The position numbers and the translations under genes are program-made. A model generated the notes under the pieces. It was not told the origin of the DNA and made no database searches. It saw nothing but the letters and a program-made list of their open reading frames with translations. Shown here piece by piece: positions 1 through 64,000 of a stretch of 64,000 nt of DNA; position 1 is the stretch's first letter; the number at the start of each line of letters is the position of its first letter. This DNA is from Herpetosiphon geysericola. Its GTDB lineage: Bacteria; Chloroflexota; Chloroflexia; Chloroflexales; Herpetosiphonaceae. The stretch lies in NCBI RefSeq assembly GCF_001306135.1, contig NZ_LGKP01000008.1, positions 1 to 64,000 of the forward strand, read 5' to 3'.

Positions 1-78
1 GCGGCCACGGCGGGTTTTGGTCGGTAAGAGCGGGGCAATTAATGCAAACTGGGCATCGGTCAATTCATGGCGAGCCAT
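1..78 (-). CDS. IS5-family transposase, N-terminal fragment (cut by window edge)
   Basis: The 26 visible codons read MARHELTDAQFALIAPLLP followed by TKTRRGR. This is the typical start of IS5-family transposases (the short helical DUF4096-like N-terminus ending in a GRP/GR motif before the DDE domain). The ATG at 78 has a strong ribosome site (CAGGAGGT) a few bases upstream. The catalytic domain lies outside the window, so intactness cannot be judged. The reading frame is open to base 1. Confidence 0.75.
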   Translation of the reverse strand, partial: MARHELTDAQFALIAPLLPTKTRRGR

Positions 79-130
79 AGACACCTCCTGCCGAAGAGTC
101 TACCATGGAATTATCAGACAGAACCTACTC
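1..130 (-). mobile_element. End of an IS5-like insertion sequence
   Basis: The transposase start at 78 is followed outwards by about 50 bp of leader. On the minus strand this stretch begins with GAGTAGGTTCTGTCTGATAA (111-130), whose CTGTCTGATAA core resembles terminal repeats of IS5/IS427-type elements as I recall them. The matching other end lies outside the window, so neither the exact border nor a target duplication can be confirmed. Confidence 0.35.
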
Positions 131-282
131 AGGATCATGAGTGTTGATCCCAATCACAAGCGTGGTATTCCAGATTCCTCGAAACAAGCTCATCGCACAT
201 GGTATGTGCTCTTGCTTGGAGAATCCAAAGCAAGTGAATGTTCAACCGCCACAATACCGAAATAATGCACTGATCTGAACGC

Positions 283-352
283 CCTAAAACTCCAAACGGC
301 CCAGTTGGGCCGCTTGAAGAAGAGAAGAGTGTGTGTGAGGAGGAAGGATTTG
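283..352 (+). repeat. Hairpin plus purine-rich tail repeat, left copy
   Basis: The stretch starts CCTAAAAC, has a hairpin with arms CGGCCCA/TGGGCCG (297-312), then a purine-rich run with GAGTGTGTGTGAGGAGGAAG and ATTTG. The same arrangement lies on the opposite strand at 63508-63578, where it directly follows the stop codon of a STAS gene. Identity over the purine-rich half is nearly complete. The rest of the gap 131-434 holds no convincing gene; the ATGCACT...GATC...CCTAAAAC order just upstream resembles the last codons of that STAS gene, so this may be the leftover 3' end of a paralogue. Confidence 0.7.
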
Positions 353-434
353 TGCATAGTATCGCCTTCCTAGCTTACCGAGAACCTAACGATTGCTCAC
401 ACCCATAGTCCTATATTCCTGCTTGCCATGGGGG

Positions 435-992
435 TTAGATTTTGCTAACAATATCCCCTTGGCGAATTGTGCCTGGTTGTACAACTCGGGCGTTGATGCC
501 GCGCAAGTGTAATTCCTTGCCGACCGCCGAATTAACAAACTTAATCGCATCTTGGCCATAACGTTGGGCGAATTTTTTGCAACCATTATGCGGTTGATCG
601 GTTACCTCGATAATTGCATCGCCAATTGCCAAGCGCGTGCCTGCTGGCAAATTCTCGTCGCTCAAATCAAGGTCGATAAATAATTGATCGCCAGCCAATT
701 GCCAACGCTCTTGATCTGGCGAGAGCAGGCCAATCGAGCGCACATTGATAATATTCAGCTGCATATCGGGGTGCGAGCTACCATCTTCGGTGCGCGAACT
801 ACCGCGAGTTTTCCAATTGTCGCCAACTAAGCCTTCGACCAAATCGAGCTGGCCTTGATCGAGCACTTCGCGTTGCTCAGTGGCAGGTCGACGAACGATT
901 AATTGCAAAACCCCTTGATTCTTGGGCGCTTGGCGAATATGGTCTAAGCCAGCTTCAAGCGTCTCCATTGGAACGTATTCAAGATCGATCAT
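435..992 (-). CDS. MOSC domain protein
   Basis: A 185-residue protein matching the MOSC (molybdenum cofactor sulfurase C-terminal) domain, whose members carry sulfur or bind molybdenum cofactor. Visible hallmarks are the early EGLVGD segment (~51), the DLSxENLPAGTRLAIGDA stretch (~110-128), and the HNGCKKFAQRYG region with the conserved cysteine (~136). The C-terminus reads RGINARVVQPGTIRQGD, usual for the family. The ATG at 992 has GAGG eight bases upstream. It stands alone and is probably cytosolic. The substrate is not predictable; related proteins take part in N-hydroxylated base or thiol detoxification. Confidence 0.85.
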   Translation of the reverse strand: MIDLEYVPMETLEAGLDHIRQAPKNQGVLQLIVRRPATEQREVLDQGQLDLVEGLVGDNWKTRGSSRTEDGSSHPDMQLNIINVRSIGLLSPDQERWQLAGDQLFIDLDLSDENLPAGTRLAIGDAIIEVTDQPHNGCKKFAQRYGQDAIKFVNSAVGKELHLRGINARVVQPGTIRQGDIVSKI

Positions 993-1012
993 AGTGCCTA
1001 CCTCAGCCTAAA

Positions 1013-1042
1013 CAAAAAAACGAGCCTCCTGTTGGAGACTCG
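1013..1042 (-). terminator. Rho-independent terminator of the small membrane protein gene
   Basis: On the minus strand a stem CGAGTCTCC/GGAGGCTCG with a short loop is followed directly by a run of seven T. It lies downstream of the gene at 1090-1401 and upstream of the MOSC start, so it separates these two units. Confidence 0.8.
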
Positions 1043-1089
1043 CTGCGCCAACTGTGGCGCTTTATTATGCCATAGCCATGGCTGTGATG

Positions 1090-1401
1090 CTAGCGGAATT
1101 TGAGCAAATTGCCCAATTTGATCCCATGGGCTTGCAAGCGTTTGCTAACGTTGCCCAAAACCCAGGCAATTGGGGCGATTGCGGCCAAGGCTAAGCCAAG
1201 CCACAAGCTAATCGACCAAGTTTCAAGCAGCGCCGCCCGCCAAACGAGCAACGCGCCCAGCGCTGAAAGCCCAGTCCAAATGCCAAGCAGCCAGAGCATA
1301 CTTGCTCGGCCTTGAATCGCACCACGCAAGGTTGCCACTGCAACCCAGCCGAATCCCAGTAGACCCAAAAAGCCGAGCCACGCCAATAACGTCCAAATCA
1401 T
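1090..1401 (-). CDS. Small integral membrane protein, unknown function
   Basis: A 103-residue hydrophobic protein with three or four predicted membrane helices (approximately residues 2-22, 33-52, 62-85) and a basic C-terminus (KRLQAHGIKLGNLLKFR). I chose the ATG at 1401 because GGAGG lies five bases upstream; an in-frame upstream ATG at 1428 has no such site. I do not recognise a family. A terminator follows it, so it is probably monocistronic. Confidence 0.6.
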   Translation of the reverse strand: MIWTLLAWLGFLGLLGFGWVAVATLRGAIQGRASMLWLLGIWTGLSALGALLVWRAALLETWSISLWLGLALAAIAPIAWVLGNVSKRLQAHGIKLGNLLKFR

Positions 1402-1467
1402 ACATCCTCCAATGCCAAGCAAATGCAATCCGAGGATACTACGCTGTTAGCGCCCCAAGGTTCCAGC

Positions 1468-2157
1468 TTAGTGATTGAGCGCCACAACCTTGCCCGTAAT
1501 CAGATATTCGATCTGTTCAGCCAAGTTGGTAACCCGATCGCCGAGCCGTTCGAGGTTATGCGCCAAGGTCAGCAGGTGAATTGCGGCAGCAGCCAGCTCA
1601 GGGCTGCTAGTTGAAATGTTAACTGTGGCTTCGAACATCTCACGATACAATTGATCAATCGCATCGTCGAGCGTTGTTACGCGGTCGGCAAAGCTGCGAT
1701 CGTTTTTGCGCAAGGCTTCGAGGCCAGCATGCAAAATTTCGCTGGTGCGCTGACTCAATTCATTAATTAAGCGTGGAATTGGTTGTGGCATTTCGGCAAC
1801 GCTAACAAAATTGGGCGTGGCAGCAATCCGTTCCTGCAATTTGCAAATCGTCGCTGCATAATCACCCATGCGTTCTAGCTCTGGCAGAAGGCTAAGAACC
1901 ACACTCACCAAGCGCAAATCACGGGCTAGTGGCTGTTGGGTTGCGATGATCAACAGGGCTTGATCATGCAACCGCTGCACCTCGTGATTGATTGTTTGGT
2001 CGTTTTGCACAACCTTGCGCACCGTCGCTTGATCGTAAAGTTTGATCGATTGCAGCGCTTCCGATAAAGCTGCTTCGACCATGGTGCCAACCCGAAAAAC
2101 CCCATCGTGCAACTCGGTGAGTTGTTCATCAAAAACTTGACGGTGAGACACGCCCAT
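1468..2157 (-). CDS. phoU: PhoU family phosphate signalling protein (second of a pair)
   Basis: A 229-residue two-repeat PhoU protein. Each repeat shows the acidic PhoU metal-site pattern: ELERMGDYAATI (~91) in the first half and NLERLGDRVTNLAEQ (~197) in the second. PhoU dampens high-affinity phosphate uptake by linking the PstSCAB transporter with the PhoR kinase. GGAGG lies six bases before the ATG. It follows another phoU by a 40-bp gap, so the two are probably co-transcribed, yet no pst or pho regulator genes are in the window. Confidence 0.92.
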   Translation of the reverse strand: MGVSHRQVFDEQLTELHDGVFRVGTMVEAALSEALQSIKLYDQATVRKVVQNDQTINHEVQRLHDQALLIIATQQPLARDLRLVSVVLSLLPELERMGDYAATICKLQERIAATPNFVSVAEMPQPIPRLINELSQRTSEILHAGLEALRKNDRSFADRVTTLDDAIDQLYREMFEATVNISTSSPELAAAAIHLLTLAHNLERLGDRVTNLAEQIEYLITGKVVALNH

Positions 2158-2197
2158 TGAAAACCTCCAACAGAGAATTTGCCAACCTGTTCCTCAA

Positions 2198-2866
2198 TTA
2201 AGCCCGTTGTTCATTCAGGTCGGCCATTTGCCCTGTTGCCATAAAGACAACCCGTTCACCAATATTGGTGGCACGGTCGGCGATGCGTTCGAGATTATGC
2301 ACAACGTACAATAAACGGGTTGCTTGTTCAACAGTGCTAGCATCAGCAATCATAACTTCGAGAATTTGGCGTTGAACGTTATCGGTTTGGTTATCGATTT
2401 CGTCATCAGCAGCGCTGAGCGTTTTGGCCAAATTAACGTCAATTCGCGTATAGCATTCCAAGGCGGTGCGCAGCATCGTTTGCGCTTTGCTGGTCATCGA
2501 TGGCACTTCAGCTTGCGGCTTGAGCGCTGGCGTTTGGCCTTGCCGAATCGCAATTTTGGCAATTCCTTCAGCATAATCGCCAACGCGTTCAAGCTCACTC
2601 GCAATCGTAATAATCGCACTCACTAAGCGTAAATCACGCGCGACTAATGGTTGTTGGGTTGCAAACAGCAAGAGGGCTTTTTCTTCCAAAGCATATTGGG
2701 CCTTGTCAATTAAATCATCGTTGCGAATAACATCCTGGGCCATGGCCTCGTCATGGTTGGTTAAGGCCTGAATCGATTGGCCAATAGCGGTTTCGACCAA
2801 CGCTCCCATGCGTAAGAGATCATCGTTCAATGACCGAAGTTGCTGCTCGTAATGTTCCCGTGACAT
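2198..2866 (-). CDS. phoU: PhoU family phosphate signalling protein (first of a pair)
   Basis: A 222-residue PhoU with the two helical repeats and metal motifs ELERVGDYAEGIAKI (~91) and NLERIADRATNIGERV (~193). It is about the usual bacterial PhoU length. The ATG at 2866 has GGAGG five bases upstream. It starts the transcription unit and the second phoU follows after 40 bp. The two are clearly paralogous but diverged, so they may form a heterodimer or act on different partners; that is inference. Confidence 0.92.
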   Translation of the reverse strand: MSREHYEQQLRSLNDDLLRMGALVETAIGQSIQALTNHDEAMAQDVIRNDDLIDKAQYALEEKALLLFATQQPLVARDLRLVSAIITIASELERVGDYAEGIAKIAIRQGQTPALKPQAEVPSMTSKAQTMLRTALECYTRIDVNLAKTLSAADDEIDNQTDNVQRQILEVMIADASTVEQATRLLYVVHNLERIADRATNIGERVVFMATGQMADLNEQRA

Positions 2867-3009
2867 ACCATCCTCCGATGCGCTAGGAAGGCTACGCCTG
2901 CTGGATAAAGTAGCTGAAATGTCGAATAAGCTTCCCGTGAATAGCCTGCGATTATACCACGCTTTTGGCTTTTTTTTCGATTGAATTAGATCGCTGATCC
3001 AGGCAGCGA

Positions 3010-3801
3010 TTAATCACTCTTGGGCAAGTTGTAGGCCAGCCGAAAGCCCAATAAATGGGTCGAGCGCTCAGGGGGCAAGCGAAAACGGCAGGTATTGCGG
3101 GCAAAATGGCCAGGATTGCCCCAGCAGCCACCGCGCATAATCCGCCGCCGATCAGCTTCTGGAGCAGGTTGTAGCGCTTCGCGTCCATCATCAGCAACAT
3201 AGGGATACGATTTTTGCAGTGAGTTTGTCCATTCCCAAATATTGCCTGCTAAATCGTAAACCCCAAATGGACTTGCTGCCTGTGGATAACTGCCAACCGG
3301 AGCTAAGCCACCGCGCATGCTTTCTTTAATATTCATCAGCGTTGGGTCAAAATCATCGCCCCACGGGTAGATTCGCGTATCGTCGCCACGCGCTGCTCGC
3401 TCCCACTCTGCTTCGCTTGGTAAGCGCAAGGCTAGCCCAACTTCGCCACCTAGCCAGCCACAAAAGGCCACTGCTTCATCCCATGTTACATCGACCACCG
3501 GATAGGCGGCAAGCTCTGCTGGCGGTTGCGAGCCATGCCAAACAATCGGCGCTCGCTGGCCTGAATGCTTAATCCACTGAGCATACAGTTCGTTGGTAAC
3601 TGGCACTTGGGCCAGCGCAAAGGCGTCAATTTCAACCGGATGTTGCGGTGCTTCTTCAGCATACGATTCGCGCGTGCCGCCGAAACGCCGCGCTAAATCG
3701 CTGAGTTGCTCGTTGGGCGTGCCCATTTGTAAAATCCCGCGTGGAATTGAGCAAAAATAGGGCAAAAGATCACGAATTTGCTTCAATTGGGCTTCCTTCA
3801 T
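3010..3801 (-). CDS. FGE-sulfatase fold protein, probably not a true formylglycine generator
   Basis: A 263-residue formylglycine-generating-enzyme (SUMF1/EgtB-type C-lectin) domain. Typical segments are QVPVTNELYAQWI, VDVTWDEAVAFCGWLG, RLPSEAEWERAARG, IYPWGDDFDP, GVYDLAGNIWEWT and MRGGCWGN. True FGE enzymes have RGGSxxCxxxxC near the end; here those two cysteine positions hold Asn and Ala (RGGCWGNPGHFARNTCRFR), so copper-dependent sulfatase activation is unlikely. The start is uncertain: ATG at 3801 or TTG at 3816, neither with a clear ribosome site. It is divergent from the comEA-like gene, 66 bp away. Confidence 0.85.
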   Translation of the reverse strand: MKEAQLKQIRDLLPYFCSIPRGILQMGTPNEQLSDLARRFGGTRESYAEEAPQHPVEIDAFALAQVPVTNELYAQWIKHSGQRAPIVWHGSQPPAELAAYPVVDVTWDEAVAFCGWLGGEVGLALRLPSEAEWERAARGDDTRIYPWGDDFDPTLMNIKESMRGGLAPVGSYPQAASPFGVYDLAGNIWEWTNSLQKSYPYVADDGREALQPAPEADRRRIMRGGCWGNPGHFARNTCRFRLPPERSTHLLGFRLAYNLPKSD

Positions 3802-3867
3802 GCCAAAAAATGCCAATCTGTGGCTCTAAAGATACCAGACTTTTGATTGTGCTAAGGAGGTGCGCCG

Positions 3868-4557
3868 ATGTTGCAGCAGATTCGTTGGCAATGGCTACTG
3901 GGAATTATTGTGGCTGGTTTTTTGGGCTGGAATCTTTGGCAATCAACCGCCAGCGCTGGCTCGGAGGGCGAGGAGGCCTTGAGTTTGTGGCCAACCAGCG
4001 CCCCCACTGAAGCACCAACGCTTGAGCCAATAACGCCGACCTTGGCATTAACCCCGACCATGGCCGTCGCCGAGGCAACGCCAACGATTGGCTTGTTGGG
4101 CGCATATATTAGTGGCGCGGTGGCTAAGCCTGGGGTTTATGAGTTGCCTCTTGGCGCACGGCTTGATGATTTGGTGCAGGCGGCTGGCGGCTTGCAGCCT
4201 GATGCCGATTCACAGGCGCTTAATTTGGCGGCCTATTTGCAGGATGCTCAGCATGTGCATGTGCCAATCGTTGGCGAAACGCCTGCGCCGACCAGCGAGC
4301 CAACGGTTGCCCCGCAAGCGGTAGCGCCCGCGCAAGCGCCAACCAGCGTTGCGCGGCAACCAATATTAATCAATATCAACACGGCCAGCGCTGCTGAATT
4401 AGAAAGCTTGCCTAAAATAGGCCAAGCAATAGCCCAACGTATCGTGGCCTATCGCGAGGAGCATGGCCCGTTTGCCACGATCGAGGCGCTTCAAGAGGTC
4501 AAAGGGATTGGCGCGAGCACGTTTGCGGAAATCGAAAGCCTGATTACGGTCGAATAA
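3868..4557 (+). CDS. comEA: ComEA-like competence/DNA-uptake protein
   Basis: A 229-residue protein with one N-terminal membrane anchor (residues ~8-28), a Thr/Pro/Ala-rich linker, an SLBB-type domain (YISGAVAKPGVYELP, ~75-130), a second Pro/Ala linker and a C-terminal helix-hairpin-helix domain (ININTASAAELESLPKIG...VKGIGASTFAEIESLI, ~167-229). This is the ComEA arrangement: an envelope DNA receptor that binds incoming double-stranded DNA for transformation. AAGGAGGTGCGCCG precedes the ATG. No comEC or pilus genes are adjacent here. Confidence 0.92.
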   Translation: MLQQIRWQWLLGIIVAGFLGWNLWQSTASAGSEGEEALSLWPTSAPTEAPTLEPITPTLALTPTMAVAEATPTIGLLGAYISGAVAKPGVYELPLGARLDDLVQAAGGLQPDADSQALNLAAYLQDAQHVHVPIVGETPAPTSEPTVAPQAVAPAQAPTSVARQPILININTASAAELESLPKIGQAIAQRIVAYREEHGPFATIEALQEVKGIGASTFAEIESLITVE

Positions 4558-4600
4558 GCCTTGCTTGCCCGTGCTATTCGTGATTACGATCATTGAAAGG

Positions 4601-5818
4601 CTAGGTTGTGCTTGCTGGTTCAAGCCTGACCGCCTGATACTGCGGGCGCAAGCGCAGAATGACCACGACTAAACTGATTGCAACCAAGGTTGGCAAGCGA
4701 ATGCCCAATTCGCCATCAAGAAATAACGAGTTGCCAATTAAACTGAGCCATGGCAAAAGCAAACAATATTTTGGCAGCCAGCTTGGCTGTTGGCGTTGTT
4801 GATAGAGTTGGAAAAGCAACAGCGCTGGCGTAATGTAGAGCATGGCATCGTGACCATACATATGCAACGAAAACAAGCCGCCAAAGGTTACGGCCAAGCT
4901 ATAATTCCACGCTTGTTGCTGTGGATGCTTGGCCGAGCGCCAGATTAGGCCTGCAAAGCCGAGCGCAGCTAAACCTAGTCCAATCTGCGAGGCGGTATTG
5001 ACCAATTGTTTGTTCTCGGCGCCAAACCACAAGGCCAAGGTTCCGCGCAGGGTAAAAGTTTGGCTGGGTTTGATGCCATTTTGATCGAAAAGATTGAGTG
5101 TGCTGCTGCCGCTTGCTAAATAATTTGGCCACATATCCCAGCCCCAAATGAGGCTGCTGATGCCAACAAAGCCAACGCAAATAAGCGCAAACCAGAATAA
5201 GCCGCGCCAATAGCGTTGAATAAGCATCCATAAGCCGATAAATAGCACAAATTGAAACTTAAAGGTTGCTATAAAGAGCCAAAACGCTGCCTTAAACCAT
5301 TGTTCACGTTGGGTCGAACGATAGACTTGATAGGTTGCCAAAAGCATTAAAATTGAAAATGTGCCAAGATAGAGCACGGTTGCAATGGTATGAAAACCAA
5401 AAATTGCGCTCATAATCAACCATTTATTGGCCGTTTCAGTCGCGCCCAGATCGTTCCAAACGAGGCGCATAAAATAGGCCAGCATGGCTAAATTAATCGC
5501 ATACCAGACAAAAAACGACACCGTAAAGGGAATCCATGTTAGGGGCAGCATGAATATTGCGGTATGTGGCGGATTGACATAAATCAAGAGATTGTTGACA
5601 TCGCCTGGCGTAAAACCACGATATGGTGCTTGATAGTCGGTTTGGGTATTCATATCGTAGAGCAAATGAGCCTGATCAGCCTTCACAATTTCGCCTGCAA
5701 TATAAAAACTTGGATAATCGGAGGTTGCAGGGTCAAAACCTAACAAAAAGCCACTTAATAATAAAAAGAAGCCGATAATAAAATTGGTTAAGGTAAGCAT
5801 TGAACGATAATCACGCAT
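4601..5818 (-). CDS. GT87/DUF2029-type multi-pass membrane protein
   Basis: A 405-residue polytopic membrane protein with about ten hydrophobic segments. After the first helix it has the DUF2029/GT87 signature (SDYPSFYIAGEIVKADQAHLLYD) and a loop VNPPHTAIFMLPLT; members are usually polyprenyl-phosphate-mannose-dependent mannosyltransferases acting on the outer membrane face. I chose the ATG at 5818, with GGAG eight bases upstream; it overlaps the stop region of the upstream phosphodiesterase gene by 8 bp (ATGCGTGA). It is the last gene of the operon and converges with comEA. Confidence 0.75.
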   Translation of the reverse strand: MRDYRSMLTLTNFIIGFFLLLSGFLLGFDPATSDYPSFYIAGEIVKADQAHLLYDMNTQTDYQAPYRGFTPGDVNNLLIYVNPPHTAIFMLPLTWIPFTVSFFVWYAINLAMLAYFMRLVWNDLGATETANKWLIMSAIFGFHTIATVLYLGTFSILMLLATYQVYRSTQREQWFKAAFWLFIATFKFQFVLFIGLWMLIQRYWRGLFWFALICVGFVGISSLIWGWDMWPNYLASGSSTLNLFDQNGIKPSQTFTLRGTLALWFGAENKQLVNTASQIGLGLAALGFAGLIWRSAKHPQQQAWNYSLAVTFGGLFSLHMYGHDAMLYITPALLLFQLYQQRQQPSWLPKYCLLLPWLSLIGNSLFLDGELGIRLPTLVAISLVVVILRLRPQYQAVRLEPASTT

Positions 5819-6392
5819 GATCGATGCTCCATGTCTCAATCGCTTGATAGCTGCTGGCTTGGGGTTGGGTGTTGCTTCGGATCAGTTGACAGGTGGAATA
5901 TACCGCCGGATTGGCTGGCCATTGGCTTGCTTGGAGTTGGCTCGCAAGCGCTTCACGCTGCTGCTTGGTTAATTGCGCGCTGACGTAGCCCAAGGTGATA
6001 TGGGGATGCCATGGCCGAGTTTCGGCGACAATCCCAATGTGGCTGCTGCACGCAACAATTGCTTGTTGCAGCTGAAGCAATTGTGCGGGCCATTGCTCAA
6101 AGCCGGCCCAAACGACGCTTGGCTGGCTAGCATTTGGGAAATAGCCCCATGTATTGCAACTGAGGATGGGGGCTGTTTGGGTTGCGAGGATTGTGCTTAG
6201 GCTTTGTTGCAAGCTTGGCAGGCAATCGACCGCAACATTGCCCAAAAATTGTAAGGTTAGATGCAGATTTTCGGGCTTGCTCCAGCGAATCGGCAGCTTC
6301 AAACGGCGTAAATCTGCTTGGATCGCCAATAATTGAGCATGGCAACCGGCGGGCAGATCGAGGGCAATAAAACACCGCCATTGCTCGTTCAT
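5811..6392 (-). CDS. thpR: RNA 2',3'-cyclic phosphodiesterase (2H/LigT family)
   Basis: A 193-residue 2H phosphoesterase. Both catalytic HxTx motifs are present: HLTLQFLG (~43) and HITLGYV (~130), with the usual opening RCFIALDLP. These enzymes hydrolyse the 2',3'-cyclic phosphate of RNA ends and show 2'-5' ligase activity in vitro. The ATG at 6392 has AAGGA six bases upstream. It starts 16 bp after the NuoN-like gene and overlaps the next gene, so it is co-transcribed with the membrane complex; no functional link is known to me. Confidence 0.9.
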   Translation of the reverse strand: MNEQWRCFIALDLPAGCHAQLLAIQADLRRLKLPIRWSKPENLHLTLQFLGNVAVDCLPSLQQSLSTILATQTAPILSCNTWGYFPNASQPSVVWAGFEQWPAQLLQLQQAIVACSSHIGIVAETRPWHPHITLGYVSAQLTKQQREALASQLQASQWPANPAVYSTCQLIRSNTQPQASSYQAIETWSIDHA

Positions 6393-6407
6393 GCTCAGTC
6401 CTTGCAA

Positions 6408-7862
6408 TTAAAGGAATTGCACAAAGGTCAGGCCGCGCACTGCTTCAATAATTGGGTCGAGCACCAGTGGCGGATACAAGCCAATCACCAAACAAATGCC
6501 AAGCAAGGCCACGGCGACAGTGGTTGCGCCTAATGGCTCGCTGCGCTGGGGCGGCGGTGGCGGTAAGCCCAAGCCACGAAAATCGGTTAAGTCCTCTTCG
6601 GGCATGGCTGCTGGGGCACGACCTAAGAAGTGGTCGCGTAAGACTAAGGCGAAGGCATAGGCGCCTAACATTGTGGCAATCAGCAACGCTACAAGATAGC
6701 CGCGGCCCTCTTCAGCAGCCCCTTGGTAGAGCAGCGTTCTGCTGGCAAAGCCATTGAATGGCGGAATGCCGAGCAAGGCCAACACCCCACAGATGAAAAC
6801 GCCACTGGCCCAAGGCCGTCGCCGCAACCAGCCATCGCCAGCAGCTGCTCGCGTTGGTTCGGGCCGCTCTAGCAAGGCCACTGCTGTCCATAACACCACG
6901 CTCAAGACCAATTGATTAAATGCTTGGAAGAGCGCTCCTGTCAAGCCAGTCGTCGAGGAAACCACGCCGAACAGCATCATGCCGCTATCGGAAATTAACA
7001 ACATTGCCAAGAAGCGGCGTAATGATGGCCGTTCGTGGATTGCCAGCAAACTACCGCCAATGGCCGAACCAAGCGCCACAAAGCGCACTAAGCGCAACCG
7101 TCCAGGATCAAGTGTCAACAAACCTGGCGCAAGCAAAAACTGGAAGGCCGAAACCAAAAACAGCAGGGCCGCCAAATTGATCATGCCAATCAGAATGCCG
7201 ACCAACGGTGGCGAATCTTCAAGCAAATCGGGTAGCCAACTGTGAAATGGAATAATCGCCAAGCGCAAGCTGATGCCCACAACCAACAGCGCCAACAATG
7301 GCCGTGCCAATGAGGTTGTGCTTAATCGATCAGGGGTATTTTCGAGATCGGCCAGCACAAAACACAACGCCAACAAAACCCCAGCCAACAGCATCATCAC
7401 CAAGTAGCGCAAACCACTGCCAATTGCCCGACCGCGCAGCAAGGTTGTTGTGCCAATCGGCAAATCGACTTGAGCCAGAATAATTGCCAGGCCGGTGGCT
7501 AACAGCAAGAGCGTAATTAAAAATGGCGATTGAACATCAATCGTTAATGCAGCATTGATCAAACTAAAAATGATCAAGCCAATCACCACGAAATTTTCGC
7601 CGTGCGCTACCCGCGTCGCCACAATAAAGGTTATACAAAAACTGCCAGCGACGGCAAGCAAAAATAAGCGATTGATCGCCCGCACCGTCATACTTACGCC
7701 AACGATGCTAATTGGCTGATCAACTGGTACTTGCCAAATGACCCAGCCAAGCAGAATAGTCGTGCCAATCGCTAAAATTTGCACCAAGCCTTGTTGTTGG
7801 CGCAGGGCAAAACAGACCGCCGCCATGACCAATGGCAAGCAAAACATCAGCAAGAAGGTCAT
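6408..7862 (-). CDS. NuoN/MrpD-like membrane subunit of a complex I-related assembly
   Basis: A 484-residue protein with about 13-14 membrane segments of the proton-conducting antiporter-like family (complex I NuoL/M/N, Mrp, HyfB/F). The family loop appears as AIIPFHSWLPDLLEDSPPL (~203). In canonical members a lysine lies a few residues before PFHxWLPDA; here the nearby basic residue is Arg (SLRLAIIPFH). The helix around RRFLAMLLISDSGMMLFG (~280) and GIPPFNGFASR (~366) are also typical. Its ATG overlaps the stop of the upstream HyfE-like gene (ATGA). It is the last subunit gene of the four-gene module. Confidence 0.82.
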   Translation of the reverse strand: MTFLLMFCLPLVMAAVCFALRQQQGLVQILAIGTTILLGWVIWQVPVDQPISIVGVSMTVRAINRLFLLAVAGSFCITFIVATRVAHGENFVVIGLIIFSLINAALTIDVQSPFLITLLLLATGLAIILAQVDLPIGTTTLLRGRAIGSGLRYLVMMLLAGVLLALCFVLADLENTPDRLSTTSLARPLLALLVVGISLRLAIIPFHSWLPDLLEDSPPLVGILIGMINLAALLFLVSAFQFLLAPGLLTLDPGRLRLVRFVALGSAIGGSLLAIHERPSLRRFLAMLLISDSGMMLFGVVSSTTGLTGALFQAFNQLVLSVVLWTAVALLERPEPTRAAAGDGWLRRRPWASGVFICGVLALLGIPPFNGFASRTLLYQGAAEEGRGYLVALLIATMLGAYAFALVLRDHFLGRAPAAMPEEDLTDFRGLGLPPPPPQRSEPLGATTVAVALLGICLVIGLYPPLVLDPIIEAVRGLTFVQFL

Positions 7863-8608
7863 TTCAGGCGCTCCGTTTCACTCAGATTCAAGGTTTTAAA
7901 GCGGCCATAGAGCAAACCGCTAAGATAGGCGATCGCCAAAGCCAAAAGCAAGGTAACCAAACTCAAGGTTCCTAAGGCCAAAATGTTAATTCGATTGGCC
8001 AAGGTGGTGTAGAGCAAGTCTAAGCCGCTGAGGCAAAGCAATAAGCCCAGCCCAAGCTTCAAAATATCGGTGGCTAGCACGAGGCTAATCAAGCCAATAA
8101 ACACTTGCCAATACCAGATAAAATCGATTGCACGCGCTAAGCCAAGCTGATCGGGATACATTTCGACTGCCAATGGCAAGACGCGGGGCAAGAAAAAGCT
8201 AGCTAAGCCAACCAAGAGTGTGGCCCAAATTGGCACAATATAATCGCCAAATTTGCGATTTTCTTGGGTGCTGGCGCGTTGAGCAACCCGGGCGGCGCGG
8301 CGTAGCTCAGCCAACGAAAATTCATCGAGATCTTCAAGGCCATACTCGCGCGAGAAGGTCAGCGCCGTAATGCCCAGAATAATCGCCACGCCCACGCCGG
8401 TAATCAACTTAATAAAGACCAGTGAGCTAAACTGCCGTCCAGCAATCACCAAATCTGGCACAATAAATTGCTGTTGGGCAATAAACAGCCCTTGGGCAAT
8501 ATAATTAACCAAAACCGCAATCAGGCTAAAACGCCAATCACGCATAATCGCGATGACTGCGCCGCTGGCCACCAGCAACGTCATTAAAATCCAGATGGTG
8601 ATTGTCAT
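7859..8608 (-). CDS. HyfE/NuoK-like membrane subunit
   Basis: A 249-residue membrane protein with about six helices and a charged cytosolic loop (SREYGLEDLDEFSLAELRRAARVAQ) in the middle. Its size, position between NuoL-like and NuoN-like genes and N-terminal three-helix start fit HyfE-type subunits of group 4 hydrogenases, whose N-terminal half corresponds to NuoK. The assignment rests on context as much as sequence. The start is the ATG at 8608, 41 bp after the NuoL-like stop, with only a weak ribosome site. The C-terminus overlaps the next gene by 4 bp. Confidence 0.65.
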   Translation of the reverse strand: MTITIWILMTLLVASGAVIAIMRDWRFSLIAVLVNYIAQGLFIAQQQFIVPDLVIAGRQFSSLVFIKLITGVGVAIILGITALTFSREYGLEDLDEFSLAELRRAARVAQRASTQENRKFGDYIVPIWATLLVGLASFFLPRVLPLAVEMYPDQLGLARAIDFIWYWQVFIGLISLVLATDILKLGLGLLLCLSGLDLLYTTLANRINILALGTLSLVTLLLALAIAYLSGLLYGRFKTLNLSETERLK

Positions 8609-8649
8609 AGGCTGTTTATGCTCGCCGGATCAAGCCGAGTGAGCTTCCT

Positions 8650-10503
8650 CTATTGAATTAATAACAAAACAATCGTAATCGCTGCGATTAGGATGCCGGT
8701 CAGATAGTAGCGCCCGCTAAAGAGTTGCAAAACCCAAGCGACGCGGCTGCTGAGGCCTTGCAAGATGCCATGACTTTGGCGCAATGCGGGGCGTGGATTG
8801 CCGAGCAAGGCAAGGCCACTGAGCATGCGGCTGCTTGCTGCTGGCAAATGCGCCGTGCCATCATCACGATCTGGCTGTTCGCCGCCTGTCCACGGCATCA
8901 TTGCTTGGCGATGGCTGCGAAAACAACCGAAGAGCAGAATGATAAAACCAAGTGCTAAGCTTAACCGCAAGCCAATACTCATGCTGCCAAGATCATCCAT
9001 TGGGCTGGGCACTGCTTGCAAGGTGCGTAAGGCTGGTTGCAACAGCCAAACCAAGATTTCAGGAGCCAAACTCAAGCCAATCAAGGGCAAACTTAGCCCG
9101 AGCAAGAGGCCATCGTTAGCGCGGCCTGCATCGACTGGGGTCACTGGGCGTTGCGGATCGACTCGCCAAAACAGTGCATTCGAGCCAATGAACGAGAGCA
9201 AAAGCAAGCCACTGCTCACGAAAAAGACACCCATGCTCCAACCACCAGCGCCAGTGTAATCCATCAGCCAACGGCGTGCCCAAAAGCTTGGCAATGCAGG
9301 CAAGCCAACCGCCGCTGCGGTGGCAAGCGCATAGGCCAAGCCAGCGGCTCGCAATGGTGCGCCCAAGGCTGGTTGTTTGGCGATCAAGTCGCTGCCGCTG
9401 CGGCGCTCCAATGTGCCGAGGGCCATGGCTCCAAGCATAGTTGCCACCAAGGTTGTGACGGTAATCGTCAGCGTTGCCATCACAACGGCGGTATTATGCT
9501 CGCCACCAAGTGGCAGATTTGGCTTGTAGCGACCCAAGGCCATAGCTACATTGCCCCATTGGGCCACTGCCTGCCAACCAACCAACGGGCCAAAGCGGGT
9601 TGCGCGCAGCGCATAGGCCGCCCCGACAATACTGGCCAACGCCCCAACGTAGCTTAAGCCCATAAACCAAGTTTCTGGCCATGTGCCAAGATTTAGCCCA
9701 AAGAAGCGCAAGAAGGTATAGACCGCTAACACAGGCACGCCAGCACTGATAATCAAGCCATGCAAGGCTGGGGTTGTATCTTCATCATCGCTAAGCACCC
9801 GGCCAAATGGCGGAAATCCAAGTGCAATGCCAACCCCAACTGCCAGCGGCAACCAGGTGCGTAAATATTGGCCAACTCCAATATCAGCCATCACAAACGA
9901 GCCATCAAGCACATCTTCTGGCCGTACTGATTGACTGAGAATTGCCACCAAAATTGCAAAGCCGCTGATGCCGCTCATGCCCAAGGCCGAGGGCGTGCGC
10001 TGATCGTCGCTGCCAACAACTTGGCGGGCAAGGGTACTGCCCAATAAGGCAAGCCCCCAGCCAAAGGCCAGCAGCAGCAAATCGCCAGCTAAAATGCCGA
10101 GCAAACTGCCAAAGACCATAATTGCAATGCCCGACCAGAGCCGTCCATAGCCAACCAAGCCTCGCCCAAGGGCTAGCGCCAAGTGGGCAAAGCCAATGCT
10201 GGTGAGCAACAAGGTGATGCTTGCAAAGAGTAAACTCAAGCCATCAAGGTGCAAGGTCAGCAGCGAGCGCATGAGTGGGTTGGGGCCAACTCCATAGCTG
10301 GTAAGCCAAGCTCGTTGGCCAACATCACGCGGCAAATCGCCTTGAGCGAGCCACCAAATGATAGCCAGTGCTCCAAGCGCCAAGCCGCTGGCAATTAAGC
10401 CCAACAAGCGCGTGCGCAAACGCTGGCCAGTTAACCAACTGCCCAAAGCGATGATCATCAGCAGCCCAAAGGGCGCAAGGGTGAGTAGTGTTTGTCCGTT
10501 CAT
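8650..10503 (-). CDS. NuoL/HyfB-like membrane subunit
   Basis: A 617-residue polytopic protein of the antiporter-like family with about 15-16 helices. The C-terminal helix ending ILIAAITIVLLLIQ is consistent with a NuoL/HyfB-type extension. In the region equal to the half-channel motif (K...PxHxWLPDA) it reads GVGIALGFPPFGRVLSDDED, so the expected pump lysine and His-Trp are absent. The first ATG is used, three bases after the NuoD-like stop, so translation is probably coupled. It probably acts as membrane arm of the complex; the lost residues question proton pumping. Confidence 0.78.
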   Translation of the reverse strand: MNGQTLLTLAPFGLLMIIALGSWLTGQRLRTRLLGLIASGLALGALAIIWWLAQGDLPRDVGQRAWLTSYGVGPNPLMRSLLTLHLDGLSLLFASITLLLTSIGFAHLALALGRGLVGYGRLWSGIAIMVFGSLLGILAGDLLLLAFGWGLALLGSTLARQVVGSDDQRTPSALGMSGISGFAILVAILSQSVRPEDVLDGSFVMADIGVGQYLRTWLPLAVGVGIALGFPPFGRVLSDDEDTTPALHGLIISAGVPVLAVYTFLRFFGLNLGTWPETWFMGLSYVGALASIVGAAYALRATRFGPLVGWQAVAQWGNVAMALGRYKPNLPLGGEHNTAVVMATLTITVTTLVATMLGAMALGTLERRSGSDLIAKQPALGAPLRAAGLAYALATAAAVGLPALPSFWARRWLMDYTGAGGWSMGVFFVSSGLLLLSFIGSNALFWRVDPQRPVTPVDAGRANDGLLLGLSLPLIGLSLAPEILVWLLQPALRTLQAVPSPMDDLGSMSIGLRLSLALGFIILLFGCFRSHRQAMMPWTGGEQPDRDDGTAHLPAASSRMLSGLALLGNPRPALRQSHGILQGLSSRVAWVLQLFSGRYYLTGILIAAITIVLLLIQ

Positions 10504-10506
10504 GCG

Positions 10507-11613
10507 TTATTCTTCGCTACAGGCAGTGCAAGCACTAGCCGAGGCGATAATTAAGGGTGCGTCGTCGATGTTCATTCCAGCCAAAATTGTCCGCGCAATC
10601 AAGCGATCGAATTGACGTGGTGCATCGATCTTGACGCTGGTTAATTTGACCCCGTTGCTTTGAATGCTATAGCGCAGCGTGCCCCGAGCTGATTCAACGT
10701 TCGCCGTGACACTGCCTTGCGGCACGCTATCGGGCGCATTGCCGGCCCAATCGCCGCTGGGTAAATTGGCGAGCACCCGAATTGCCAATTTGAGGCTTTC
10801 AAAAGCTTCAAGCGCAAAAATGACCAAGCGCGCATAGACATCACCGCGTTCTTGGGTGACACGGCTTGGGGGAAATTGGGCATAAGCCCCATAGGCACGA
10901 TCAATTCGGGCATCAAAGCCAATGCCCGCTGCCCGCGCCATCGGGCCGCGCACGCCAAATTGTTCTGCTGCTTCGCGACTGAGCACGCCTATGCCAACGC
11001 AACGCCGCAAAACCCCGCGATGATCGATAAAGCGATCAACGAAACGATACATGAGGCGTTCAAGGCGGCGAAATTGTAGGGCCATCGATTCTTGCTCGGT
11101 GCTGCTGAGATCTTGGCGCACGCCACCTGGCACAATATAGTTAGGCGGCGAGCTGCTGCCACACAAATGTTGCATAACTTCAAATAAGCCATGATGCAGT
11201 TTTTGCACATGCTCAGCATCACGCTGCAAGCCCAAAATCGTCAGCACATCTTTCATGGTGCTAAGATGGACGGTGGCGCGTTCGACTTCGCAGGCCAGCA
11301 GCCGTAAAGCAGCAGCCCGTTCAGAAGCATTAATTTTAAGTAATTGTTCGAGTGCCAAGCAAAATCCCAGCGAGTGGGCATGGCTATCGGCAGCACAAAT
11401 ATGGCTCACAAGGTGCAATCCCTGAGGAATGGTGGTGCGCGTCAAACGCTCGCTAATGCCGCGATTGGTGTAGCCATCGCGAAATTCAACATCAGCAATC
11501 TGTTCGCCCTCAACCCGTAAGACCATGCGCATCGGGGTTTGCCAGTCGGGGTGAAACGGGCCAAGCGGTAAAACGTAGCTCAAACTCAATGCCTCACACA
11601 GATCACGAACCAT
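10507..11613 (-). CDS. NuoD / [NiFe]-hydrogenase large-subunit-like protein with degenerate metal motif
   Basis: A 368-residue homologue of the complex I 49-kDa subunit and the group 4 [NiFe]-hydrogenase large subunit. The region corresponding to CGxC of hydrogenases reads SHICAADSHAHSLGFCLALE (~90), keeping only the first cysteine; the C-terminal pair (DPCxxC in hydrogenases) appears as SACTACSEE. An intact NiFe site is therefore unlikely. It is the first gene of a tight operon with three membrane subunits. No NuoB-, NuoC-, NuoH- or NuoI-like genes are adjacent. The ATG at 11613 is chosen over a TTG one codon earlier. Confidence 0.8.
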   Translation of the reverse strand: MVRDLCEALSLSYVLPLGPFHPDWQTPMRMVLRVEGEQIADVEFRDGYTNRGISERLTRTTIPQGLHLVSHICAADSHAHSLGFCLALEQLLKINASERAAALRLLACEVERATVHLSTMKDVLTILGLQRDAEHVQKLHHGLFEVMQHLCGSSSPPNYIVPGGVRQDLSSTEQESMALQFRRLERLMYRFVDRFIDHRGVLRRCVGIGVLSREAAEQFGVRGPMARAAGIGFDARIDRAYGAYAQFPPSRVTQERGDVYARLVIFALEAFESLKLAIRVLANLPSGDWAGNAPDSVPQGSVTANVESARGTLRYSIQSNGVKLTSVKIDAPRQFDRLIARTILAGMNIDDAPLIIASASACTACSEE

Positions 11614-11667
11614 CAACCCTGCCGATTATAGCATAGGCTTCTCGATACTGTGGAATTGATTGGCAAA

Positions 11668-11695
11668 TGGCGCTCCTGCCGCAACAACAGCGCCA
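11668..11695 (-). terminator. Possible terminator of the persulfide operon
   Basis: A seven-bp stem TGGCGCT/AGCGCCA with a 14-nt loop lies just past the TauE/SafE stop codon and before the NuoD-like start. There is no good T run, so this is a weak call. Confidence 0.35.
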
Positions 11696-11701
11696 CTGCA
11701 A

Positions 11702-12460
11702 TTAAGCCAAGGGAAAGTTTTTAATCACAAGGAAGATGCCGAGGGCAATCACGAAGAAGGCAAAGCTGCGTTGTAAGGTTTGCACTTGGATTTTTTGAGC
11801 GAAGCGAGTGCCGAGCAAGTTGCCAATCACGCCGCCGCTAATAATCAGGCCAATCAGCGTCCAATCGAAATGGCTGCCCTGCAAATGGCCCAAAATACCA
11901 GCGCTACTATTTAATGCAATCACAATCAGCGATGAGCTAATGGCGGTGCGCATTGGCATATGCAGCAATAACACCAAAGCAGGCACAATCAAAAATCCGC
12001 CGCCAACGCCCAAGAACCCGGTCAAAAAGCCAACGCCTAAACCGCCCATCACGACTGCTGGCCATACGATCGCTTGTTCGTCGGTTTTGGCTTGAACTTT
12101 GGGGCGCAACATTAAACTGCCAATGATCAGCATTAGGCTGCCAAACATTGTCAATAGCCAAACCTCTGGAATATATTGCGAAACTCGGGCGCCCAAAAAG
12201 GCTGCGCCCAAGCCGATGCCGCCAAATACAAAGGCATGACGCAACATACATGGGCCACACCGACAATTCAGCCATGCCCCAAAGGCAGCGTTCAAGCCAA
12301 CAATCACCAATGAACTGGTGGTTGCGTCGTGAGCGCTTAGTCCAAGCACATAGACCAAGGCTGGTACGGTCAGAATCGAGCCGCCGCCGCCCAACATTCC
12401 CAAGGTGAGGCCAATGCTAGCACCGACCAACAGTGCTAGCCCAATCAAACTTATATTCAT
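11702..12460 (-). CDS. TauE/SafE-family sulfite/organosulfur exporter
   Basis: A 252-residue membrane protein with seven to eight helices and the family repeats LGLTLGMLGGGGSILTVPAL-like near the N-terminus (~11-33) and GFLTGFLGVGGGFLIVPAL (~144). Members export sulfite or related sulfur anions. The start ATG at 12460 lies 4 bp after the stop of the rhodanese gene, so an in-frame upstream extension into that gene is rejected. As third gene of a persulfide-oxidation operon, it probably disposes of sulfite or thiosulfate made by the first two proteins. Confidence 0.9.
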   Translation of the reverse strand: MNISLIGLALLVGASIGLTLGMLGGGGSILTVPALVYVLGLSAHDATTSSLVIVGLNAAFGAWLNCRCGPCMLRHAFVFGGIGLGAAFLGARVSQYIPEVWLLTMFGSLMLIIGSLMLRPKVQAKTDEQAIVWPAVVMGGLGVGFLTGFLGVGGGFLIVPALVLLLHMPMRTAISSSLIVIALNSSAGILGHLQGSHFDWTLIGLIISGGVIGNLLGTRFAQKIQVQTLQRSFAFFVIALGIFLVIKNFPLA

Positions 12461-12464
12461 GTTA

Positions 12465-12776
12465 CTAGCGTTCTTCTGGTAAGCCAGCTTTGTTCCACGC
12501 CAGCATGCCGCCACGGGTGTTGTAGATGTTGCTCCAGCCATTGCTCTCAAGCCATTGGGCGGCCATGCTACTGCGTTGGCCTGAGCGACAAACTACGACG
12601 ATTGGCAGATCATGCGGGATTTGGTTGCGATAATTGTTGAGCTGGCTCAAGGGCATCAAATTGCTGCCTTTGATATGACCCGTGGCATATTCAGCTGGCT
12701 CGCGCACATCGATCAAGAAGATCGTTTGTTGATTGGCCCACACTTGCAGTTCTTGAACACTTAATTCGTTGATCAT
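12465..12776 (-). CDS. Single-domain rhodanese
   Basis: A 103-residue rhodanese domain with the catalytic loop VVCRSGQRSSMAA (Cys ~62), the DVREPAEYATGHI substrate-side motif (~23) and a Trp-rich end (GGMLAWNKAGLP). It transfers sulfane sulfur through a cysteine persulfide. Its ATG overlaps the stop of the upstream persulfide dioxygenase gene (ATGA) with AAGGAG in the end of that gene, showing translational coupling. It likely passes sulfur to or from that enzyme. Confidence 0.93.
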   Translation of the reverse strand: MINELSVQELQVWANQQTIFLIDVREPAEYATGHIKGSNLMPLSQLNNYRNQIPHDLPIVVVCRSGQRSSMAAQWLESNGWSNIYNTRGGMLAWNKAGLPEER

Positions 12777-14167
12777 ACGTGACGCTCCTTTTGTAATTCA
12801 TACCAACCATTCCAACCATCGCTCAGCTCAAGCATTGGTTGGCTGAAATGGGGTTTGAGCAAACTCATCGCGATTGGCGAACGCCCGCCCGCCTGACAAT
12901 GCACAATCAAGGGTTGATCATTGGGAATTTCGGCCATGCGCTTGGGCAATTCATTTAATGGAATGTTAACCGCCTTGGCTCCGTGACCGTTGGCATATTC
13001 TTCGGGCGTGCGCACATCGAGCACAAACGCCTGATCAAGCTGATCGACCAAGCTGGCGGCTGGTACCCGTTGATAGCTTTGGCTTGGATTGGTTTTGAGC
13101 CATTCGGCTAGCACATCGGGCGTGATAAAGCCCTCAATCTGGTCGATGCCGATCATGCTTAGCTCGGTTTGGGCAGTGTTGGCGGCTTCAGCAGTGCCAA
13201 TTAACACAACCTTGCTTGCGACTGGCACAAACCAACCAGCCCAGCGATTGAGCATTGCGCCGCTGCTGAGACTGAGCGCGCCTGGAATGCTGGCTTGGGC
13301 AAAATCATTGGCCGAGCGTAAATCGATAACTAACCGATTATCAAGCTTAATTTCGGCGCTGCTGAGGGCTGGCAAACGTTGCGGGCGTGGCTCAGGGCCA
13401 TCGCGGTTGATGCGCTTCATCGCGGCGAAATAGGGTGGTGGCGTTGGCTGACCATCGAGCACTGCGGCTACAAAATCAGCCTCGTTTTGCTGTTTGAAAG
13501 CCCAATTAACTTTCTTTTCATAGCCCAAGGTGCTTTGCGGCACGGCTCCCAATGCTTTGCCACAAGCGCTGCCCGAACCATGGCCTGGCCAAACTTGCAA
13601 GAAATCGGGCAAGGAAGCGACCCGCTGCAACGATTTGAATAAATCTTTGGCTCCGGCCTCGCTGGTGCCTTGCACGCCAGCGGCTTTTTCGAGCAAATCA
13701 GGGCGGCCAACATCGCCAACAAACAATAAGTCGCCTGTGAAAATACCCATTGGTTGATCGCCAGCAGGCGTGTCGGTGAGCATAAATATCACATGTTCTG
13801 GGGTATGCCCAGGCGTGTGCAAGACCTCAATCTTCAAATTGCCAACCATCCAGCTAGTACCATCGTTGATCAATTGCACATTGGGGCTGCTGCTGGCAAA
13901 AGCATATTGCCAAGCTGCTGGGCCTGCCGCCGAAAGGTATAGTTTTGCGCCAGTTATTTGGGCTAGTTCGCGGCTGCCAGAGACAAAATCGGCGTGAATA
14001 TGGGTTTCAGTGATTGCGCTAATCCGCAGGCCAGCAGCTTTGGCGGCATTCAAATAGACGGTACTATCACGATGCGGATCAATAACTAAACCTTCGCCGG
14101 TTTTTTGGCAACCAACCAAATAACTGGCTTGAGCCAATCCATCGTGATATAAGCGTTGGAAAAACAT
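12773..14167 (-). CDS. CstB-like persulfide dioxygenase fused to two rhodanese domains
   Basis: A 464-residue fusion. The N-terminal metallo-beta-lactamase domain (~1-245) has the persulfide dioxygenase pattern: THIHADF (~56), HTPGHTPEH (~117), FTGDLLFVGDVGR (~139) and WPGHGSGSACGK (~193). A central rhodanese-like domain (~265-355) has no cysteine at its active loop (VVLIGTAEAANTA). A C-terminal rhodanese (~365-464) has the intact loop HCQAGGRSPIA. This is the CstB architecture, which oxidises persulfides while making thiosulfate. GGAGGG precedes the ATG at 14167. It opens a three-gene operon. Confidence 0.92.
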   Translation of the reverse strand: MFFQRLYHDGLAQASYLVGCQKTGEGLVIDPHRDSTVYLNAAKAAGLRISAITETHIHADFVSGSRELAQITGAKLYLSAAGPAAWQYAFASSSPNVQLINDGTSWMVGNLKIEVLHTPGHTPEHVIFMLTDTPAGDQPMGIFTGDLLFVGDVGRPDLLEKAAGVQGTSEAGAKDLFKSLQRVASLPDFLQVWPGHGSGSACGKALGAVPQSTLGYEKKVNWAFKQQNEADFVAAVLDGQPTPPPYFAAMKRINRDGPEPRPQRLPALSSAEIKLDNRLVIDLRSANDFAQASIPGALSLSSGAMLNRWAGWFVPVASKVVLIGTAEAANTAQTELSMIGIDQIEGFITPDVLAEWLKTNPSQSYQRVPAASLVDQLDQAFVLDVRTPEEYANGHGAKAVNIPLNELPKRMAEIPNDQPLIVHCQAGGRSPIAMSLLKPHFSQPMLELSDGWNGWYELQKERHV

Positions 14168-14255
14168 ACACAGCCCTCCATTTTGCTGTTACATATTCTT
14201 GATGCGTTTGCTTGTACAATGGTTACATGGATTGGTTTGCAGTTAAGGAAGTGCG

Positions 14256-14924
14256 ATGCAAAAGCCATGGGAAATTGATGCCACCTACTATCAAGAGGAA
14301 TCAGAGTTGATTCAGGCCTTGCGGCGGCGTGAGCGCATGGCTTGTACGTGTCTGCTAAAACGTTATGCTTCACGTTTGTATCATGTGGCCCTCCGTATGG
14401 TGGGTGATGCCGATGAAGCCGAAGATGTGATTCAAGAGAGTTTTATTGAAGCTTGCCGTAAAATCGAGCAATATCGTGGTGATGGTGCGTTGGGTGCGTG
14501 GCTCCAACGGATTGTAGTCAATAGCTGTTTTATGCGGTTGCGGCGTAAGCGCGCACAAACCGTATCAATCGACGAGCAGTTTGATTTGGAGAGTGCCAGC
14601 CCACGGCCTGAATTATGGGTTTTGGATCGTGAGTTGAGTGCTGAATTACGCAACGCGATTGAGCAATTGCCCCAACGCTTACGAATGGCCTTGATTGCCC
14701 GTGATATTGAGCATTACAGCACCGAGGAAGCAGCCAAATTATTGCAGCTAACACCCTCGGCCTTGAAAGTGCGGTTACATCGAGCACGTGCGGCCTTGCG
14801 CGATATTTTGGCTCAAGGCAGCGAAACGGCTGAGCCAGCGATCGATCATCTGACTGATCAGATGCTGGAAACACTATGCACTGCTAACTCTAGCCCGTCA
14901 ATAGCCCGCCAGTCATCAAAATAG
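14256..14924 (+). CDS. ECF-type RNA polymerase sigma factor
   Basis: A 222-residue sigma-70 family factor with region 2 (ADEAEDVIQESFIEACRKIE, then AWLQRIVVNSCFMRLRRKR, ~40-100) and region 4 (QLPQRLRMALIARD...STEEAAKLLQLTPSALKVRLHRAR, ~132-185), with no region 1 or 3. It has a short tail after region 4 but no recognisable regulatory domain, and no anti-sigma gene is adjacent. AAGGAAG lies shortly before the ATG. It diverges from the persulfide operon, with 88 bp between starts, so it may control or respond to the same stress; this is inference. Confidence 0.93.
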   Translation: MQKPWEIDATYYQEESELIQALRRRERMACTCLLKRYASRLYHVALRMVGDADEAEDVIQESFIEACRKIEQYRGDGALGAWLQRIVVNSCFMRLRRKRAQTVSIDEQFDLESASPRPELWVLDRELSAELRNAIEQLPQRLRMALIARDIEHYSTEEAAKLLQLTPSALKVRLHRARAALRDILAQGSETAEPAIDHLTDQMLETLCTANSSPSIARQSSK

Positions 14925-15224
14925 AGGTATGAAGATTGTAGGGAGAATAATTAATTTTCTTTTATCGCGATAGAATTCCACATATCCTTTTAGGTAATCC
15001 AAGTGTTTGGTTGAACAGATCTACGTTGCAGAGTATGGTTGCCTATTGCCTGAGTTAATCCAGTGCATGTGACCTCAATAAATTCTGGATTAAGATCTTA
15101 GCAAACTGGCAAGAGCACTACAATCGTAGCATGGCGTGTATGGCCAATTGAGCCACGGGCGTTGGCCATTACAAGGATAATGCGCAATCGTTGGGCTTTT
15201 CATGCGTCTGTTATACTTGCTGGC
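14925..15224. other. Intergenic region without a recognised gene
   Basis: The 300 bases between the sigma factor and the kinase-like gene are fairly AT-rich, with no convincing hairpin terminator. In-frame TTG (15162) and ATG (15180) codons upstream of the kinase gene leave its true start open. Confidence 0.4.
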
Positions 15225-16067
15225 ATGAACGATTCACAGCGCTTAGCCATGTATTTACAGGCATGGCATCTTTCGAACCCGCAGCTGCTTGAGCACACCG
15301 CAACCAGCACCCTTTATACCGTGAGTTATGGTGGCGAGACGTGTGTGCTTAAACTGCTGAATGCGCAAGAAACTGATGAACAGCGTGGTGCCTTGGCGCT
15401 GCACTTGTTTCAAGGAAACGGCGCTGTGCAGCTGCTTCAGGCTGATACGCATGCCCAATTACTCGAATATGCAGCGGGAGCCGAGCTTGTCACGTTGGTC
15501 GAAGCGGGGGCAGATACAGAAGCCACATACATTATTGCCGAGGTCATTACACGCTTACATGCAGTTCCCCAAACCAGCCCGCCAAGCGGATTAATGGCGC
15601 TTGATCGCTGGTTTGCGGCGTTATTCCGTCAAGCAGCAACCGACAAGAAAGCAGGAATCGCATCGATCTATGTGCGCGGAGCTGCACGCGCGACCCAGTT
15701 ATTTGCTGACTCGCGTGAGCAACGGATTCTCCACGGCGATATTCATCATCGCAACATTCGCCATTCAGCCCGTGGCTGGCTGGCTTTCGATCCGAAGGGC
15801 CTTGTGGGCGAACGAGCCTATGAATGCGCCAATACCCTATGTAATCCGGTAATTCCTCAACTTGTTCATAATGATCAGCGGCTGCTCAGTAGCGCCACTA
15901 TCCTTGCAGATCTGCTTAAACTTGATCGATCGCGCATTCTTGCATGGACGTATGCCTATGCTTGCCTTAACGCAAGTTGGTGGCTTGCGATCAACAGCGT
16001 TCAGGCGATCAATTTTGTTGAGTGGTCGCTTGCGATTGCCGAGCGCATCGAACCGCATCTCGATTAA
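15225..16067 (+). CDS. APH(6)/hydroxyurea-type antibiotic phosphotransferase
   Basis: A 280-residue kinase-fold protein. The Brenner motif HGDIHHRNIRHS (catalytic Asp and Asn) and the following AFDPKGLVGERAYECANTL are characteristic of the APH(6) streptomycin/hydroxyurea phosphotransferase family; the conserved N-terminal lysine is in CVLKLLN. Such enzymes phosphorylate small hydroxyl-bearing drugs with ATP. The start could be ATG 15225 (family-like beginning MNDSQRL) or ATG 15180; neither has an ideal ribosome site. The real substrate cannot be told from sequence. Confidence 0.82.
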   Translation: MNDSQRLAMYLQAWHLSNPQLLEHTATSTLYTVSYGGETCVLKLLNAQETDEQRGALALHLFQGNGAVQLLQADTHAQLLEYAAGAELVTLVEAGADTEATYIIAEVITRLHAVPQTSPPSGLMALDRWFAALFRQAATDKKAGIASIYVRGAARATQLFADSREQRILHGDIHHRNIRHSARGWLAFDPKGLVGERAYECANTLCNPVIPQLVHNDQRLLSSATILADLLKLDRSRILAWTYAYACLNASWWLAINSVQAINFVEWSLAIAERIEPHLD

Positions 16068-16226
16068 TCGTGCATCTGGCAGCCTTAGACATTTCATTAT
16101 CGACGCTCAGCACATAAATTTGGGGTTGCGGATTATGTGCTTGATCAAATGCGGAGGCAATTTAGCTTACGCATAAACGGCACTCCACATCGACATAATG
16201 TACTACCAGCCTAATAAGCTATCGAT

Positions 16227-17258
16227 TTAGCCAGCGAGTATTTCGCGAACCATTGGGATCACCTTGGTGCCATACAATTCGACAGCACGCATGCGGGCGC
16301 TCATGGTTTGGGTGCCAGAAGTGTAAATAAGATCGAAGCGGCCAACGCCGAGCGATGAAATCGTGCGCGCTATCTTGCGGGCTACTGTTTCTGGCGAGCC
16401 GATGTAGAGCGAGCCAGAATCGCGTTCACGCTCATACTCGGCTCTGCTTGATCGTGGCCAGCCCCGATCTGCACCAATTCGATCGCGCATGACGCGGGCG
16501 TGCGGCCAGTAGGCATCCCATGCTTCTTCGTCGGTATCAGCAATAAAGCCAGGCGAGTGGATGCCAATCGGATGGGCTGTGGTGCCAAACTCGGCAGCAG
16601 ATCGTCGATACAACTCCATGTAGGGCGCAAACCGCTCGGGTGCGCCACCAATGATCGCTAGCATCAGCGGAAACCCATAGAATGCTGTACGCACGATCGA
16701 CTCTGGAGTGCCACCAACACCGACCCATGTTCGCAGGTGGCCCGACTCGGTTTTGGGAAACACATCGGCATTGACGAGCGGCGCACGCATAGTGCCGCTC
16801 CAAGTAAATGGTTGCTCATTAAGCAACGCTGCAAACAGCGCGATCTTTTCCTCAAACAACACGTTATAGTCACGCAGATCATAGCCAAACAGCGGAAATG
16901 ATTCAGTGAACGATCCACGTCCGAGGATAACCTCAGCCCGCCCGTTTGAAAGCGCATCCACAGTTGCAAAGCGCTGAAAGATCCGAACTGGGTCGTCGGA
17001 ACTCAGGACGGTTACGCCTGAGGCGAGTTTAATGCGGTTGGTTTGCGTGGCGATTCCAGCCAGTACCGTCTCGGGCGTTGAGATTGCATACTCCTCGCGG
17101 TGGTGCTCGCCGAGGGCAATCACATCGACTCCAATCTGGTCTGCCAGCACAGCCTCATCGACAACTTGGCGAATCGCCTGAGCATAAGAAACGCGAGTCC
17201 CAGCATCGTCGGTCGGCACATCGCCGAAAGTGTCCAAGCCAAAAATAATATCGTTCAT
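16227..17258 (-). CDS. LLM-class flavin-dependent oxidoreductase
   Basis: A 343-residue luciferase-like (bacterial luciferase alpha-subunit fold) protein. Recognisable parts are GLDTFGDV at the start, DVIALGEHHREEYA (~44), ASGVTVLSSDDPVRIFQRFATVDALSNGRAEVILGRGSF (split ~79-117) and RTWVGVGGTPESIVR (~185). These enzymes use reduced FMN to oxygenate small organic molecules. GAGG lies six bases before the ATG. It is separated by 328 bp from the flavoprotein gene upstream; two 18-bp inverted repeats matching the site before marR lie in that gap, suggesting shared regulation. Confidence 0.9.
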   Translation of the reverse strand: MNDIIFGLDTFGDVPTDDAGTRVSYAQAIRQVVDEAVLADQIGVDVIALGEHHREEYAISTPETVLAGIATQTNRIKLASGVTVLSSDDPVRIFQRFATVDALSNGRAEVILGRGSFTESFPLFGYDLRDYNVLFEEKIALFAALLNEQPFTWSGTMRAPLVNADVFPKTESGHLRTWVGVGGTPESIVRTAFYGFPLMLAIIGGAPERFAPYMELYRRSAAEFGTTAHPIGIHSPGFIADTDEEAWDAYWPHARVMRDRIGADRGWPRSSRAEYERERDSGSLYIGSPETVARKIARTISSLGVGRFDLIYTSGTQTMSARMRAVELYGTKVIPMVREILAG

Positions 17259-17417
17259 AAAAAGCCTCTTAAAAGGTTGGGCAGCGTGTTATGCGCCCAA
17301 CTTGAGCAGAGTGACAACCAGCAACCAAATGCAATCGGATCAACCTGCGCCTGATTCGTCTATTCGATTAGTTGGTGGGCTGTTGAATCAGCTATAACAC
17401 CAGCTAATTCTAAAATT

Positions 17418-17435
17418 TCGTTTATATATAAACTA
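17418..17435. promoter_or_regulatory. Candidate MarR operator, copy 1 (LLM gene promoter region)
   Basis: TCGTTTATATATAAACTA contains a perfect 14-bp palindrome GTTTATATATAAAC. It aligns with the 18-bp sites at 17517-17534 and 19233-19250. It lies about 160 bp upstream of the LLM start codon and overlaps a TATA-rich, promoter-like stretch. Confidence 0.5.
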
Positions 17436-17516
17436 CTAGCGTAAAAAAATGTGCTGGAGTACGATTAGGTTAGCTGCTGTTTTTCACTGATCATTCTTTC
17501 TCCGCTTTTGTTTATT

Positions 17517-17534
17517 TGGTTTAAGCATAAACTA
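17517..17534. promoter_or_regulatory. Candidate MarR operator, copy 2
   Basis: TGGTTTAAGCATAAACTA is an inverted repeat with arms around GTTTA/TAAAC. It matches the site before marR at 14 of 18 positions (consensus roughly TNGTTTAADYRTAWACTA). It lies between the flavoprotein stop and the LLM start. Confidence 0.5.
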
Positions 17535-17586
17535 TTTAATCCGAATTCGCAACCATGCAGCGTTAATGAAGCAATAACACTCGATT

Positions 17587-18726
17587 TTAGGGCAAACCAA
17601 GCGCTGCCATTAGCTCACTTGCCGCAGCTGCACCTGCCCGATTTGCGCCAATGGTCGATGCGGATGGGCCGTAACCTACCAGATGTACGTGGGGATTGCT
17701 TGCGACCTGGGTTGCCAGCCGTCCAGTCATGGTAATGCCGCCACTCGGCTCACGCAGCATGAGTGGCGCGAGATGGTCGAGGGCATTGCGAAAGCCAGTG
17801 CACCACAGAATAACGTCGGCACGCTGGTGACTCCCATCCGCCCAGCGCACGCCATCTGCTTCGATTTCGGCAAACATGGGCTGGCGCTTCAGAACGCCAC
17901 GAGCCTGCATTGCCTCGATCGCAGGAGTAAGCGCTAGCCCTGTGACCGAGACCACCGATGTGGGTGGCAGGCCACGCCGCACCCGATCTTCAACCATTGC
18001 TACCGCTGCTCGTCCGCGTTCCTCGGTAAACGGGCCTGTAAAAAATTCCGGTGGTCGGCGGGTGACCCACGTCGTCGTTGTAACCTGCGAAATCTCATCA
18101 AGCAACTGGATCGCCGAGATACCACCGCCGACGACAAGTACATGCTGGCCGATAAACTCCTCAGCCGTCTGGTAGTCTCTGGTATGGAGTTGGCGACCTT
18201 GGAAGCGTTCAGCGCCAGGATATTCTGGAATAAAGGGATGCTCCCACGTACCTGTGGCGTTGATCAGCCCCCGTGCCGACCATATACCGCGATCTGTCTC
18301 AATGCGGAAGCGCTCGCCGCGCGCACAAACCATCGCAACATGAACAGGCCGATAGACTGGGAGTTGGAACCTTTGCTCATAAGCAGCAAAATACTGCGGC
18401 ACTGCCACGCGTGCCGCTACCTCGGCTATGTTTGGATCAACCACCTCTGAGAAGCGCATCCCCGGCAAGTCGTGAATCCGGTTGACGCTACTCAAGGTCA
18501 ACGATTCCCAGCGATCTTGCCATGCTCCGCCAGGTGCTGGAGCCTGATCAAGCACTACGAAACCACGATGCGGTGCTAAGCCACGCCGTTTAAGCTGATA
18601 CGCTGCCGAGAGGCCAGCTTGGCCAGCGCCGATCACGACGATCTCAGTCTTGATCGTAGCCGAAGGTTCTAATAATGGTTTGGTCGCCTGCTGGTTGTTG
18701 GGGTTGTTCATGGTGCTTATGCTCAT
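17587..18726 (-). CDS. FAD/NAD(P)-binding flavoprotein monooxygenase
   Basis: A 379-residue two-dinucleotide-binding flavoprotein. The FAD Rossmann motif VIGAGQAGLSAAYQLKRRG is at ~31, the NADPH motif VVGGGISAIQLLDE at ~196, and the late GYGPSASTIGANRAG (~351) closes the FAD site. It resembles CzcO/YdcF-like monooxygenases and the Baeyer-Villiger/flavin monooxygenase class. ATG at 18726 or 18711; no clear ribosome site for either. It follows marR by 48 bp, so the two are probably one operon. The substrate is unknown; an aromatic or electrophilic toxin would fit MarR control. Confidence 0.87.
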   Translation of the reverse strand: MSISTMNNPNNQQATKPLLEPSATIKTEIVVIGAGQAGLSAAYQLKRRGLAPHRGFVVLDQAPAPGGAWQDRWESLTLSSVNRIHDLPGMRFSEVVDPNIAEVAARVAVPQYFAAYEQRFQLPVYRPVHVAMVCARGERFRIETDRGIWSARGLINATGTWEHPFIPEYPGAERFQGRQLHTRDYQTAEEFIGQHVLVVGGGISAIQLLDEISQVTTTTWVTRRPPEFFTGPFTEERGRAAVAMVEDRVRRGLPPTSVVSVTGLALTPAIEAMQARGVLKRQPMFAEIEADGVRWADGSHQRADVILWCTGFRNALDHLAPLMLREPSGGITMTGRLATQVASNPHVHLVGYGPSASTIGANRAGAAAASELMAALGLP

Positions 18727-18774
18727 CCAAGAATTCGATCAGCGCATCATTCAGTTAATCGCTTGCGTAAAAAA

Positions 18775-19212
18775 TTACGCTGTTCGAAGGGCATGCTTAA
18801 ATCGGCGCAACAGATCATGCAAATTGTGGCCATCCTCGGGTGAGAGTACCGCCAAGCACTCGGCAATCAGCGCCTCATGCTCGGGAACAACTTGGGTTGC
18901 CAGGGTCGTGCCATGGGCTGTGAGGCTGACAAGATGGGCACGGCCATCCTCGGGGTGAGGTTGGCGTGTGACAAGGCCAGCCTGTTCCATGCGATTAAGC
19001 AGGCCAACAATGTTGCCTTTGCTCACCAGCAGCCGATCAGCGAGCGCTTGTTGGACAAGCCCCGGCGTGCGGAAGAGCTGGGCCAAAACGTCAAATTGGG
19101 CTGGGGTTAGGCTATAGGTGGCAAGTTGGGCGTTTAGACGCTGGCTGATTGCGGCCATCACCCGATGGAAATATAGCCAAGTGCGTACTTCCTGACTCAA
19201 ACGAGGTGGCAT
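18775..19212 (-). CDS. MarR-family transcriptional regulator
   Basis: A 145-residue MarR protein: winged helix with LTPAQFDVLAQLFRTPGLVQQALADRLLVSK (~35-66, split), recognition helix GNIVGLLNRMEQAGLV and the wing RQPHPEDGRAHLVSLT. AAGGA lies seven bases before the ATG. An 18-bp imperfect palindrome sits 21-38 bp upstream, fitting autorepression. Genes probably controlled are its own operon (with the flavoprotein) and the LLM oxidoreductase. No cysteine sensor stands out. Confidence 0.95.
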   Translation of the reverse strand: MPPRLSQEVRTWLYFHRVMAAISQRLNAQLATYSLTPAQFDVLAQLFRTPGLVQQALADRLLVSKGNIVGLLNRMEQAGLVTRQPHPEDGRAHLVSLTAHGTTLATQVVPEHEALIAECLAVLSPEDGHNLHDLLRRFKHALRTA

Positions 19213-19232
19213 AGAGCCGTCCTTCCTAAATA

Positions 19233-19250
19233 TAGTTTAAGTGTATACTA
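19233..19250. promoter_or_regulatory. Candidate MarR operator, copy 3 (marR promoter)
   Basis: TAGTTTAAGTGTATACTA, an imperfect inverted repeat (TAGT..TA / TA..ACTA), is 21 bp upstream of the marR start codon. Two related sites lie before the LLM gene. Position and symmetry fit the binding site of a MarR dimer. Confidence 0.55.
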
Positions 19251-19393
19251 TCCGTGCAGGATGTCAAATTTGGCTAGCAGCATATCAATCGATGCGCCTT
19301 TATTCGCCCTTGCTGAGCGTGCTGGTATCTGGCAAGCGCGTTCTTTATCTCGCATTGCGCGCTCGGTTTTGCTGCTTGTCGAAACGACTAGCC

Positions 19394-19894
19394 ATGGCGT
19401 ATTATGAGGTCATATTGAGCGATGATGAACGGCGGCTTTGGCTGCCACGGAGGTGCTTGGTGAATCAGGAGATTCTTGCGCAGACATTGCATACGATTGA
19501 ACAGGAGCTGAACGATCCGAGCTTTAGTGAAAGCTTTTATTGGGTTAATCAGCTCTTGGATGATGCAGGCGAGGAACAGTTAGCGGAACGGCTCGATCAG
19601 GCGATTCCTGAAACGTGGTCTTGGAAGGTTGTGGGAAGTCTGTTCGGTATATTAAGTTGGTCTATGAGCGATAATGGCTCTGCGTTATTGCGCACTACTG
19701 AGGGCTGGTTGCGTGAGGGAACCAATCTGCGCCGCATTCAGATTGCCCTTCTTCAAGATACCTATCCCTTTCGCGATGCCAATGAAATGTTTCTGGTGCT
19801 AGACGGGATTGCCCAACGCTTTCCTGAGGTGGCCGATTCCTGTCGACAATGGATCACATGGCGACACGAACACATCCTTAATCATGGCCCCTGA
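19394..19894 (+). CDS. Hypothetical soluble protein
   Basis: A 166-residue protein, rich in Trp, Glu and Leu and without membrane segments, that I do not recognise. It appears to be all-helical (NQEILAQTLHTIEQELND, GEEQLAERLDQAIPE, LDGIAQRFPEVADSC). I use the ATG at 19394 (MAYYEVILSDDERRLW); an in-frame GTG at 19241 would overlap the marR operator and adds unlikely Cys/Arg-rich residues. It is divergent from marR. Its composition resembles small immunity-type proteins, but this is only an impression. Confidence 0.5.
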   Translation: MAYYEVILSDDERRLWLPRRCLVNQEILAQTLHTIEQELNDPSFSESFYWVNQLLDDAGEEQLAERLDQAIPETWSWKVVGSLFGILSWSMSDNGSALLRTTEGWLREGTNLRRIQIALLQDTYPFRDANEMFLVLDGIAQRFPEVADSCRQWITWRHEHILNHGP

Positions 19895-19959
19895 GACTCA
19901 GCGTGATAGATCTTTGAAATAACAAGCCCTACCATATTAGCAGGCTAATCTGCTACTAG

Positions 19960-20629
19960 TTAACAATAGAGCCGAAGCGGCAACAATGGTCGCATGTCAA
20001 AAACTTTTCCTTGGCGCTGGGCATCAACGGTAAGTTCCAACAAGGGATAATCTCCAAGCTTCAAGGGCAAAAGGCTGAGGAGTGGGTGCGTCGGCGGAAC
20101 TGCATCGATCGAAGTAACGGTTATCTGAAAATCCGTGAGTTGCTGCACGCCCAAGGGGTGACCATGTGGATGCTCAAAGCGATTTTCCCAATAGGCCAGC
20201 GACCCATGCAGAATCGAGCAAGGTGGCACATATAACGATGGTTGGGAAAATAGTTCAAGCAACGAATCAGCAGGCATCCATTGCGCAGTGTGTCGACGCG
20301 TCTCAAAGCTCATGGGCGTTGTATTAGGAGTGCGATAATGCAGCCCGACCCCAAATGGACAATAACCGGTTGTTTGCCATGTCTCGCCAATCGGAATTGT
20401 ATCTGGTTGCTTGGCCAAGAATGCCTTAAGCTCTGCTTGGTCTTCAATCCATACGAGTTCGAGGTACATATTGTCGAAGTAGATGACGTGTGAGGCAGTG
20501 CCCTCGCCCTCGTGAATCCCAAGCGTCTAAGCCAATAGCTCGCAGCGCATCCATGGCTGTGCCACCCTTGTTAACCCACAGATACAGATGATCGATCACC
20601 AAGGGAGATGATTCCTGCAAGACCGACAT
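19960..20629 (-). pseudogene. VOC/glyoxalase-like protein gene broken by a frameshift
   Basis: The start is an ATG at 20629 with GGAGGAAG upstream, reading MSVLQESSPLVIDHLYLWVN and on to ALRAIGLD (~35 residues). The continuation is in another frame: LGIHEGEGTASHVIYFDNMY then LELVWIED..., running to the stop at 19960. The GxHxGxGTAxxxxxFxNxYLELxWI pattern is typical of the glyoxalase-like (VOC, PF13468-type) domain, so the halves belong together. The break is at about 20520-20532; one surplus base (or two missing) explains it, and a TAG blocks the downstream frame just before the junction. Either a decayed gene or a sequence error. Confidence 0.75.
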
Positions 20630-20814
20630 AGGGCTTCCTCCACAATCCGCAATCAAGAATAAGTTACCACAAGCACTAGAGCCACCACGGGCTGTATTAT
20701 TGCACAAGCAGATACTTTCACCAAGCAAAACAGCGAGTTTCTGGCGAATCTTCACCTGAATCAGCATAGGCAAATTGGATTGATACGCATACGGCCTGAA
20801 GAATGCGCAAAAAA

Positions 20815-20843
20815 AGCCCTTCGTCTACCGTAGACGAAGGGCT
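20815..20843 (-). terminator. Rho-independent terminator with near-perfect 14-bp stem
   Basis: AGCCCTTCGTCTAC and its reverse complement flank a single base, and the minus strand continues into a run of T. It lies 22 bp past the stop of the gene at 20865-21206. Confidence 0.85.
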
Positions 20844-20864
20844 GAGGATGAGTGAAAGTACCCG

Positions 20865-21206
20865 TTAGGCGGCACTATTGGCATCTTGGCGCAACGGCAA
20901 GAGCGGCACAATATCTTCTGGCTCTAACGAAGGGTGAATATACATAATCGCCCCTCGTGGTGCATGGCGAATGGAGCCACGCGAGTTGGCGATCAGAATA
21001 ATTTCTGCATCGTCGCATTGATCAAGCCAACGAATTAAGCCTGGCGTGCAAATGCTTGCATCAACAAAAATCCGTTCGGGAACAAATTGTTGAAAGCATG
21101 CATTGATCATGCGTGGTGTAGTCACCATTAATGGCATTGCCAAAACTTCAAAACGGTCGATAAACCGTTGGCGAAGTTCATTACTCTCGGTGATCAAAAC
21201 GACCAT
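20865..21206 (-). CDS. Small hypothetical protein, possibly receiver-like fold
   Basis: A 113-residue soluble protein. The pattern of a hydrophobic strand (MVVLITES), a helix, VFVDASICTPGLIRWLDQ-like second half and AEIILIAN then GAIMYIHPSLEPEDIVPLL is reminiscent of a response-regulator receiver fold, but the acidic pocket and the conserved Lys are not evident. I do not recognise a family. The ATG at 21206 has AGGAG upstream and a strong terminator follows; it is monocistronic. Confidence 0.55.
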   Translation of the reverse strand: MVVLITESNELRQRFIDRFEVLAMPLMVTTPRMINACFQQFVPERIFVDASICTPGLIRWLDQCDDAEIILIANSRGSIRHAPRGAIMYIHPSLEPEDIVPLLPLRQDANSAA

Positions 21207-21667
21207 CTGGTGCTCCTAGTTCCTCAGCATGGCTGGATGAGGTAAAAATGTTTGCCACATAGCCAAAGAGTTCTACGTCGCAAAACATCGTCAACGATGC
21301 CCTTCCGAAGAACGTACATGAATGTTAGTCAAGAATTAAGTATCAAGTGTTGAATAAATGCATTTGCATTATAGTAGTAGCTGCCATCGTTTACTCCACC
21401 AAAAAGCTAGCATAAAGGTACTATCTTGATTTAGGTCATGGCTTTTATAAATGAGGGATACGCTGACGGGCAAAATATCCCCCACCTAGGTATTTGGCTC
21501 ATCCTTAGTTGGATAATCCTAATACTAGAATAGGGTTTTTAGCTGATTTAACCGCTGAATCATTCGTGTGCATATATGAGCTATGCTCTCGCCACATTTG
21601 TTAGCATAGGTGACTTTAACAGTGTAGCCCAATAGTCCTAGATGGAGCTAGTTCTCTACCTATAGCA
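21207..21667. other. Long intergenic region, no gene recognised
   Basis: This 461-bp stretch is AT-rich relative to its neighbours and holds no open frame with coding character. Some short inverted repeats are present, such as TTAGTTGGATAATCCTAA-like sequence near 21507-21522. It probably carries the promoter of the small gene at 21206 and the 3' region of the protease gene. Confidence 0.4.
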
Positions 21668-24268
21668 TTATTTGGTAACTGCTGGGAGATAGCTGGTTTC
21701 ACGTTGCTGATGTTGTAACAGTATGTTGGGATCGCCCAAGAGAATCGAACTTTGCAGGCTATCTTGGCAACAGCCACCATTGCTGAACAAATGTAAAAGG
21801 CCTGCTAGCACTCCCGTACCAATGTGGGTTTGGCGTGGATTGCTCCACATGCGTTGCCACCAGCCTTCGTTCAACAAATCATGGCCATAGGCTACCCCTA
21901 AGCCTGACGATCCCCATGTAGCAATTGCCCCACCATTGGGTTGTAACACCAAGCGTTCATCAAGGCTGGTGCCACTCCACGCGATGGTCTGAAAGGCACT
22001 AGTCAAACAGGTCATCTCCAAAATCATGGGCAAGGCTGGGCTATTATGCAGCCGATCGCTATCATATAAACTCAAAAGATAGGGCTGGCTATTGCTCAAA
22101 TCGGTAATTGCCCATTGATATTGATGGCTATGACCAACGTAGGTCACCACTGCTGCCCCTTGATTCAACTGATCAAAGGTTTGTTGGCGTGCTTGGTCAG
22201 CGCTGGCGATTCGCCAAGGATCGGTTTGGGGCAAGCCGTTGCTGGTTTTGCGCCATGGGTCGTAATAAACACGCTGAATTTCCAGCTTATTTGGTTGATA
22301 GCCAATCATTGCGTCGCTAAGGGCCGCAAAATCGCCTGCATAATCTGCTTGGCCGCTGGCAGTTTTGTAGTTATCAGCAACATAGATTTGGCGCGAACGC
22401 CAGCCTACATCTGCTGGAGCACTTTCATAATTGACAATTTTATTGATCAGATTGGTCAATTCGGTAGCGGTTTTGGCTGGCAAACGCCCAATTTGCAGAT
22501 CAGGCAGCGGATCGGCCAGCGGCTGATCGCCATCAAGTTGCACAAAACAGGTGTCGCAGGCAATTTCGCCAAGCCAAGGATCGCTATTAACGGGCAATGG
22601 TGGAATTATATTTGGATTATTGCGACCTAAATAATTGCGTGGATCAATCGTGCCATCGCCGACCAAGACGAGTGATTGCGGCGCTTGGGGCCAGGTGTTG
22701 GCGAGGTAGCGCATAAAATTGCGAATCGCCAACGGATCAACATTGCCGCTGTTCCAACGATCATAAATTGCTTGCACATCAACGAGCAATGGCTGCAAAC
22801 CTTGCTGCTCACGCCGCGCGATCAATGGTTGCAGCAGGCTATGCCATTGTTTGGGCGCAAGATAAATGGTTTTTGCTGGGTTTTGCCAATTGCCATTTGT
22901 GCTCGCTTCGATGCTTGGCTCGGGCAGATTGGCTGGATTGACCAGCAGATAAGTGCCTGGATCAGCTGCTAGCAAATCATTATTGAAGTGCATACGCTGT
23001 GGCTGCCAAGGCTGGCTTACGTTATAACTCACTGCTTGATTTGGGCGATTAGTAATCGAATAATTAGCTTTGCGCACTGCTTGCCATTGGATTGTTTGAG
23101 CGTTTGCATTCAGCACAACAGGCCGTTGCCAAACCAGCCGATCAAGCGAAATTCCGCTGATTTGTTGGGTGTTGGCGATTGCTAGTTGCAAGTTTTGGCT
23201 TGGCGCAAGCTGGGCCGATTTGGTGAAAACACCGCTATTCAAGCTAAGATTAATCCGCTGGCTGCTGGTGATTGCGATGCTGGTGGCGGCGCTAGTATAA
23301 ACGATGCCATTCAAGGTAACGGTGCTTGGGCCTGTTGCCAGTGGCAAGGTGCTGGTGAGCCAAATTTGTTGGTTTATTGGGTTGAGATCTGGGCCAGCCT
23401 TCAAATCGGCGCTAAACCAATGGTCGCCATCAGTGCCAGCCTGCAACGAATCGTAGATTTGCGGGTTATACCAGAGGCTGGTTTGATAGGCTTGGGTGCT
23501 GGTTGGCAAGCCAGATGGATCAAGCGTGAGCGACTCGATTTTGGGGCTACTATTGGCCGCACCAAGCGTGAGCCAGAGACTGCTGGTACTGTTCCAGCGA
23601 TCACCAACGCTAGGCAGATAGAACCAAATTGCATCGTTTTGATCAAAGCTGCCGTCGAGCGTGCCACGTTCTTCGATTGCAAGTTGCTGGTTTTTATACC
23701 ATAGTTGAAGGCTATAGGGTGCGAGGCTAGTAAGGTTGATGCCTGCGTGGGCCAAACTGGCACCAGTTAATTGCTGCATGCCTGCTTGATTGACGTTAAC
23801 GCGCCAGCCTTGGCCAGTTTGCGGGCTTGGTACTGCTTGGTTGAGCTGAAACGGTTGGTCGATTAAGCGATTTGGATCATTCAACAATTGAGCGTTACTA
23901 ACAGAGACTGTGGCTTGGGTAATGGTTTGCTGGTTGATCGTGGTTTGGGGCTGCAAAACCACCATCCGTTGGCCGCGAAAACGACCTTCGCGCAGCAGAG
24001 TGATTGGTGCTGGCAGATCGGCAAGCTTGCTGATTGCTTGTTGATTGAGACTGAGCGCTTGCAGGGTTGGCTGCAATTGCCAATCATCAGTCACTAAAAT
24101 AGCAAAAGGCCGCAGTTGCTTGGCTGCTTGCCATTCGACCATAATGCCATTTGAGGTTTGTTGGAGCGTTGCCCTCGTTTGCAGCGCCGCTTGTTGCGCA
24201 AAGCTCGCTGGTGGTTGGATAAAGACATATGATCCGAGCAAACCAACAAGAATAAGGTAACGCCACAT
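21668..24268 (-). CDS. Secreted C25 (gingipain-type) cysteine peptidase
   Basis: An 866-residue protein with a signal peptide (helix ~4-20, then ASFAQQ). The C-terminal half carries the peptidase C25 domain: LVLVGDGTIDPRNYLG (~535), PDLQIGRLPAKTATEL (~592), catalytic His in VTYVGHSHQYQW (~716) and catalytic Cys in LEMTCLTSAF (~754), then GGAIATWGSSGLG. The N-terminal half is probably beta-sandwich propeptide-like material. These enzymes cleave after Arg or Lys; here it may serve predation or surface processing. GAGG precedes the ATG. It has no type IX sorting tail that I can see. Confidence 0.88.
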   Translation of the reverse strand: MWRYLILVGLLGSYVFIQPPASFAQQAALQTRATLQQTSNGIMVEWQAAKQLRPFAILVTDDWQLQPTLQALSLNQQAISKLADLPAPITLLREGRFRGQRMVVLQPQTTINQQTITQATVSVSNAQLLNDPNRLIDQPFQLNQAVPSPQTGQGWRVNVNQAGMQQLTGASLAHAGINLTSLAPYSLQLWYKNQQLAIEERGTLDGSFDQNDAIWFYLPSVGDRWNSTSSLWLTLGAANSSPKIESLTLDPSGLPTSTQAYQTSLWYNPQIYDSLQAGTDGDHWFSADLKAGPDLNPINQQIWLTSTLPLATGPSTVTLNGIVYTSAATSIAITSSQRINLSLNSGVFTKSAQLAPSQNLQLAIANTQQISGISLDRLVWQRPVVLNANAQTIQWQAVRKANYSITNRPNQAVSYNVSQPWQPQRMHFNNDLLAADPGTYLLVNPANLPEPSIEASTNGNWQNPAKTIYLAPKQWHSLLQPLIARREQQGLQPLLVDVQAIYDRWNSGNVDPLAIRNFMRYLANTWPQAPQSLVLVGDGTIDPRNYLGRNNPNIIPPLPVNSDPWLGEIACDTCFVQLDGDQPLADPLPDLQIGRLPAKTATELTNLINKIVNYESAPADVGWRSRQIYVADNYKTASGQADYAGDFAALSDAMIGYQPNKLEIQRVYYDPWRKTSNGLPQTDPWRIASADQARQQTFDQLNQGAAVVTYVGHSHQYQWAITDLSNSQPYLLSLYDSDRLHNSPALPMILEMTCLTSAFQTIAWSGTSLDERLVLQPNGGAIATWGSSGLGVAYGHDLLNEGWWQRMWSNPRQTHIGTGVLAGLLHLFSNGGCCQDSLQSSILLGDPNILLQHQQRETSYLPAVTK

Positions 24269-24297
24269 AATCCAATCCTCAATTACACAACAGACTC

Positions 24298-24331
24298 AAA
24301 GGGCTGACTGGAATTATTCCAGCCAGCCCTT
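24298..24331 (-). terminator. Terminator of the giant surface protein gene
   Basis: The stem AGGGCTGGCTGGAA / TTCCAGTCAGCCCT with one mismatch and a short AT loop lies 11 bp past the stop codon at 24342 and is followed on the minus strand by TTTG. It separates the giant gene from the C25 peptidase gene. Confidence 0.75.
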
Positions 24332-24341
24332 ACCGCCGCGA

Positions 24342-27300
24342 TTACCGAGTGGTCATTGGGACGAAGATTTGATACTTATTGGCTTGGGTACTATTGGTGT
24401 TAGCTGGGCCATACTCGTTGGTGCTGCCATCGAGTTCGGTTTCAACCAACCAATAGTAGTAGGTGCTGCTATCGTCAACGTTGGTGTCGATCCAGCGATA
24501 GCTTGCACCACCGCTGCGGCCTTGAGCAGCGATCATACTGCTGGTAACCTTGGTAGCATTGGCCCGATTGCGGTCGTTGCTACGGTACAGATGGAAGCCC
24601 AAGGTCTTCGATTCGCTGACAGTTGTCCACTGAACTGCCACCTTGCCAGCTTCACGGATTGCGCTGAAATCAGCCAACTCGATGGCGTTGGGTGTGGTTA
24701 CGCCAGCATAGACTGAACCATTGTTATCGCCTGGAGCCAAGACAATAACGCCAGTCGTGCCTGTGTTAGGGTCAACATCGCTGTCACTGGCATCGTTACC
24801 CATATCATCGTGGGTAAAGACGAAGCCTGGAGGCAAGTTGTCGAAGCCAACGATATAGCTGCCTGGTGGCAAGTTGTTGAATTGATAGCCGCCATTGGCA
24901 TCGGTGGTCGTGCTGATGATTGCCGTACCGTTGATGTCATAGAGCGTGACAATCACGCCCGGTACGCCACTATCGCCTGGGGTATATTGGCCATTAGCAT
25001 CGGTATCGTACCAAACGATGCTTCCAAGGCTGGCTGGCATAAATACCCCAAAGTCGATGCTCAAGTTGCTGTTGGCGCTGCTATCGCCGTCGTTGGTTGG
25101 CTCGCTATTGGCCAAAACCGTGACGACTGAGCTCTTGATACCGCCGGCGAAGGTGATCCCGTTATCATCGTCGTTAATGTCGTTATCGGGGTCGCTGGCT
25201 GGCTCGAATGGCGTTGGTTGAGCGCCAAAGTTGCCAGTGCTGCTGACATAATGTTCGAGCACTCCGCCTGTAGCAAAGTTACTGCTTGGCAATACTACGA
25301 TGTAATCACCAGGAAGTGCACCGGTAAACAAATAGTTGCCGTTAGCATCGGTGAGGGTATTTGCAACCATTTCACCAGTGTCTGGTTGATTATTGGCATT
25401 GGTATCGCGATAGATAGCAACCGCCACATTTTCCATGCCAGTTTCACTGCCGTCAACGATGCCATTGTTGTTAATATCGTTCCAAACCAAGTCGCCTACG
25501 CTGACTGGTGTGTAAACCCCAGCATCCCAGCTCATGTCGTTTTCGCCAGCCGCCAAGTCGATGGCGGGAGTTAAGCCAGTTCCAACATCAACATCGCTAT
25601 CAACGGTGTCGTCGCCGCCAACGTTTGGTGTGGTAAATTCCATGCCAACTGGTTGTTGGAATTCGATTGTGTAGCTCGCTGGAATCAAGCCTGTGAAGCT
25701 GTAAACCCCAGTTGGATCGGTCGTTTGGGTATCGACCAAAGCGTTGCTATTGTCGTAGATGCGGATAATTACACCGCCAACGCCTGGCTCTGTGCCGTCT
25801 TGAATGCCGTCGCCGTCTTGATCTTCCCAAACCAAGTTGCCAACACTGGCTAATTCATAGATACCTGCGTCGATGGTTGGGTTGTTCTCAGCCGAAGTCA
25901 AGGTAATTAATGTGCTCAAGCCGTTGGCTGGGTTGGCATCGCTATCGATTGCGTCGTTTGCTCCAACATTAGCTTGGCTGAAGTTGTAGTTGGCTGGCTT
26001 GGTGAATTCGACATAATAGCCAACGCCTGGCATCAATCCAGTGAATTGATAGCTGCCATTGACCGTGGTGGTTGTGTCGATTACCACATTGCTGCTATCG
26101 AGCAAGTTGACCGTCAAGCCGTTCACGCCAGTTTCGCCACTATCTTGGATGCCGTTGATATTGGTATCGTACCAAATGGTGTCGCCCAAGCTGGCCAATT
26201 GATACAAGCCTGCATCGATATTCGGATTGGAATCGCCGCTGGCAAGCGTGACGGTTGCTGCTTGACCAGTGGTTGTGTCAGCGTCGCTATCAACGGTTGG
26301 GTCGCTGCCTGCGCCTTGTTGGGTGAAGAAGTAGCCGCTTGGGGCGACAAATTCAACCAAGTAGGAGTTTGGTGGCAATTGACCAAAGAAGTAATCGCCG
26401 ATTGCTCCGGTGAAGGTGCTGCTAATCGCTGCGCCATCAGGTGTGCCATCGGTGTTGTTGTCGATGTACAAGCGCACGGTCACATTGGCAATGCCCTGTT
26501 CGTTGCCATCTTGAATTCCATCAACATCGAGATCGTGCCAGACATAGTTGCCTAATCCAGCCAGTTGATAAATACCTGCATCGATCGTGGCGTTGTAGCT
26601 GCCAACATTGATTGTGACCAAGCCGCTACAGCCAGTGATTTGGTTGGCATCGCTGTCGTTTGCTGGGTTGCCGCCAAGATTTGGCTGAGTGAAGACATGG
26701 CCTGCTGGCAAATCGCTGAACTTGACCAAGTAGCTGCCTGGTTGCAAATCGCCAAAGCTATAGTTGCCAGTGCCGCTGGTGATTTGACTGCCGACCACGA
26801 CATCATCGGCGGTACATGGTTGGTTATCGGGGCCAGGCGTGTAGAGCGTTACGGTTACGCCGCCAACGCCATTTTCCGTGCCATCTTGGATGCCGTTGCC
26901 ATTGGTATCGAACCAGACATAATTGCCCAAGCCGCCCAAGGTAAAGACCCCAAAGTCGAGCGAACGATTGGTATTTGGGTCGGTGTCGCCGTCATTGGTT
27001 GGCTCGCTGCCAGCATTCAAGCTGATCGCGTTGCTAGCGATGACCCCAGTTGTACCAAGTGTGCCAATGGTTGATCCATTGTCATCGTTGTTGATGTTAT
27101 TATCGGGGTCGCTGGCAGGTTCGCTGCTGCCGCCAGTTGAGCTAGCCCAACCTTGCAAAATATTGCCAGTTGTAAAGTTGCCCGCTGGCAAGACCACAAT
27201 ATAGTTACCTGGCAAGAGTTGATCGAAGTTGTACAAGCCGCCAGCGATCGTGGTGGTTTGGCGGATGAAGCTATCGCCAGCATCGAAGCTGCCATCGCCA

Positions 27301-30300
27301 TCATCAGCATACAAGGCCACGGTTACGCCAGCGATGCCGGTTTCGCCACCTGAGACCAAGCCATCATTGTTGGCATCATCCCAGACCAAATCGCCAAGGC
27401 TGAGTAATTGATAGAAACCGAAGTCAACCGTTAAGTTGCTGTTGGCATCGATCGAGCCGCCCGTGCCATTGCTATCAGCTTCGCTGGTTGGCTCGGCACC
27501 TGCGGCGAGGCTGAAACATGCGCTTTGAACGCTGCCCGTTGTGCCAAGTGCGCCAACGACTGAGCCGTTGTCGTTGTCGTCGGCGTTGTCGCTATCAGGA
27601 TCGAGGCCTGGCTCGAAAGCTCCCGTTGCACCGGTTGCGCCAGTGCTGCTGCTGAAACCAACCAAGACTCCAGCGCCCATGAAGTTGCTGCTTGGGATGG
27701 CAACACAATAGTCACCAGCTAATACATTGTTGAACAAGTAGTAGCCGCTAGCATTGGTTTGCACGCTGGCGACCGTTGGCGCATCGGCGGCATCGATTGC
27801 GCCGCTGCTGTTGCGATCCATATACAGATCGACGGTCACGTTGGCAATGCCGGTTTCGCCGTTGTTGCGCAAGCCATCGTTGTTGGCATCGTTCCAAATG
27901 CGGTTGCCAAGGCTCAATGGTTGGAAGACCCCAAAGTCAACCGTCAAGTTGCTGAAACTATCGGGCGTGATGTCGCCGCTGCCGTTGGTTTCACCAGTTG
28001 GTTCGCTGTTGTCGGCCAAGGTTACGCTGGCGGTTTGAATTACGCCCGTCGTGCCCAGCGTGCCAACGATTGTGCCGTTGTCGTCGTTATCAATGTTGTT
28101 ATCAGGATCGGGAGCAACTTCGTAGGCTCCGGTTGGGCTGCCTGCTGTGCCTGTGCTGCTGGTGTAGCCGACCAACGCGCCTGTGCCTAAGAAATTGCTG
28201 GCATCAAGCTCAATCACATAGTTGCCTGCGCTGAGCACTGTAAAGTGATAGTAGCCTGTGGCGTTTGTCGTAGTTGTGCTGAGTACCGTACTTGAACCTT
28301 CGCGGTACAAGTTGACAGTTACACCGCTGATTCCAGTTTCGCCAGCGTTGAAAACACCATTGTTGTTGGCATCGTTCCAAATGTAGTTACCAACCGCTAA
28401 TGGTTGATATGCGCCTGCATCGACTGAATCGTCATTTTCGCCAACGCCCAAGGCGATGATGCCAGCACATCCTGTGGCATTTGCATCACTATCGATCGTA
28501 TCGTCGCCGCCAACATTTGGTTGGGTAAAGACATAGCCTGCGGGCAAACCACTGAATGAGATGACATAATTGCCTGGCATCAAGCCTGCAAAATTGTAAG
28601 CGCCTGAAGCTGGAGTGGTTTGGTTACCAATCACGACATCATCGGCGGTACATGGCAGGTTATCCGCACCTGGAGTTGCTAAAGTTACGGTGATATTGCT
28701 CAGCCCTTGCTCAGCGTTATCGAAGATGCCGTTATTGTTGGTGTCGTACCAGACCAAATTGCCAATGCTGCCTAATGGGAAGACCCCTAAATCAAGGCTT
28801 AGGTTGGTATTTGGGTCGGTGTCGCCGTCGTTGGTTGGCTCGCTGCCAGCATTCAGGGTGATTGCTTGGCTCGCGATAACCCCAGTTGTGCCGAGGGTGC
28901 CAATGGTTGATCCATTGTCATCGTTGTTGATGTTGTTATCGGGGTCGCTGGCAGGTTCGCTGCCGCCACCCGTTGAACTAACATGATTTTCCAACACGTT
29001 GCCTGTGGTGAAATTGCCAGCAGGCAGTACGACCAAATATTCACCAGGTAATAGGTTGGCGAAGCTATAAATTCCGCCAGCGATCGTGGTGGTTTGGCGG
29101 ATGAAGCTATCGCCAGCATCGAAGCTGCCATCGCCATCATCAGCGTAGAGATCGACATTTATGCCAGCGATGCCCGTTTCGCCGTTATTGAACAAGCCAT
29201 CGTTATCAGCATCGCGCCAAATCAAATTACCAAGGCTGGGCAATTGATAGAAGCCGAAGTCAACCGTTAAGTTGCTGTTGGCATCGATCGAGCCGTCAGT
29301 GCCATTGCTGTCGGCTTCGCTGGTTGGCTCGGCGCCTGCGGCAAGGCTGAAACAGGCGCTTTGAACGCTGCCGGTTGTGCCAAGTGCGCCAACGACCGAG
29401 CCGTTGTCATTATCGTCGGCGTTGTCGCTATCGGGATCGAGGCCTGGCTCGAAGGCTCCTGTTGCGGCGGCTGCACCCGTGCTGCTGCTGAAACCAACTA
29501 AGACTCCCGCACCCGTGAAGTTGCTGCTTGGAATGGCAACACAATAATCACCAGCGAGTAAATTGCTGAACAAATAGTAGCCGCTAGCATTAGTTTGCAC
29601 GCTGGCGACCGTTGGGGCATCGGCAGCATCAATCACGCCGCTGCTGTTGCGATCCATATACAGATCGACGGTCACGTTGGCAATGCTGGTTTCGCCGTTA
29701 TTGCGCAAACCATCGTTGTTGGCATCGTTCCAAATGCGATTGCCAAGGCTGAGTGGTTGATAGACCCCGAAGTCAACCGTCAAGTTGCTGTTGGCATCAA
29801 CGGTTGCATCGGCGCTGCCGTTGGTTTCACCAGTTGGCTCGGCCCCTGCGGCAAGGCTGATCGCGGCACTCTTGATCACGCCAGTGGTTCCCAGCGTACC
29901 AACAATTGAGCCGTTATCGTCGCTATCAATGTTGTTATCGGGATCGGGTGCTGCTTCGTAGGCTCCGCTTGAGCTGCCTGCAGTGCCCGTGCTGCTGGTG
30001 TAGCCAACCAACGCGCCTGCACCTAAGAAGTTGCCGACATTCAGTTCAATTTCATAATCGCCAGCGCCAAGCAGGCCAAAGTGATAGTAGCCTGTGGCAT
30101 TGGTGGTAGCTGTGCCAAGTACGGTGCTTGAGCCAGCGCGATAGAGTGTGACTGCTACGCCGCTGATTCCAGCTTCGCCACCATTGAAGACACCATTGTT
30201 ATTCGCATCGTTCCAAACGTAGTTACCGACCGCCAAGGGTTGGAACAAACCAACATCCAACGTGGTATCGTCGGTTGAACCATTGGCATTATTGACAATC

Positions 30301-33300
30301 GTCGCGCTTTGCGCACCAGCATTGCCTGGAGTTAATGTTAATTGGGCAGTGCTGACGATTGCGCCGCTAGTTGAGCCGTTATCATCATTATTAATATTGT
30401 TGTCGGGATCGGGTGCTGGCTCATAGGTGCCAGTTGCACTACCAGAAGTGCCAGTGCTGGAAATATAGTTGGCTGGTGGTGTGACCTCGATGTAATAATC
30501 GCCAGGCAACAAGCCAGCAAAACTATAATTACCGCCGCCAGTCGTGCTGGTGCTCGCAATCAAGGTATTTGATGAATTGTAGAGGGCAACATTTACCCCA
30601 TTGATCCCCGATTCGCCAATATCCAACAAGCCATTATTATTAGCATCTTCCCAAATGCGATTGCCGACGCTCAGCTTGAAGAATCCAAAATCAACCGAAA
30701 GATTCGTGCCAGTGGCTGGTTCAACAGGATCAGTGCTACACAAATCGGTTTCATTGGTTGGTTCATTGCCGCCAAGCGTAATCACATGGCTCAAAACCCC
30801 ATCAGTCGCGAGGGTTGGGCCTTCGATGCCATTATCATCGTTATCGAGATCGTTATTGGCACTGCCAGACGTAACTGTACTGCTACGATAGCCAGCGAGT
30901 GGATTGCCAAGCGTAAAGTTGCTAGGATTGATTCGAACAACGTAGCTTTCGGGAGCCAGGCCATCGAAGCGATAGCAACCAACGCTGGTGGTGGTTTGAG
31001 TGCTCAGGGCCGTGCCGCTATCGGGAATCCCGTTGGCATCGCTATCAGCAAAGAGGCTGACGCTGACACCACTAATGCCTTGTTCGCCAGCATCGAATGT
31101 GCCGTTATTGTTGGTATCGTACCAAACGCGGTTGCCTAGGCTATAGGTGGTAAAACCGATGTCATAGCTATGGTTGTTATCGCCAGCAACCCCAGTATTA
31201 AAGGTAATAACTGCATCAGCGCCAGTGATCGTTGCATCGGAGTCGCGAACATCGCTATTCGTGCCACTATTGCTATTTGCCGCCGTCAAAACCTTGTTGG
31301 TTAGTGCTGCTTGAACTGAAGCAACCCGAATTGAGTAGCCAGTTTGGTTTGGTTGTAAGCCAGCGATGTTGAAAATAGTGCTGGCTGTGCTAGTACCAGC
31401 CAACGATGAGAAACGATAGTTGCCATTGGCGTCAGTTGTGGCGCTACCTAACAAGGTTGTGCCATTAGGCGCATACAAGCGCACGGCTACGTTCGCTAGC
31501 GCAGCCTCATTAGCATCCTGAATCCCATCACTATCGGTATCGTTCCAAATCCGATTACCAATTTCAATTGGCGCGGCATCGCACAAGGCTTCGAGGTCGC
31601 CTAAACCACCAGCTTTAGCCAGCGTGTTAGGTTGGACATTGCTATCGTAAATCCGGTAAGCCCGAGTCCGAGCGCCAGTGCTATTGTTGAGCCACAAAAT
31701 CCCGCCATCGAAATATTGGGCTGAATCGAAAATTGGGTCATAGATCGTTTGGACAATATCAGGCTTGCCTGGGATTTGTAACAAGCCACCGAGCGAGACT
31801 TCGGCGTGCTCTGGGTAATTATCGCGGAAGTAATATTCGCCGCCGCCTGGGCCTTCGTTCGTGCCAGCGCCAGCGGTACTGGTGCTACCACAAGTACCAT
31901 TGCTTTCGAGCGTCCAGCCGCTGCCATTGCTACAAGCTCGCAAAATATCGCCAGCTGAGTCGCCAATGTAGAGTGTGGAATCGCCAACAGTGGTGTTATT
32001 TTGGTTATAGCCCATTTGATCGCTGAAACGGTCGCGGAGGCCCAAAATCATGTTGCCGTTATCAAATTCGATGTCGGTCAACATTGGTTGTGGTTGCACA
32101 TACTCGCCGCCAAAGTTGGTGTTGGTGACGGTAAAGTTGGTGCGCCATGGGTTCCAGTTGGCGCTAGCACAACCAGGCACAACCGCACAACCACGAGTGT
32201 GATTCAATGGGAAGTTCAACACTTGGGTAAAACTATCGGTGTTTGGATTAAATTGATAGACATAAGCCCGCAGATTGGTGGCGTTAGCCGTTGATTGGGC
32301 CGAACAAACCATCCCAATATAAACGAGGCCTTCGTTGACGGCCACAGCATAAGGCCGATGATCATTAGTGGCACAATCGGTTGGATCGGGCACGACAAAG
32401 CGACCAATCGCAGCGGCGCTGGGCGCGGTTGGAGTTAGGCCAATTGGAATTTCATACAGTTGACGATCAGCTAAGTTGATTGTCCAAAGCGTGGTTTGAT
32501 CCTCGGAAATATCCATATCGCCGAGGGCAATTTTGCCTACTGGGTCCCATGCTGCTGAATCGTGGACTAGATCGGTGCCGTTAGGGTGCGGATCGACCCC
32601 AGCAGTACCAGCCCCAAACACAGTATTCAAATCCAGAAACAAACTGACTGTGCGTGGGCTAGGGGTAATGCGGTAAATTGCGCCTGTGCCGCTTGGCCCA
32701 AAGCCAACGTGGCGTTTCATAACGGCGCTGGCAAACAAGCTGCGTGATGAGCGTTGCCAAGCCAAACCGAAGGTTGGGCCAGTTTCAGCGCCGAAGGCCA
32801 AATCGGTTGGGGCTGGGCTATCAACGCCTGGAGTTGGGCTATTGCCAGTGTTCCCAGCGGTGTAGGGGAAACTTACAATCGAGTGAAAGGTTGATGAGGG
32901 CGCTTGATCTTGGCGGCCCATGCTAAAACAGTTGGTTACCAAGGTTGGGTTATCTTGGCAGTAGTTGGCTGGGTTGTTAAAACCCATGTTGGCGGAAGCA
33001 GTGCTGCCTGCAACAAACAACACGGTTGAGCCTGAATTGCTACCCATTGGGCCAGATTTGACCGTTGCTGGAGCATTGCTAAACTCAACCCGATATGGGC
33101 CAGTATAGATTGGATCGCTGTCGGTCAACGAGTAATTACCAGTTGCGTTGGTCGTCGTTGTGCCAACGATGGTATTGCTAGCATTGTAGAGCGTGACGGT
33201 TACACCGCTAATGCCTGGCTCTAAGCTATCGATTACGCCATTGGCGTTGTAATCGCGATAGGCACGACCGCTGATCGTGGCAGCAGCATAGGCGACAGAG

Positions 33301-33395
33301 CCAGCACTTGGCAACAAAGTAATTGCGAATGCTACCAATAAGGTGCAACACACAACCAGTGTGCTGAATGAATAACGAGAGGATGCTTGCTTCAT
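24342..33395 (-). CDS. Giant SdrD_B-repeat surface protein (3017 residues)
   Basis: A secreted multidomain adhesin-like protein. A signal peptide (~11-37, ending AYAA) is followed by one SdrD_B module (ISGRAYRDYNANGVIDSLEP, ~40-107), a long non-repetitive region (~110-620) that looks propeller-like (IALGDMDISEDQTTLWTINL), then 16 further SdrD_B modules, each starting with a [LV]GN.[VI]WxDxNxNG-type calcium-binding motif. Modules 5-8 and 9-12 are two copies of a four-module unit of about 612 residues. The C-terminal ~100 residues look Fn3-like (VQWTTVSESKTLGFHLYRS). No LPxTG or membrane anchor is present. GAGG lies nine bases before the ATG. It follows the LPRTS protein gene by 24 bp. Confidence 0.93.
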   Translation of the reverse strand: MKQASSRYSFSTLVVCCTLLVAFAITLLPSAGSVAYAAATISGRAYRDYNANGVIDSLEPGISGVTVTLYNASNTIVGTTTTNATGNYSLTDSDPIYTGPYRVEFSNAPATVKSGPMGSNSGSTVLFVAGSTASANMGFNNPANYCQDNPTLVTNCFSMGRQDQAPSSTFHSIVSFPYTAGNTGNSPTPGVDSPAPTDLAFGAETGPTFGLAWQRSSRSLFASAVMKRHVGFGPSGTGAIYRITPSPRTVSLFLDLNTVFGAGTAGVDPHPNGTDLVHDSAAWDPVGKIALGDMDISEDQTTLWTINLADRQLYEIPIGLTPTAPSAAAIGRFVVPDPTDCATNDHRPYAVAVNEGLVYIGMVCSAQSTANATNLRAYVYQFNPNTDSFTQVLNFPLNHTRGCAVVPGCASANWNPWRTNFTVTNTNFGGEYVQPQPMLTDIEFDNGNMILGLRDRFSDQMGYNQNNTTVGDSTLYIGDSAGDILRACSNGSGWTLESNGTCGSTSTAGAGTNEGPGGGEYYFRDNYPEHAEVSLGGLLQIPGKPDIVQTIYDPIFDSAQYFDGGILWLNNSTGARTRAYRIYDSNVQPNTLAKAGGLGDLEALCDAAPIEIGNRIWNDTDSDGIQDANEAALANVAVRLYAPNGTTLLGSATTDANGNYRFSSLAGTSTASTIFNIAGLQPNQTGYSIRVASVQAALTNKVLTAANSNSGTNSDVRDSDATITGADAVITFNTGVAGDNNHSYDIGFTTYSLGNRVWYDTNNNGTFDAGEQGISGVSVSLFADSDANGIPDSGTALSTQTTTSVGCYRFDGLAPESYVVRINPSNFTLGNPLAGYRSSTVTSGSANNDLDNDDNGIEGPTLATDGVLSHVITLGGNEPTNETDLCSTDPVEPATGTNLSVDFGFFKLSVGNRIWEDANNNGLLDIGESGINGVNVALYNSSNTLIASTSTTGGGNYSFAGLLPGDYYIEVTPPANYISSTGTSGSATGTYEPAPDPDNNINNDDNGSTSGAIVSTAQLTLTPGNAGAQSATIVNNANGSTDDTTLDVGLFQPLAVGNYVWNDANNNGVFNGGEAGISGVAVTLYRAGSSTVLGTATTNATGYYHFGLLGAGDYEIELNVGNFLGAGALVGYTSSTGTAGSSSGAYEAAPDPDNNIDSDDNGSIVGTLGTTGVIKSAAISLAAGAEPTGETNGSADATVDANSNLTVDFGVYQPLSLGNRIWNDANNDGLRNNGETSIANVTVDLYMDRNSSGVIDAADAPTVASVQTNASGYYLFSNLLAGDYCVAIPSSNFTGAGVLVGFSSSTGAAAATGAFEPGLDPDSDNADDNDNGSVVGALGTTGSVQSACFSLAAGAEPTSEADSNGTDGSIDANSNLTVDFGFYQLPSLGNLIWRDADNDGLFNNGETGIAGINVDLYADDGDGSFDAGDSFIRQTTTIAGGIYSFANLLPGEYLVVLPAGNFTTGNVLENHVSSTGGGSEPASDPDNNINNDDNGSTIGTLGTTGVIASQAITLNAGSEPTNDGDTDPNTNLSLDLGVFPLGSIGNLVWYDTNNNGIFDNAEQGLSNITVTLATPGADNLPCTADDVVIGNQTTPASGAYNFAGLMPGNYVISFSGLPAGYVFTQPNVGGDDTIDSDANATGCAGIIALGVGENDDSVDAGAYQPLAVGNYIWNDANNNGVFNAGETGISGVTVNLYREGSSTVLSTTTTNATGYYHFTVLSAGNYVIELDASNFLGTGALVGYTSSTGTAGSPTGAYEVAPDPDNNIDNDDNGTIVGTLGTTGVIQTASVTLADNSEPTGETNGSGDITPDSFSNLTVDFGVFQPLSLGNRIWNDANNDGLRNNGETGIANVTVDLYMDRNSSGAIDAADAPTVASVQTNASGYYLFNNVLAGDYCVAIPSSNFMGAGVLVGFSSSTGATGATGAFEPGLDPDSDNADDNDNGSVVGALGTTGSVQSACFSLAAGAEPTSEADSNGTGGSIDANSNLTVDFGFYQLLSLGDLVWDDANNDGLVSGGETGIAGVTVALYADDGDGSFDAGDSFIRQTTTIAGGLYNFDQLLPGNYIVVLPAGNFTTGNILQGWASSTGGSSEPASDPDNNINNDDNGSTIGTLGTTGVIASNAISLNAGSEPTNDGDTDPNTNRSLDFGVFTLGGLGNYVWFDTNGNGIQDGTENGVGGVTVTLYTPGPDNQPCTADDVVVGSQITSGTGNYSFGDLQPGSYLVKFSDLPAGHVFTQPNLGGNPANDSDANQITGCSGLVTINVGSYNATIDAGIYQLAGLGNYVWHDLDVDGIQDGNEQGIANVTVRLYIDNNTDGTPDGAAISSTFTGAIGDYFFGQLPPNSYLVEFVAPSGYFFTQQGAGSDPTVDSDADTTTGQAATVTLASGDSNPNIDAGLYQLASLGDTIWYDTNINGIQDSGETGVNGLTVNLLDSSNVVIDTTTTVNGSYQFTGLMPGVGYYVEFTKPANYNFSQANVGANDAIDSDANPANGLSTLITLTSAENNPTIDAGIYELASVGNLVWEDQDGDGIQDGTEPGVGGVIIRIYDNSNALVDTQTTDPTGVYSFTGLIPASYTIEFQQPVGMEFTTPNVGGDDTVDSDVDVGTGLTPAIDLAAGENDMSWDAGVYTPVSVGDLVWNDINNNGIVDGSETGMENVAVAIYRDTNANNQPDTGEMVANTLTDANGNYLFTGALPGDYIVVLPSSNFATGGVLEHYVSSTGNFGAQPTPFEPASDPDNDINDDDNGITFAGGIKSSVVTVLANSEPTNDGDSSANSNLSIDFGVFMPASLGSIVWYDTDANGQYTPGDSGVPGVIVTLYDINGTAIISTTTDANGGYQFNNLPPGSYIVGFDNLPPGFVFTHDDMGNDASDSDVDPNTGTTGVIVLAPGDNNGSVYAGVTTPNAIELADFSAIREAGKVAVQWTTVSESKTLGFHLYRSNDRNRANATKVTSSMIAAQGRSGGASYRWIDTNVDDSSTYYYWLVETELDGSTNEYGPANTNSTQANKYQIFVPMTTR
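26565..30238 (-). repeat. Two tandem copies of a 1.84-kb four-module unit inside the giant gene
   Basis: Matching sequences recur at a constant spacing of 1836-1840 bp, for example near 26968 and 28808, 27421 and 29257, and 27809 and 29646. At protein level the order is A (NDANNNGVFN, LYR.GSSTVL), B (NDANNDGLRNNGE, LYMDRNSSG), C (ADDGDGSFDAGDSF) and D (TPG.DN.PCTADDV), then the same four again. Copies of B and C are nearly identical in DNA, which points to a recent duplication or ongoing gene conversion. Borders are approximate. Confidence 0.85.
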
Positions 33396-33419
33396 ACGTT
33401 TAAACCTCGTTGGTTAACC

Positions 33420-34025
33420 CTAAACGGCGCGTCGTTGAATGCCAAAACCGATCAGAGCGACTAGTAAACCCAATAAGCCAATAAACCACAAGCCAGCTGT
33501 ATCTGCGCTGCTCGTGCGTGGCAATGGCGGTTGGTTGCCTGCTGGTGGTGCTGCTGGCTTGGCCGTTGGCTGCGGCATAGGCGTGGCACTTGGCATAGGC
33601 GTGGCACGTGGTTGTTCAGGGCTTGGCGATGGGCTAGGAATACCTTGCTCAGGGGTTGCAGTTGCCGTGATGCCTGGCACCGAGATAATTGGTGTGACGG
33701 TTGGCTCAATGCTTGGGGCTTGAGTTGGTGCTACCCCAGTTGGCTGAGCGATGCTGGTTGGCTCAACGGTGACCCGTGGCTCTGGGGTATTCGTTGGTAA
33801 GGGTGTATTGGTTGGGATGATTGGTTCAGGAGTATTCGTCGGTAAGGGCGTATTAGTTGGGATGATTGGTTCAGGAGTATTCGTCGGTAAGGGTGTATTA
33901 GTTGGGGTCGGTGGCTCGGTTGGGGTTAATGCCAATGGCCCAACATCCGCAGCATGCGAAGGTTGAGTTGGTAGAGTCACGAGAGCGATCAGCAGAATTA
34001 TTAGGCTTCGAATGAACCACGTCAT
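33420..34025 (-). CDS. Thr/Pro-rich surface protein with sortase-signal-like C-terminus
   Basis: A 201-residue protein: signal peptide (~3-25, ending SHAA), a Thr/Pro-rich stalk including three 15-residue repeats (PTNTPLPTNTPEPII type), then LPRTSSAD, a hydrophobic helix (GLWFIGLLGLLVALIGFGI) and a basic tail (QRRAV). This is the layout of a cell-wall sorting signal, with Ser in place of the usual Gly of LPxTG. I chose the ATG at 34025, with GGGAG eight bases upstream. It is 24 bp upstream of the giant SdrD_B gene, so co-transcribed; it may help to anchor or display that protein. Confidence 0.75.
   Translation of the reverse strand: MTWFIRSLIILLIALVTLPTQPSHAADVGPLALTPTEPPTPTNTPLPTNTPEPIIPTNTPLPTNTPEPIIPTNTPLPTNTPEPRVTVEPTSIAQPTGVAPTQAPSIEPTVTPIISVPGITATATPEQGIPSPSPSPEQPRATPMPSATPMPQPTAKPAAPPAGNQPPLPRTSSADTAGLWFIGLLGLLVALIGFGIQRRAV
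33774..33912 (-). repeat. Three 45-bp tandem repeats coding for PTNTP-rich stalk
   Basis: The sequence GTATTCGTCGGTAAGGG-type 45-bp unit occurs three times in a row, with the first two nearly identical. Each codes for PTNTPLPTNTPEPII or a close variant. Copy number is likely to vary between strains. Confidence 0.8.
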
Positions 34026-34329
34026 ACAAGCTACTCCCACATCAAAGGGCTGACCTATTCACTGATCGCGAATCGTGAAATCGGCATGACCCAAGCAACG
34101 AAACATTGAATAAGGACAATTCGCTTGTTTGACCGTAGCAGAGGCGATCTTTTGGTAAGCCAATAACCCTAGATCGATGCTTACGAATGATTGAATACTA
34201 TCTAGGCTAAATGGGCTACTTCCTTATGGTTACTTGTAAGGGGGAGGATTGGTAGAAGAGTACGGGAGATAAATATAAAACGCCCTTGATCAAATGATCA
34301 AAGGCGTTTTTGGTAGTTCCAATAACAGC
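34026..34329. other. Intergenic region with promoter of the surface operon
   Basis: The gap between the trypsin-like protease gene and the LPRTS protein gene holds no gene. Apart from the terminator at 34277-34310 it should contain the promoter for the minus-strand LPRTS/SdrD_B operon; I cannot name a specific box. Confidence 0.4.
34277..34310 (-). terminator. Terminator after the trypsin-like protease gene
   Basis: AAAACGCC-C-TTGATCA pairs with TGATCAA-A-GGCGTTTT, giving a long stem with one mismatch, flanked by A on one side and T on the other. It works in either direction but sits 19 bp past the protease stop. Confidence 0.8.
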
Positions 34330-35295
34330 TTATGGCGCAGTATTGATCCAGGTGTTGAAGTTGCTCAAAACGGTTGAGGTAATCCGCGTACCCGAGTTGG
34401 TGCTGGTACCGCCATTAGTGTGTACGCCAATTGAACAGTTGGTGCAGCTGCCGCTGCTGTTCCAAATTGGTGAGCCACTTTGGCCGCCATAGGTATCGTT
34501 GGCATACGAGAGGCGTAGACTGGTGTAGCTGCGCACGGTATCAGCGTGGAACCACATTGTGCCTGAGGCTTTATCGCCTGGGTAGCCAGCAATGTTGGTT
34601 ACTTGACCAACTAAGCCAGTGCTGCTGGGGGCGCGTAAGCCGAACCAGCCAGTTTGGTTGCCAACGCTACAGTTAATTTTGAATGCACCATAATCGTAGT
34701 TGGCGCTGCCAGTGGTTTGCCATTGCGAAACCGTGAACAATTTGGTTGCGTTACAGCCACCATACGGGTTCGATGTACCATTGCGGCCTGGGTAGAACTT
34801 AACATTGGTGACCCAAGCGTTGTTACTCCAGAGACAGTGGCCAGCAGTTGCCACCGTATTGGCGCTGATCAACCAACCAGTACAAATATAGTTGCCACCA
34901 CCACTGCTAAAAGTAATTTGGCCAATCCGACGATAGGGATTTGAAGTGGTTGCGGTAATTCGCACCCGATTGTCGGCCCCAATTACTGAGTTGGTGCCTT
35001 CTTGGCTGCCACTTTGGGTTGCTGGCAAGGCATTGGGATCAACATCCTCTGCCCGATCACTTTCGGCTAGCACACCAGTTCCATCGCTGCCTGCAATGTA
35101 GGCGCCAAATTGATCATAGACAATGCCTTTGGTATTAACTTCTACCGGCTGCCCATCACTGGCCACAATCGTATGCGGATCGACTGCAACTTCGACTTCT
35201 TTTTTGGCCAAGCTAACATCACCTTGGGCCAAACTCAAGCCTAAAACGCTCAAGACTACCGCGACCCGTGTGTACCGCCGAACAGATAGACGCAT
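34330..35295 (-). CDS. Secreted trypsin-like (V8/glutamyl endopeptidase type) serine protease
   Basis: A 321-residue S1-family protease with a signal peptide (~8-30), a pro-region of about 85 residues and a catalytic domain with all three residues: TVATAGHCLW (His), YDYGAFKI (Asp) and GGQSGSPIWN (Ser). The early RRIGQITFSSGGGNYICTGWL is typical of glutamyl endopeptidase-like enzymes. Four to six cysteines suggest disulfides. The ATG at 35295 has GGAGG upstream; the in-frame ATG at 35373 would add an unlikely polar leader before the signal peptide. It probably acts outside the cell. Confidence 0.9.
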   Translation of the reverse strand: MRLSVRRYTRVAVVLSVLGLSLAQGDVSLAKKEVEVAVDPHTIVASDGQPVEVNTKGIVYDQFGAYIAGSDGTGVLAESDRAEDVDPNALPATQSGSQEGTNSVIGADNRVRITATTSNPYRRIGQITFSSGGGNYICTGWLISANTVATAGHCLWSNNAWVTNVKFYPGRNGTSNPYGGCNATKLFTVSQWQTTGSANYDYGAFKINCSVGNQTGWFGLRAPSSTGLVGQVTNIAGYPGDKASGTMWFHADTVRSYTSLRLSYANDTYGGQSGSPIWNSSGSCTNCSIGVHTNGGTSTNSGTRITSTVLSNFNTWINTAP

Positions 35296-35736
35296 TGCTG
35301 ATCCTCCTAGGTAGGTTGGGCTAATCGGAACCGAGACTGAAAGTGGGGTGCCATTTGATGTGTGGATGTGCATAAGTATATATTAAAATATTTTAATTGC
35401 AAGTTAAAGATTTTAATATTATCAATGTTGCTGTTTAGTGAACGTCGCACGATGAAATTGGCTATTGCCAATCCTTACAAGGATAGGTTGTTAACTATCA
35501 TTAATAATCACCACCCTTCCGTCCCGCCTCGAGGCGGGAGACAAAGGGGGCTTTAATCCCCCTGTACCCCCTAATATGTATGTTGTGGATTATTGTTGTG
35601 TTTCTATTTCCCTTTTTTCTTATCGCTGGCCCCTTGTCGCTGACCCCTGACCCCTCGCTCTCAAGCCCTAGATTGACAGTCATGCTGAGGCGTTGCACAA
35701 TGGCATAAACCAAAAGCTTTTGTGAAGGAGGTCGCT
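35296..35736. other. Intergenic region with dispersed repeats
   Basis: An AT-rich part (35370-35510) that should hold the protease promoter is followed by the palindromic dispersed repeat at 35512-35577 and by a low-complexity stretch with TGACCCCTGACCCC at about 35639-35653. No gene was seen. Confidence 0.5.
35512..35577 (+). repeat. Dispersed palindromic repeat, copy 1
   Basis: CACCCTTCCGTCCC is followed by a small hairpin (CCCGCCTCGAGGCGGG), then AAGGGGGCTTTAATCCCCCT, another hairpin, and TACCCCCTAATAT. The same order of blocks occurs at 47688-47752 on the other strand with changed loop bases but preserved pairing. Such elements are usual for REP/BIME-like families. Confidence 0.7.
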
Positions 35737-36480
35737 GTGTTACAGCCATTTGGCGCACGCAAAGGGCCATTTGTGATTGGGCATCGGGGAGCTGCGGGCT
35801 ATGCGCCTGAAAATACTATGGCTGCATTTCAGCGCGGCTTGGCCTTGCGTGCCGATGCAATCGAATTAGATGTGAATCTGAGCAAAGACGGCGAGTTGAT
35901 GGTTATCCATGATCCAATCCTCAACCGCACAACCAACGGCTCTGGCTTGGTTTGTCACCACACTGCTGCTGAAATTCAGGCGCTTGATGCTGGCTCGTGG
36001 TTTGATCCTTCGTTCAGCGATTGCCGCGTGCCAACCTTGCGCGAGGTTTTGCAATGGGCCAAAGATCGCACCAAAGTGGTAATCGAATTAAAAAATGGCC
36101 CAATTTTCTACCCTGATATTGAAGTGGCCTTGGTGCGCTTGCTCGACGAGTTGAATGTGCGTGATCAAGTGATGGCAATTTCGTTTGATCATATTGTGTT
36201 GGGCCAGCTCAAAGCCATTGCTCCCGATGTGGCTACCGGTGTGATTTACGCCTCGCGCGTGCCCGATGCGCCAGCAATGGCAAAATTGGTCAATGCAGAT
36301 TTGGTGATGCCGTATTGGGCAATGCTGACTCGTGAGGAAGTTGAAGCCTGTCATGCTGCCGATCTGTTCGTTAGCCCGTGGGGCGGCCCTGAACAAGATT
36401 ATAAGCATATTTTGAGCTTGGGGGTTGATGCGGTTGGCGCTGATTATCCCGACCGTCCGCGTCAATTTATGGCTGAATAA
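35737..36480 (+). CDS. ugpQ: Glycerophosphodiester phosphodiesterase
   Basis: A 247-residue GDPD TIM-barrel enzyme. The signature GHRGAAGYAPENTMAAF (~11) with catalytic His, ELDVNLSKDGELMVIHD (~37) with metal Glu/Asp and second His, and late VIELKNG (~106) are all present. It splits glycerophosphodiesters into glycerol 3-phosphate and an alcohol. The start is a GTG at 35737 with AAGGAGG upstream. It is soluble, without signal peptide, so probably cytoplasmic. A hairpin terminator follows. Confidence 0.93.
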   Translation: MLQPFGARKGPFVIGHRGAAGYAPENTMAAFQRGLALRADAIELDVNLSKDGELMVIHDPILNRTTNGSGLVCHHTAAEIQALDAGSWFDPSFSDCRVPTLREVLQWAKDRTKVVIELKNGPIFYPDIEVALVRLLDELNVRDQVMAISFDHIVLGQLKAIAPDVATGVIYASRVPDAPAMAKLVNADLVMPYWAMLTREEVEACHAADLFVSPWGGPEQDYKHILSLGVDAVGADYPDRPRQFMAE

Positions 36481-36496
36481 TGAAGCTACGCAAGCG

Positions 36497-36524
36497 ACGG
36501 GCTACCCAAAACGTGGTAGCCCGT
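36497..36524. terminator. Bidirectional hairpin terminator
   Basis: ACGGGCTACC and GGTAGCCCGT form a 10-bp perfect stem with an 8-nt loop between two convergent genes (GDPD and the roadblock fusion). A TTGTTT stretch follows on the plus strand. Confidence 0.75.
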
Positions 36525-36531
36525 TGGTTGT

Positions 36532-37392
36532 TTAAGCGGCGTGGAGTTGGGTTGCGCTTGGTTGGGGTTGCAAGGCAGCGTTGAGATCACGGCGCAGGGC
36601 TTCAATATCGCCTAAATCATCATCGCACAGCATAGTAACCAAATAATCCCCAAGGGTTTCGACAATCAGCGTGCCTTCATCTGCATGGAGAATTAAGGCA
36701 CTGGCCCAGCCCAATTCGCAGGCATAGCCCATTTGGCGATAGACATCTAACAAGGCTTTTGATAAGCCACTAATTCGTTGATGGCTGCTGGATTTGGTGA
36801 AGCTTAGCGCGCAGGTTAGGCCTTCGTGGGTTGCTAAGGCAATGCCGCGCAAGCGATAGTGTGAAACATTAACTAAGTTATTGAGAATTTGTTGCAAGTG
36901 GGCATGGCGCTGGGCGGTTGCTGGCGCAAGCTTAATCGCATTAGCAACCAAGCGATACAAGGTGCTAATTTGTTGCATTTCGCAGCTAGCAACGGTAGCG
37001 TAGCTCGATGTGCCCAACGCTTCGCGCATGGCCTCGCTGCTCAGCGCATTTGGGGCTTGACCTCGGGTTGCAGCAATAATTAACGGCTTGCCCAAACGAA
37101 AAGCCTGCTCTTCAAGCTCATTGACAAAATAGCCACTATCAACCGAAGGCTGGCAGCCATCGACAAAGGTAATCGTGGCTAGCGCCCGCTCCATCAAGCC
37201 GCTACCCAATTCCTCGTAGGTAGTTTTGGGAATCGCCAGCAAACGAATACTGGTGGTGGTGGTTAATCGATATTCACCAATATGCACAGCGCCAGTGGTT
37301 GGGCTGAGTGGTTTTAATGTATAGCTGCTGCTAATGGTTTTCAAGCATTGAATGCTCGCTTCGCCATCACCAGTCAAAATTATGGTATGCAT
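36532..37392 (-). CDS. Degenerate small-GTPase domain fused to roadblock/LC7 domain
   Basis: A 286-residue protein. The N-terminal half follows the Srprb/CvnD-like GTPase pattern position by position (YEELGSGLMERALATITFVD, PLIIAATRG, MREALG, ASCEMQQISTL), but the P-loop GxxxxGKT reads TGDGEASIQC and the NKxD element reads TRGQ, so nucleotide binding is unlikely. The C-terminal ~115 residues fit a roadblock/LC7 domain (LQQILNNLVNV...ALATHEGLTCALS...LIVETLGDYLVTML). Roadblock proteins normally act as GTPase partners (MglB to MglA). The ATG at 37392 has GGAGG six bases upstream. Confidence 0.65.
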   Translation of the reverse strand: MHTIILTGDGEASIQCLKTISSSYTLKPLSPTTGAVHIGEYRLTTTTSIRLLAIPKTTYEELGSGLMERALATITFVDGCQPSVDSGYFVNELEEQAFRLGKPLIIAATRGQAPNALSSEAMREALGTSSYATVASCEMQQISTLYRLVANAIKLAPATAQRHAHLQQILNNLVNVSHYRLRGIALATHEGLTCALSFTKSSSHQRISGLSKALLDVYRQMGYACELGWASALILHADEGTLIVETLGDYLVTMLCDDDLGDIEALRRDLNAALQPQPSATQLHAA

Positions 37393-37565
37393 GCGATGCC
37401 TCCGCCGCAGAATAGGTGCTAGCTGCACGCGAATAGTGCTCCACACACTACACTCTATTTTGCACTTTTCTGCATCACTTTAAACGGTACTTTGGGTTGA
37501 TTCGGCTATGGGATTTTGGTTTTGCTTCGTGCGACCTGCGAACTACGGTCGTATAGGCTGCATGG

Positions 37566-38591
37566 CTATTCTGCTGCCTGCCAACTATCATTTTCTGGGT
37601 TATATCGATAGCTCAAGGTGCTTTCATTGGGATTCGTAACCGCAGTCAGGGTGTAATCGAATTGGACAATCCGTACTTGCATAGTCGCATCGCCAAACGT
37701 AATTCGTCGCCCACGCTCATCGCCATGATAGCCTTGGCCACTAAAATCGATCTCTTGGCGCGGCTGGCCAGTTGGGTTGCCTTGGTTATCGAGGGCAATT
37801 GAGTAGATTTGGGGCTGCCGCGCCAAAGCATAATACAAGCGCTTGCCACTGCTGCCGTTATATACTCCAATGCCAAAGCTATCTACGCCATCGAGCACAA
37901 TGCTAGCTTTTTTGCTCGCTAAATCAACGCGAAAAATGCGGCCAAATTGTTGCTGCTTGGTTGAGCCAAACACCGATGAAACATACAAACTATGAGTGTT
38001 GCAATCGTAATTGAGTGCCAAAACGCCATACGGATTAGTATTATTGGCTGGGGCAGCGGTTGGCAAATCGAGCAATTCGCTCAATTCAGCAGTGCGTGGA
38101 TCGATCCGATAAAGTTTGTTAGCCGCCGCTGGTGGATTATACAAAATGCTGACCCACGGCACTGCGCCAACATAAATCGCGCCATCGCGATCCAAAATTG
38201 GCGAGCTAAGATAGCCTGCCTTCGCCCAAGAAGGGTGTTGATAGGGCGCTGGTTGGCTGGCTTCTTGGCCTTCGCTGGTCAAATCGTACATCACCATGCC
38301 ACGCACGCGGCGGGCTTGGGTATCGAGCACTGCATTGACCCCAAAGCCTTGGGCTTGAGCAAATGGCGGAATTTGCTTGCACGAGGTTACTTCGCCTTGG
38401 GCAAAAGTGCTGGCGATTGCCGAACTGCGATTAAGCCACCACACTCCCAAGCCAAGCACAGCGAGCACTGCCAAAACGCTGCCCAAAGCCAACAACGACC
38501 GCCGATTACTGGCTTGATGCGGTTTAGCTAGTGACTTTGCTGCTTTTGGGGCAGGTTGGGCTGATTGCGGGCGTTTTTTACGACGACTCAT
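37566..38591 (-). CDS. Membrane-anchored protein, probable beta-propeller
   Basis: A 341-residue protein with a basic cytosolic N-terminus (MSRRKKRPQSAQPAPKAAK), one membrane helix (~33-52) and an extracytoplasmic part. The phrases GYLSSPILDRDGAIYVGAVP, NKLYRIDPRTAELSELLDLP and GRIFRVDLASKKASIVLDG look like propeller blades (SMP-30/NHL-like). No enzyme motif was seen. Its ATG directly abuts the stop of the lipoprotein gene upstream, with GAGG in the end of that gene, so the two are translated together. Confidence 0.65.
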   Translation of the reverse strand: MSRRKKRPQSAQPAPKAAKSLAKPHQASNRRSLLALGSVLAVLAVLGLGVWWLNRSSAIASTFAQGEVTSCKQIPPFAQAQGFGVNAVLDTQARRVRGMVMYDLTSEGQEASQPAPYQHPSWAKAGYLSSPILDRDGAIYVGAVPWVSILYNPPAAANKLYRIDPRTAELSELLDLPTAAPANNTNPYGVLALNYDCNTHSLYVSSVFGSTKQQQFGRIFRVDLASKKASIVLDGVDSFGIGVYNGSSGKRLYYALARQPQIYSIALDNQGNPTGQPRQEIDFSGQGYHGDERGRRITFGDATMQVRIVQFDYTLTAVTNPNESTLSYRYNPENDSWQAAE

Positions 38592-40346
38592 TTATTTGCC
38601 TCGCTCTGGCCGAAAAAGCGGCCCCGACCAACAAGGATATTCTTCGGGCACATAGACTCCGCGCCGTAACACCGATTCGGCCCAGCAATATTGGCTGCCT
38701 GGCGTATCGTCGTTTTTAAGTTGGGCCACATACCACAACACGATATGTTGGTTGCTAATGGTCTCTGCTGGATTGTCGATAAATTGCTCTGGACCTTGGT
38801 TTGCATCAGTATTGCAGCATGGCCCAATCGTAACCATATCGCTTTCGCCTTCGTCACGTTCAGGATGATCGAGCGTTGCATAGAGAAAGGCTTGATCGCC
38901 ACGCCCACCATCGCCAAATTGGCCGCGCCCGGTGGCGATGCTATAACTGCCGCCATTGGCAAAATCGAGCCTATATTCTGCGCCATCGGGGTGGATTTGG
39001 CGCGTATCTGCGCCCTGCCATTGTTCTGTTTCCCAGCTTTGCCATTGGCTGCCATCCCAGGCGCTGATTGTGCCAGTATCGGCCAAACTAATGCGCGTGA
39101 CTGGTCGATAGGTTCCATCATCGCCACAACCACGGCCAACGCTGGCGATGGCTGGCCGAAAGCGCCCATCAAAATAGAATTGAAACGCTTGCTCGTAATA
39201 ATAATTGCATGGCTCTGGCCAAAGTTCCGACCAGAATTCCTGTACCAATTGAAAGCCAACCACTTGATCATTCTCGATCAGCTCGCCGATCATCGGCGGC
39301 TCAACGGCAATAACTGCTGCTTGCGAAAAATAGGGACAGCCAACCGCATCACTATAGCCAAAGCCATCGCGTTCGCTATAGTTCACATGCCAATCGACCA
39401 ATTTTGCGCTTTTGAACAGCGGCTTGCCTTGATAGCTGACCTCGGAAATTCGCAGGCCATCGGATGAGGTGAGCATATAATCGAAGGCCCAGCCATCACG
39501 CTCCAAACGGGTTGTATGGTCGCAATATTTCAGCACGGCCTCGTTTTGCATGCCTTTTTCGGTCACTGCTGGACCAGTTGCGCCAACATTAGTCCAGCGC
39601 ACGCCCACCAAGCGCGTATCGGTTAGATCGACAATCGCCCACAATGCTCGTTCGCCATCGACAAAGGTTGGCGCAACGCATAAATGCAGCGAGCGTTCGC
39701 AGCGCGTGGCGTTCAACGAGGTTTTGGTATTGGCCATCACTGCTTGATCGGAGCTTGGTTGGTAGCCAAGCGCCTGCTCGACCTCGGCAGCGTTGCTAGC
39801 AATTTCACGTGCCACCGCCGTCAAGTGTTCAGGAATATCAGGCTGGCTATTGGCGAGGCGCTCGACGACAATTACTTTTTGATTGGAAATATCGACGGTA
39901 ACTGCCAACGTCAAGTTGAGCGCAAAATTGTAGATCTCGACGCGATAGCAGCTGACTTGCAAGCATTGAGCAGTCGCTTCGATGATATCGCTTTCGCGTA
40001 CAGGCACAACCCCAAAGACCTCATTGCGAAATGGAATACCATTCTGCTCAACAAATTGACTTTGGAGCTTTGGCTCGTTGAGGGCCACAATTTGGGCCAT
40101 TGCTTGCTGCGAATCAAGGCTAGCGAGGGTCAAAACTGGCGGCTTGGCAGTCAATGCAGCATCGACAGCTTGTTGGTAGGCAGTCAATAAAGGATAATCG
40201 CGGGCTTCGGGAGTAACTGCGGCGGCGAGAATGGCGGGAGTTTCAGCGGGAATACTGGTGGTTGTGGGGTGTTGGGCAGGCTTTGTGCCGCAAGCACTTA
40301 ATCCTAGCAACAGCACTATTAATTGATAACAAACGCTCCGTCGCAT
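38592..40346 (-). CDS. Large lipoprotein of unknown function
   Basis: A 584-residue secreted lipoprotein: signal with lipobox LSAC (Cys ~19), a Thr/Pro/Ala linker, then a long soluble part with many Trp and Tyr residues. No family is recognised. The middle contains conserved-looking segments GVVPVRESDIIEATAQCLQ and CYRVEIYNFALNLTLAVTVD, and the end has a Cys-Cys pair (IGPCCNTD). AAGGAG lies five bases before the ATG. It forms a tight two-gene operon with the propeller-like membrane protein. Confidence 0.65.
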   Translation of the reverse strand: MRRSVCYQLIVLLLGLSACGTKPAQHPTTTSIPAETPAILAAAVTPEARDYPLLTAYQQAVDAALTAKPPVLTLASLDSQQAMAQIVALNEPKLQSQFVEQNGIPFRNEVFGVVPVRESDIIEATAQCLQVSCYRVEIYNFALNLTLAVTVDISNQKVIVVERLANSQPDIPEHLTAVAREIASNAAEVEQALGYQPSSDQAVMANTKTSLNATRCERSLHLCVAPTFVDGERALWAIVDLTDTRLVGVRWTNVGATGPAVTEKGMQNEAVLKYCDHTTRLERDGWAFDYMLTSSDGLRISEVSYQGKPLFKSAKLVDWHVNYSERDGFGYSDAVGCPYFSQAAVIAVEPPMIGELIENDQVVGFQLVQEFWSELWPEPCNYYYEQAFQFYFDGRFRPAIASVGRGCGDDGTYRPVTRISLADTGTISAWDGSQWQSWETEQWQGADTRQIHPDGAEYRLDFANGGSYSIATGRGQFGDGGRGDQAFLYATLDHPERDEGESDMVTIGPCCNTDANQGPEQFIDNPAETISNQHIVLWYVAQLKNDDTPGSQYCWAESVLRRGVYVPEEYPCWSGPLFRPERGK

Positions 40347-40583
40347 AGAAACTCCTTCACACCTACAAGGACTATGAATTAAATGCTGAATCTACGTGGT
40401 AGTGTGGCGAGGATGAAGCAAGAGCGTGATTTTATTATAGAAGATTCTGCTCAATTATGCTGCACCAAATTCGTACTTGCCGCCAATGCACGTTCGTTTG
40501 TATGATAGCGCCTGATTATAAAAGCCTCCATGGTTTATCAACATTAAACTATTGACTTGGTGAATGAGGAGTGTTTAATTTCA

Positions 40584-41363
40584 ATGCCTATTTTTACATG
40601 TGCAACGACTGATGGGGGAACGCTGGTTTTTGATCGACAGGGTGCTGGATCTCCATTGCTTTTGCTCCATGGCTTTGGCCAAGATCGTATGCTCTGGCAC
40701 CGCTATGGTTGGGTTGAGCGCCTCGCAGCCCATTTTACCGTTATAACCGTCGATCTGCGTGGTGCTGGAGCGAGCTTTATGCCGACCGAGCCGCAGGCCT
40801 ACGGCTTGGATCTGTATCAATCAGACATTCAGCGCCTGCTCGAAACATGCGGCTATCATGCTATTCAGATCTTTGGTTGGTCGTTTGGTGGCACGCTTGG
40901 GCTGCAATTACTAGCGAGAATGCCCGCAGTGCGGCGGGCAGTAATTGCGGGAACCTTTGTAGGGCCGATTTTTACACCCGAACGAATTGAGCCGCAAATC
41001 ACCCAATTTAGCGAATTGGCTACTGCCAAACAGCAAGGACGCTTAGCTGAATTAAACATTACTCCCAGTATGCAAGCCTTTGTGGAGCGCACGAACATGC
41101 CAGCCTACCTTGCGAGGCTGCGTGGTTGCATGAGTTGGCCAATCCTTAGCCCAAGCGAGTTGAAGCAACCATTTTTGCTCTACACCAGCACTGGCGATGG
41201 CTATGTCGTTGATCGGGTGCGCGAACAGCAGGCAGCATTAACCATGGCAGGTGGCACAGTCGAGATCTTTGCCGAGTTGAATCACCGCGAGTTGGTAACC
41301 GCCCGCGATAAGGTTGAAGCAAGCGTGCTAGCATTTTTACAACAACCAACGAGCGATCGCTAG
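40584..41363 (+). CDS. Alpha/beta-hydrolase
   Basis: A 259-residue alpha/beta-hydrolase. The oxyanion region LLLLHGFGQDRMLW (~24), the nucleophile elbow IFGWSFGGTLG (Ser ~96), an Asp in YTSTGDGYVVD and the late catalytic His in FAELNHREL fit the family. The substrate is unknown; it may be an esterase or epoxide-hydrolase-like enzyme. The ATG at 40584 is chosen; an in-frame upstream GTG (40557) is possible but would include the GAGGAG ribosome-like site in the coding part. Confidence 0.85.
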   Translation: MPIFTCATTDGGTLVFDRQGAGSPLLLLHGFGQDRMLWHRYGWVERLAAHFTVITVDLRGAGASFMPTEPQAYGLDLYQSDIQRLLETCGYHAIQIFGWSFGGTLGLQLLARMPAVRRAVIAGTFVGPIFTPERIEPQITQFSELATAKQQGRLAELNITPSMQAFVERTNMPAYLARLRGCMSWPILSPSELKQPFLLYTSTGDGYVVDRVREQQAALTMAGGTVEIFAELNHRELVTARDKVEASVLAFLQQPTSDR

Positions 41364-41393
41364 ATGCAGGTTACTGATTGAGATACTATGCTG

Positions 41394-41906
41394 CTATAAA
41401 GTCCATCCATAGCTAATCCAATCACATCCATCAATAGCCCAGTAGCGATCTGCGCTGGGAATTAAGGGCATAATGTCAGCATACAATCCAGTCCATGGTT
41501 TAGGAATGTAACTCTCATATTCGGTTGGTTCGGAATAATGGGAAACAAAATGTTGAACATCGGCATTTATATAAAAGCACGGCTCAAAGACAAATAAATC
41601 CCAGTTTGTTTTTGGTGGGATGAGCGGCTGCATGGCAGCTTGAAGTTGGGTGATTGACACACCATAGGGTTGCATCCAGCGATATAAACGGCCCATATTA
41701 TCGGTATTCAGCTGCATTCCTGCCTGCGGCCAGGTTGCTGGACGTGTGATAGGTGGTAGATGCAATAGCTTTGCAAGCACGTCTGATGGGTAAAACCAAA
41801 GGTCCTTATCGCAAACAAACCAAGTGAGCTTTTGCTCAAGCACGAAAGCAGTAATAACGGCATTCCCCACTTCCAAATCATGGCTAAGCTGTGCTATGCT
41901 GTCCAT
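41394..41906 (-). CDS. Hypothetical protein
   Basis: A 170-residue soluble protein rich in Trp, Tyr and Pro; I do not recognise a family. Segments such as TWFVCDKDLWFYPSDVLAKLL and DRYWAIDGCDWISYGWTL are notable. The ATG at 41906 has GAAGG four bases upstream. A hairpin at 41953-41981 separates it from the GNAT gene. It is convergent with the alpha/beta-hydrolase gene, with 30 bp between their stops. Confidence 0.55.
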   Translation of the reverse strand: MDSIAQLSHDLEVGNAVITAFVLEQKLTWFVCDKDLWFYPSDVLAKLLHLPPITRPATWPQAGMQLNTDNMGRLYRWMQPYGVSITQLQAAMQPLIPPKTNWDLFVFEPCFYINADVQHFVSHYSEPTEYESYIPKPWTGLYADIMPLIPSADRYWAIDGCDWISYGWTL

Positions 41907-41952
41907 ATTGCCTTCTTTGAATGCTATCGATCATACTTAATGAGTGAATAAA

Positions 41953-41981
41953 GCCCCTCGTCCTCCACGTGGTCAAGGGGC
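41953..41981 (-). terminator. Terminator of the GNAT gene
   Basis: GCCCCT pairs with AGGGGC, with an inner CCACGTGG palindrome. It lies 15 bp past the stop of the GNAT gene and is followed on the minus strand by TTTATT. Confidence 0.6.
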
Positions 41982-41995
41982 GAGAGTTTTGCCAA

Positions 41996-42517
41996 CTAAT
42001 GGGCTAATTCGCGATAGAACATTATGGTTGCATGGATTTCGCCATCAGCGCTACGGGCAAAATTGGGAATAACACCAGCCTCGTGATAGCCCAATTTGCG
42101 ATAGAGCCACTCGGCCTTATCGCCTTGGCGCGTATCGAGCACCAATAACCAACGGCCATGGGATTGGACAACCGCCTCCAGCTCGTGCATTAATTGTTGG
42201 GCGATGCCACGCCGTTGAAACTGCGAATGCACCAATAATTTTTGTACTTCGGCGCGATGACTGGCGTTGGCTTTGCTGGGCAGATCAAGTTGGACACTGC
42301 CAACAATCTGATCAGCATCCAACGCTACCAACAATACCCGCTGCTCGGCCTGAAGATCGCTGATAATTGCCTGCCAATAGCTGGTTGCATCGGCAGGGTT
42401 GAGCGGTGGCAAAAAGCCGATTGACGCGCCTTGGGCAACGCTATCAAGTAATAATTGACATAATTCACTAAGCTTTGCTTGCGCTTGCTTGAAATTGTAA
42501 GCTTGAATTGTGAGCAT
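41996..42517 (-). CDS. GNAT-family N-acetyltransferase
   Basis: A 173-residue GNAT. The acetyl-CoA loop appears as VHSQFQRRGIAQQLMHELE (~95-113), preceded by VGSVQLDLP and followed by LVLDTRQGDKAEWLYRKLGYHEAGV, which is the usual motif B region. It acetylates an unknown amine. GGGAAG lies seven bases before the ATG. The upstream 150 bp carries the remnant of an alpha/beta-hydrolase 3' end that overlaps this gene's start. Confidence 0.9.
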   Translation of the reverse strand: MLTIQAYNFKQAQAKLSELCQLLLDSVAQGASIGFLPPLNPADATSYWQAIISDLQAEQRVLLVALDADQIVGSVQLDLPSKANASHRAEVQKLLVHSQFQRRGIAQQLMHELEAVVQSHGRWLLVLDTRQGDKAEWLYRKLGYHEAGVIPNFARSADGEIHATIMFYRELAH

Positions 42518-42661
42518 GCTGCTTCCCTGTGACGATTGCTTGCAACCAATTATTGATTAACTCGGCAGTTTCGCGATACGAAGCTTCGAACATTGAATCG
42601 TGGTTGGCCTTAGGTATAACCCAATATTCGGCTTTGGAATGAGTTGCAGTAGGCCGTGACC
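42468..42661 (-). pseudogene. Remnant: C-terminal end of an alpha/beta-hydrolase
   Basis: On the minus strand an open stretch reads LWSRPTATHSKAEYWVIPKA then NHDSMFEASYRETAELINNW and LQAIV before running out of homology into the start of the GNAT gene (stop TAG at 42468-42470). The IPKANHDSMF...LINNWLQAI pattern is the final catalytic-histidine strand and last helix of alpha/beta-hydrolases. A TAG directly upstream and the absence of the rest show that only the 3' end remains. Confidence 0.6.
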
Positions 42662-42688
42662 ACAGCTACCTCTTTTGTATTAAATATG

Positions 42689-43432
42689 CTACATGCTGGT
42701 TATGCCGCCATCGATGATATATTCGGCTCCAGTGATAAAACTTGCAGCAGGTGAAGCTAAAAAGACGATCAATTCGGCAATTTCTTGGGGTGTGCCCATG
42801 CGTTTAAGCGGAATCGAGCGGATCATTCGTTCATGGGCGCTTGGCTCGAAGCCCTCTAAAATGGCGGTTTCAGTCCAACCTGGGCAAACGGCGTTAATTC
42901 GAATGCCAGCGGAAGCTAGCTCAATTGCTCCGGTTTTGCTCATCTGAATCACGCCAGCTTTGGCTACGCCATATGGCCCCAAATTGGGCGAGCCGCCAAC
43001 GCCTGCAATCGAGGCCACATTGACGATTGCACCGCCTTTGCCGCCTGCAAGCATAGCTTGGCTGGCATATTTTTGGCCCCAAAATACGCCAGTTAAATCG
43101 ATGTCGAGCACACGTTGCCAATTATGATTTTCGGTCAGGTGCAATGGCGCTGGTTGGCCACCAATGCCTGCATTGTTAATCATAATATCCAAGCCACCTT
43201 GGTCGAGGGCAGATTGTACCAAGGCTTGAATATCGGCCTCGTTGCGCACATCGCACGCCTGAAAAAGAGCGTGGCCATCTGCGCTGCGAATCTGTTCGAC
43301 AGTTTGTAATCCTGCTTGCTGATTAATATCGCCAATGACGACGGTTGCGCCTTGGGCTGCTAAGATTTTGGCTGTGGCCGCGCCGATCCCAATCGCTCCG
43401 CCAGTGACAATTGCAACTTTTCCGTGCAGCAT
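42689..43432 (-). CDS. Short-chain dehydrogenase/reductase (FabG-like)
   Basis: A 247-residue classical SDR: NAD(P) motif TGGAIGIGAATA (~10), NNAGIGG (~86), catalytic Ser-Tyr-Lys in ASIAGVGGSP...YGVAKAG (~141-160), and the C-terminal ASPAASFITGAEYIIDGG. It reduces or oxidises a ketone/alcohol; the substrate cannot be read. AAGGAG lies six bases before the ATG. An aspartate (GDINQQ) at the end of the second strand suggests NAD(H) preference, as known for the family. Confidence 0.93.
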   Translation of the reverse strand: MLHGKVAIVTGGAIGIGAATAKILAAQGATVVIGDINQQAGLQTVEQIRSADGHALFQACDVRNEADIQALVQSALDQGGLDIMINNAGIGGQPAPLHLTENHNWQRVLDIDLTGVFWGQKYASQAMLAGGKGGAIVNVASIAGVGGSPNLGPYGVAKAGVIQMSKTGAIELASAGIRINAVCPGWTETAILEGFEPSAHERMIRSIPLKRMGTPQEIAELIVFLASPAASFITGAEYIIDGGITSM

Positions 43433-43814
43433 CCTGTTCTCCTTGCCATGCTAGCTGTGGTGCTATTATCAGAAATCGACCCACAAAAGTCAAAAGTCAG
43501 AAGGCAGAAGTCAGAAGTCAAAAGGAATCAGGTTATTGACTATGGGCTTTGGTCTAGCGGAAACAGAATCCAATAATCTGTGCCAATCTTTGGCTAAAAT
43601 AATTATTATTCGTGTCCTTCGCGCTCTTCGCGGTTCCCGTGCTTCGTGTCCTTTGTGGATCAGACCTCAACAAGCCATTTGACGCAGCGAACAAGATTTA
43701 GTATAGTCTCCGAGGAATAAAATCTATTTAATCCGATTAAATTGTCTTTATGCACAAATGTGCTCTACGACTATGTGTAGGGCTATTTGGCTTGCACGAA
43801 AGGAATGGGCCTGA
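43433..43814. other. Intergenic region with low-complexity repeats and PepSY promoter
   Basis: Two low-complexity stretches occur: AGTCAAAAGTCAGAAGGCAG-type units (43489-43530) and CGTGTCCTTCGCGCTCTTCG-type units (43610-43665). A perfect 17-bp palindrome lies at 43726-43742. No gene was seen. Confidence 0.5.
43726..43742. promoter_or_regulatory. Perfect palindrome upstream of the PepSY gene
   Basis: ATTTAATC-C-GATTAAAT is a perfect inverted repeat around one base, 73 bp before the PepSY start codon. Its size and place fit an operator for a dimeric regulator; it does not match the classical Fur or DtxR box that I recall. Confidence 0.45.
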
Positions 43815-45161
43815 ATGGCGCTCGATACTGCTTCAACTTCTAAGCGCGTGCCCGATGCGGCGATAAATGGCCCAGCAGCGGTAACTGCCAAGAAACGTTT
43901 AGCGCGACTCTACGCGGCAATTTGGCGCTGGCACTGTATTGCAGGCCTGTTGGTCACGCCAATTTTGTTTGTGGTTTCGTTGGCTGGCGCGATCTATGTC
44001 TTTCGCGATGAGCTTGAGCCAATGATCTATCCTGAATTGTTTGTTGTGGCTCCGCAAGCTCAGCTGTTGAGCTATGGCGAATTGGTTGCGGCGGCAGAAG
44101 CAGCCTATCCAAATGCCCATGCCGAGTATATCTTTCAGCATCGTGACCCTGCGCATTCCTTGGGTATTCACATGCATCTCAGCGAAACTGAAGATCTGAC
44201 GGCCTATGTGAATCAATACACCGGCCAAGTGTTGGGGATGCAAGATCATTCGAGCTTTTTCGATTGGATTTTGAGTTTGCACCGCAGCTTATTTGCTGGC
44301 CTATTTGGGCGCTTGGTGGTTGAGTTGATGGTTGGCTGGAGCATTTCATCGGTTTTGACTGGGTTGTATTTATGGTGGCGACGCAGTAGCGGCAAGCCTG
44401 GGCGTTGGTGGGTACGTTGGGCAGGCAAGCCACGGACAATTCTGCGCGAACTGCACAGCGTTTTGGGAGCCTATTTTGCAATTGTGGCCGTCATTGTTAT
44501 GGCAACGGGCCTGATTTTTACCTATGCCGCTGGCACCTTGATGCTCGGCAGCTTAGCCTACAGTGGCCAATTGCCAGCTTCGTATATTCGTGCACCGCGC
44601 TCTGCAGCAGCCGCCGCCGATGCCACGCCGCTGAGCATCGATCAAGCAGTGGCGCGCTATCAAGCAACCGGCAATGCAGAAGAATGGAGCTTGTTTATTC
44701 CTGAAAAGCCAGAACAGGCGTTTAGCTTTACCACCAACAGCAGCCACGATTTGCCCAAAATGCGCATGGCATGGGTTGATCAGTATAACGGCACGATTTT
44801 GGATGATCTGCGTTGGAATATGTTGGGCTTGCCTGCCAAAGCGGCCTTATATTTCTACCCGATTCATACTGGAGCGATCTATGGCTGGCCAACCAAAATT
44901 ATTGCCGTATTGACCTGTTTGATTTTGATTGGCCTGAGTATTTCGGGTGTGCTTTTGTGGTGGTGGCGCAGACCCCAGGGCAAATTGGGCATGCCTGGCC
45001 GCGTTAACGAGCAGGTTGTGCCAAAATGGATGGTTGCCTTAATTGTGATCTTGAGCATTTTCATGCCATTGATGGGCATTTCATTGCTGTTGGTTTTGTT
45101 TGGGGATTGGGCTTGGCGGCGTTGGCAGCGTGCTCGTAATAATCAACCATCCCAATCTTGA
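43815..45161 (+). CDS. PepSY-associated membrane protein
   Basis: A 448-residue PepSY-TM protein (PF03929 type) with four to five membrane helices: IWRWHCIAGLLVTPILFVVS at ~36, LVVELMVGWSISSVLTGLYLWWRR (~172), ILRELHSVLGAYFAIVAVIVM (~209) and two C-terminal helices. The histidines in RWHC, LSLHRSL and ELHSVLG are the conserved ones thought to bind heme in the family. Such proteins often serve in iron acquisition or ferric reduction. AAGGA lies upstream of the ATG. Confidence 0.88.
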   Translation: MALDTASTSKRVPDAAINGPAAVTAKKRLARLYAAIWRWHCIAGLLVTPILFVVSLAGAIYVFRDELEPMIYPELFVVAPQAQLLSYGELVAAAEAAYPNAHAEYIFQHRDPAHSLGIHMHLSETEDLTAYVNQYTGQVLGMQDHSSFFDWILSLHRSLFAGLFGRLVVELMVGWSISSVLTGLYLWWRRSSGKPGRWWVRWAGKPRTILRELHSVLGAYFAIVAVIVMATGLIFTYAAGTLMLGSLAYSGQLPASYIRAPRSAAAAADATPLSIDQAVARYQATGNAEEWSLFIPEKPEQAFSFTTNSSHDLPKMRMAWVDQYNGTILDDLRWNMLGLPAKAALYFYPIHTGAIYGWPTKIIAVLTCLILIGLSISGVLLWWWRRPQGKLGMPGRVNEQVVPKWMVALIVILSIFMPLMGISLLLVLFGDWAWRRWQRARNNQPSQS

Positions 45162-45402
45162 TCGTCTAGCTGAAATCTTGATTAAGTGGGATTGAATTTG
45201 AAGCAATGGTCCATAATCGAGTTGCATATTCCTCGTTTTTCATTCTTCAATCGGTTCGGAGCTTAATCCATCTTTGATTTTTCAGTGGAATAAGCTGATG
45301 TATGTTATTCTGCTTGGTCAGCAAGATTGGCGAAGCTAAGAATATACCTGCGACTGATGGTGGGTTCGTATGACGCAACTGCGTCCCAAGGAGATCTGAA
45401 AC

Positions 45403-45972
45403 ATGGATTGGTCAATTTTCGCTGCCCAAGCCGATATGCGCGAGGGCTACTACAGCGGTGCTGCTGGAATCTTGGCATCGGCGCTGGCATGGTCGGTTGC
45501 GGCAGGTGTTGCGCTTGCTGGCTCACCAGAACGCGCAATCGTAGTCCTGCTACTGGGTGGGATGCTCATCTTCCCCGTCTCGATCGTAATTTGTAAAATC
45601 CTTGGAGCGCGCGGCACGCATACCAAAGGCAATCCGCTTGGCCAACTAGCAGGAGCCAGCACATTCTGGCTGATTTTCTGTATGCCGCTTGCCTATGGCC
45701 TTGGTCGGGAACATTCAGCTTGGTTCTTTAGTGCCATGTTAATTGTAATTGGCGGTCGCTATCTTGTATTTGCTACGCTCTATGGCATGCGGCTCTACTG
45801 GATTTTAGGGCTTGCCCTTGCCGCCGCCGCGATTGGGTTGGTGTTTCTATCCGCCGCCGCGACAATTGCTGTGAGTGCTGGCGCGCTGATCGAATTGGGC
45901 TTTGCAATCACATGTTTCGTCTATCATCGTCAGTCGTTGCGCTCGCTCGCAGGCGAAAAGCTGAGCAGCTAA
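45403..45972 (+). CDS. DUF7010-type membrane protein
   Basis: A 189-residue protein with five or six membrane helices. The pattern ADMREGYYSGAAGILASALAW followed by LLLGGMLIFPVSIVICKILGA resembles small membrane proteins annotated as DUF7010. The function is unknown. AAGGAG lies nine bases before the ATG at 45403. A strong terminator follows 70 bp later. Confidence 0.7.
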   Translation: MDWSIFAAQADMREGYYSGAAGILASALAWSVAAGVALAGSPERAIVVLLLGGMLIFPVSIVICKILGARGTHTKGNPLGQLAGASTFWLIFCMPLAYGLGREHSAWFFSAMLIVIGGRYLVFATLYGMRLYWILGLALAAAAIGLVFLSAAATIAVSAGALIELGFAITCFVYHRQSLRSLAGEKLSS

Positions 45973-46041
45973 TTCTGCTGCCGAATTGTGTCAGCGCATC
46001 CGAAATCCGGAAACATTCAACTAAATCTATAAGTTAACCAG

Positions 46042-46092
46042 CGAACGCTCCTCGTGCATAGGCTTGAGCCAAGGAGCGTTCGTGCATTTTTA
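46042..46092 (+). terminator. Terminator after the DUF7010 gene
   Basis: CGAACGCTCCT and AGGAGCGTTCG form an 11-bp perfect stem with a 19-nt loop, followed by TGCATTTTTAG. It lies between two convergent genes. Confidence 0.8.
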
Positions 46093-46096
46093 GTGA

Positions 46097-47476
46097 TCAA
46101 GCAGCTTGCTGGCCCATATTAGTATAGAAATGAATCGCGGTTGCAACGCCACGGAAGAATTCATCAACCAACAGATATTCGTTCGGCGCATGGCCATTTT
46201 CGCCCGTGCCGAAGCCTAAGGTGGCCAAATTCATCCCAAGTTCGCGCTGGAACATGCCCATAATTGGCACTGAGCCGCCTTGACGATAGAGAGTCGCAGG
46301 CTTGCCCCAAGTTGCCTCAAATGCCGCTTGCAAGGCTTCAATCACTGGTCCATCATAGAGCAAATTAACCGGATAGCTTGCTGGGCCTTTGGTCACAATC
46401 ACTTCGGCGGTTTCGCTGGCAAAGCTTTGGGCAAACTGGCTAAATGCCTCAAGAATCGCATGCGGATCTTGGTCGGCGACGAGACGCATGGTTACTTTGA
46501 AGCCTGCTTCGGCTGGAATGATCGTTTTGGTGCCAGCCCCTTGATAGCCGCCCCAAACGCCGTTGACATCGCAGGTTGGCAAGGCCGTGGTGCGCGCAAC
46601 CAATGACCCAAGCTCGTTGGCCCAAAACGTATCGCGTCCTGTTTGACTCTTGAGCATTTCGAAAAATTCTTGCTCTTGCGCTGCCATCAAGCCTTGTTCG
46701 GTCGCCGACGGCGTTTGCACATCAGCATAGAAGCCAGGAATTTGAATCCGCCCAGTTTGGTCATGGAGAGCAGCGATAATTGTGCTCACTACATGAATTG
46801 GGTTTTGCACCGCCCCGCCAACTAAGCCAGAATGTAAATCATGGCTTGGTCCCGTTACTTTTACTTCGGCCCCAATAATGCCGCGGGCTGTATAGAACAT
46901 TAAGGGTTGGTCTGGCTCCGAGCCGCCATCGCAAATGAGCATCAAATCTGCTGCTAGCAAATCTTTATGCTTACGCACAAATGGCTCCATTGCTGGCGAC
47001 CCAGTTTCTTCTTCGCCCTCGAACACTACTTTGATATTGACTGGCAGCGTGCCAGAGGTTTCAAGCAGGGCTTCAAAGGCGATCAAATTGGCAAACGCGC
47101 CACATTTATCGTCAATTGAGCCACGTGCATACAACCTGCCCTCATGAAGCCGTGGCTCGAACGGCGGGGTTTCCCACAATTCAAGTGGCTCGACTGGCTG
47201 AACATCATAATGGGCATAGACCAAAATCGTTGGCGCATTTGGCCCAGCCTTGAGCCACTCGCCATACACGACCGGATGCCCAGCGGTCGCAATTGCCTGA
47301 CAGTTGGCAAAGCCAATCCGTTGCAAATCACCAACCAGCCAATCGGCACAGCGCTGCACATCGGCAGCAAATGCGGGGTCAGTACTCACTGATGGAATCC
47401 GCAGCAATTCGCTGAATCGAGCCAGCAGTTGATCATGGCGATCATCAACCCATGCCAAGGCAGCATCAACACTCAT
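46097..47476 (-). CDS. M20-family dipeptidase
   Basis: A 459-residue M20 metallopeptidase with the dizinc ligands: VYAHYDVQP (~86), RGSIDDKCG (~117), EGEEETGSP (~151), ICDGGSEP (~180) and the late GENGHAPNEY (~433). The lid/dimerisation domain (~210-370) lies in between. It probably cleaves dipeptides in the cytoplasm, as in carnosinase-like family members. It starts with ATG at 47476 and GAGG upstream. It is monocistronic between a terminator and a repeat-rich gap. Confidence 0.93.
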   Translation of the reverse strand: MSVDAALAWVDDRHDQLLARFSELLRIPSVSTDPAFAADVQRCADWLVGDLQRIGFANCQAIATAGHPVVYGEWLKAGPNAPTILVYAHYDVQPVEPLELWETPPFEPRLHEGRLYARGSIDDKCGAFANLIAFEALLETSGTLPVNIKVVFEGEEETGSPAMEPFVRKHKDLLAADLMLICDGGSEPDQPLMFYTARGIIGAEVKVTGPSHDLHSGLVGGAVQNPIHVVSTIIAALHDQTGRIQIPGFYADVQTPSATEQGLMAAQEQEFFEMLKSQTGRDTFWANELGSLVARTTALPTCDVNGVWGGYQGAGTKTIIPAEAGFKVTMRLVADQDPHAILEAFSQFAQSFASETAEVIVTKGPASYPVNLLYDGPVIEALQAAFEATWGKPATLYRQGGSVPIMGMFQRELGMNLATLGFGTGENGHAPNEYLLVDEFFRGVATAIHFYTNMGQQAA

Positions 47477-47551
47477 CTGGTAGACCTCATACTAATTCGA
47501 TCCCTTAATTCAGTATAGGGTAAGCAGTAGCTTTCAACAACCAGCTTTTGA

Positions 47552-47632
47552 TCCACGAAGCACGCAAAGCAAGGGATTAATTGTCAGCGACGAGGGATCG
47601 GGAGCTGAAGAATCGCGAAGATCGCGAAGAGC
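47552..47632. repeat. Low-complexity intergenic repeat (CGAAG/CGCGAAGA type)
   Basis: Short degenerate CGAAGCACGCAAAG and GAATCGCGAAGATCGCGAAG units fill this stretch. Related units appear at 43610-43665 and 63375-63398. I know of such degenerate stretches from Chloroflexota intergenic regions; their role is unknown. Confidence 0.5.
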
Positions 47633-47687
47633 AGGCAAGATAGATAATCCTTGGGTAGTAGAAAAAACTGCAACAGTCCACGGAGAA

Positions 47688-47752
47688 ATATTTGGGGGTG
47701 CAGGGGGCTGAAAACCCCCTGCGTTTCCCTCAGGCGGAGGGACGGAAGGGTG
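47688..47752 (-). repeat. Dispersed palindromic repeat, copy 2
   Basis: On the minus strand it reads CACCCTTCCGTCCCTCCGCC, then GCAGGGGGTTTTCAGCCCCC and TGCACCCCCAAATAT. It aligns block by block with 35512-35577. The hairpins AGGGGG/CCCCCT are kept while bases in the loops differ. Confidence 0.7.
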
Positions 47753-47770
47753 ACGAATCGATTGCTTGAA

Positions 47771-48673
47771 CTATGAACTTGTTCCATTTGCGGCAGCAGG
47801 TTTAATGGGCTGGCCACGATGCAAATAACTTTCAAGGCTATACAACGCTAAAGCAATCCAGATAATCGCAAATCCAAGCAGTTTCGCGCCAGAAATTGGC
47901 TCGTGATACAGCAACACTCCGAGGCTAAATTGCATTGTCGGGTTGATATATTGCAATAAGCCAAGGGTCGTCATCGGAATTTGGCGGGCGCCGGCTGCAA
48001 AAAGCAGCAGCGGAATTGCCGTAACAACGCCTGCCCCAGCCAACAACAGTGTTACTGTCCACGATTGATGACCAAAGGCTGCTGTGCCTTGGGTTTCTAG
48101 CCATAGCAAATACGCCGCCGCTGGCCCAAAAAAGACCACCGTTTCCAAGGCAAGCCCTTGGAGCGAATCCAAGGCAGCAGTTTTGCGAATGAGGCCATAA
48201 AAGCCAAAACTAAAGGCCAAAGCCAAAGCGATCCATGGCAACACACCCAATGCTACGCTGAGATAAACCACGCCAATTGCTGCCAAGCCAATCGCGAGCG
48301 CTTGCCAGCGTCGCACCCGTTCGCCCAAAAACAGCATACCCAAGCCAACGTTGACCAAAGGATTGATAAAATAGCCAAGGCTACTTTCGACCACATGGTT
48401 GGCATTGACCGCCCAAATGTAGACATACCAGTTGATTCCCAATAACAACGCGCTGGTCGCATAGATCAACACGGTGCGTCGATTGCGCAACACCTGCAAA
48501 AACTGGCCGATTTGGCCGCGAACCAGCACCAAAAAGCCGACAAAAACCAACGACCATGCCATGCGATGGGCCAAAATCTCCAAGGCTGGAACGCTGCTGA
48601 GCAACTTCCAGTAGAGCGGGAAAAATCCCCAACATGCATAAGCTCCGGCTGCGTAGAGAATTCCCCGTTTCAT
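47771..48673 (-). CDS. rarD: EamA-family transporter RarD
   Basis: A 300-residue transporter with ten predicted helices (two EamA repeats). The beginning (GILYAAGAYACWGFFPLYWK) and ALEILAHRMAWSLVFV are typical for RarD. The next conserved piece is NWYVYIWAVNANHVVESSLGYFINPLVNV (~82-110, split). It is thought to export small metabolites; the substrate is unknown. GGGAG lies seven bases before the ATG at 48673. Confidence 0.92.
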   Translation of the reverse strand: MKRGILYAAGAYACWGFFPLYWKLLSSVPALEILAHRMAWSLVFVGFLVLVRGQIGQFLQVLRNRRTVLIYATSALLLGINWYVYIWAVNANHVVESSLGYFINPLVNVGLGMLFLGERVRRWQALAIGLAAIGVVYLSVALGVLPWIALALAFSFGFYGLIRKTAALDSLQGLALETVVFFGPAAAYLLWLETQGTAAFGHQSWTVTLLLAGAGVVTAIPLLLFAAGARQIPMTTLGLLQYINPTMQFSLGVLLYHEPISGAKLLGFAIIWIALALYSLESYLHRGQPIKPAAANGTSS

Positions 48674-48890
48674 GCCAACACTCCCATTGATGCACGTTTT
48701 GCTTGGTGCTTGGAATAATCAATTTTAGCGTAGCTGCATTATCGCTGATTTTTGCCAAAATTATGCTATGCTTAATCCCAAGCCTCGTAGCCAAGCTGCC
48801 TCAGATCTGAATGATTTTGCGTTTGGCTGACCTTTCTTCGCTGCATCGTCGTAAGCGTTGTACCCTTAATCGCCATTAGGGAGCGTTGAC

Positions 48891-49763
48891 ATGAGCACTT
48901 CAGCAACAGAAATCGCCGCCCTCAAGACCGAAATTGCCGAATTACAAGCCCAATTGGCCCATGCCCAACAGCAAGCTGAGTTATTTGAAAATGTCGTGAA
49001 CCATTTGCCAATTGGCATCGATTTGTTGCAACGCGACGATCCAACTGATCCGCGCTCATTTCGCTTGATCTTTTCGAATGGTTTGATGCCAAATGCAACG
49101 ATTGATCTGCGTTTGCACGTTGGCAAATTGCTCACCGCTATTTTCCCCGATATTCCGCTGGCTATCTTAAAGCGCTATCACCAAGCCTTGGACTCTGGCG
49201 AAACCATGCATCTGAATGAGTTGGTGATGAATCTGCCAGAGGTTGGCGAACGCGTTGCACGCTTGACCGCAATTCCGTTGAGTAGCGATCTGTTGTGCAT
49301 TAAAGTTGCCGATATTACTGAGCAAAAACAAGTGCTCGAAGCCCAACGCCAGATGCTTGAGCAACAGGCGATTATTCATAGCCAACAGGAAGCGTTGGCC
49401 GATATTTCAACGCCATTAATTCCAATTACCGATAGTGTGGTGATTATGCCGCTGATCGGGGCAGTTGATACGCGGCGGGCGCAGCAGATGCTGGAAACCT
49501 TGCTCCATGGCATTAGCGTGATGCACACGCGCTTTGCAATTTTGGATATTACTGGGGTGCCGATTGTCGATACTCAAGTTGCGCATGTGCTGATTCAAGC
49601 AGCCCAATCGGTGCGCTTGCTAGGCGGCCAGGTGATTTTAACTGGCATTCGACCAGAAGTTGCCCAAACCTTGGTTGGCTTGGGCGTAAATCTCAACGAT
49701 TTGATTGTGCGTGGCAATTTGCAGAGCGGCGTGGCCTACGCCACGTTGGAGCGCTCGCGCTAA
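48891..49763 (+). CDS. PAS-STAS protein, RsbR-type stressosome regulator
   Basis: A 290-residue protein with an N-terminal coiled coil (~5-33), a PAS-like domain (~36-150: ELFENVVNHLPIGIDLLQRD...CIKVADITEQKQ), a helical linker and a C-terminal STAS domain (~180-285) with AILDITGVPIVDTQVAHVLI. The Thr in DITGVP is the usual RsbR phosphorylation site. Such proteins act in stress signalling with RsbS/RsbT; no kinase is adjacent. GGGAG precedes the ATG. It converges with the ABC permease gene, no gap. Confidence 0.88.
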   Translation: MSTSATEIAALKTEIAELQAQLAHAQQQAELFENVVNHLPIGIDLLQRDDPTDPRSFRLIFSNGLMPNATIDLRLHVGKLLTAIFPDIPLAILKRYHQALDSGETMHLNELVMNLPEVGERVARLTAIPLSSDLLCIKVADITEQKQVLEAQRQMLEQQAIIHSQQEALADISTPLIPITDSVVIMPLIGAVDTRRAQQMLETLLHGISVMHTRFAILDITGVPIVDTQVAHVLIQAAQSVRLLGGQVILTGIRPEVAQTLVGLGVNLNDLIVRGNLQSGVAYATLERSR

Positions 49764-50438
49764 TTAGATAAAATTGGTCTTGCGTTGTTGTATCAAGAGC
49801 GTCGTGCCTAATAAGCCAATAATGACCACCAATTGAAGCGCCAAAATGCTCAATTCGGTGCTATTCCAGGCCAATTCGTTGCTATTGCGATGCTGGGCAA
49901 TTGCCGGAATTTTGAGCATGCCCCATAAAAATCCTTGAAAGCCCAAATTGGCAATAGCCATGGCTGCAATCGCTCCATGTTGCGATTCAGTTACAATTCC
50001 TAGCATCATTATCAGGCAATAGCTCAATAAAATTTCAACTAAACCCAAGCTTACTAACGCCGTTAATCCATCAGGCAGAGTATCACGGGTCAGAATAATC
50101 AGCCAACTACTCACTAATGCCATGAGCCACGGCACGCAAAACATCGAAAGATTGGCAGTAAGCTTGGCAATTGCATAATGGCGGGCCGAAACTGGCAAGC
50201 TCATAATAAAGGTCAAGGTTTTTTGGCTATATTCGCTAATGACATTGCTGGTTGTTAGGTGAATACATAAAATAAATAAAATAGTAAAGATCAGAATCAC
50301 ACCGATGCCAAAAACGATATTATTAGGATCTGCAAGCAGCATTAGGTTGGCAATGAGCATTGCGCCAATATAAATAACCATCATCGTGCGATTAATCTGC
50401 CAATCCTTGCGAACAAGGTGTTTAATCATCGAATTCAT
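49764..50438 (-). CDS. ABC-2 type transporter permease
   Basis: A 224-residue membrane protein with six predicted helices and the ABC-2 permease pattern (SNVISEYSQKTLTFIMSLPVSARHYAIAKL, ~68-97, split). It pairs with the ATPase encoded just upstream; their genes overlap by ATGA at 50435-50438. Arrangement with a YtrA-like GntR regulator suggests an exporter for antimicrobial or envelope stress, by analogy with Bacillus ytr operons. Confidence 0.85.
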   Translation of the reverse strand: MNSMIKHLVRKDWQINRTMMVIYIGAMLIANLMLLADPNNIVFGIGVILIFTILFILCIHLTTSNVISEYSQKTLTFIMSLPVSARHYAIAKLTANLSMFCVPWLMALVSSWLIILTRDTLPDGLTALVSLGLVEILLSYCLIMMLGIVTESQHGAIAAMAIANLGFQGFLWGMLKIPAIAQHRNSNELAWNSTELSILALQLVVIIGLLGTTLLIQQRKTNFI

Positions 50439-51331
50439 AAAGTTTTTCCTTCACGCCGAGCTTGAATTGAAGCAACGAAAATTTCTTCTAGGGTCAAGTA
50501 TTCGACTGCTTGAATTTCTAGGCCTGCTTGTTGATAGATTTGGTGTAATTCTGGGCTATAGCGGTTGGTAATGAGGCTTTGGAGTTGGCCATTGCCTTGT
50601 TGCTGAACGATATGGGGTAATTCAGCTAAGCTTTGGCCTGGTTCAATCCGTACCCGCAAACGGCGCCATAGATCAAGTAAATCTTCTTTAGATGTGGCTT
50701 CGATAATTGTTCCTTGGTCAATAAAAGCTACTTGATCGGAAATTTGCTCAACATCCAAGGTATTGTGCGACGAGAACAAGATCGTGCGTTGTTCATCGGC
50801 CAACACTTCCATGAGCGCGCTTAGCACTTCTTGACGTGCCACCGGATCAAGCCCAGTCGTCGGTTCATCAAGCACCAAAAGTTTTGGGCGATGGGCCAAC
50901 GCCAACAGCAAAGTGGCTTTTACCCGTTGGCCATGCGATAAACCCTTGATTTTCTGTTCAGCCCGTAGGTCGAAGCGCTTGAGCAAGTGCTCTGCATAGG
51001 CTTGATCCCAATTGGGATAAATCGATTGAATAAACTGCATATGCCACGCTAAATTTGCCTTGGGATAGAGCCGCATATCCTCGGAAACATAGCCAATTTC
51101 GCGTTTTGCGAGCACCTGTTGATCAGGCATGGTCTGACCCAATACCTGCACCGAGCCGCGATCTTGATGCACTAAGCCCAATAAAATCCGAATCGTGGTC
51201 GATTTTCCTGCGCCATTAACGCCGATAAATCCGGTAATGCTGCCAGTTGGCAAGCTAAGAGAAATATCGTTCAGTCGAAAATATTTATAATCTTTGCCAA
51301 CATTGCGTAATTCAACTGCATGACTGTTCAT
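50435..51331 (-). CDS. ABC transporter ATP-binding protein
   Basis: A 298-residue ABC ATPase: Walker A GVNGAGKSTTIR (~38), LSHGQRVKATLLLAL signature (~138), Walker B LLVLDEPTTGLDP (~158) and switch His in LFSSHN. The C-terminal ~80 residues follow CcmA/NatA-like exporters. It is the middle gene of the GntR-ATPase-permease operon, overlapping the genes on both sides by 4 bp. AGGAG lies five bases before the ATG. Confidence 0.95.
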   Translation of the reverse strand: MNSHAVELRNVGKDYKYFRLNDISLSLPTGSITGFIGVNGAGKSTTIRILLGLVHQDRGSVQVLGQTMPDQQVLAKREIGYVSEDMRLYPKANLAWHMQFIQSIYPNWDQAYAEHLLKRFDLRAEQKIKGLSHGQRVKATLLLALAHRPKLLVLDEPTTGLDPVARQEVLSALMEVLADEQRTILFSSHNTLDVEQISDQVAFIDQGTIIEATSKEDLLDLWRRLRVRIEPGQSLAELPHIVQQQGNGQLQSLITNRYSPELHQIYQQAGLEIQAVEYLTLEEIFVASIQARREGKTL

Positions 51332-51726
51332 AAAAGCTCCTGTTGTTGATTCGAGGCCGCAGCATGCAAGCGTTGAATTAATTGTTCATTCGATAAACCT
51401 AATAATGCTGCTAAACGTGCTACCTGCTCAAGATACGAATTCAATTCATCCTCCCATACTTGGCGACTAAGTTGAGTATTGGTGGCAACAAATGAGCCTT
51501 TGCCATGCTGCGTTACGATAATTCCTTCATGCTCTAGCTCAAAGTATGCGCGCTTGACGGTAATAACGCTAATCCGTAAATCAATCGCAAGCTGCCGAAT
51601 TGAGGGAATTTCGCTGCCCGCTGGCCAATCGCCAAGCGCAATCCGCTGTTTAATTTGCTCAATAATTTGCAAATACATCGGACGTCCATCAGTCCGTGAA
51701 ATAATTAAATCACTGTGTATGTTCAT
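51328..51726 (-). CDS. GntR-family (YtrA-type) regulator
   Basis: A 132-residue GntR protein with the winged HTH DWPAGSEIPSIRQLAIDLRI...TVKRAYFELEHEGIIVTQHGKGSFV (~34-83) and only a short C-terminal dimerisation helix, as in YtrA. I chose the ATG at 51726; a GTG two codons earlier is possible. No ribosome site is visible, so the mRNA may be leaderless. Such regulators repress their own ABC transporter operon; an imperfect inverted repeat covers the start. Confidence 0.93.
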   Translation of the reverse strand: MNIHSDLIISRTDGRPMYLQIIEQIKQRIALGDWPAGSEIPSIRQLAIDLRISVITVKRAYFELEHEGIIVTQHGKGSFVATNTQLSRQVWEDELNSYLEQVARLAALLGLSNEQLIQRLHAAASNQQQELL

Positions 51727-51750
51727 ATACACAGTATATACAGTATGTAC
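51722..51750. promoter_or_regulatory. Candidate GntR operator over the operon start
   Basis: The minus strand reads GTACATAC, TGTATATACT, GTGTATATGAAC, an imperfect inverted repeat with a central GTATATAC palindrome directly at the regulator's start codon. This fits autorepression, but the match with known YtrA sites has not been tested. Confidence 0.35.
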
Positions 51751-51924
51751 AGCTTGTCAAGGGCTAAAACACAAACGACCAGCATAGTGCTGGTCGTTGC
51801 TCTTGGTCTTTAATATTTTTGTTAAACGTCCATGAATGCGACTACTCGCCTGGGTCAGTAGCAGAGAGAACGTTTATTGGGCGCTGACAAGCATATTACG
51901 GCTTGCCAGCACAAGCAGCATTAA

Positions 51925-52503
51925 TTAGGCTTGTTCGCGGGCGGTTTTGAGCGCCTTCGTCCACCAAGCTAATTCTTCAAATAAGGTGTTGAGGGTTGGT
52001 AAGAGGTGGGGAAGATCGTTCAATGCAACGCCTTGCTGCCAAATGCCAAAGAAATCTGCGCCGCCAATGTGGACTGCGGTGCGGGTTGGCGCCATTTGCA
52101 ACTCAACCGCGATTCCGCGCAGGTGCTCGACGGCGCGCGCGCCACCAACTCCGCCGTACCCAACGGCAGCAGCAGGCTTCTTGTTCCATTCTGGCGAGGC
52201 ATAATCAAGGGCGTTTTTCAAGGCAGCGGTGATGCTGTGGTTATATTCAGCCGTCACGAAAATAAAGCCATCAAAGCTCGCGACAGTTTTTTGCCATGCC
52301 TGAGCGGCTTCGCTGGTTGAAGGTGCCCAAGCGTTTGAGGCAACTTCATCGAAAAATGGCAAATTCACGTCGCGCAAATCCACCAGTTCAAAAGCTAAAT
52401 CTGTGTGTTCTTTGGAATGCTCCAACACCCATTGAGCAACTTTTTCGCCTAGGCGAGCTTGGCGGGTACTGCTAATGATGATCGCGATCCGTGGTGTGGT
52501 CAT
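51925..52503 (-). CDS. NADPH-dependent FMN reductase
   Basis: A 192-residue flavodoxin-like reductase. FMN phosphate loop IISSTRQARLGEKVAQW (~9), FVTAEYNHSITAALKNALDYASPEW (~78-102, split) and YGGVGGARAVEHL (~118) are typical of the FMN_red family (chromate/quinone reductase-like). It reduces FMN or quinones with NADPH. AAGGAG lies six bases before the ATG. It is divergent from the TetR regulator, likely its controller. Confidence 0.93.
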   Translation of the reverse strand: MTTPRIAIIISSTRQARLGEKVAQWVLEHSKEHTDLAFELVDLRDVNLPFFDEVASNAWAPSTSEAAQAWQKTVASFDGFIFVTAEYNHSITAALKNALDYASPEWNKKPAAAVGYGGVGGARAVEHLRGIAVELQMAPTRTAVHIGGADFFGIWQQGVALNDLPHLLPTLNTLFEELAWWTKALKTAREQA

Positions 52504-52619
52504 TGAACACTCCTTCTGGAATTTACATAATAATTTTAATGTTTAGCTGCTGCTTGCTTGCGAACCAGGGCCATGCTACTATCCCAATTGGCTGCTGACG
52601 CTGATTGTAGGCGCTTGCT

Positions 52620-52645
52620 ATCTAAACAACATATGTATGATAGAT
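52620..52645. promoter_or_regulatory. Weak inverted repeat between FMN reductase and tetR
   Basis: ATCTA and TAGAT flank a central CATATG; the repeat overlaps the tetR start codon. It could be a TetR binding site, though the symmetry is limited. Confidence 0.25.
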
Positions 52646-53309
52646 GGCTAAAAATCCTGCGTCAACCAACAAAAAGCTACAAGTGTTGTTTAGTTGCAAA
52701 ATTGGAAGCATTTTGATACCAGTAAATGTTTCAATCGACCCCCGCATAACCCGCACCCGCCAACGCTTAATCGATGCGTTTAATCAGCTTATGCAGCAAA
52801 AATCGTTCGATGAGATTACCGTGCGTGATCTTGCGCGCCAAGCTGGGGTTAATCGCGCAACGTTTTATGCCCACTTCCCCGATAAACATGCGATTTTAGA
52901 TGCGATGATGGCGATTTCGTTTGCAGATACCTTGCAACGCTGGGTTGTGGGGTCGCTTGATGACCCAGAAGTGTACTTAGAGCGCCTATTTTTAGCAATT
53001 ACCCATCAGCTGACGCTGTTTAATGGCTCTGAATGCCAAGATACCTTTTCGACCTTTGAGGCAGTGATTGAGGTCCAGATTAAGGCCCAAGTTTGTAAAC
53101 ACATTCAGGGCTGGTTTAGCAGGCATATTCCCGCCCAAGTGCTGCGCTATCAGCCGCTAGAATTGAGCGCAGCCTTGGTGAGTTGGGCGTTGTATGGGGC
53201 GGCCCAAGAGTGGAAAACGCGAGCGCGAACCCAAGCCCCAGTGACGTTTGGCCATCAAGTGATTCCCTTGATTAGTGCCATGGTGCGTAAATTTATGCAC
53301 GAGCGCTAG
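52644..53309 (+). CDS. TetR-family regulator
   Basis: A 221-residue TetR protein. HTH: RITRTRQRLIDAFNQLMQQK and ITVRDLARQAGVNRATFYAHFPDKHAIL (~35-82). The C-terminal ligand domain (~90-221) fits the TetR_C family seen in such regulators. The start is uncertain: the ATG at 52644 gives a polar 30-residue extension before the HTH, with no ribosome site. It is divergent from the FMN reductase gene, 140 bp away. Confidence 0.9.
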   Translation: MAKNPASTNKKLQVLFSCKIGSILIPVNVSIDPRITRTRQRLIDAFNQLMQQKSFDEITVRDLARQAGVNRATFYAHFPDKHAILDAMMAISFADTLQRWVVGSLDDPEVYLERLFLAITHQLTLFNGSECQDTFSTFEAVIEVQIKAQVCKHIQGWFSRHIPAQVLRYQPLELSAALVSWALYGAAQEWKTRARTQAPVTFGHQVIPLISAMVRKFMHER

Positions 53310-53731
53310 GCTTTGGGCCGATGTTTGCTGATAAAATGGCTTAGCTGATCAGCCGGAATCGCAAACCCCCGACATTCTTCTAGATCGGCGCAAATATAGC
53401 TGTAGGTGGCTTGATATTCGCCATCTTGGCGACCGCGCAGGCTGCGCACCGCAATCATATCGCCAACTTCAACAAACTGGGCACATAAATCGCATTGGCG
53501 TTGGCGAAATGGCTTGCCTGCGTGCGCCGACATGTTGAACACAATTCCCCGTGCTTGGCTGCCATCGTGCCACACGAAATAAATTCGGTTGGTGCGTTCG
53601 GCCAGCCAGTGGTAAAAGCCATGCTGCGAGAGCGTAATATCCAGCGGTAATTCATAATTTTCTGCTTTGCGAAACAGCTTACGCAAGAGTGGGCGCTCAA
53701 AAACCAGCGCTGGTTGATCTGCTTGATCCAT
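53306..53731 (-). CDS. FBP-type treble-clef zinc-finger protein
   Basis: A 141-residue protein. The second half carries the treble clef found at the C-terminus of FusB/FBP (elongation factor G-binding) proteins: QCDLCAQF (~78), a stretch with MIAVRSLRGRQDG, and TYSYICADLEEC (~108-120). FBP proteins bind EF-G and can protect ribosomes; the short form here may not. The ATG at 53731 has GGAG nine bases upstream; an earlier in-frame start lacks this. Its 3' end overlaps the tetR end by 4 bp. Confidence 0.7.
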   Translation of the reverse strand: MDQADQPALVFERPLLRKLFRKAENYELPLDITLSQHGFYHWLAERTNRIYFVWHDGSQARGIVFNMSAHAGKPFRQRQCDLCAQFVEVGDMIAVRSLRGRQDGEYQATYSYICADLEECRGFAIPADQLSHFISKHRPKA

Positions 53732-53868
53732 GGTTGTTTGCTCCAAACAAGGTTTGCCATGATCAATTGTAAGCAACATTCGTGCTGATTGTTTAGGTCT
53801 AAAGCAGGGTTTTGGCCTCAATCATTGGAATGAAGAGTTTGAGCATTTGTGAAATGTTCTGTGGAGCA

Positions 53869-53897
53869 CCCCTCGCCCACATGCAATGAGCGAGGGG
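53869..53897 (-). terminator. Hairpin after the acyltransferase gene
   Basis: CCCCTCGC and GCGAGGGG form an 8-bp stem with a 13-nt loop just past the stop at 53906. No T run follows, so termination is plausible but not certain. Confidence 0.5.
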
Positions 53898-53905
53898 CGA
53901 GGAAG

Positions 53906-55153
53906 CTACATGAAAATATTTGAGCGATCTTTGAGTTTATCGAGCAAGGTGTTTTGAATGGTGGTGCGTACTTGCTCAGTCAATTGCGAGATCAATAACG
54001 GATCTTCTGCGCCCTTCGCGCCATATTGCTCGGTGTCGATTGGCTCGCCAAAGACGATCGTCCACTTAGTTGGCAGCGGAATCAGGCCCAATGGCCCGAA
54101 CCATGGGAAGGTTGGCGTGATTGGGAAGTAGGGAAAGCCCAAAAGCTTGGCAAACCCCTTGGCATTATGCAAGTGCGGATGAATTTCCTCGCCGCCAATA
54201 ATCGAGACCGGAATGATTGGCGCACCAGTTTTGACCGCGACTTTAACAAAGCCGCCGCGCCCGAACCGCGCCAAGCGATAGCGATCTTTATACAATTTGC
54301 CAACGCCCTTCAAGCCTTCAGGAAATACTCCAACCAACTCATCGCGCTCCAGCAGCGCTTCGGCATTGGCAGGCAAGGCTTGCACTTGGCCCAAACGGCT
54401 GAGCAATGGCGAGATAAACGGTAGCGACGAGAACCAGCTGAGGTGCAAATTGCGCAACACGCGGCCAGCCTCATGCTCGAAATTCAAGGCAGCGCCGACC
54501 ATCGCGCCATCCCATGGCAACACCCCAGAGTGGTTGCAGACCAACAAGGCGCGGCCAGAATCGGGCACGTTTTCGAGGCCAATTGCTTCGACGCGCCAAT
54601 ATTTCTTGTACATAAATAACAAGAGTGGCTTGGCCAAATCGAGCAATTCATAATCGAGCCCAAATTCATCGACAGCGTAATCGCCACGCCAGCGCCGCTT
54701 GACCATATCGGCGTTCGCATCAAGCTGATAGCGTAGCACCAAGCCAATGCCTTTCCAGAAATCGGCATCAAGATAATCGCTGTTGATATTGGCTTTGAGC
54801 GTATTGACTGCCATTTCGATGACTTTTTTGGGCCAGCGAGTCAGCGATTCGCGAATTAAGTGAATGACTTCGGCGATCGCGCTTTCGCGTTCATCTTCCG
54901 ATGGTGGCAAGGCCCGAATTTCCGATTCCAAGGCTGAGAGCAACGAATCGATGCGGGTTTGGCTGTTGCGCCGCACATCGCCCTCAAGGTTGATCACTTC
55001 AATCGGTGCTTCTGCTGCAACTTCATGCTCATCGGCAACGGTAGCCTCGCTGGTCGCTTCAGCTGCTTTGGCCTCGACAATTGGAATTTGCTGTTCGTTT
55101 TCGTCAGCAGCGCTAGCAGCGCGACGGCCACGTTTCTTTGGTTGATCGCTCAT
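53906..55153 (-). CDS. Lysophospholipid acyltransferase family protein
   Basis: A 415-residue acyltransferase of the PlsC/LPLAT class. After an acidic, Ala/Glu-rich N-terminus (~1-60) and a helical part it has the catalytic LLVCNHSGVLPWDGAM (~208), ERDELVGVFPEGLKG (~270) and APIIPVSIIGGEE (~310). These enzymes transfer fatty acyl groups to a glycerolipid at the membrane. The gene overlaps the upstream SDR gene by 4 bp (ATGA) with AGGAGG in front, so it is translationally coupled and probably acts in the same lipid or polyketide-like pathway. Confidence 0.9.
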   Translation of the reverse strand: MSDQPKKRGRRAASAADENEQQIPIVEAKAAEATSEATVADEHEVAAEAPIEVINLEGDVRRNSQTRIDSLLSALESEIRALPPSEDERESAIAEVIHLIRESLTRWPKKVIEMAVNTLKANINSDYLDADFWKGIGLVLRYQLDANADMVKRRWRGDYAVDEFGLDYELLDLAKPLLLFMYKKYWRVEAIGLENVPDSGRALLVCNHSGVLPWDGAMVGAALNFEHEAGRVLRNLHLSWFSSLPFISPLLSRLGQVQALPANAEALLERDELVGVFPEGLKGVGKLYKDRYRLARFGRGGFVKVAVKTGAPIIPVSIIGGEEIHPHLHNAKGFAKLLGFPYFPITPTFPWFGPLGLIPLPTKWTIVFGEPIDTEQYGAKGAEDPLLISQLTEQVRTTIQNTLLDKLKDRSNIFM

Positions 55154-56199
55154 GCTTCATCCTCCTGACGGCGACGATTCAAAAAGGCTTGAATTCCATC
55201 GTAGGCTTTGCGTTTGGGCAGCAAATCGCGATAGCTTTGCAAGCGCAGCGAGCTACGGAAGGCATCGAGGGCTTCCTCGGCGGTATGGCGTGGCTCGTAA
55301 TTCAATTCGCCGCGCATGGCAGTGGTATCGGCAATCCATGGAAAGCGCAAATAATCTAATTCGAACGGCATAATTTTGTTGGCCAGCCGATTGTTGCGCA
55401 CCAAGCTAAAGCGCTCGGCTGCATAGGCAAAGGGGTGGAAAATTGGCAGTGGTTGGCCACCAACTCGCCGAATCATTTGGCTGAGTGGCATCACGCCATC
55501 GGCTGCTACATTGAAAACTCCATTGGCCTCGGCAACCAAGGCATGCAACAGCGAGCCAATTACATCTGCTTCGTGGACAATTTGCATTAACGGATCGAAG
55601 CCCAGTAAGGTTGGCGGCGTTGGCTGCCCAAGGTAGCGCATGGTCGACGATGCACCGCTAGCTCCGACGATGCCGGGGAAGCGCAAAACCGCAATATTCA
55701 TGGCGTGGTTGCGGCGAAAATCGGCGATAAAGCGCTCAATTTCGTAGCGATGGCGCAATAAGGGCTTGCCATCGGTGCCGCGTAAGGGCGCGTTTTCATG
55801 CAAATATAATGGGTTATCGACATGCGCACCATAGACCATGGTTGTGCTTTTGATAACGACCTGTTTGACTTCAGCAGCGTTTGCCGCCGCCAATACTTCC
55901 ATTGCGCCCATCACATTGGTTTGAAAGGCATCTTCTGGCGAAAGCGCGCCGTGACCGCCGGATAAACCAGAGGTAAAGACCATGTGTAAAATGCCTTCGA
56001 CCTTCTCCGTGCGGAGCAATTCGACCAGCAATGGGTTACGTAGATCGGCCTGGATATAGTCAACGCCATCGATTGGGCGTTCTGGTGGCGAAATATCCAG
56101 CCCAATTACGCGCACAATTGGAAATTTAGCCAGTTGGCGGGCTAATCGCCGTCCCCAGCGACCAGCAGCCCCTGTGATCAGCACTGTGCGTCGTTCCAC
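55150..56199 (-). CDS. NAD-dependent epimerase/dehydratase (extended SDR)
   Basis: A 349-residue extended SDR. The motif ITGAAGRWGRRLARQLA (~7) is TGxxGxxG; D(L)R follows at ~51, and the YxxxK site is seen in LLRHRYEIERFI with the preceding Ser/Thr in VIKSTTMVYGA. Hence a nucleotide-sugar or lipid-related epimerase/dehydratase. The start is a GTG at 56199 with AAGGAG upstream. Co-transcribed with the acyltransferase; such pairs occur in lipid metabolism of related bacteria. Confidence 0.87.
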   Translation of the reverse strand: MERRTVLITGAAGRWGRRLARQLAKFPIVRVIGLDISPPERPIDGVDYIQADLRNPLLVELLRTEKVEGILHMVFTSGLSGGHGALSPEDAFQTNVMGAMEVLAAANAAEVKQVVIKSTTMVYGAHVDNPLYLHENAPLRGTDGKPLLRHRYEIERFIADFRRNHAMNIAVLRFPGIVGASGASSTMRYLGQPTPPTLLGFDPLMQIVHEADVIGSLLHALVAEANGVFNVAADGVMPLSQMIRRVGGQPLPIFHPFAYAAERFSLVRNNRLANKIMPFELDYLRFPWIADTTAMRGELNYEPRHTAEEALDAFRSSLRLQSYRDLLPKRKAYDGIQAFLNRRRQEDEA

Positions 56200-56327
56200 A
56201 AAAGCTCCTTATCCAAAAAAAGCCAAATGCGAGCACAACCGTGGTGAGCACATAGAGCGTGGCAGCGAACGTGGGTGAAGCTCTATGCAAAAAAACGTGG
56301 CTCCTCGGCAAGAAAAACTGCGTGTTC

Positions 56328-56729
56328 CTAGCGGGGTTGGATGCTCAACGTGCTAGGAATGAGATGATCGTTGAACCATTGTAGCAGCTGCTCTTGGCTG
56401 CGTTCTGAACGCGCGGCAGCAGCCAATTCATGGCTCAAGCCTTCAATATCGTCAATGGTTTGATCATTGATTTGGGCTAAACGCAAGCTAACTAATAATG
56501 CGGTTGCGCTATTACCCGAGCGAAATGGGCGATTTTTAATTAATGTGTAACTCAAGGCTGCGATTTTGGCTGGTAAATCGGGGTACAATTCCTCGCCAAA
56601 ACAGGTTTGGGTTTGGCTTACCACGAGGCCAATCAGCCGATCAAGGCTGTTTAAGCCCAGCCGACCACCAAAGCGTTCGACCAAATAGCCGTGAATATCC
56701 AAAATATCTTCGCGTTTTAAATACTGCAT
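56328..56729 (-). CDS. Doc-like (Fic fold) toxin with degenerate active site
   Basis: A 133-residue Fic/Doc protein of death-on-curing type: YLKREDILDIHGYLVERFGG at the start, GLNSLDRLIGLVVSQ, and FGEELYPDLPAKIAALSYTLIKNRPF. The catalytic HxFx(D/N)GNKR reads NRPFRSGNSATAL here, so the His, Asp, Lys and Arg of Doc are replaced by Arg, Ser, Ser and Ala; kinase/AMP-transfer activity is doubtful. The start may be the ATG at 56729 or 56741. The AbrB-like gene lies 51 bp upstream. Confidence 0.75.
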   Translation of the reverse strand: MQYLKREDILDIHGYLVERFGGRLGLNSLDRLIGLVVSQTQTCFGEELYPDLPAKIAALSYTLIKNRPFRSGNSATALLVSLRLAQINDQTIDDIEGLSHELAAAARSERSQEQLLQWFNDHLIPSTLSIQPR

Positions 56730-56780
56730 ATGCCACTTCATTGCTGAGTAAGCAAGCCACAACGCTGTAGTTTGCTGAGG

Positions 56781-56996
56781 TTATAAGCCAATTAACGATT
56801 GAAACTCGCGATCGTAGGCATCGACAACGCCCTTGGCCCAAGCCCGTAATTCTGGGCTGAGTGGGCGGCGCAACACCAATTCGCCTTCAGTAAAGACTAA
56901 TTCAACGGTATCGTGATGTTCAAGGCCGATGGCATCAAGCCAGCCTTGAACGACAGTCGGCAGATTTTCCCGCTCGATAACTAATGAACGTGGCAT
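56781..56996 (-). CDS. AbrB/MazE-type antitoxin
   Basis: A 71-residue protein with the swapped-hairpin DNA-binding pattern: NLPTVVQGWLDAIGLEHHDTVELVFTEGELVLRRP (~12-46, split), then an acidic helix (DAYDREFQSLIGL). It resembles antitoxins that pair with Doc. AAGGA lies eight bases before the ATG. It is directly upstream of the Doc-like gene, as usual for such modules. Confidence 0.82.
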   Translation of the reverse strand: MPRSLVIERENLPTVVQGWLDAIGLEHHDTVELVFTEGELVLRRPLSPELRAWAKGVVDAYDREFQSLIGL

Positions 56997-57025
56997 AGGT
57001 TAAGTCCTTTGTTATTTGGTTGTTG

Positions 57026-57138
57026 GGTGTCGGGGGCTAGGGATTAGGATTCAGTTTAGCGATTATCTGATTTGTTGTTGCGATAAATTTTTTATTCGTG
57101 GCTGCTGAACCCTAGACCCTGACCCCTGACCTCTGGTT
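57026..57138. repeat. Low-complexity GGGGCTAGGG / CCCTAGACCCTGACCCC stretches
   Basis: The gap between the antitoxin and lysS contains GGGGGCTAGGGATTAGG and, about 65 bp on, its near-inverse CCCTAGACCCTGACCCCTGA. A related stretch is at 35639-35653. Confidence 0.45.
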
Positions 57139-57139
57139 A

Positions 57140-58618
57140 TTACTCCTCGCCCTGCTTGCGCAAGTGCGGGAAGAAAATGACTTCGCGAATTGTTGTTTGA
57201 TTGGTAAACAACAGACACAGCCGATCGATTCCAATGCCCAAGCCACCAGTTGGCGGCATGCCAACCCGTAGCGCCTCAAGGAAATCCTCGTCCATTTGCA
57301 TCGCTTCGTCGTCGCCAGCAGCATAATCGCGACCTTGCTCCAAGAAGCGTTGCTCTTGATCGAAGGGATCGTTTAATTCGCTAAAGGCATTGGCAATTTC
57401 AGCGCCAAGCATAAACAGCTCAAAGCGCTCGACGAATTGTGGATCATCGGCTTTGCGTTTGGCCAAGGGCGAAAGCGGCTGTGGGTATTCGGTGATGAAG
57501 GTTGGCTGAATCAATTCTGGCTCAACAAACTCACTGAATAACTCATCAACTTGCTTGGCCCAAGTTGGCTTGCGCTCAATTTTCAGGCCAGCTTCGCGAA
57601 TCGCTTCCCATAGTGTATCAAATTCGCGGCACTCGCGAATATCAACTCCAGTTTTATTGAAAATTGCATCGCGCATGGTGATGCGTTGCCACGAGCCTCC
57701 AAGCTCAATTTGCTGGCCCTGATATTCGATGCTGGTGCTGTTGAAAATTTGCTCGGCAGCAAAGCGAATCATGCCCTCGGTCAATTCCATGATCGATTCA
57801 TAATCGCCATAGGCTTGATAGACCTCAAGCATGGTAAATTCTGGATTATGGGTGCGATCAACGCCCTCGTTGCGGAAGTTTTTGCCAATTTCATACACGC
57901 CATCGAAGCCGCCGACAATCAAGCGCTTCAAATACAACTCAGTCGCGATCCGCATATACAAATCTTGGTGCAACTGATTGTGATGGGTGGTGAAGGGGCG
58001 AGCCGCAGCACCACCATAAATTGCCTGCAAAACAGGCGTCTCAACTTCTAAAAAGCCCCGTTGATCGAGATACTGGCGCATAGCCGTGATCAAGCGTGCT
58101 CGAATGCGGAAGGTTTCGCGCACCTCTGGGTTGGCTGCCAAGTCAACATAACGCTGGCGTTGGCGCGCTTCTTGGTCGCTAAATTGGCCTTCGCGCTTGT
58201 CTGGTGGCGGCGTGATTGCTTTGCTCAGCATCGTCCAGCTGGTGACATGCACGCTTGGCTCGCCCATTTTTGTGGTAAAGAGCGTGCCAGTCACGGCAAT
58301 AATATCGCCAAGGTCAGTCAGATCAACAAAGTGCTTGAATGGCTCATCGCCAACATCGGCTTTGCTGAGAAACACTTGGAACGCGCCATGATCATCGTTT
58401 AAGTGGGCAAATGCCGATTTGCCCATCACCCGCCGTTGGCGCAGCCGCCCCATAATGGTGACGCTGGTGCCAGCCTCGGCAAGTGCATCGAACTGCTCGC
58501 GCAAGGCAGTTAATGTATGAGTGCGTTGGGGCACGCGAGCGGGATATGGATCAATGCCCGCAGCTTGCAGTGCTTGCAATTTACCATACCGTGTCTGTTG
58601 TAAATCGTTTAATTCCAT
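57140..58618 (-). CDS. lysS: Lysyl-tRNA synthetase (class II)
   Basis: A 492-residue class IIb synthetase. The N-terminal OB fold (tRNA anticodon binding, ~55-150) is followed by the catalytic core with motif 2 [18 protein letters not shown] (~255) and motif 3 [13 protein letters not shown] (~465). It charges tRNA-Lys. I used the ATG at 58618 ([11 protein letters not shown]); the upstream alternative at 58630 adds four residues. greA follows upstream on the same strand, an arrangement common in bacteria. Confidence 0.97.
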
Positions 58619-58750
58619 GCCTAATCTCAATAGTAGCGTAAAGCGCGTCAGCGCAGCCCGTTGGAATGCTCACAAAAATGGCTGTGCTACAAGGCCTACT
58701 TGCTTGAATCCTGTCGGCTATTATAGCCGAGAACACGGCGATTAATCCGA

Positions 58751-58774
58751 AAGGCGCACTTTCCAGTGCGCCTT
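58751..58774 (-). terminator. Terminator after greA
   Basis: AAGGCGCACT and AGTGCGCCTT form a 10-bp perfect stem with a TTCC loop, 36 bp past the greA stop. Confidence 0.75.
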
Positions 58775-58809
58775 CGGCTGTTCACACACTGAATTGAGTG
58801 GGGGATGTG

Positions 58810-59277
58810 CTAGCGAATTTTGACAACTGTCATTTTCATCACACCGCTGGGGGTGCTCGCAGTGGCCTTTTGGCGCGCGCGTTTACCCATCAAAGCGCTG
58901 CCAATTGGCGATTCATTGGAGATTTTACCATCGCGGGGGCTGGCTTCAGCGGCACCAACAATCATCCATTCTTCTTCTTCGCCGTCTTCATAGCGAATCG
59001 TGACCGATGATCCGAGCCGTACTTCGCGATTATCACCATCTTCTTCAATCATTTGGGCGTTGTTTAAGATGTTGCGAATTTCGCGGATGCGCCCTTCGAG
59101 GAAAGCCTGTTTGTTTTTGGCATCTTCGTACTCGCCGCTTTCGGAAATATCGCCAAGTTCTTTGGCTTGACGAATCCGCTCGGCAACTTCCATACGGCCA
59201 GTCGTTTCGAGTTCCTCAATTTCCGCTTCCAGTTTTGCGCGACCCTCTTTAGTCAGATAAAACGGCTTATCGGTCAT
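58810..59277 (-). CDS. greA: Transcription elongation factor GreA
   Basis: A 155-residue GreA: N-terminal coiled coil with the acidic tip (LGDISESGEYEDAKNKQAFLEGRI, ~45-68) and the FKBP-like C-terminal domain (VRLGSSVTIRYEDGEEEEWMIVG). It rescues backtracked RNA polymerase. The ATG at 59277 has GAGG eight bases upstream; the longer frame has no such site. The C-terminus has a slightly longer basic tail than usual. Confidence 0.96.
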   Translation of the reverse strand: MTDKPFYLTKEGRAKLEAEIEELETTGRMEVAERIRQAKELGDISESGEYEDAKNKQAFLEGRIREIRNILNNAQMIEEDGDNREVRLGSSVTIRYEDGEEEEWMIVGAAEASPRDGKISNESPIGSALMGKRARQKATASTPSGVMKMTVVKIR

Positions 59278-59430
59278 AGTACTTGCCTCGATTATGGAAT
59301 GAAAAAAACCGAGAGGACTCTCAGTCAAAAGAAACGCCCACGCGATTGCTCACGTGAACGTGTTAGCCATTATACGGTATTCAATCACCCTTGTCTAGCC
59401 ATGAAAGTGTTAGAATTTTTGAACGAGCAT

Positions 59431-59958
59431 TTATTTTTCAGCCGCAACATGCTGCAAAAATTGGGCTAAATGCTGCGCTCCAACATGCTTAAATGGTTCG
59501 ACTTGGGCTTGAAGTTGCTGATAGATTTGCGTAGTTGTTGAATGCACTTGTTCAATGAAGCTTGTAGGCATTGGCCAGCGTTGGCAAACCGTAGCAAATT
59601 CTGCCTGATCACGAATCTCGATGCTGCCATCGGCCATTTTCAGCAGATCAATTTCTAAATCAATTTCCTCGACCAGTTGATCATTCCACTGATTTGGCAG
59701 CACAATATCAACATCGATCAGCTTGTCACTGAGATTAAAACATGCCGACCAATAGGCATGTGAGGGAATTAATTTAACAAACGCTTGCTCGAATATGCCC
59801 TGTTGGCCATTGCTGTGGTGCCAAGCGCTGCCTGCGGAAATACCCAGCCAATGCCCAAATCTATCAGCGCCAAGCAGATAGCCCGTTGCCTGGGCGGTTG
59901 GGCGTTTTGGCCATTTAAAGCCATGAATTGCCATCAGCGGATACGCAGCAAGCGACAT
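59431..59958 (-). CDS. DUF402 domain protein
   Basis: A 175-residue protein of the DUF402 family (FAU-1/Ntdp-like barrel). Visible marks are DRFGHWLGISAGSAWH, AYWSACFNLSDKLIDVDIVL and the acidic VEEIDLEIDLLKMADGSIEI. Members have nucleoside phosphatase or RNA-related activity. AGGAGG lies eight bases before the ATG at 59958. Confidence 0.82.
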   Translation of the reverse strand: MSLAAYPLMAIHGFKWPKRPTAQATGYLLGADRFGHWLGISAGSAWHHSNGQQGIFEQAFVKLIPSHAYWSACFNLSDKLIDVDIVLPNQWNDQLVEEIDLEIDLLKMADGSIEIRDQAEFATVCQRWPMPTSFIEQVHSTTTQIYQQLQAQVEPFKHVGAQHLAQFLQHVAAEK

Positions 59959-60032
59959 TGCACAAACCTCCTAAAACCAAACACGCTATGATTGCACGGA
60001 TCATAGCGTGGATTGCAAGCTGAATTGGCTGT

Positions 60033-60197
60033 TTATTTGGCTTTCCGTACAAGGTTGGTCGAGCCGCAGGCGCTGCATTTGGCGTTCTTGGGCAGCGGGC
60101 CAGAGATGCGCATTTGATGTTTGCAGTGTTTACATTCCAATGCCGTATCGGCAAAATCGCTGACATCTTCGTGATTTTTGATATTGATGAATTTCAT
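60033..60197 (-). CDS. Small zinc-ribbon protein (54 residues)
   Basis: An ORF of 54 residues with two CxxC pairs (LECKHCKHQ and AKCSACGSTN) that form a rubredoxin-like zinc ribbon. It starts MKFINIKNHEDVSDF. The ATG at 60197 has AAAGGAG seven bases upstream, and the frame ends KAK then TAA. The function is unknown; it may bind nucleic acid or be a chaperone-like small protein. Confidence 0.8.
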   Translation of the reverse strand: MKFINIKNHEDVSDFADTALECKHCKHQMRISGPLPKNAKCSACGSTNLVRKAK

Positions 60198-60322
60198 ATG
60201 CTGGCTCCTTTGTTGGCGAAAATTGATTGCTTTTGCTACTAACTAGCTTAGCAGCCAGCCCCCGCCATGACGAGCCTTGCAGATGACAGCTTGATGACAG
60301 TGATAATAGATCGGAGCACGAT

Positions 60323-60859
60323 ATGATTCGCCGCCGAATTGCCGTTTGTGGTGCGCCTGTGGTTGGGAAAACAACGCTGCTGAGCGCTTTCTGTGAGCAC
60401 AGTGCTACTGATGAGTTTTATGCAAAAAGCTCTGAGACTGAGCGGCTGGTTTGGATGACGAACCGTAATGCTGATTCAGCCCGAACATTGATGGCTGCTT
60501 CAGGGAGCGTTTTGGCTGCCAACAACTTATTGCCATGGCTGATGCGCAACGTCCATGCGATTGTCTATGTGATTGGCGCGATTGAACCCAATTTTGAAGC
60601 AACCTATGGCTTGGGTGCTGTTCAAGCTGAGTGCGAGCGTCAACAGCATTTTTGGAATCTCTATACAAGCCATGCTTTGGCTGTTGGCTCACGCTGGAGC
60701 CAGATTCCATGGGTTTTCGTGCTGAATAAAATTGATTTAGGTTCGTATAATCCACTTTTGGAATATATTCCCACAGATTTGGCTTCCCAAATCTATCTCT
60801 GCTCTGCCGTAACCAAACAAGGCCTTGCCCAACTTTGGGATCGTATACTAGAGCTTTGA
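60323..60859 (+). CDS. MglA-like small GTPase
   Basis: A 178-residue GTPase with G1 GAPVVGKTT (~10), G4 VLNKIDLG (~139) and G5 LCSAVTKQG (~163). G3 (DxxG) is not clear; at its place is ASGSVLAANNLLPWLM, close to the MglA-type PGxxxY segment. MglA-like proteins set cell polarity and drive gliding. No roadblock partner gene is next to it, although the pseudo-GTPase/roadblock fusion lies 23 kb away. GGAG precedes the ATG. Confidence 0.75.
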   Translation: MIRRRIAVCGAPVVGKTTLLSAFCEHSATDEFYAKSSETERLVWMTNRNADSARTLMAASGSVLAANNLLPWLMRNVHAIVYVIGAIEPNFEATYGLGAVQAECERQQHFWNLYTSHALAVGSRWSQIPWVFVLNKIDLGSYNPLLEYIPTDLASQIYLCSAVTKQGLAQLWDRILEL

Positions 60860-60917
60860 ATCTATTTTAATTTTAGTTGTATGGTGCTTCAACTGCCATT
60901 AATCAGCATTAAATCGA

Positions 60918-62117
60918 TTACTTATCGATGATTAACATCGTGCTTAGGTGTGGATAGAATGCTGTGGACAAGGTTTTATAGCTGATTGTTCCAGTTGCAG
61001 CATCGACCAACACGAGTTGATCGCTGTTCGAATCAAAAAAGAGGATTATTTGGCTCTTGCTGCTCCAGCGTGGGTAACATTCAGTGCAGTTAACAAAGAG
61101 GGGCTGACTGGTTGTGCCATCAGCTTGGAGAATTTGGAGTTCAACGCCTAGTTGGGGCGGCGTGGTCATGCCAAGCATTTCTGGTTCGCCGCCAGCAACC
61201 AGCGCAGCTTTTTGTTGGTTGGGTGCTGCGTTGATTTTGAGCGTTTGGCTATAACGATCGTACCAATCGCTGATTGGCGTGCTACTGCCTGACTCAAGAT
61301 CATAGCGCTCAATTTGAATCAAGGGATTGAGATCGGCGGTTCTGTTTTGTTCATGCTCAATAAAGAGTTGTTGCTCGCCTACGATTGCCTGAATGCGGCC
61401 TGCACTCAGTTCTCGAGGCTGTTCAAGATTATTGAGATCGAGCAACCACGTATGCCAATCTGTGGGCGGCGTGCCAACATTGGCCTCACTAAAAAGGAGT
61501 TGCTGGTTATCAAGCCAGATCAAATCGGCATAAAATGCTCTCCATTCACTGATTTGGCTTGTGCTTTGAGCGGCAAAATCGTACACCCAAATCGAGCCTA
61601 AAGCGACTGGAGCAGTGGTATCGGTGCGCAGGCGTAAAAAGGCTATTTTGCTGCCATCTGGCGTAATGGCAAGGCTTTTCTGGTCTACGCGGTCGGCAAT
61701 TGTTGTTGCTTGCCAGTTCGTATAATCAATCTGGTAGAGTTCACCGCCAAAAGCACTATCACCAGCGACCAAGGCAAATGCTGGTTGATTGGGAATCGCA
61801 TGTAGTTTGGTTTTTGCGCACGAATTTTTGGGACAGGCTAGGCTAAGTTTTAAACTGGCTTGGCCTGTATCATCAATTTCATGCAGCTCTAGCGCTGTGC
61901 GATCTGCATTCGTAATATTGACGATCATATTGGTTATGCTTTCAGTATTTGGGCTGCTAACGCTGGTGGCAATAGGCTGGGGAATTGTTGCGGTTGGCAG
62001 CACGGTTGCGGTTGGCAGTATGATTGCGGTTGGTGGCACGGTTGCAGTTGGTTGGGTTTGATGATTAGTGCATCCAACCAATAACGCGAACATGAATATC
62101 AAGGCATTACGACGCAT
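60918..62117 (-). CDS. Lipoprotein with TolB-like beta-propeller
   Basis: A 399-residue lipoprotein: lipobox LLVGC (Cys ~16), Thr/Pro-rich linker with PTATVLPTATIPQP (~35-50), then repeated blade-like segments (SLAITPDGSKIAFLRLRTD, GSIWVYDFAAQSTSQISEW, DLIWLDNQQLLFSEAN, CYPRWSSKSQIILFFD). This is a TolB/WD40-like propeller for an extracytoplasmic protein-binding role. AAAGG lies five bases before the ATG. Confidence 0.8.
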   Translation of the reverse strand: MRRNALIFMFALLVGCTNHQTQPTATVPPTAIILPTATVLPTATIPQPIATSVSSPNTESITNMIVNITNADRTALELHEIDDTGQASLKLSLACPKNSCAKTKLHAIPNQPAFALVAGDSAFGGELYQIDYTNWQATTIADRVDQKSLAITPDGSKIAFLRLRTDTTAPVALGSIWVYDFAAQSTSQISEWRAFYADLIWLDNQQLLFSEANVGTPPTDWHTWLLDLNNLEQPRELSAGRIQAIVGEQQLFIEHEQNRTADLNPLIQIERYDLESGSSTPISDWYDRYSQTLKINAAPNQQKAALVAGGEPEMLGMTTPPQLGVELQILQADGTTSQPLFVNCTECYPRWSSKSQIILFFDSNSDQLVLVDAATGTISYKTLSTAFYPHLSTMLIIDK

Positions 62118-62250
62118 AAAGACCTTTCCCTTCTATGTATGCTTGAGTCGTTTTAAAGCCTATTGAAACTGCTGCATCGATTGAATGATCTGCATCTGAG
62201 CCAATTCTGATAGACTACTGAAATCGTGTGTTTAGGGAATAGGAGTAGCA

Positions 62251-63363
62251 ATGGTCAAGCGATTGCAGCATCAAGTTTTGAGTCAACGCGCCTTAAATCG
62301 GGCCTTGTTGGGGCGCCAACATTTGTTAGAGCGGGTGCGTGGTTCAGTGTTGGGCTTGATTGATCAGCTCGTTGGAATGCAAGCCCAAGCCCCAAATCCA
62401 CCCTATGTTGGCTTGTGGTCACGCTTGCATGGCTTTGAGCAGCAGCAATTATCAACTCTGTTTGAACAGCGCCAAGTTGTGCGAATTGCTCTGATGCGTT
62501 CGACAATTCATTTGGTGAGTGCCAGCGATTGCCTTAACCTGCGGCCATTATTGCAGCCAGTTTTGGAGCGCGGCTTTCAATCGAATTTTGGCAAGCAACT
62601 GCCTGGCATCGACAAGGCAGCCCTGATTGAATTTGGAAGGCATTTGCTTGAAACTCAGCCGCAAACGTTTCAAGCGCTTGGTGGCTTGCTGCACGAGCGT
62701 TGGCCCGATTATCCGGCGGCAGCTTTGGCTCAAGCATTACGCACTTGGTTGGCGTTGGTGCAAGTGCCACCGCGTGGTTTATGGGCTACCAGCGGGCCAG
62801 CGGCGCATACTATCGCTGAGCAGTGGTTGGGCCAGCCTTTAGCAAGCGCACCAGATTTGGCCCAATTGGTGCGGCGCTACTTGGCGGCCTTTGGTCCAGC
62901 CAGTATCAACGATATGCAAGCATGGTCGGGGTTGACGCGTTTGGGCGTGGTTTTCAAGCAACTGCAAGCAGAATTGATCTGTTTCTGCGATGAGCAAGGC
63001 CGCGAATTGTACGATTTAGCTGCTGCGCCACGTCCCGACCCAGCAACGCCAGCGCCGCCAAGGCTACTGGCTGAATTTGACAATATTTTGCTAGCGCACG
63101 CTGATCGAACTAGAATTTTGAGCGAAGCCTATCGTCAACGCCTTTTTACTAGCAATGGCCTTATTCCCGGGGCGATTTTGGTTGATGGCTTTGTGGTAGG
63201 CATGTGGAAAATCAAACAGCCAGAATCAAGCCTGCACTTGCAGCTGTTCGAGCCAATTGCCAAGGCTGAACGCCAAGCGTTGGAGCACGAAGCAGCCAGT
63301 TTGCTACACTTTGCAACCAACAGCAATGAGCCGATTATTCAGTTTGCAGAACATAGAGCATAG
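62251..63363 (+). CDS. Winged-helix DNA-binding domain protein (AlkX/HTH_42 type)
   Basis: A 370-residue protein of the winged-helix family PF06224: SQRALNRALLGRQHLLERVR at the start, LIDQLVGMQAQAPNPPYVGLW, IALMRSTIHLVSASDCL and a later LAEFDNILLAHADR. Some members are DNA glycosylases for crosslinks (AlkX/YcaQ); others are unassigned. AGGAG lies five bases before the ATG at 62251. Confidence 0.85.
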   Translation: MVKRLQHQVLSQRALNRALLGRQHLLERVRGSVLGLIDQLVGMQAQAPNPPYVGLWSRLHGFEQQQLSTLFEQRQVVRIALMRSTIHLVSASDCLNLRPLLQPVLERGFQSNFGKQLPGIDKAALIEFGRHLLETQPQTFQALGGLLHERWPDYPAAALAQALRTWLALVQVPPRGLWATSGPAAHTIAEQWLGQPLASAPDLAQLVRRYLAAFGPASINDMQAWSGLTRLGVVFKQLQAELICFCDEQGRELYDLAAAPRPDPATPAPPRLLAEFDNILLAHADRTRILSEAYRQRLFTSNGLIPGAILVDGFVVGMWKIKQPESSLHLQLFEPIAKAERQALEHEAASLLHFATNSNEPIIQFAEHRA

Positions 63364-63507
63364 CTGTTGGCGGATACCTTTGACGCAGAGCCGCAGAGTT
63401 AAGTTTTTGGGATTGATTATTAGTTAATCATGGCCTAACCAAAGAATAGGAGTAGCAACGAGCATGATCGTTAGGATGCTCGTAAGTTGGCGGTTGGATA
63501 CTACCTT

Positions 63508-63578
63508 CAAATCCTTCCTCCTCACACACACTCTTTCTCTTCTACAGACGGCTCAATTGAGCCGTTTGTGGTTTTAGG
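63508..63578 (-). repeat. Hairpin plus purine-rich tail repeat, right copy (3' end of STAS gene)
   Basis: On the minus strand the STAS gene stop TAA lies inside the shared CCTAAAAC, then a perfect 18-bp palindrome ACGGCTCAATTGAGCCGT, then GAGTGTGTGTGAGGAGGAAG and ATTTG. It matches 283-352 in opposite orientation. The hairpin could act as terminator for this gene; the purine-rich tail has no known role. Confidence 0.7.
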
Positions 63579-64000
63579 CCAGTCGATTGATCTGCAAGTA
63601 GTGCATGCCACGTTTGAAGGCTTGCTCCAAGGTTGCCGCACTTTCGATTGTGCGCAGATCGATCTGCAAATTGACCAAGGTTTCGGCTATATCTGGACGA
63701 ATGCCAGCCAAAATAACTTGTGCTCCCAATAAGCGCGCAGCTTGGGCCGCCTCAAGAATTGCGCGTGCCACAACATTATCGACGACGGGAACGCCAGTAA
63801 TATCGAGAATCACGACTTTGGCGCGTTCTTGCTCAATGGCAATCAGCAGAGTGCTGCTAATATCGCCAGCGCGGTCAGCACTAAATTCACCAACCAAGGG
63901 CATTACGACCATATGTTTGGTAATTGGGATGCTGGGCATGCTCAAGCGGCGCACGGTGTCGAGCAAGCGTTCCTGGGCTTGATTTTGGGCTTGGACTTCG
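63574..64000 (-). CDS. STAS domain regulator, C-terminal part (gene runs past window edge)
   Basis: The last ~141 codons of a gene whose N-terminus lies beyond the window; the frame is open to the edge (EVQAQNQAQERLLDTVRR). The visible part is a STAS domain with VVILDITGVPVVDNVVARAI (~75-94 of the visible part), closely like the PAS-STAS protein at 48891-49763. The Thr of DITGVP is present. It is probably an RsbR-type stress regulator. An ATG at 63966 is an internal codon. Confidence 0.85.
   Translation of the reverse strand, partial: EVQAQNQAQERLLDTVRRLSMPSIPITKHMVVMPLVGEFSADRAGDISSTLLIAIEQERAKVVILDITGVPVVDNVVARAILEAAQAARLLGAQVILAGIRPDIAETLVNLQIDLRTIESAATLEQAFKRGMHYLQINRLA

Follow-up and report, generated by a model that had tools for sequence, protein, structure and literature searches.

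The window analysed here, 64,000 nucleotides of Herpetosiphon geysericola DNA (contig NZ_LGKP01000008.1, positions 1 to 64,000), contains a gene that we call fusion 1 (F1). It occupies positions 36532-37392 on the minus strand and encodes 286 amino acids followed by a stop codon. An open reading frame had been placed at these coordinates in a preliminary description of the locus, and it is present there; the strand, missing from that description, is now assigned as minus. Herpetosiphon is a gliding bacterium.

The F1 frame opens with an ATG at 37392, preceded by a GGAGG ribosome-binding site (37399-37403, minus strand). The 54 nucleotides before this start (37393-37446, minus strand) are nearly invariant across six genomes, while the synonymous sites of F1 vary. 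An alternative start at GTG 37446 was rejected: GGAGG precedes the ATG at 37392, and all five codon differences that the six genomes show in this frame are non-synonymous. Because each of them changes an amino acid, the segment, though conserved, is likelier to be a 5′ leader, probably untranslated, than coding sequence; it is possible that this leader is regulatory. In the F1 region, the search against Rfam gave two sub-threshold matches only (E 0.53 and 0.85), and the promoter scan a single sigma-70-like match, situated within the coding region, for a mean of 1.4 in shuffled sequence.

Downstream, a hairpin with no strand assigned (36495-36526) separates F1 from a convergent glycerophosphodiesterase (GDPD) gene. 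Its z-score is -3.57, with 0 of 200 shuffles equally stable; in a congener (G004) both of its arms are altered and pairing is preserved. The T-tail scan marks it on the plus strand only. It is probably a terminator shared by the two genes. Upstream of F1 lies a gap of 173 bp. Besides the GDPD gene, the neighbours are two predicted secreted or lipoprotein genes; the operon on C44 of the source genome, discussed below, is not adjacent. Synteny was checked in three of the six genomes, all three named Herpetosiphon genomes, and the neighbourhood is kept in them, with an abhydrolase gene partly matched in one (L087) and unmatched in another (L088).

Two surface-type genes lie elsewhere in the window. 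The first (24342-33395, minus strand) encodes a predicted secreted protein of 3017 amino acids with many repeated modules, which we take to resemble SdrD-type B repeats. The second (33420-34040, minus strand) encodes a predicted surface protein rich in proline and threonine; at its end, LPRTS is followed by a hydrophobic helix and then a basic tail, an arrangement presumably akin to a sortase signal.

Domain structure and nucleotide site of F1

Residues 1-157 of F1 (36922-37392, minus strand) form a pseudo-GTPase domain of Ras/Arf-like G-domain fold, recognized by profile and by structure match; residues 158-286 (36535-36921, minus strand) form a roadblock/LC7 domain, recognized by profile, DSSP and structure match. 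A hidden Markov model of 28 intact GTPase relatives, drawn from the genus and the order and excluding both fusions described here as well as GTPase rows scoring no more than 100 bits, matches residues 31-154 with an E-value of 6.4e-8. A second model, of 17 roadblock relatives, leaves out a partial copy of the second fusion (L037) and all rows of 175 amino acids or more; it matches residues 160-251 with an E-value of 1.5e-9. Within that target set, 400 shuffled copies and 266 other open reading frames of the window reach E-values of 1.0 (GTPase) and 0.57 (roadblock) at best. These controls score far worse than F1, and chance resemblance of its halves was rejected. The GTPase-like N-terminal half and roadblock-like C-terminal half proposed in the preliminary description are thus borne out; the homologues with an intact P-loop for which it suggested a search were found, and it is profiles built from such relatives that match F1.

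General libraries respond less. Neither Pfam nor NCBIfam gives a GTPase match for the G half, or any match of note for the whole protein. Pfam Robl_LC7 gives F1 12.0 bits, short of its cut-off of 23, and PF04670 (Gtr1_RagA) is not matched at E up to 10, in a search whose HMMER filters drop most weak matches. Searching PDB sequences with F1 yields one weak match, an entry titled "Roadblock/LC7 domain protein" (E 0.0049, residues 168-259).

The AlphaFold2 model of F1, computed from a 48-row alignment, has a pLDDT of 84.5 and a pTM of 0.76; as rows in that alignment came from GTPases and roadblock proteins, the model supports the profile result without being independent of it. According to DSSP, it displays the strand and helix order of a G domain followed by the alpha-beta-beta-alpha-beta-beta-beta-alpha order of a roadblock domain. 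Residues 142-174 make up a single helix of 33 residues, in which the last G-domain helix runs on as the first roadblock helix. The first 18 Foldseek matches, from the PDB, are all Rag/Gtr or LokiRagO chains of about 270-305 residues, spanning both domains, at E-values from 1.6e-12 to 6.4e-8. Taken separately, the G half aligns with ARF1 in VIA-align (Z 16.5, 149 residues aligned, 2.5 Å) and the roadblock half with the Asgard roadblock 9jue_A (Z 15.9, 115 aligned, 2.5 Å). Over both domains, the rmsd to the Rag/Gtr matches from Foldseek is about 16-18 Å; since the single domains fit well, their relative placement in the model differs from that in Rag/Gtr. An absence of GTPase similarity in the predicted fold, or homologues lacking the roadblock region, had been named beforehand as observations that would count against a fusion. 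Neither occurred: both folds are predicted, and the roadblock half is present in all six orthologues. By computation, F1 is a bacterial protein that carries a pseudo-GTPase and a roadblock domain in one chain, where the two follow each other as they do in eukaryotic and Asgard Rag/Gtr proteins.

The nucleotide site is degenerate at three motifs. G1, the P-loop, reads GDGEASIQC (residues 8-16; 37345-37371, minus strand), with no GK[ST]; G3 reads AIPKT in place of GTPGQ (residues 53-57; 37222-37236, minus strand); G4 reads TRGQ in place of [NT]KxD (residues 109-112; 37057-37068, minus strand). The strings TGDGEASIQC and TRGQ occur in F1 just as they had been written down before. All 21 of 21 intact relatives have Gly-Lys in G1, Gly in G3, and both Lys and Asp in G4. 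In all six F1 orthologues, G1 Gly-Lys is replaced by Ala-Ser, G3 Gly by Lys, G4 Lys by Arg and G4 Asp by Gln or Asn, so the degeneracy noticed earlier in a single sequence extends to the whole set. The Ser/Thr that follows the P-loop Lys is lost in all six too, having become Ile, and about 12 residues are missing from the switch I region. Both switch I threonines and the first P-loop Gly are retained in six of six orthologues; the G3 Pro is also retained. From these replacements F1 is predicted to lack functional GTP binding, as the preliminary description expected; the signalling scaffold that it proposed is likewise a prediction. With its G-domain fold and motif loss conserved across orthologues, F1 is a predicted pseudoGTPase.

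Conservation, a second fusion and distribution

Orthologues of F1 occur in six of six Herpetosiphon genomes, the other five being 90-98% identical to it (98% in Herpetosiphon llansteffanensis, 97% in H. giganteus and 91% in H. aurantiacus DSM 785). A contig scan with the single F1 sequence, which reaches close relatives only, returned three loci, all from Herpetosiphon. The dN/dS ratio ranges from 0.015 to 0.097 over all 15 orthologue pairs, from 0.000 to 0.106 in the N half and from 0.027 to 0.092 in the C half; one pair of the intact GTPase gives 0.094. Judged by these ratios, the N half is constrained to the same degree as the C half and the intact GTPase, both halves are under strong purifying selection and F1 is a working gene. 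The loss of motifs and the very long branches described below might be expected of a decaying pseudogene of a GTPase-roadblock fusion, but none of the six orthologues has a stop or frameshift and dN/dS is at most 0.097; we consider decay extremely improbable and, with purifying selection in both halves, rejected this reading as far as sequence allows.

A second GTPase-like/roadblock fusion, F2, is encoded elsewhere in the source genome (C10:26547-27428; 294 amino acids from its ATG), on contig C10, F1 being on contig C45. F2 has diverged strongly from F1, and each of the six Herpetosiphon genomes has an orthologue of it as well. With 23.4 bits, the F2 roadblock half clears the Pfam Robl_LC7 cut-off of 23, and its G half matches the GTPase model at E-values of 8e-6 to 1.4e-3 across the six orthologues. 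The P-loop of F2 keeps Lys-Thr, with the preceding Gly changed to Pro; G3 and G4 are lost. Its AlphaFold2 model has a pLDDT of 78.2 and a pTM of 0.51, and the first six Foldseek matches are Rag/Gtr proteins over both domains. Three of the 15 pairs, chosen for equal lengths, give a dN/dS of 0.134-0.151. F1 and F2 share about 20% identity, and their profiles show no significant match to each other (probability 0.4 and 1.4%). One genome (G001) has an extra F2-like copy, limited to the roadblock half (L037:1465-1965, minus strand); a three-frame view upstream of it showed no clear G half.

The profile searches for fusions covered Chloroflexota. Among the matches listed from 400 genomes of this phylum, with at most six candidates scored per genome, 12 are uninterrupted over both domains, namely the F1 and F2 copies of six Herpetosiphon genomes. 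A search of 158 genomes of the same class, with up to 16 candidates per genome and E up to 1e-60, lists the same 12. Elsewhere in the Chloroflexota searched, GTPase and roadblock are separate genes, sometimes set apart by one in-frame stop. In a sister genus (G007, L010:1780-1860, minus strand) the two genes share one frame, and what separates them is a single TAG plus four codons. This two-domain match was rejected as a fusion, the TAG inside it making two genes; read-through of the TAG would yield a GTPase-roadblock fusion. In three genomes from another family of the class, a roadblock gene comes directly after a GTPase gene, with hardly any gap from the stop of the one to the start of the other (G442, L129:2261-3175; G444, L130:2039-3016; G443, L131:470-1384), and in these the GTPase carries the STRPxTF motif of the C46 type. 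G442 and G444 were rejected as fusions in the same way: each match contains one stop and was read as two separate genes.

Relatives and likely origin

On C44 of the source genome, an intact GTPase gene (269508-270083) overlaps a roadblock gene by 8 bp, within this genome's copy of a Chloroflexia operon of DUF4388, GTPase, roadblock and protoglobin genes; G1, G3 and G4 of this GTPase are intact. When three types of roadblock profile were tried, F1 scored 28.6 bits with that of the C44 operon and 8.2 with the next, and F2 66.1 bits with the C44 type and at most 27.2 with the others. The G half of F1 is less telling, with nearly equal scores against the C44 and C46 GTPase profiles (17.0 and 15.9 bits), and phmmer found no match between F1 and the MglA-like protein of the source genome. 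Derivation from an MglA/MglB-type pair, as advanced in the preliminary description, is therefore unlikely for the roadblock half, which points to the C44-type operon more than to the MglA/MglB pair proper (C5, L024); the GTPase half is too diverged to be placed.

In a tree of G domains, F1 and F2 sit on branches of 8-9 changes per site and neither can be placed. In a tree of roadblock domains, F1, whose branch is 4.3 changes per site long, groups within the order's C44-type roadblocks, nested among those of other families and apart from Herpetosiphon's own; F2 is unplaced. Grouping F1 and F2 as one clade is neither supported nor rejected (AU p 0.083), and they could be two separate fusions.

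On sequence grounds, the likeliest source of the F1 roadblock half is a DUF4388-GTPase-roadblock-protoglobin operon. Three observations, namely the adjacent or near-touching genes in relatives, the C44-type roadblock scores and the roadblock tree, make duplication of an operon followed by fusion the likeliest origin of the fusions. The ancestor would have been a duplicated operon of this kind with abutting GTPase and roadblock genes, which the loss of a stop codon or a small change of frame would have joined. Two fusions in one bacterial genus, together with a gene pair held apart by a single stop in a sister genus, show how easily the Rag layout could arise from an operon.

GTPase-roadblock fusions are best known from eukaryotic Rag/Gtr and from Asgard archaea, and figure in discussions of how eukaryotic membrane signalling arose (PMC10933270, PMC4917890). 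Such fusions (in eukaryotes and Asgard archaea) and pseudoGTPases (in eukaryotes) are thus known already, and F1 is a variation on these kinds; in the open-licence PMC literature we found no paper on F1 itself. Like F1, RagA-D, Gtr1/2 and the Asgard LokiRagO (8yl2) are single chains of about 270-305 amino acids with the G domain first and the roadblock at the C terminus. Identity is however about 10%, F1 has lost the nucleotide site (by sequence) and has no PF04670 match, and the domain orientation differs in its model. The MglA/MglB and CvnD/CvnB systems contain the same two domains, functionally paired according to PMC4316618 and PMC9481161, but as separate proteins with an active GTPase. 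The C44 operon has the roadblock that best matches that of F1, and a GTPase gene directly upstream of it; there too the genes are separate and G1, G3 and G4 intact, whereas F1 is fused and has lost these motifs.

Possible roles

Our best explanation, to which we give a probability of about 0.45, is that F1 originated by fusion within a duplicated operon and, as we infer for its role, acts as a non-switching, constitutive adaptor or competitor. F1 would no longer switch. Its roadblock half would dimerise as other roadblock domains do, with itself, with F2 or with a free roadblock protein, and the pseudo-G domain, rigidly joined to it and locked in a single shape, would offer a binding surface independent of nucleotide. 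Such a fixed surface is the most likely use of this domain because it is predicted to be unable to switch and yet is kept under selection. F1 might in this manner tune active GTPase-roadblock circuits, in a way comparable to the pseudoGTPase domains of p190RhoGAP. Roadblock domains dimerise and, in the form of MglB, act on a partner GTPase (PMC9481161). The p190RhoGAP domains, as described in PMC5593906, share with F1 the G-domain fold; they do not bind nucleotide, belong to one chain with a GAP domain, and support the GAP activity of their own protein. However, p190RhoGAP is a eukaryotic RhoGAP with no roadblock, and its pseudoGTPase status comes from crystal structure and assay, that of F1 from sequence and model.

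It has to be weighed whether F1 and F2 pair via their roadblock domains into a single Rag-like heterodimer, a bacterial counterpart of RagA/RagC in which both nucleotide sites were lost and a fixed platform remains. Both fusions are present in six of six genomes, Rag/Gtr proteins are the best matches of both models across the two domains, and for a Rag-like pair from Asgard archaea contact by way of the roadblock domains has been predicted (PMC10933270); but the two genes lie on different contigs and their profiles do not recognize each other significantly, and we hold this pairing to be unlikely. The same doubt attaches to a broader proposal, in which the two pseudo-GTPase-roadblock fusions, dimerised via their roadblocks and devoid of a switch, would form a Herpetosiphon platform capturing active GTPase-roadblock circuits, for example protoglobin-linked ones. 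If true, bacteria would here have invented the Rag layout independently, starting from an operon pair.

A sensor, binding nucleotide or another small ligand in a non-canonical pocket, would accord with the preserved fold, with the retention of the first P-loop Gly and of both switch I threonines in all six orthologues, and with the Lys-Thr kept in the F2 P-loop after its Gly-to-Pro change. It becomes improbable in view of what F1 has lost: Lys and Ser/Thr in G1, Gly in G3, Lys and Asp in G4, and a stretch of about 12 residues in the switch I region. No better placed is recruitment of F1 to an unrelated local role with the two secreted or lipoprotein genes and the glycerophosphodiesterase, the GTPase circuit being irrelevant. 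The neighbourhood is conserved in the three named genomes, but the 173 bp gap, the conserved leader and the terminator-like hairpin before the convergent GDPD gene make F1 look like its own transcription unit, and a local role seems quite improbable to us. As predicted bacterial pseudoGTPases, F1 and F2 are small and testable, and they are tied to a domain that acts as a GAP in MglB-type systems.

The C44 operon (L115:4575-6908) includes a protoglobin gene (PF11563, E 1e-27) beside its roadblock, GTPase and DUF4388 genes, and a protoglobin gene stands likewise beside such genes at three further loci (L123, L128 and L135). These clusters suggest a globin-linked GTPase circuit. Similar-looking clusters, with a different gene order, were seen in other families of the order. 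Protoglobin next to roadblock and GTPase genes recalls HGbRL of Methylacidiphilum, a globin-roadblock fusion. As reported in PMC4476040, HGbRL is a genus-restricted roadblock fusion for which an origin by duplication and fusion has been proposed; the partner of its roadblock is a globin, that of F1 a GTPase-like domain.
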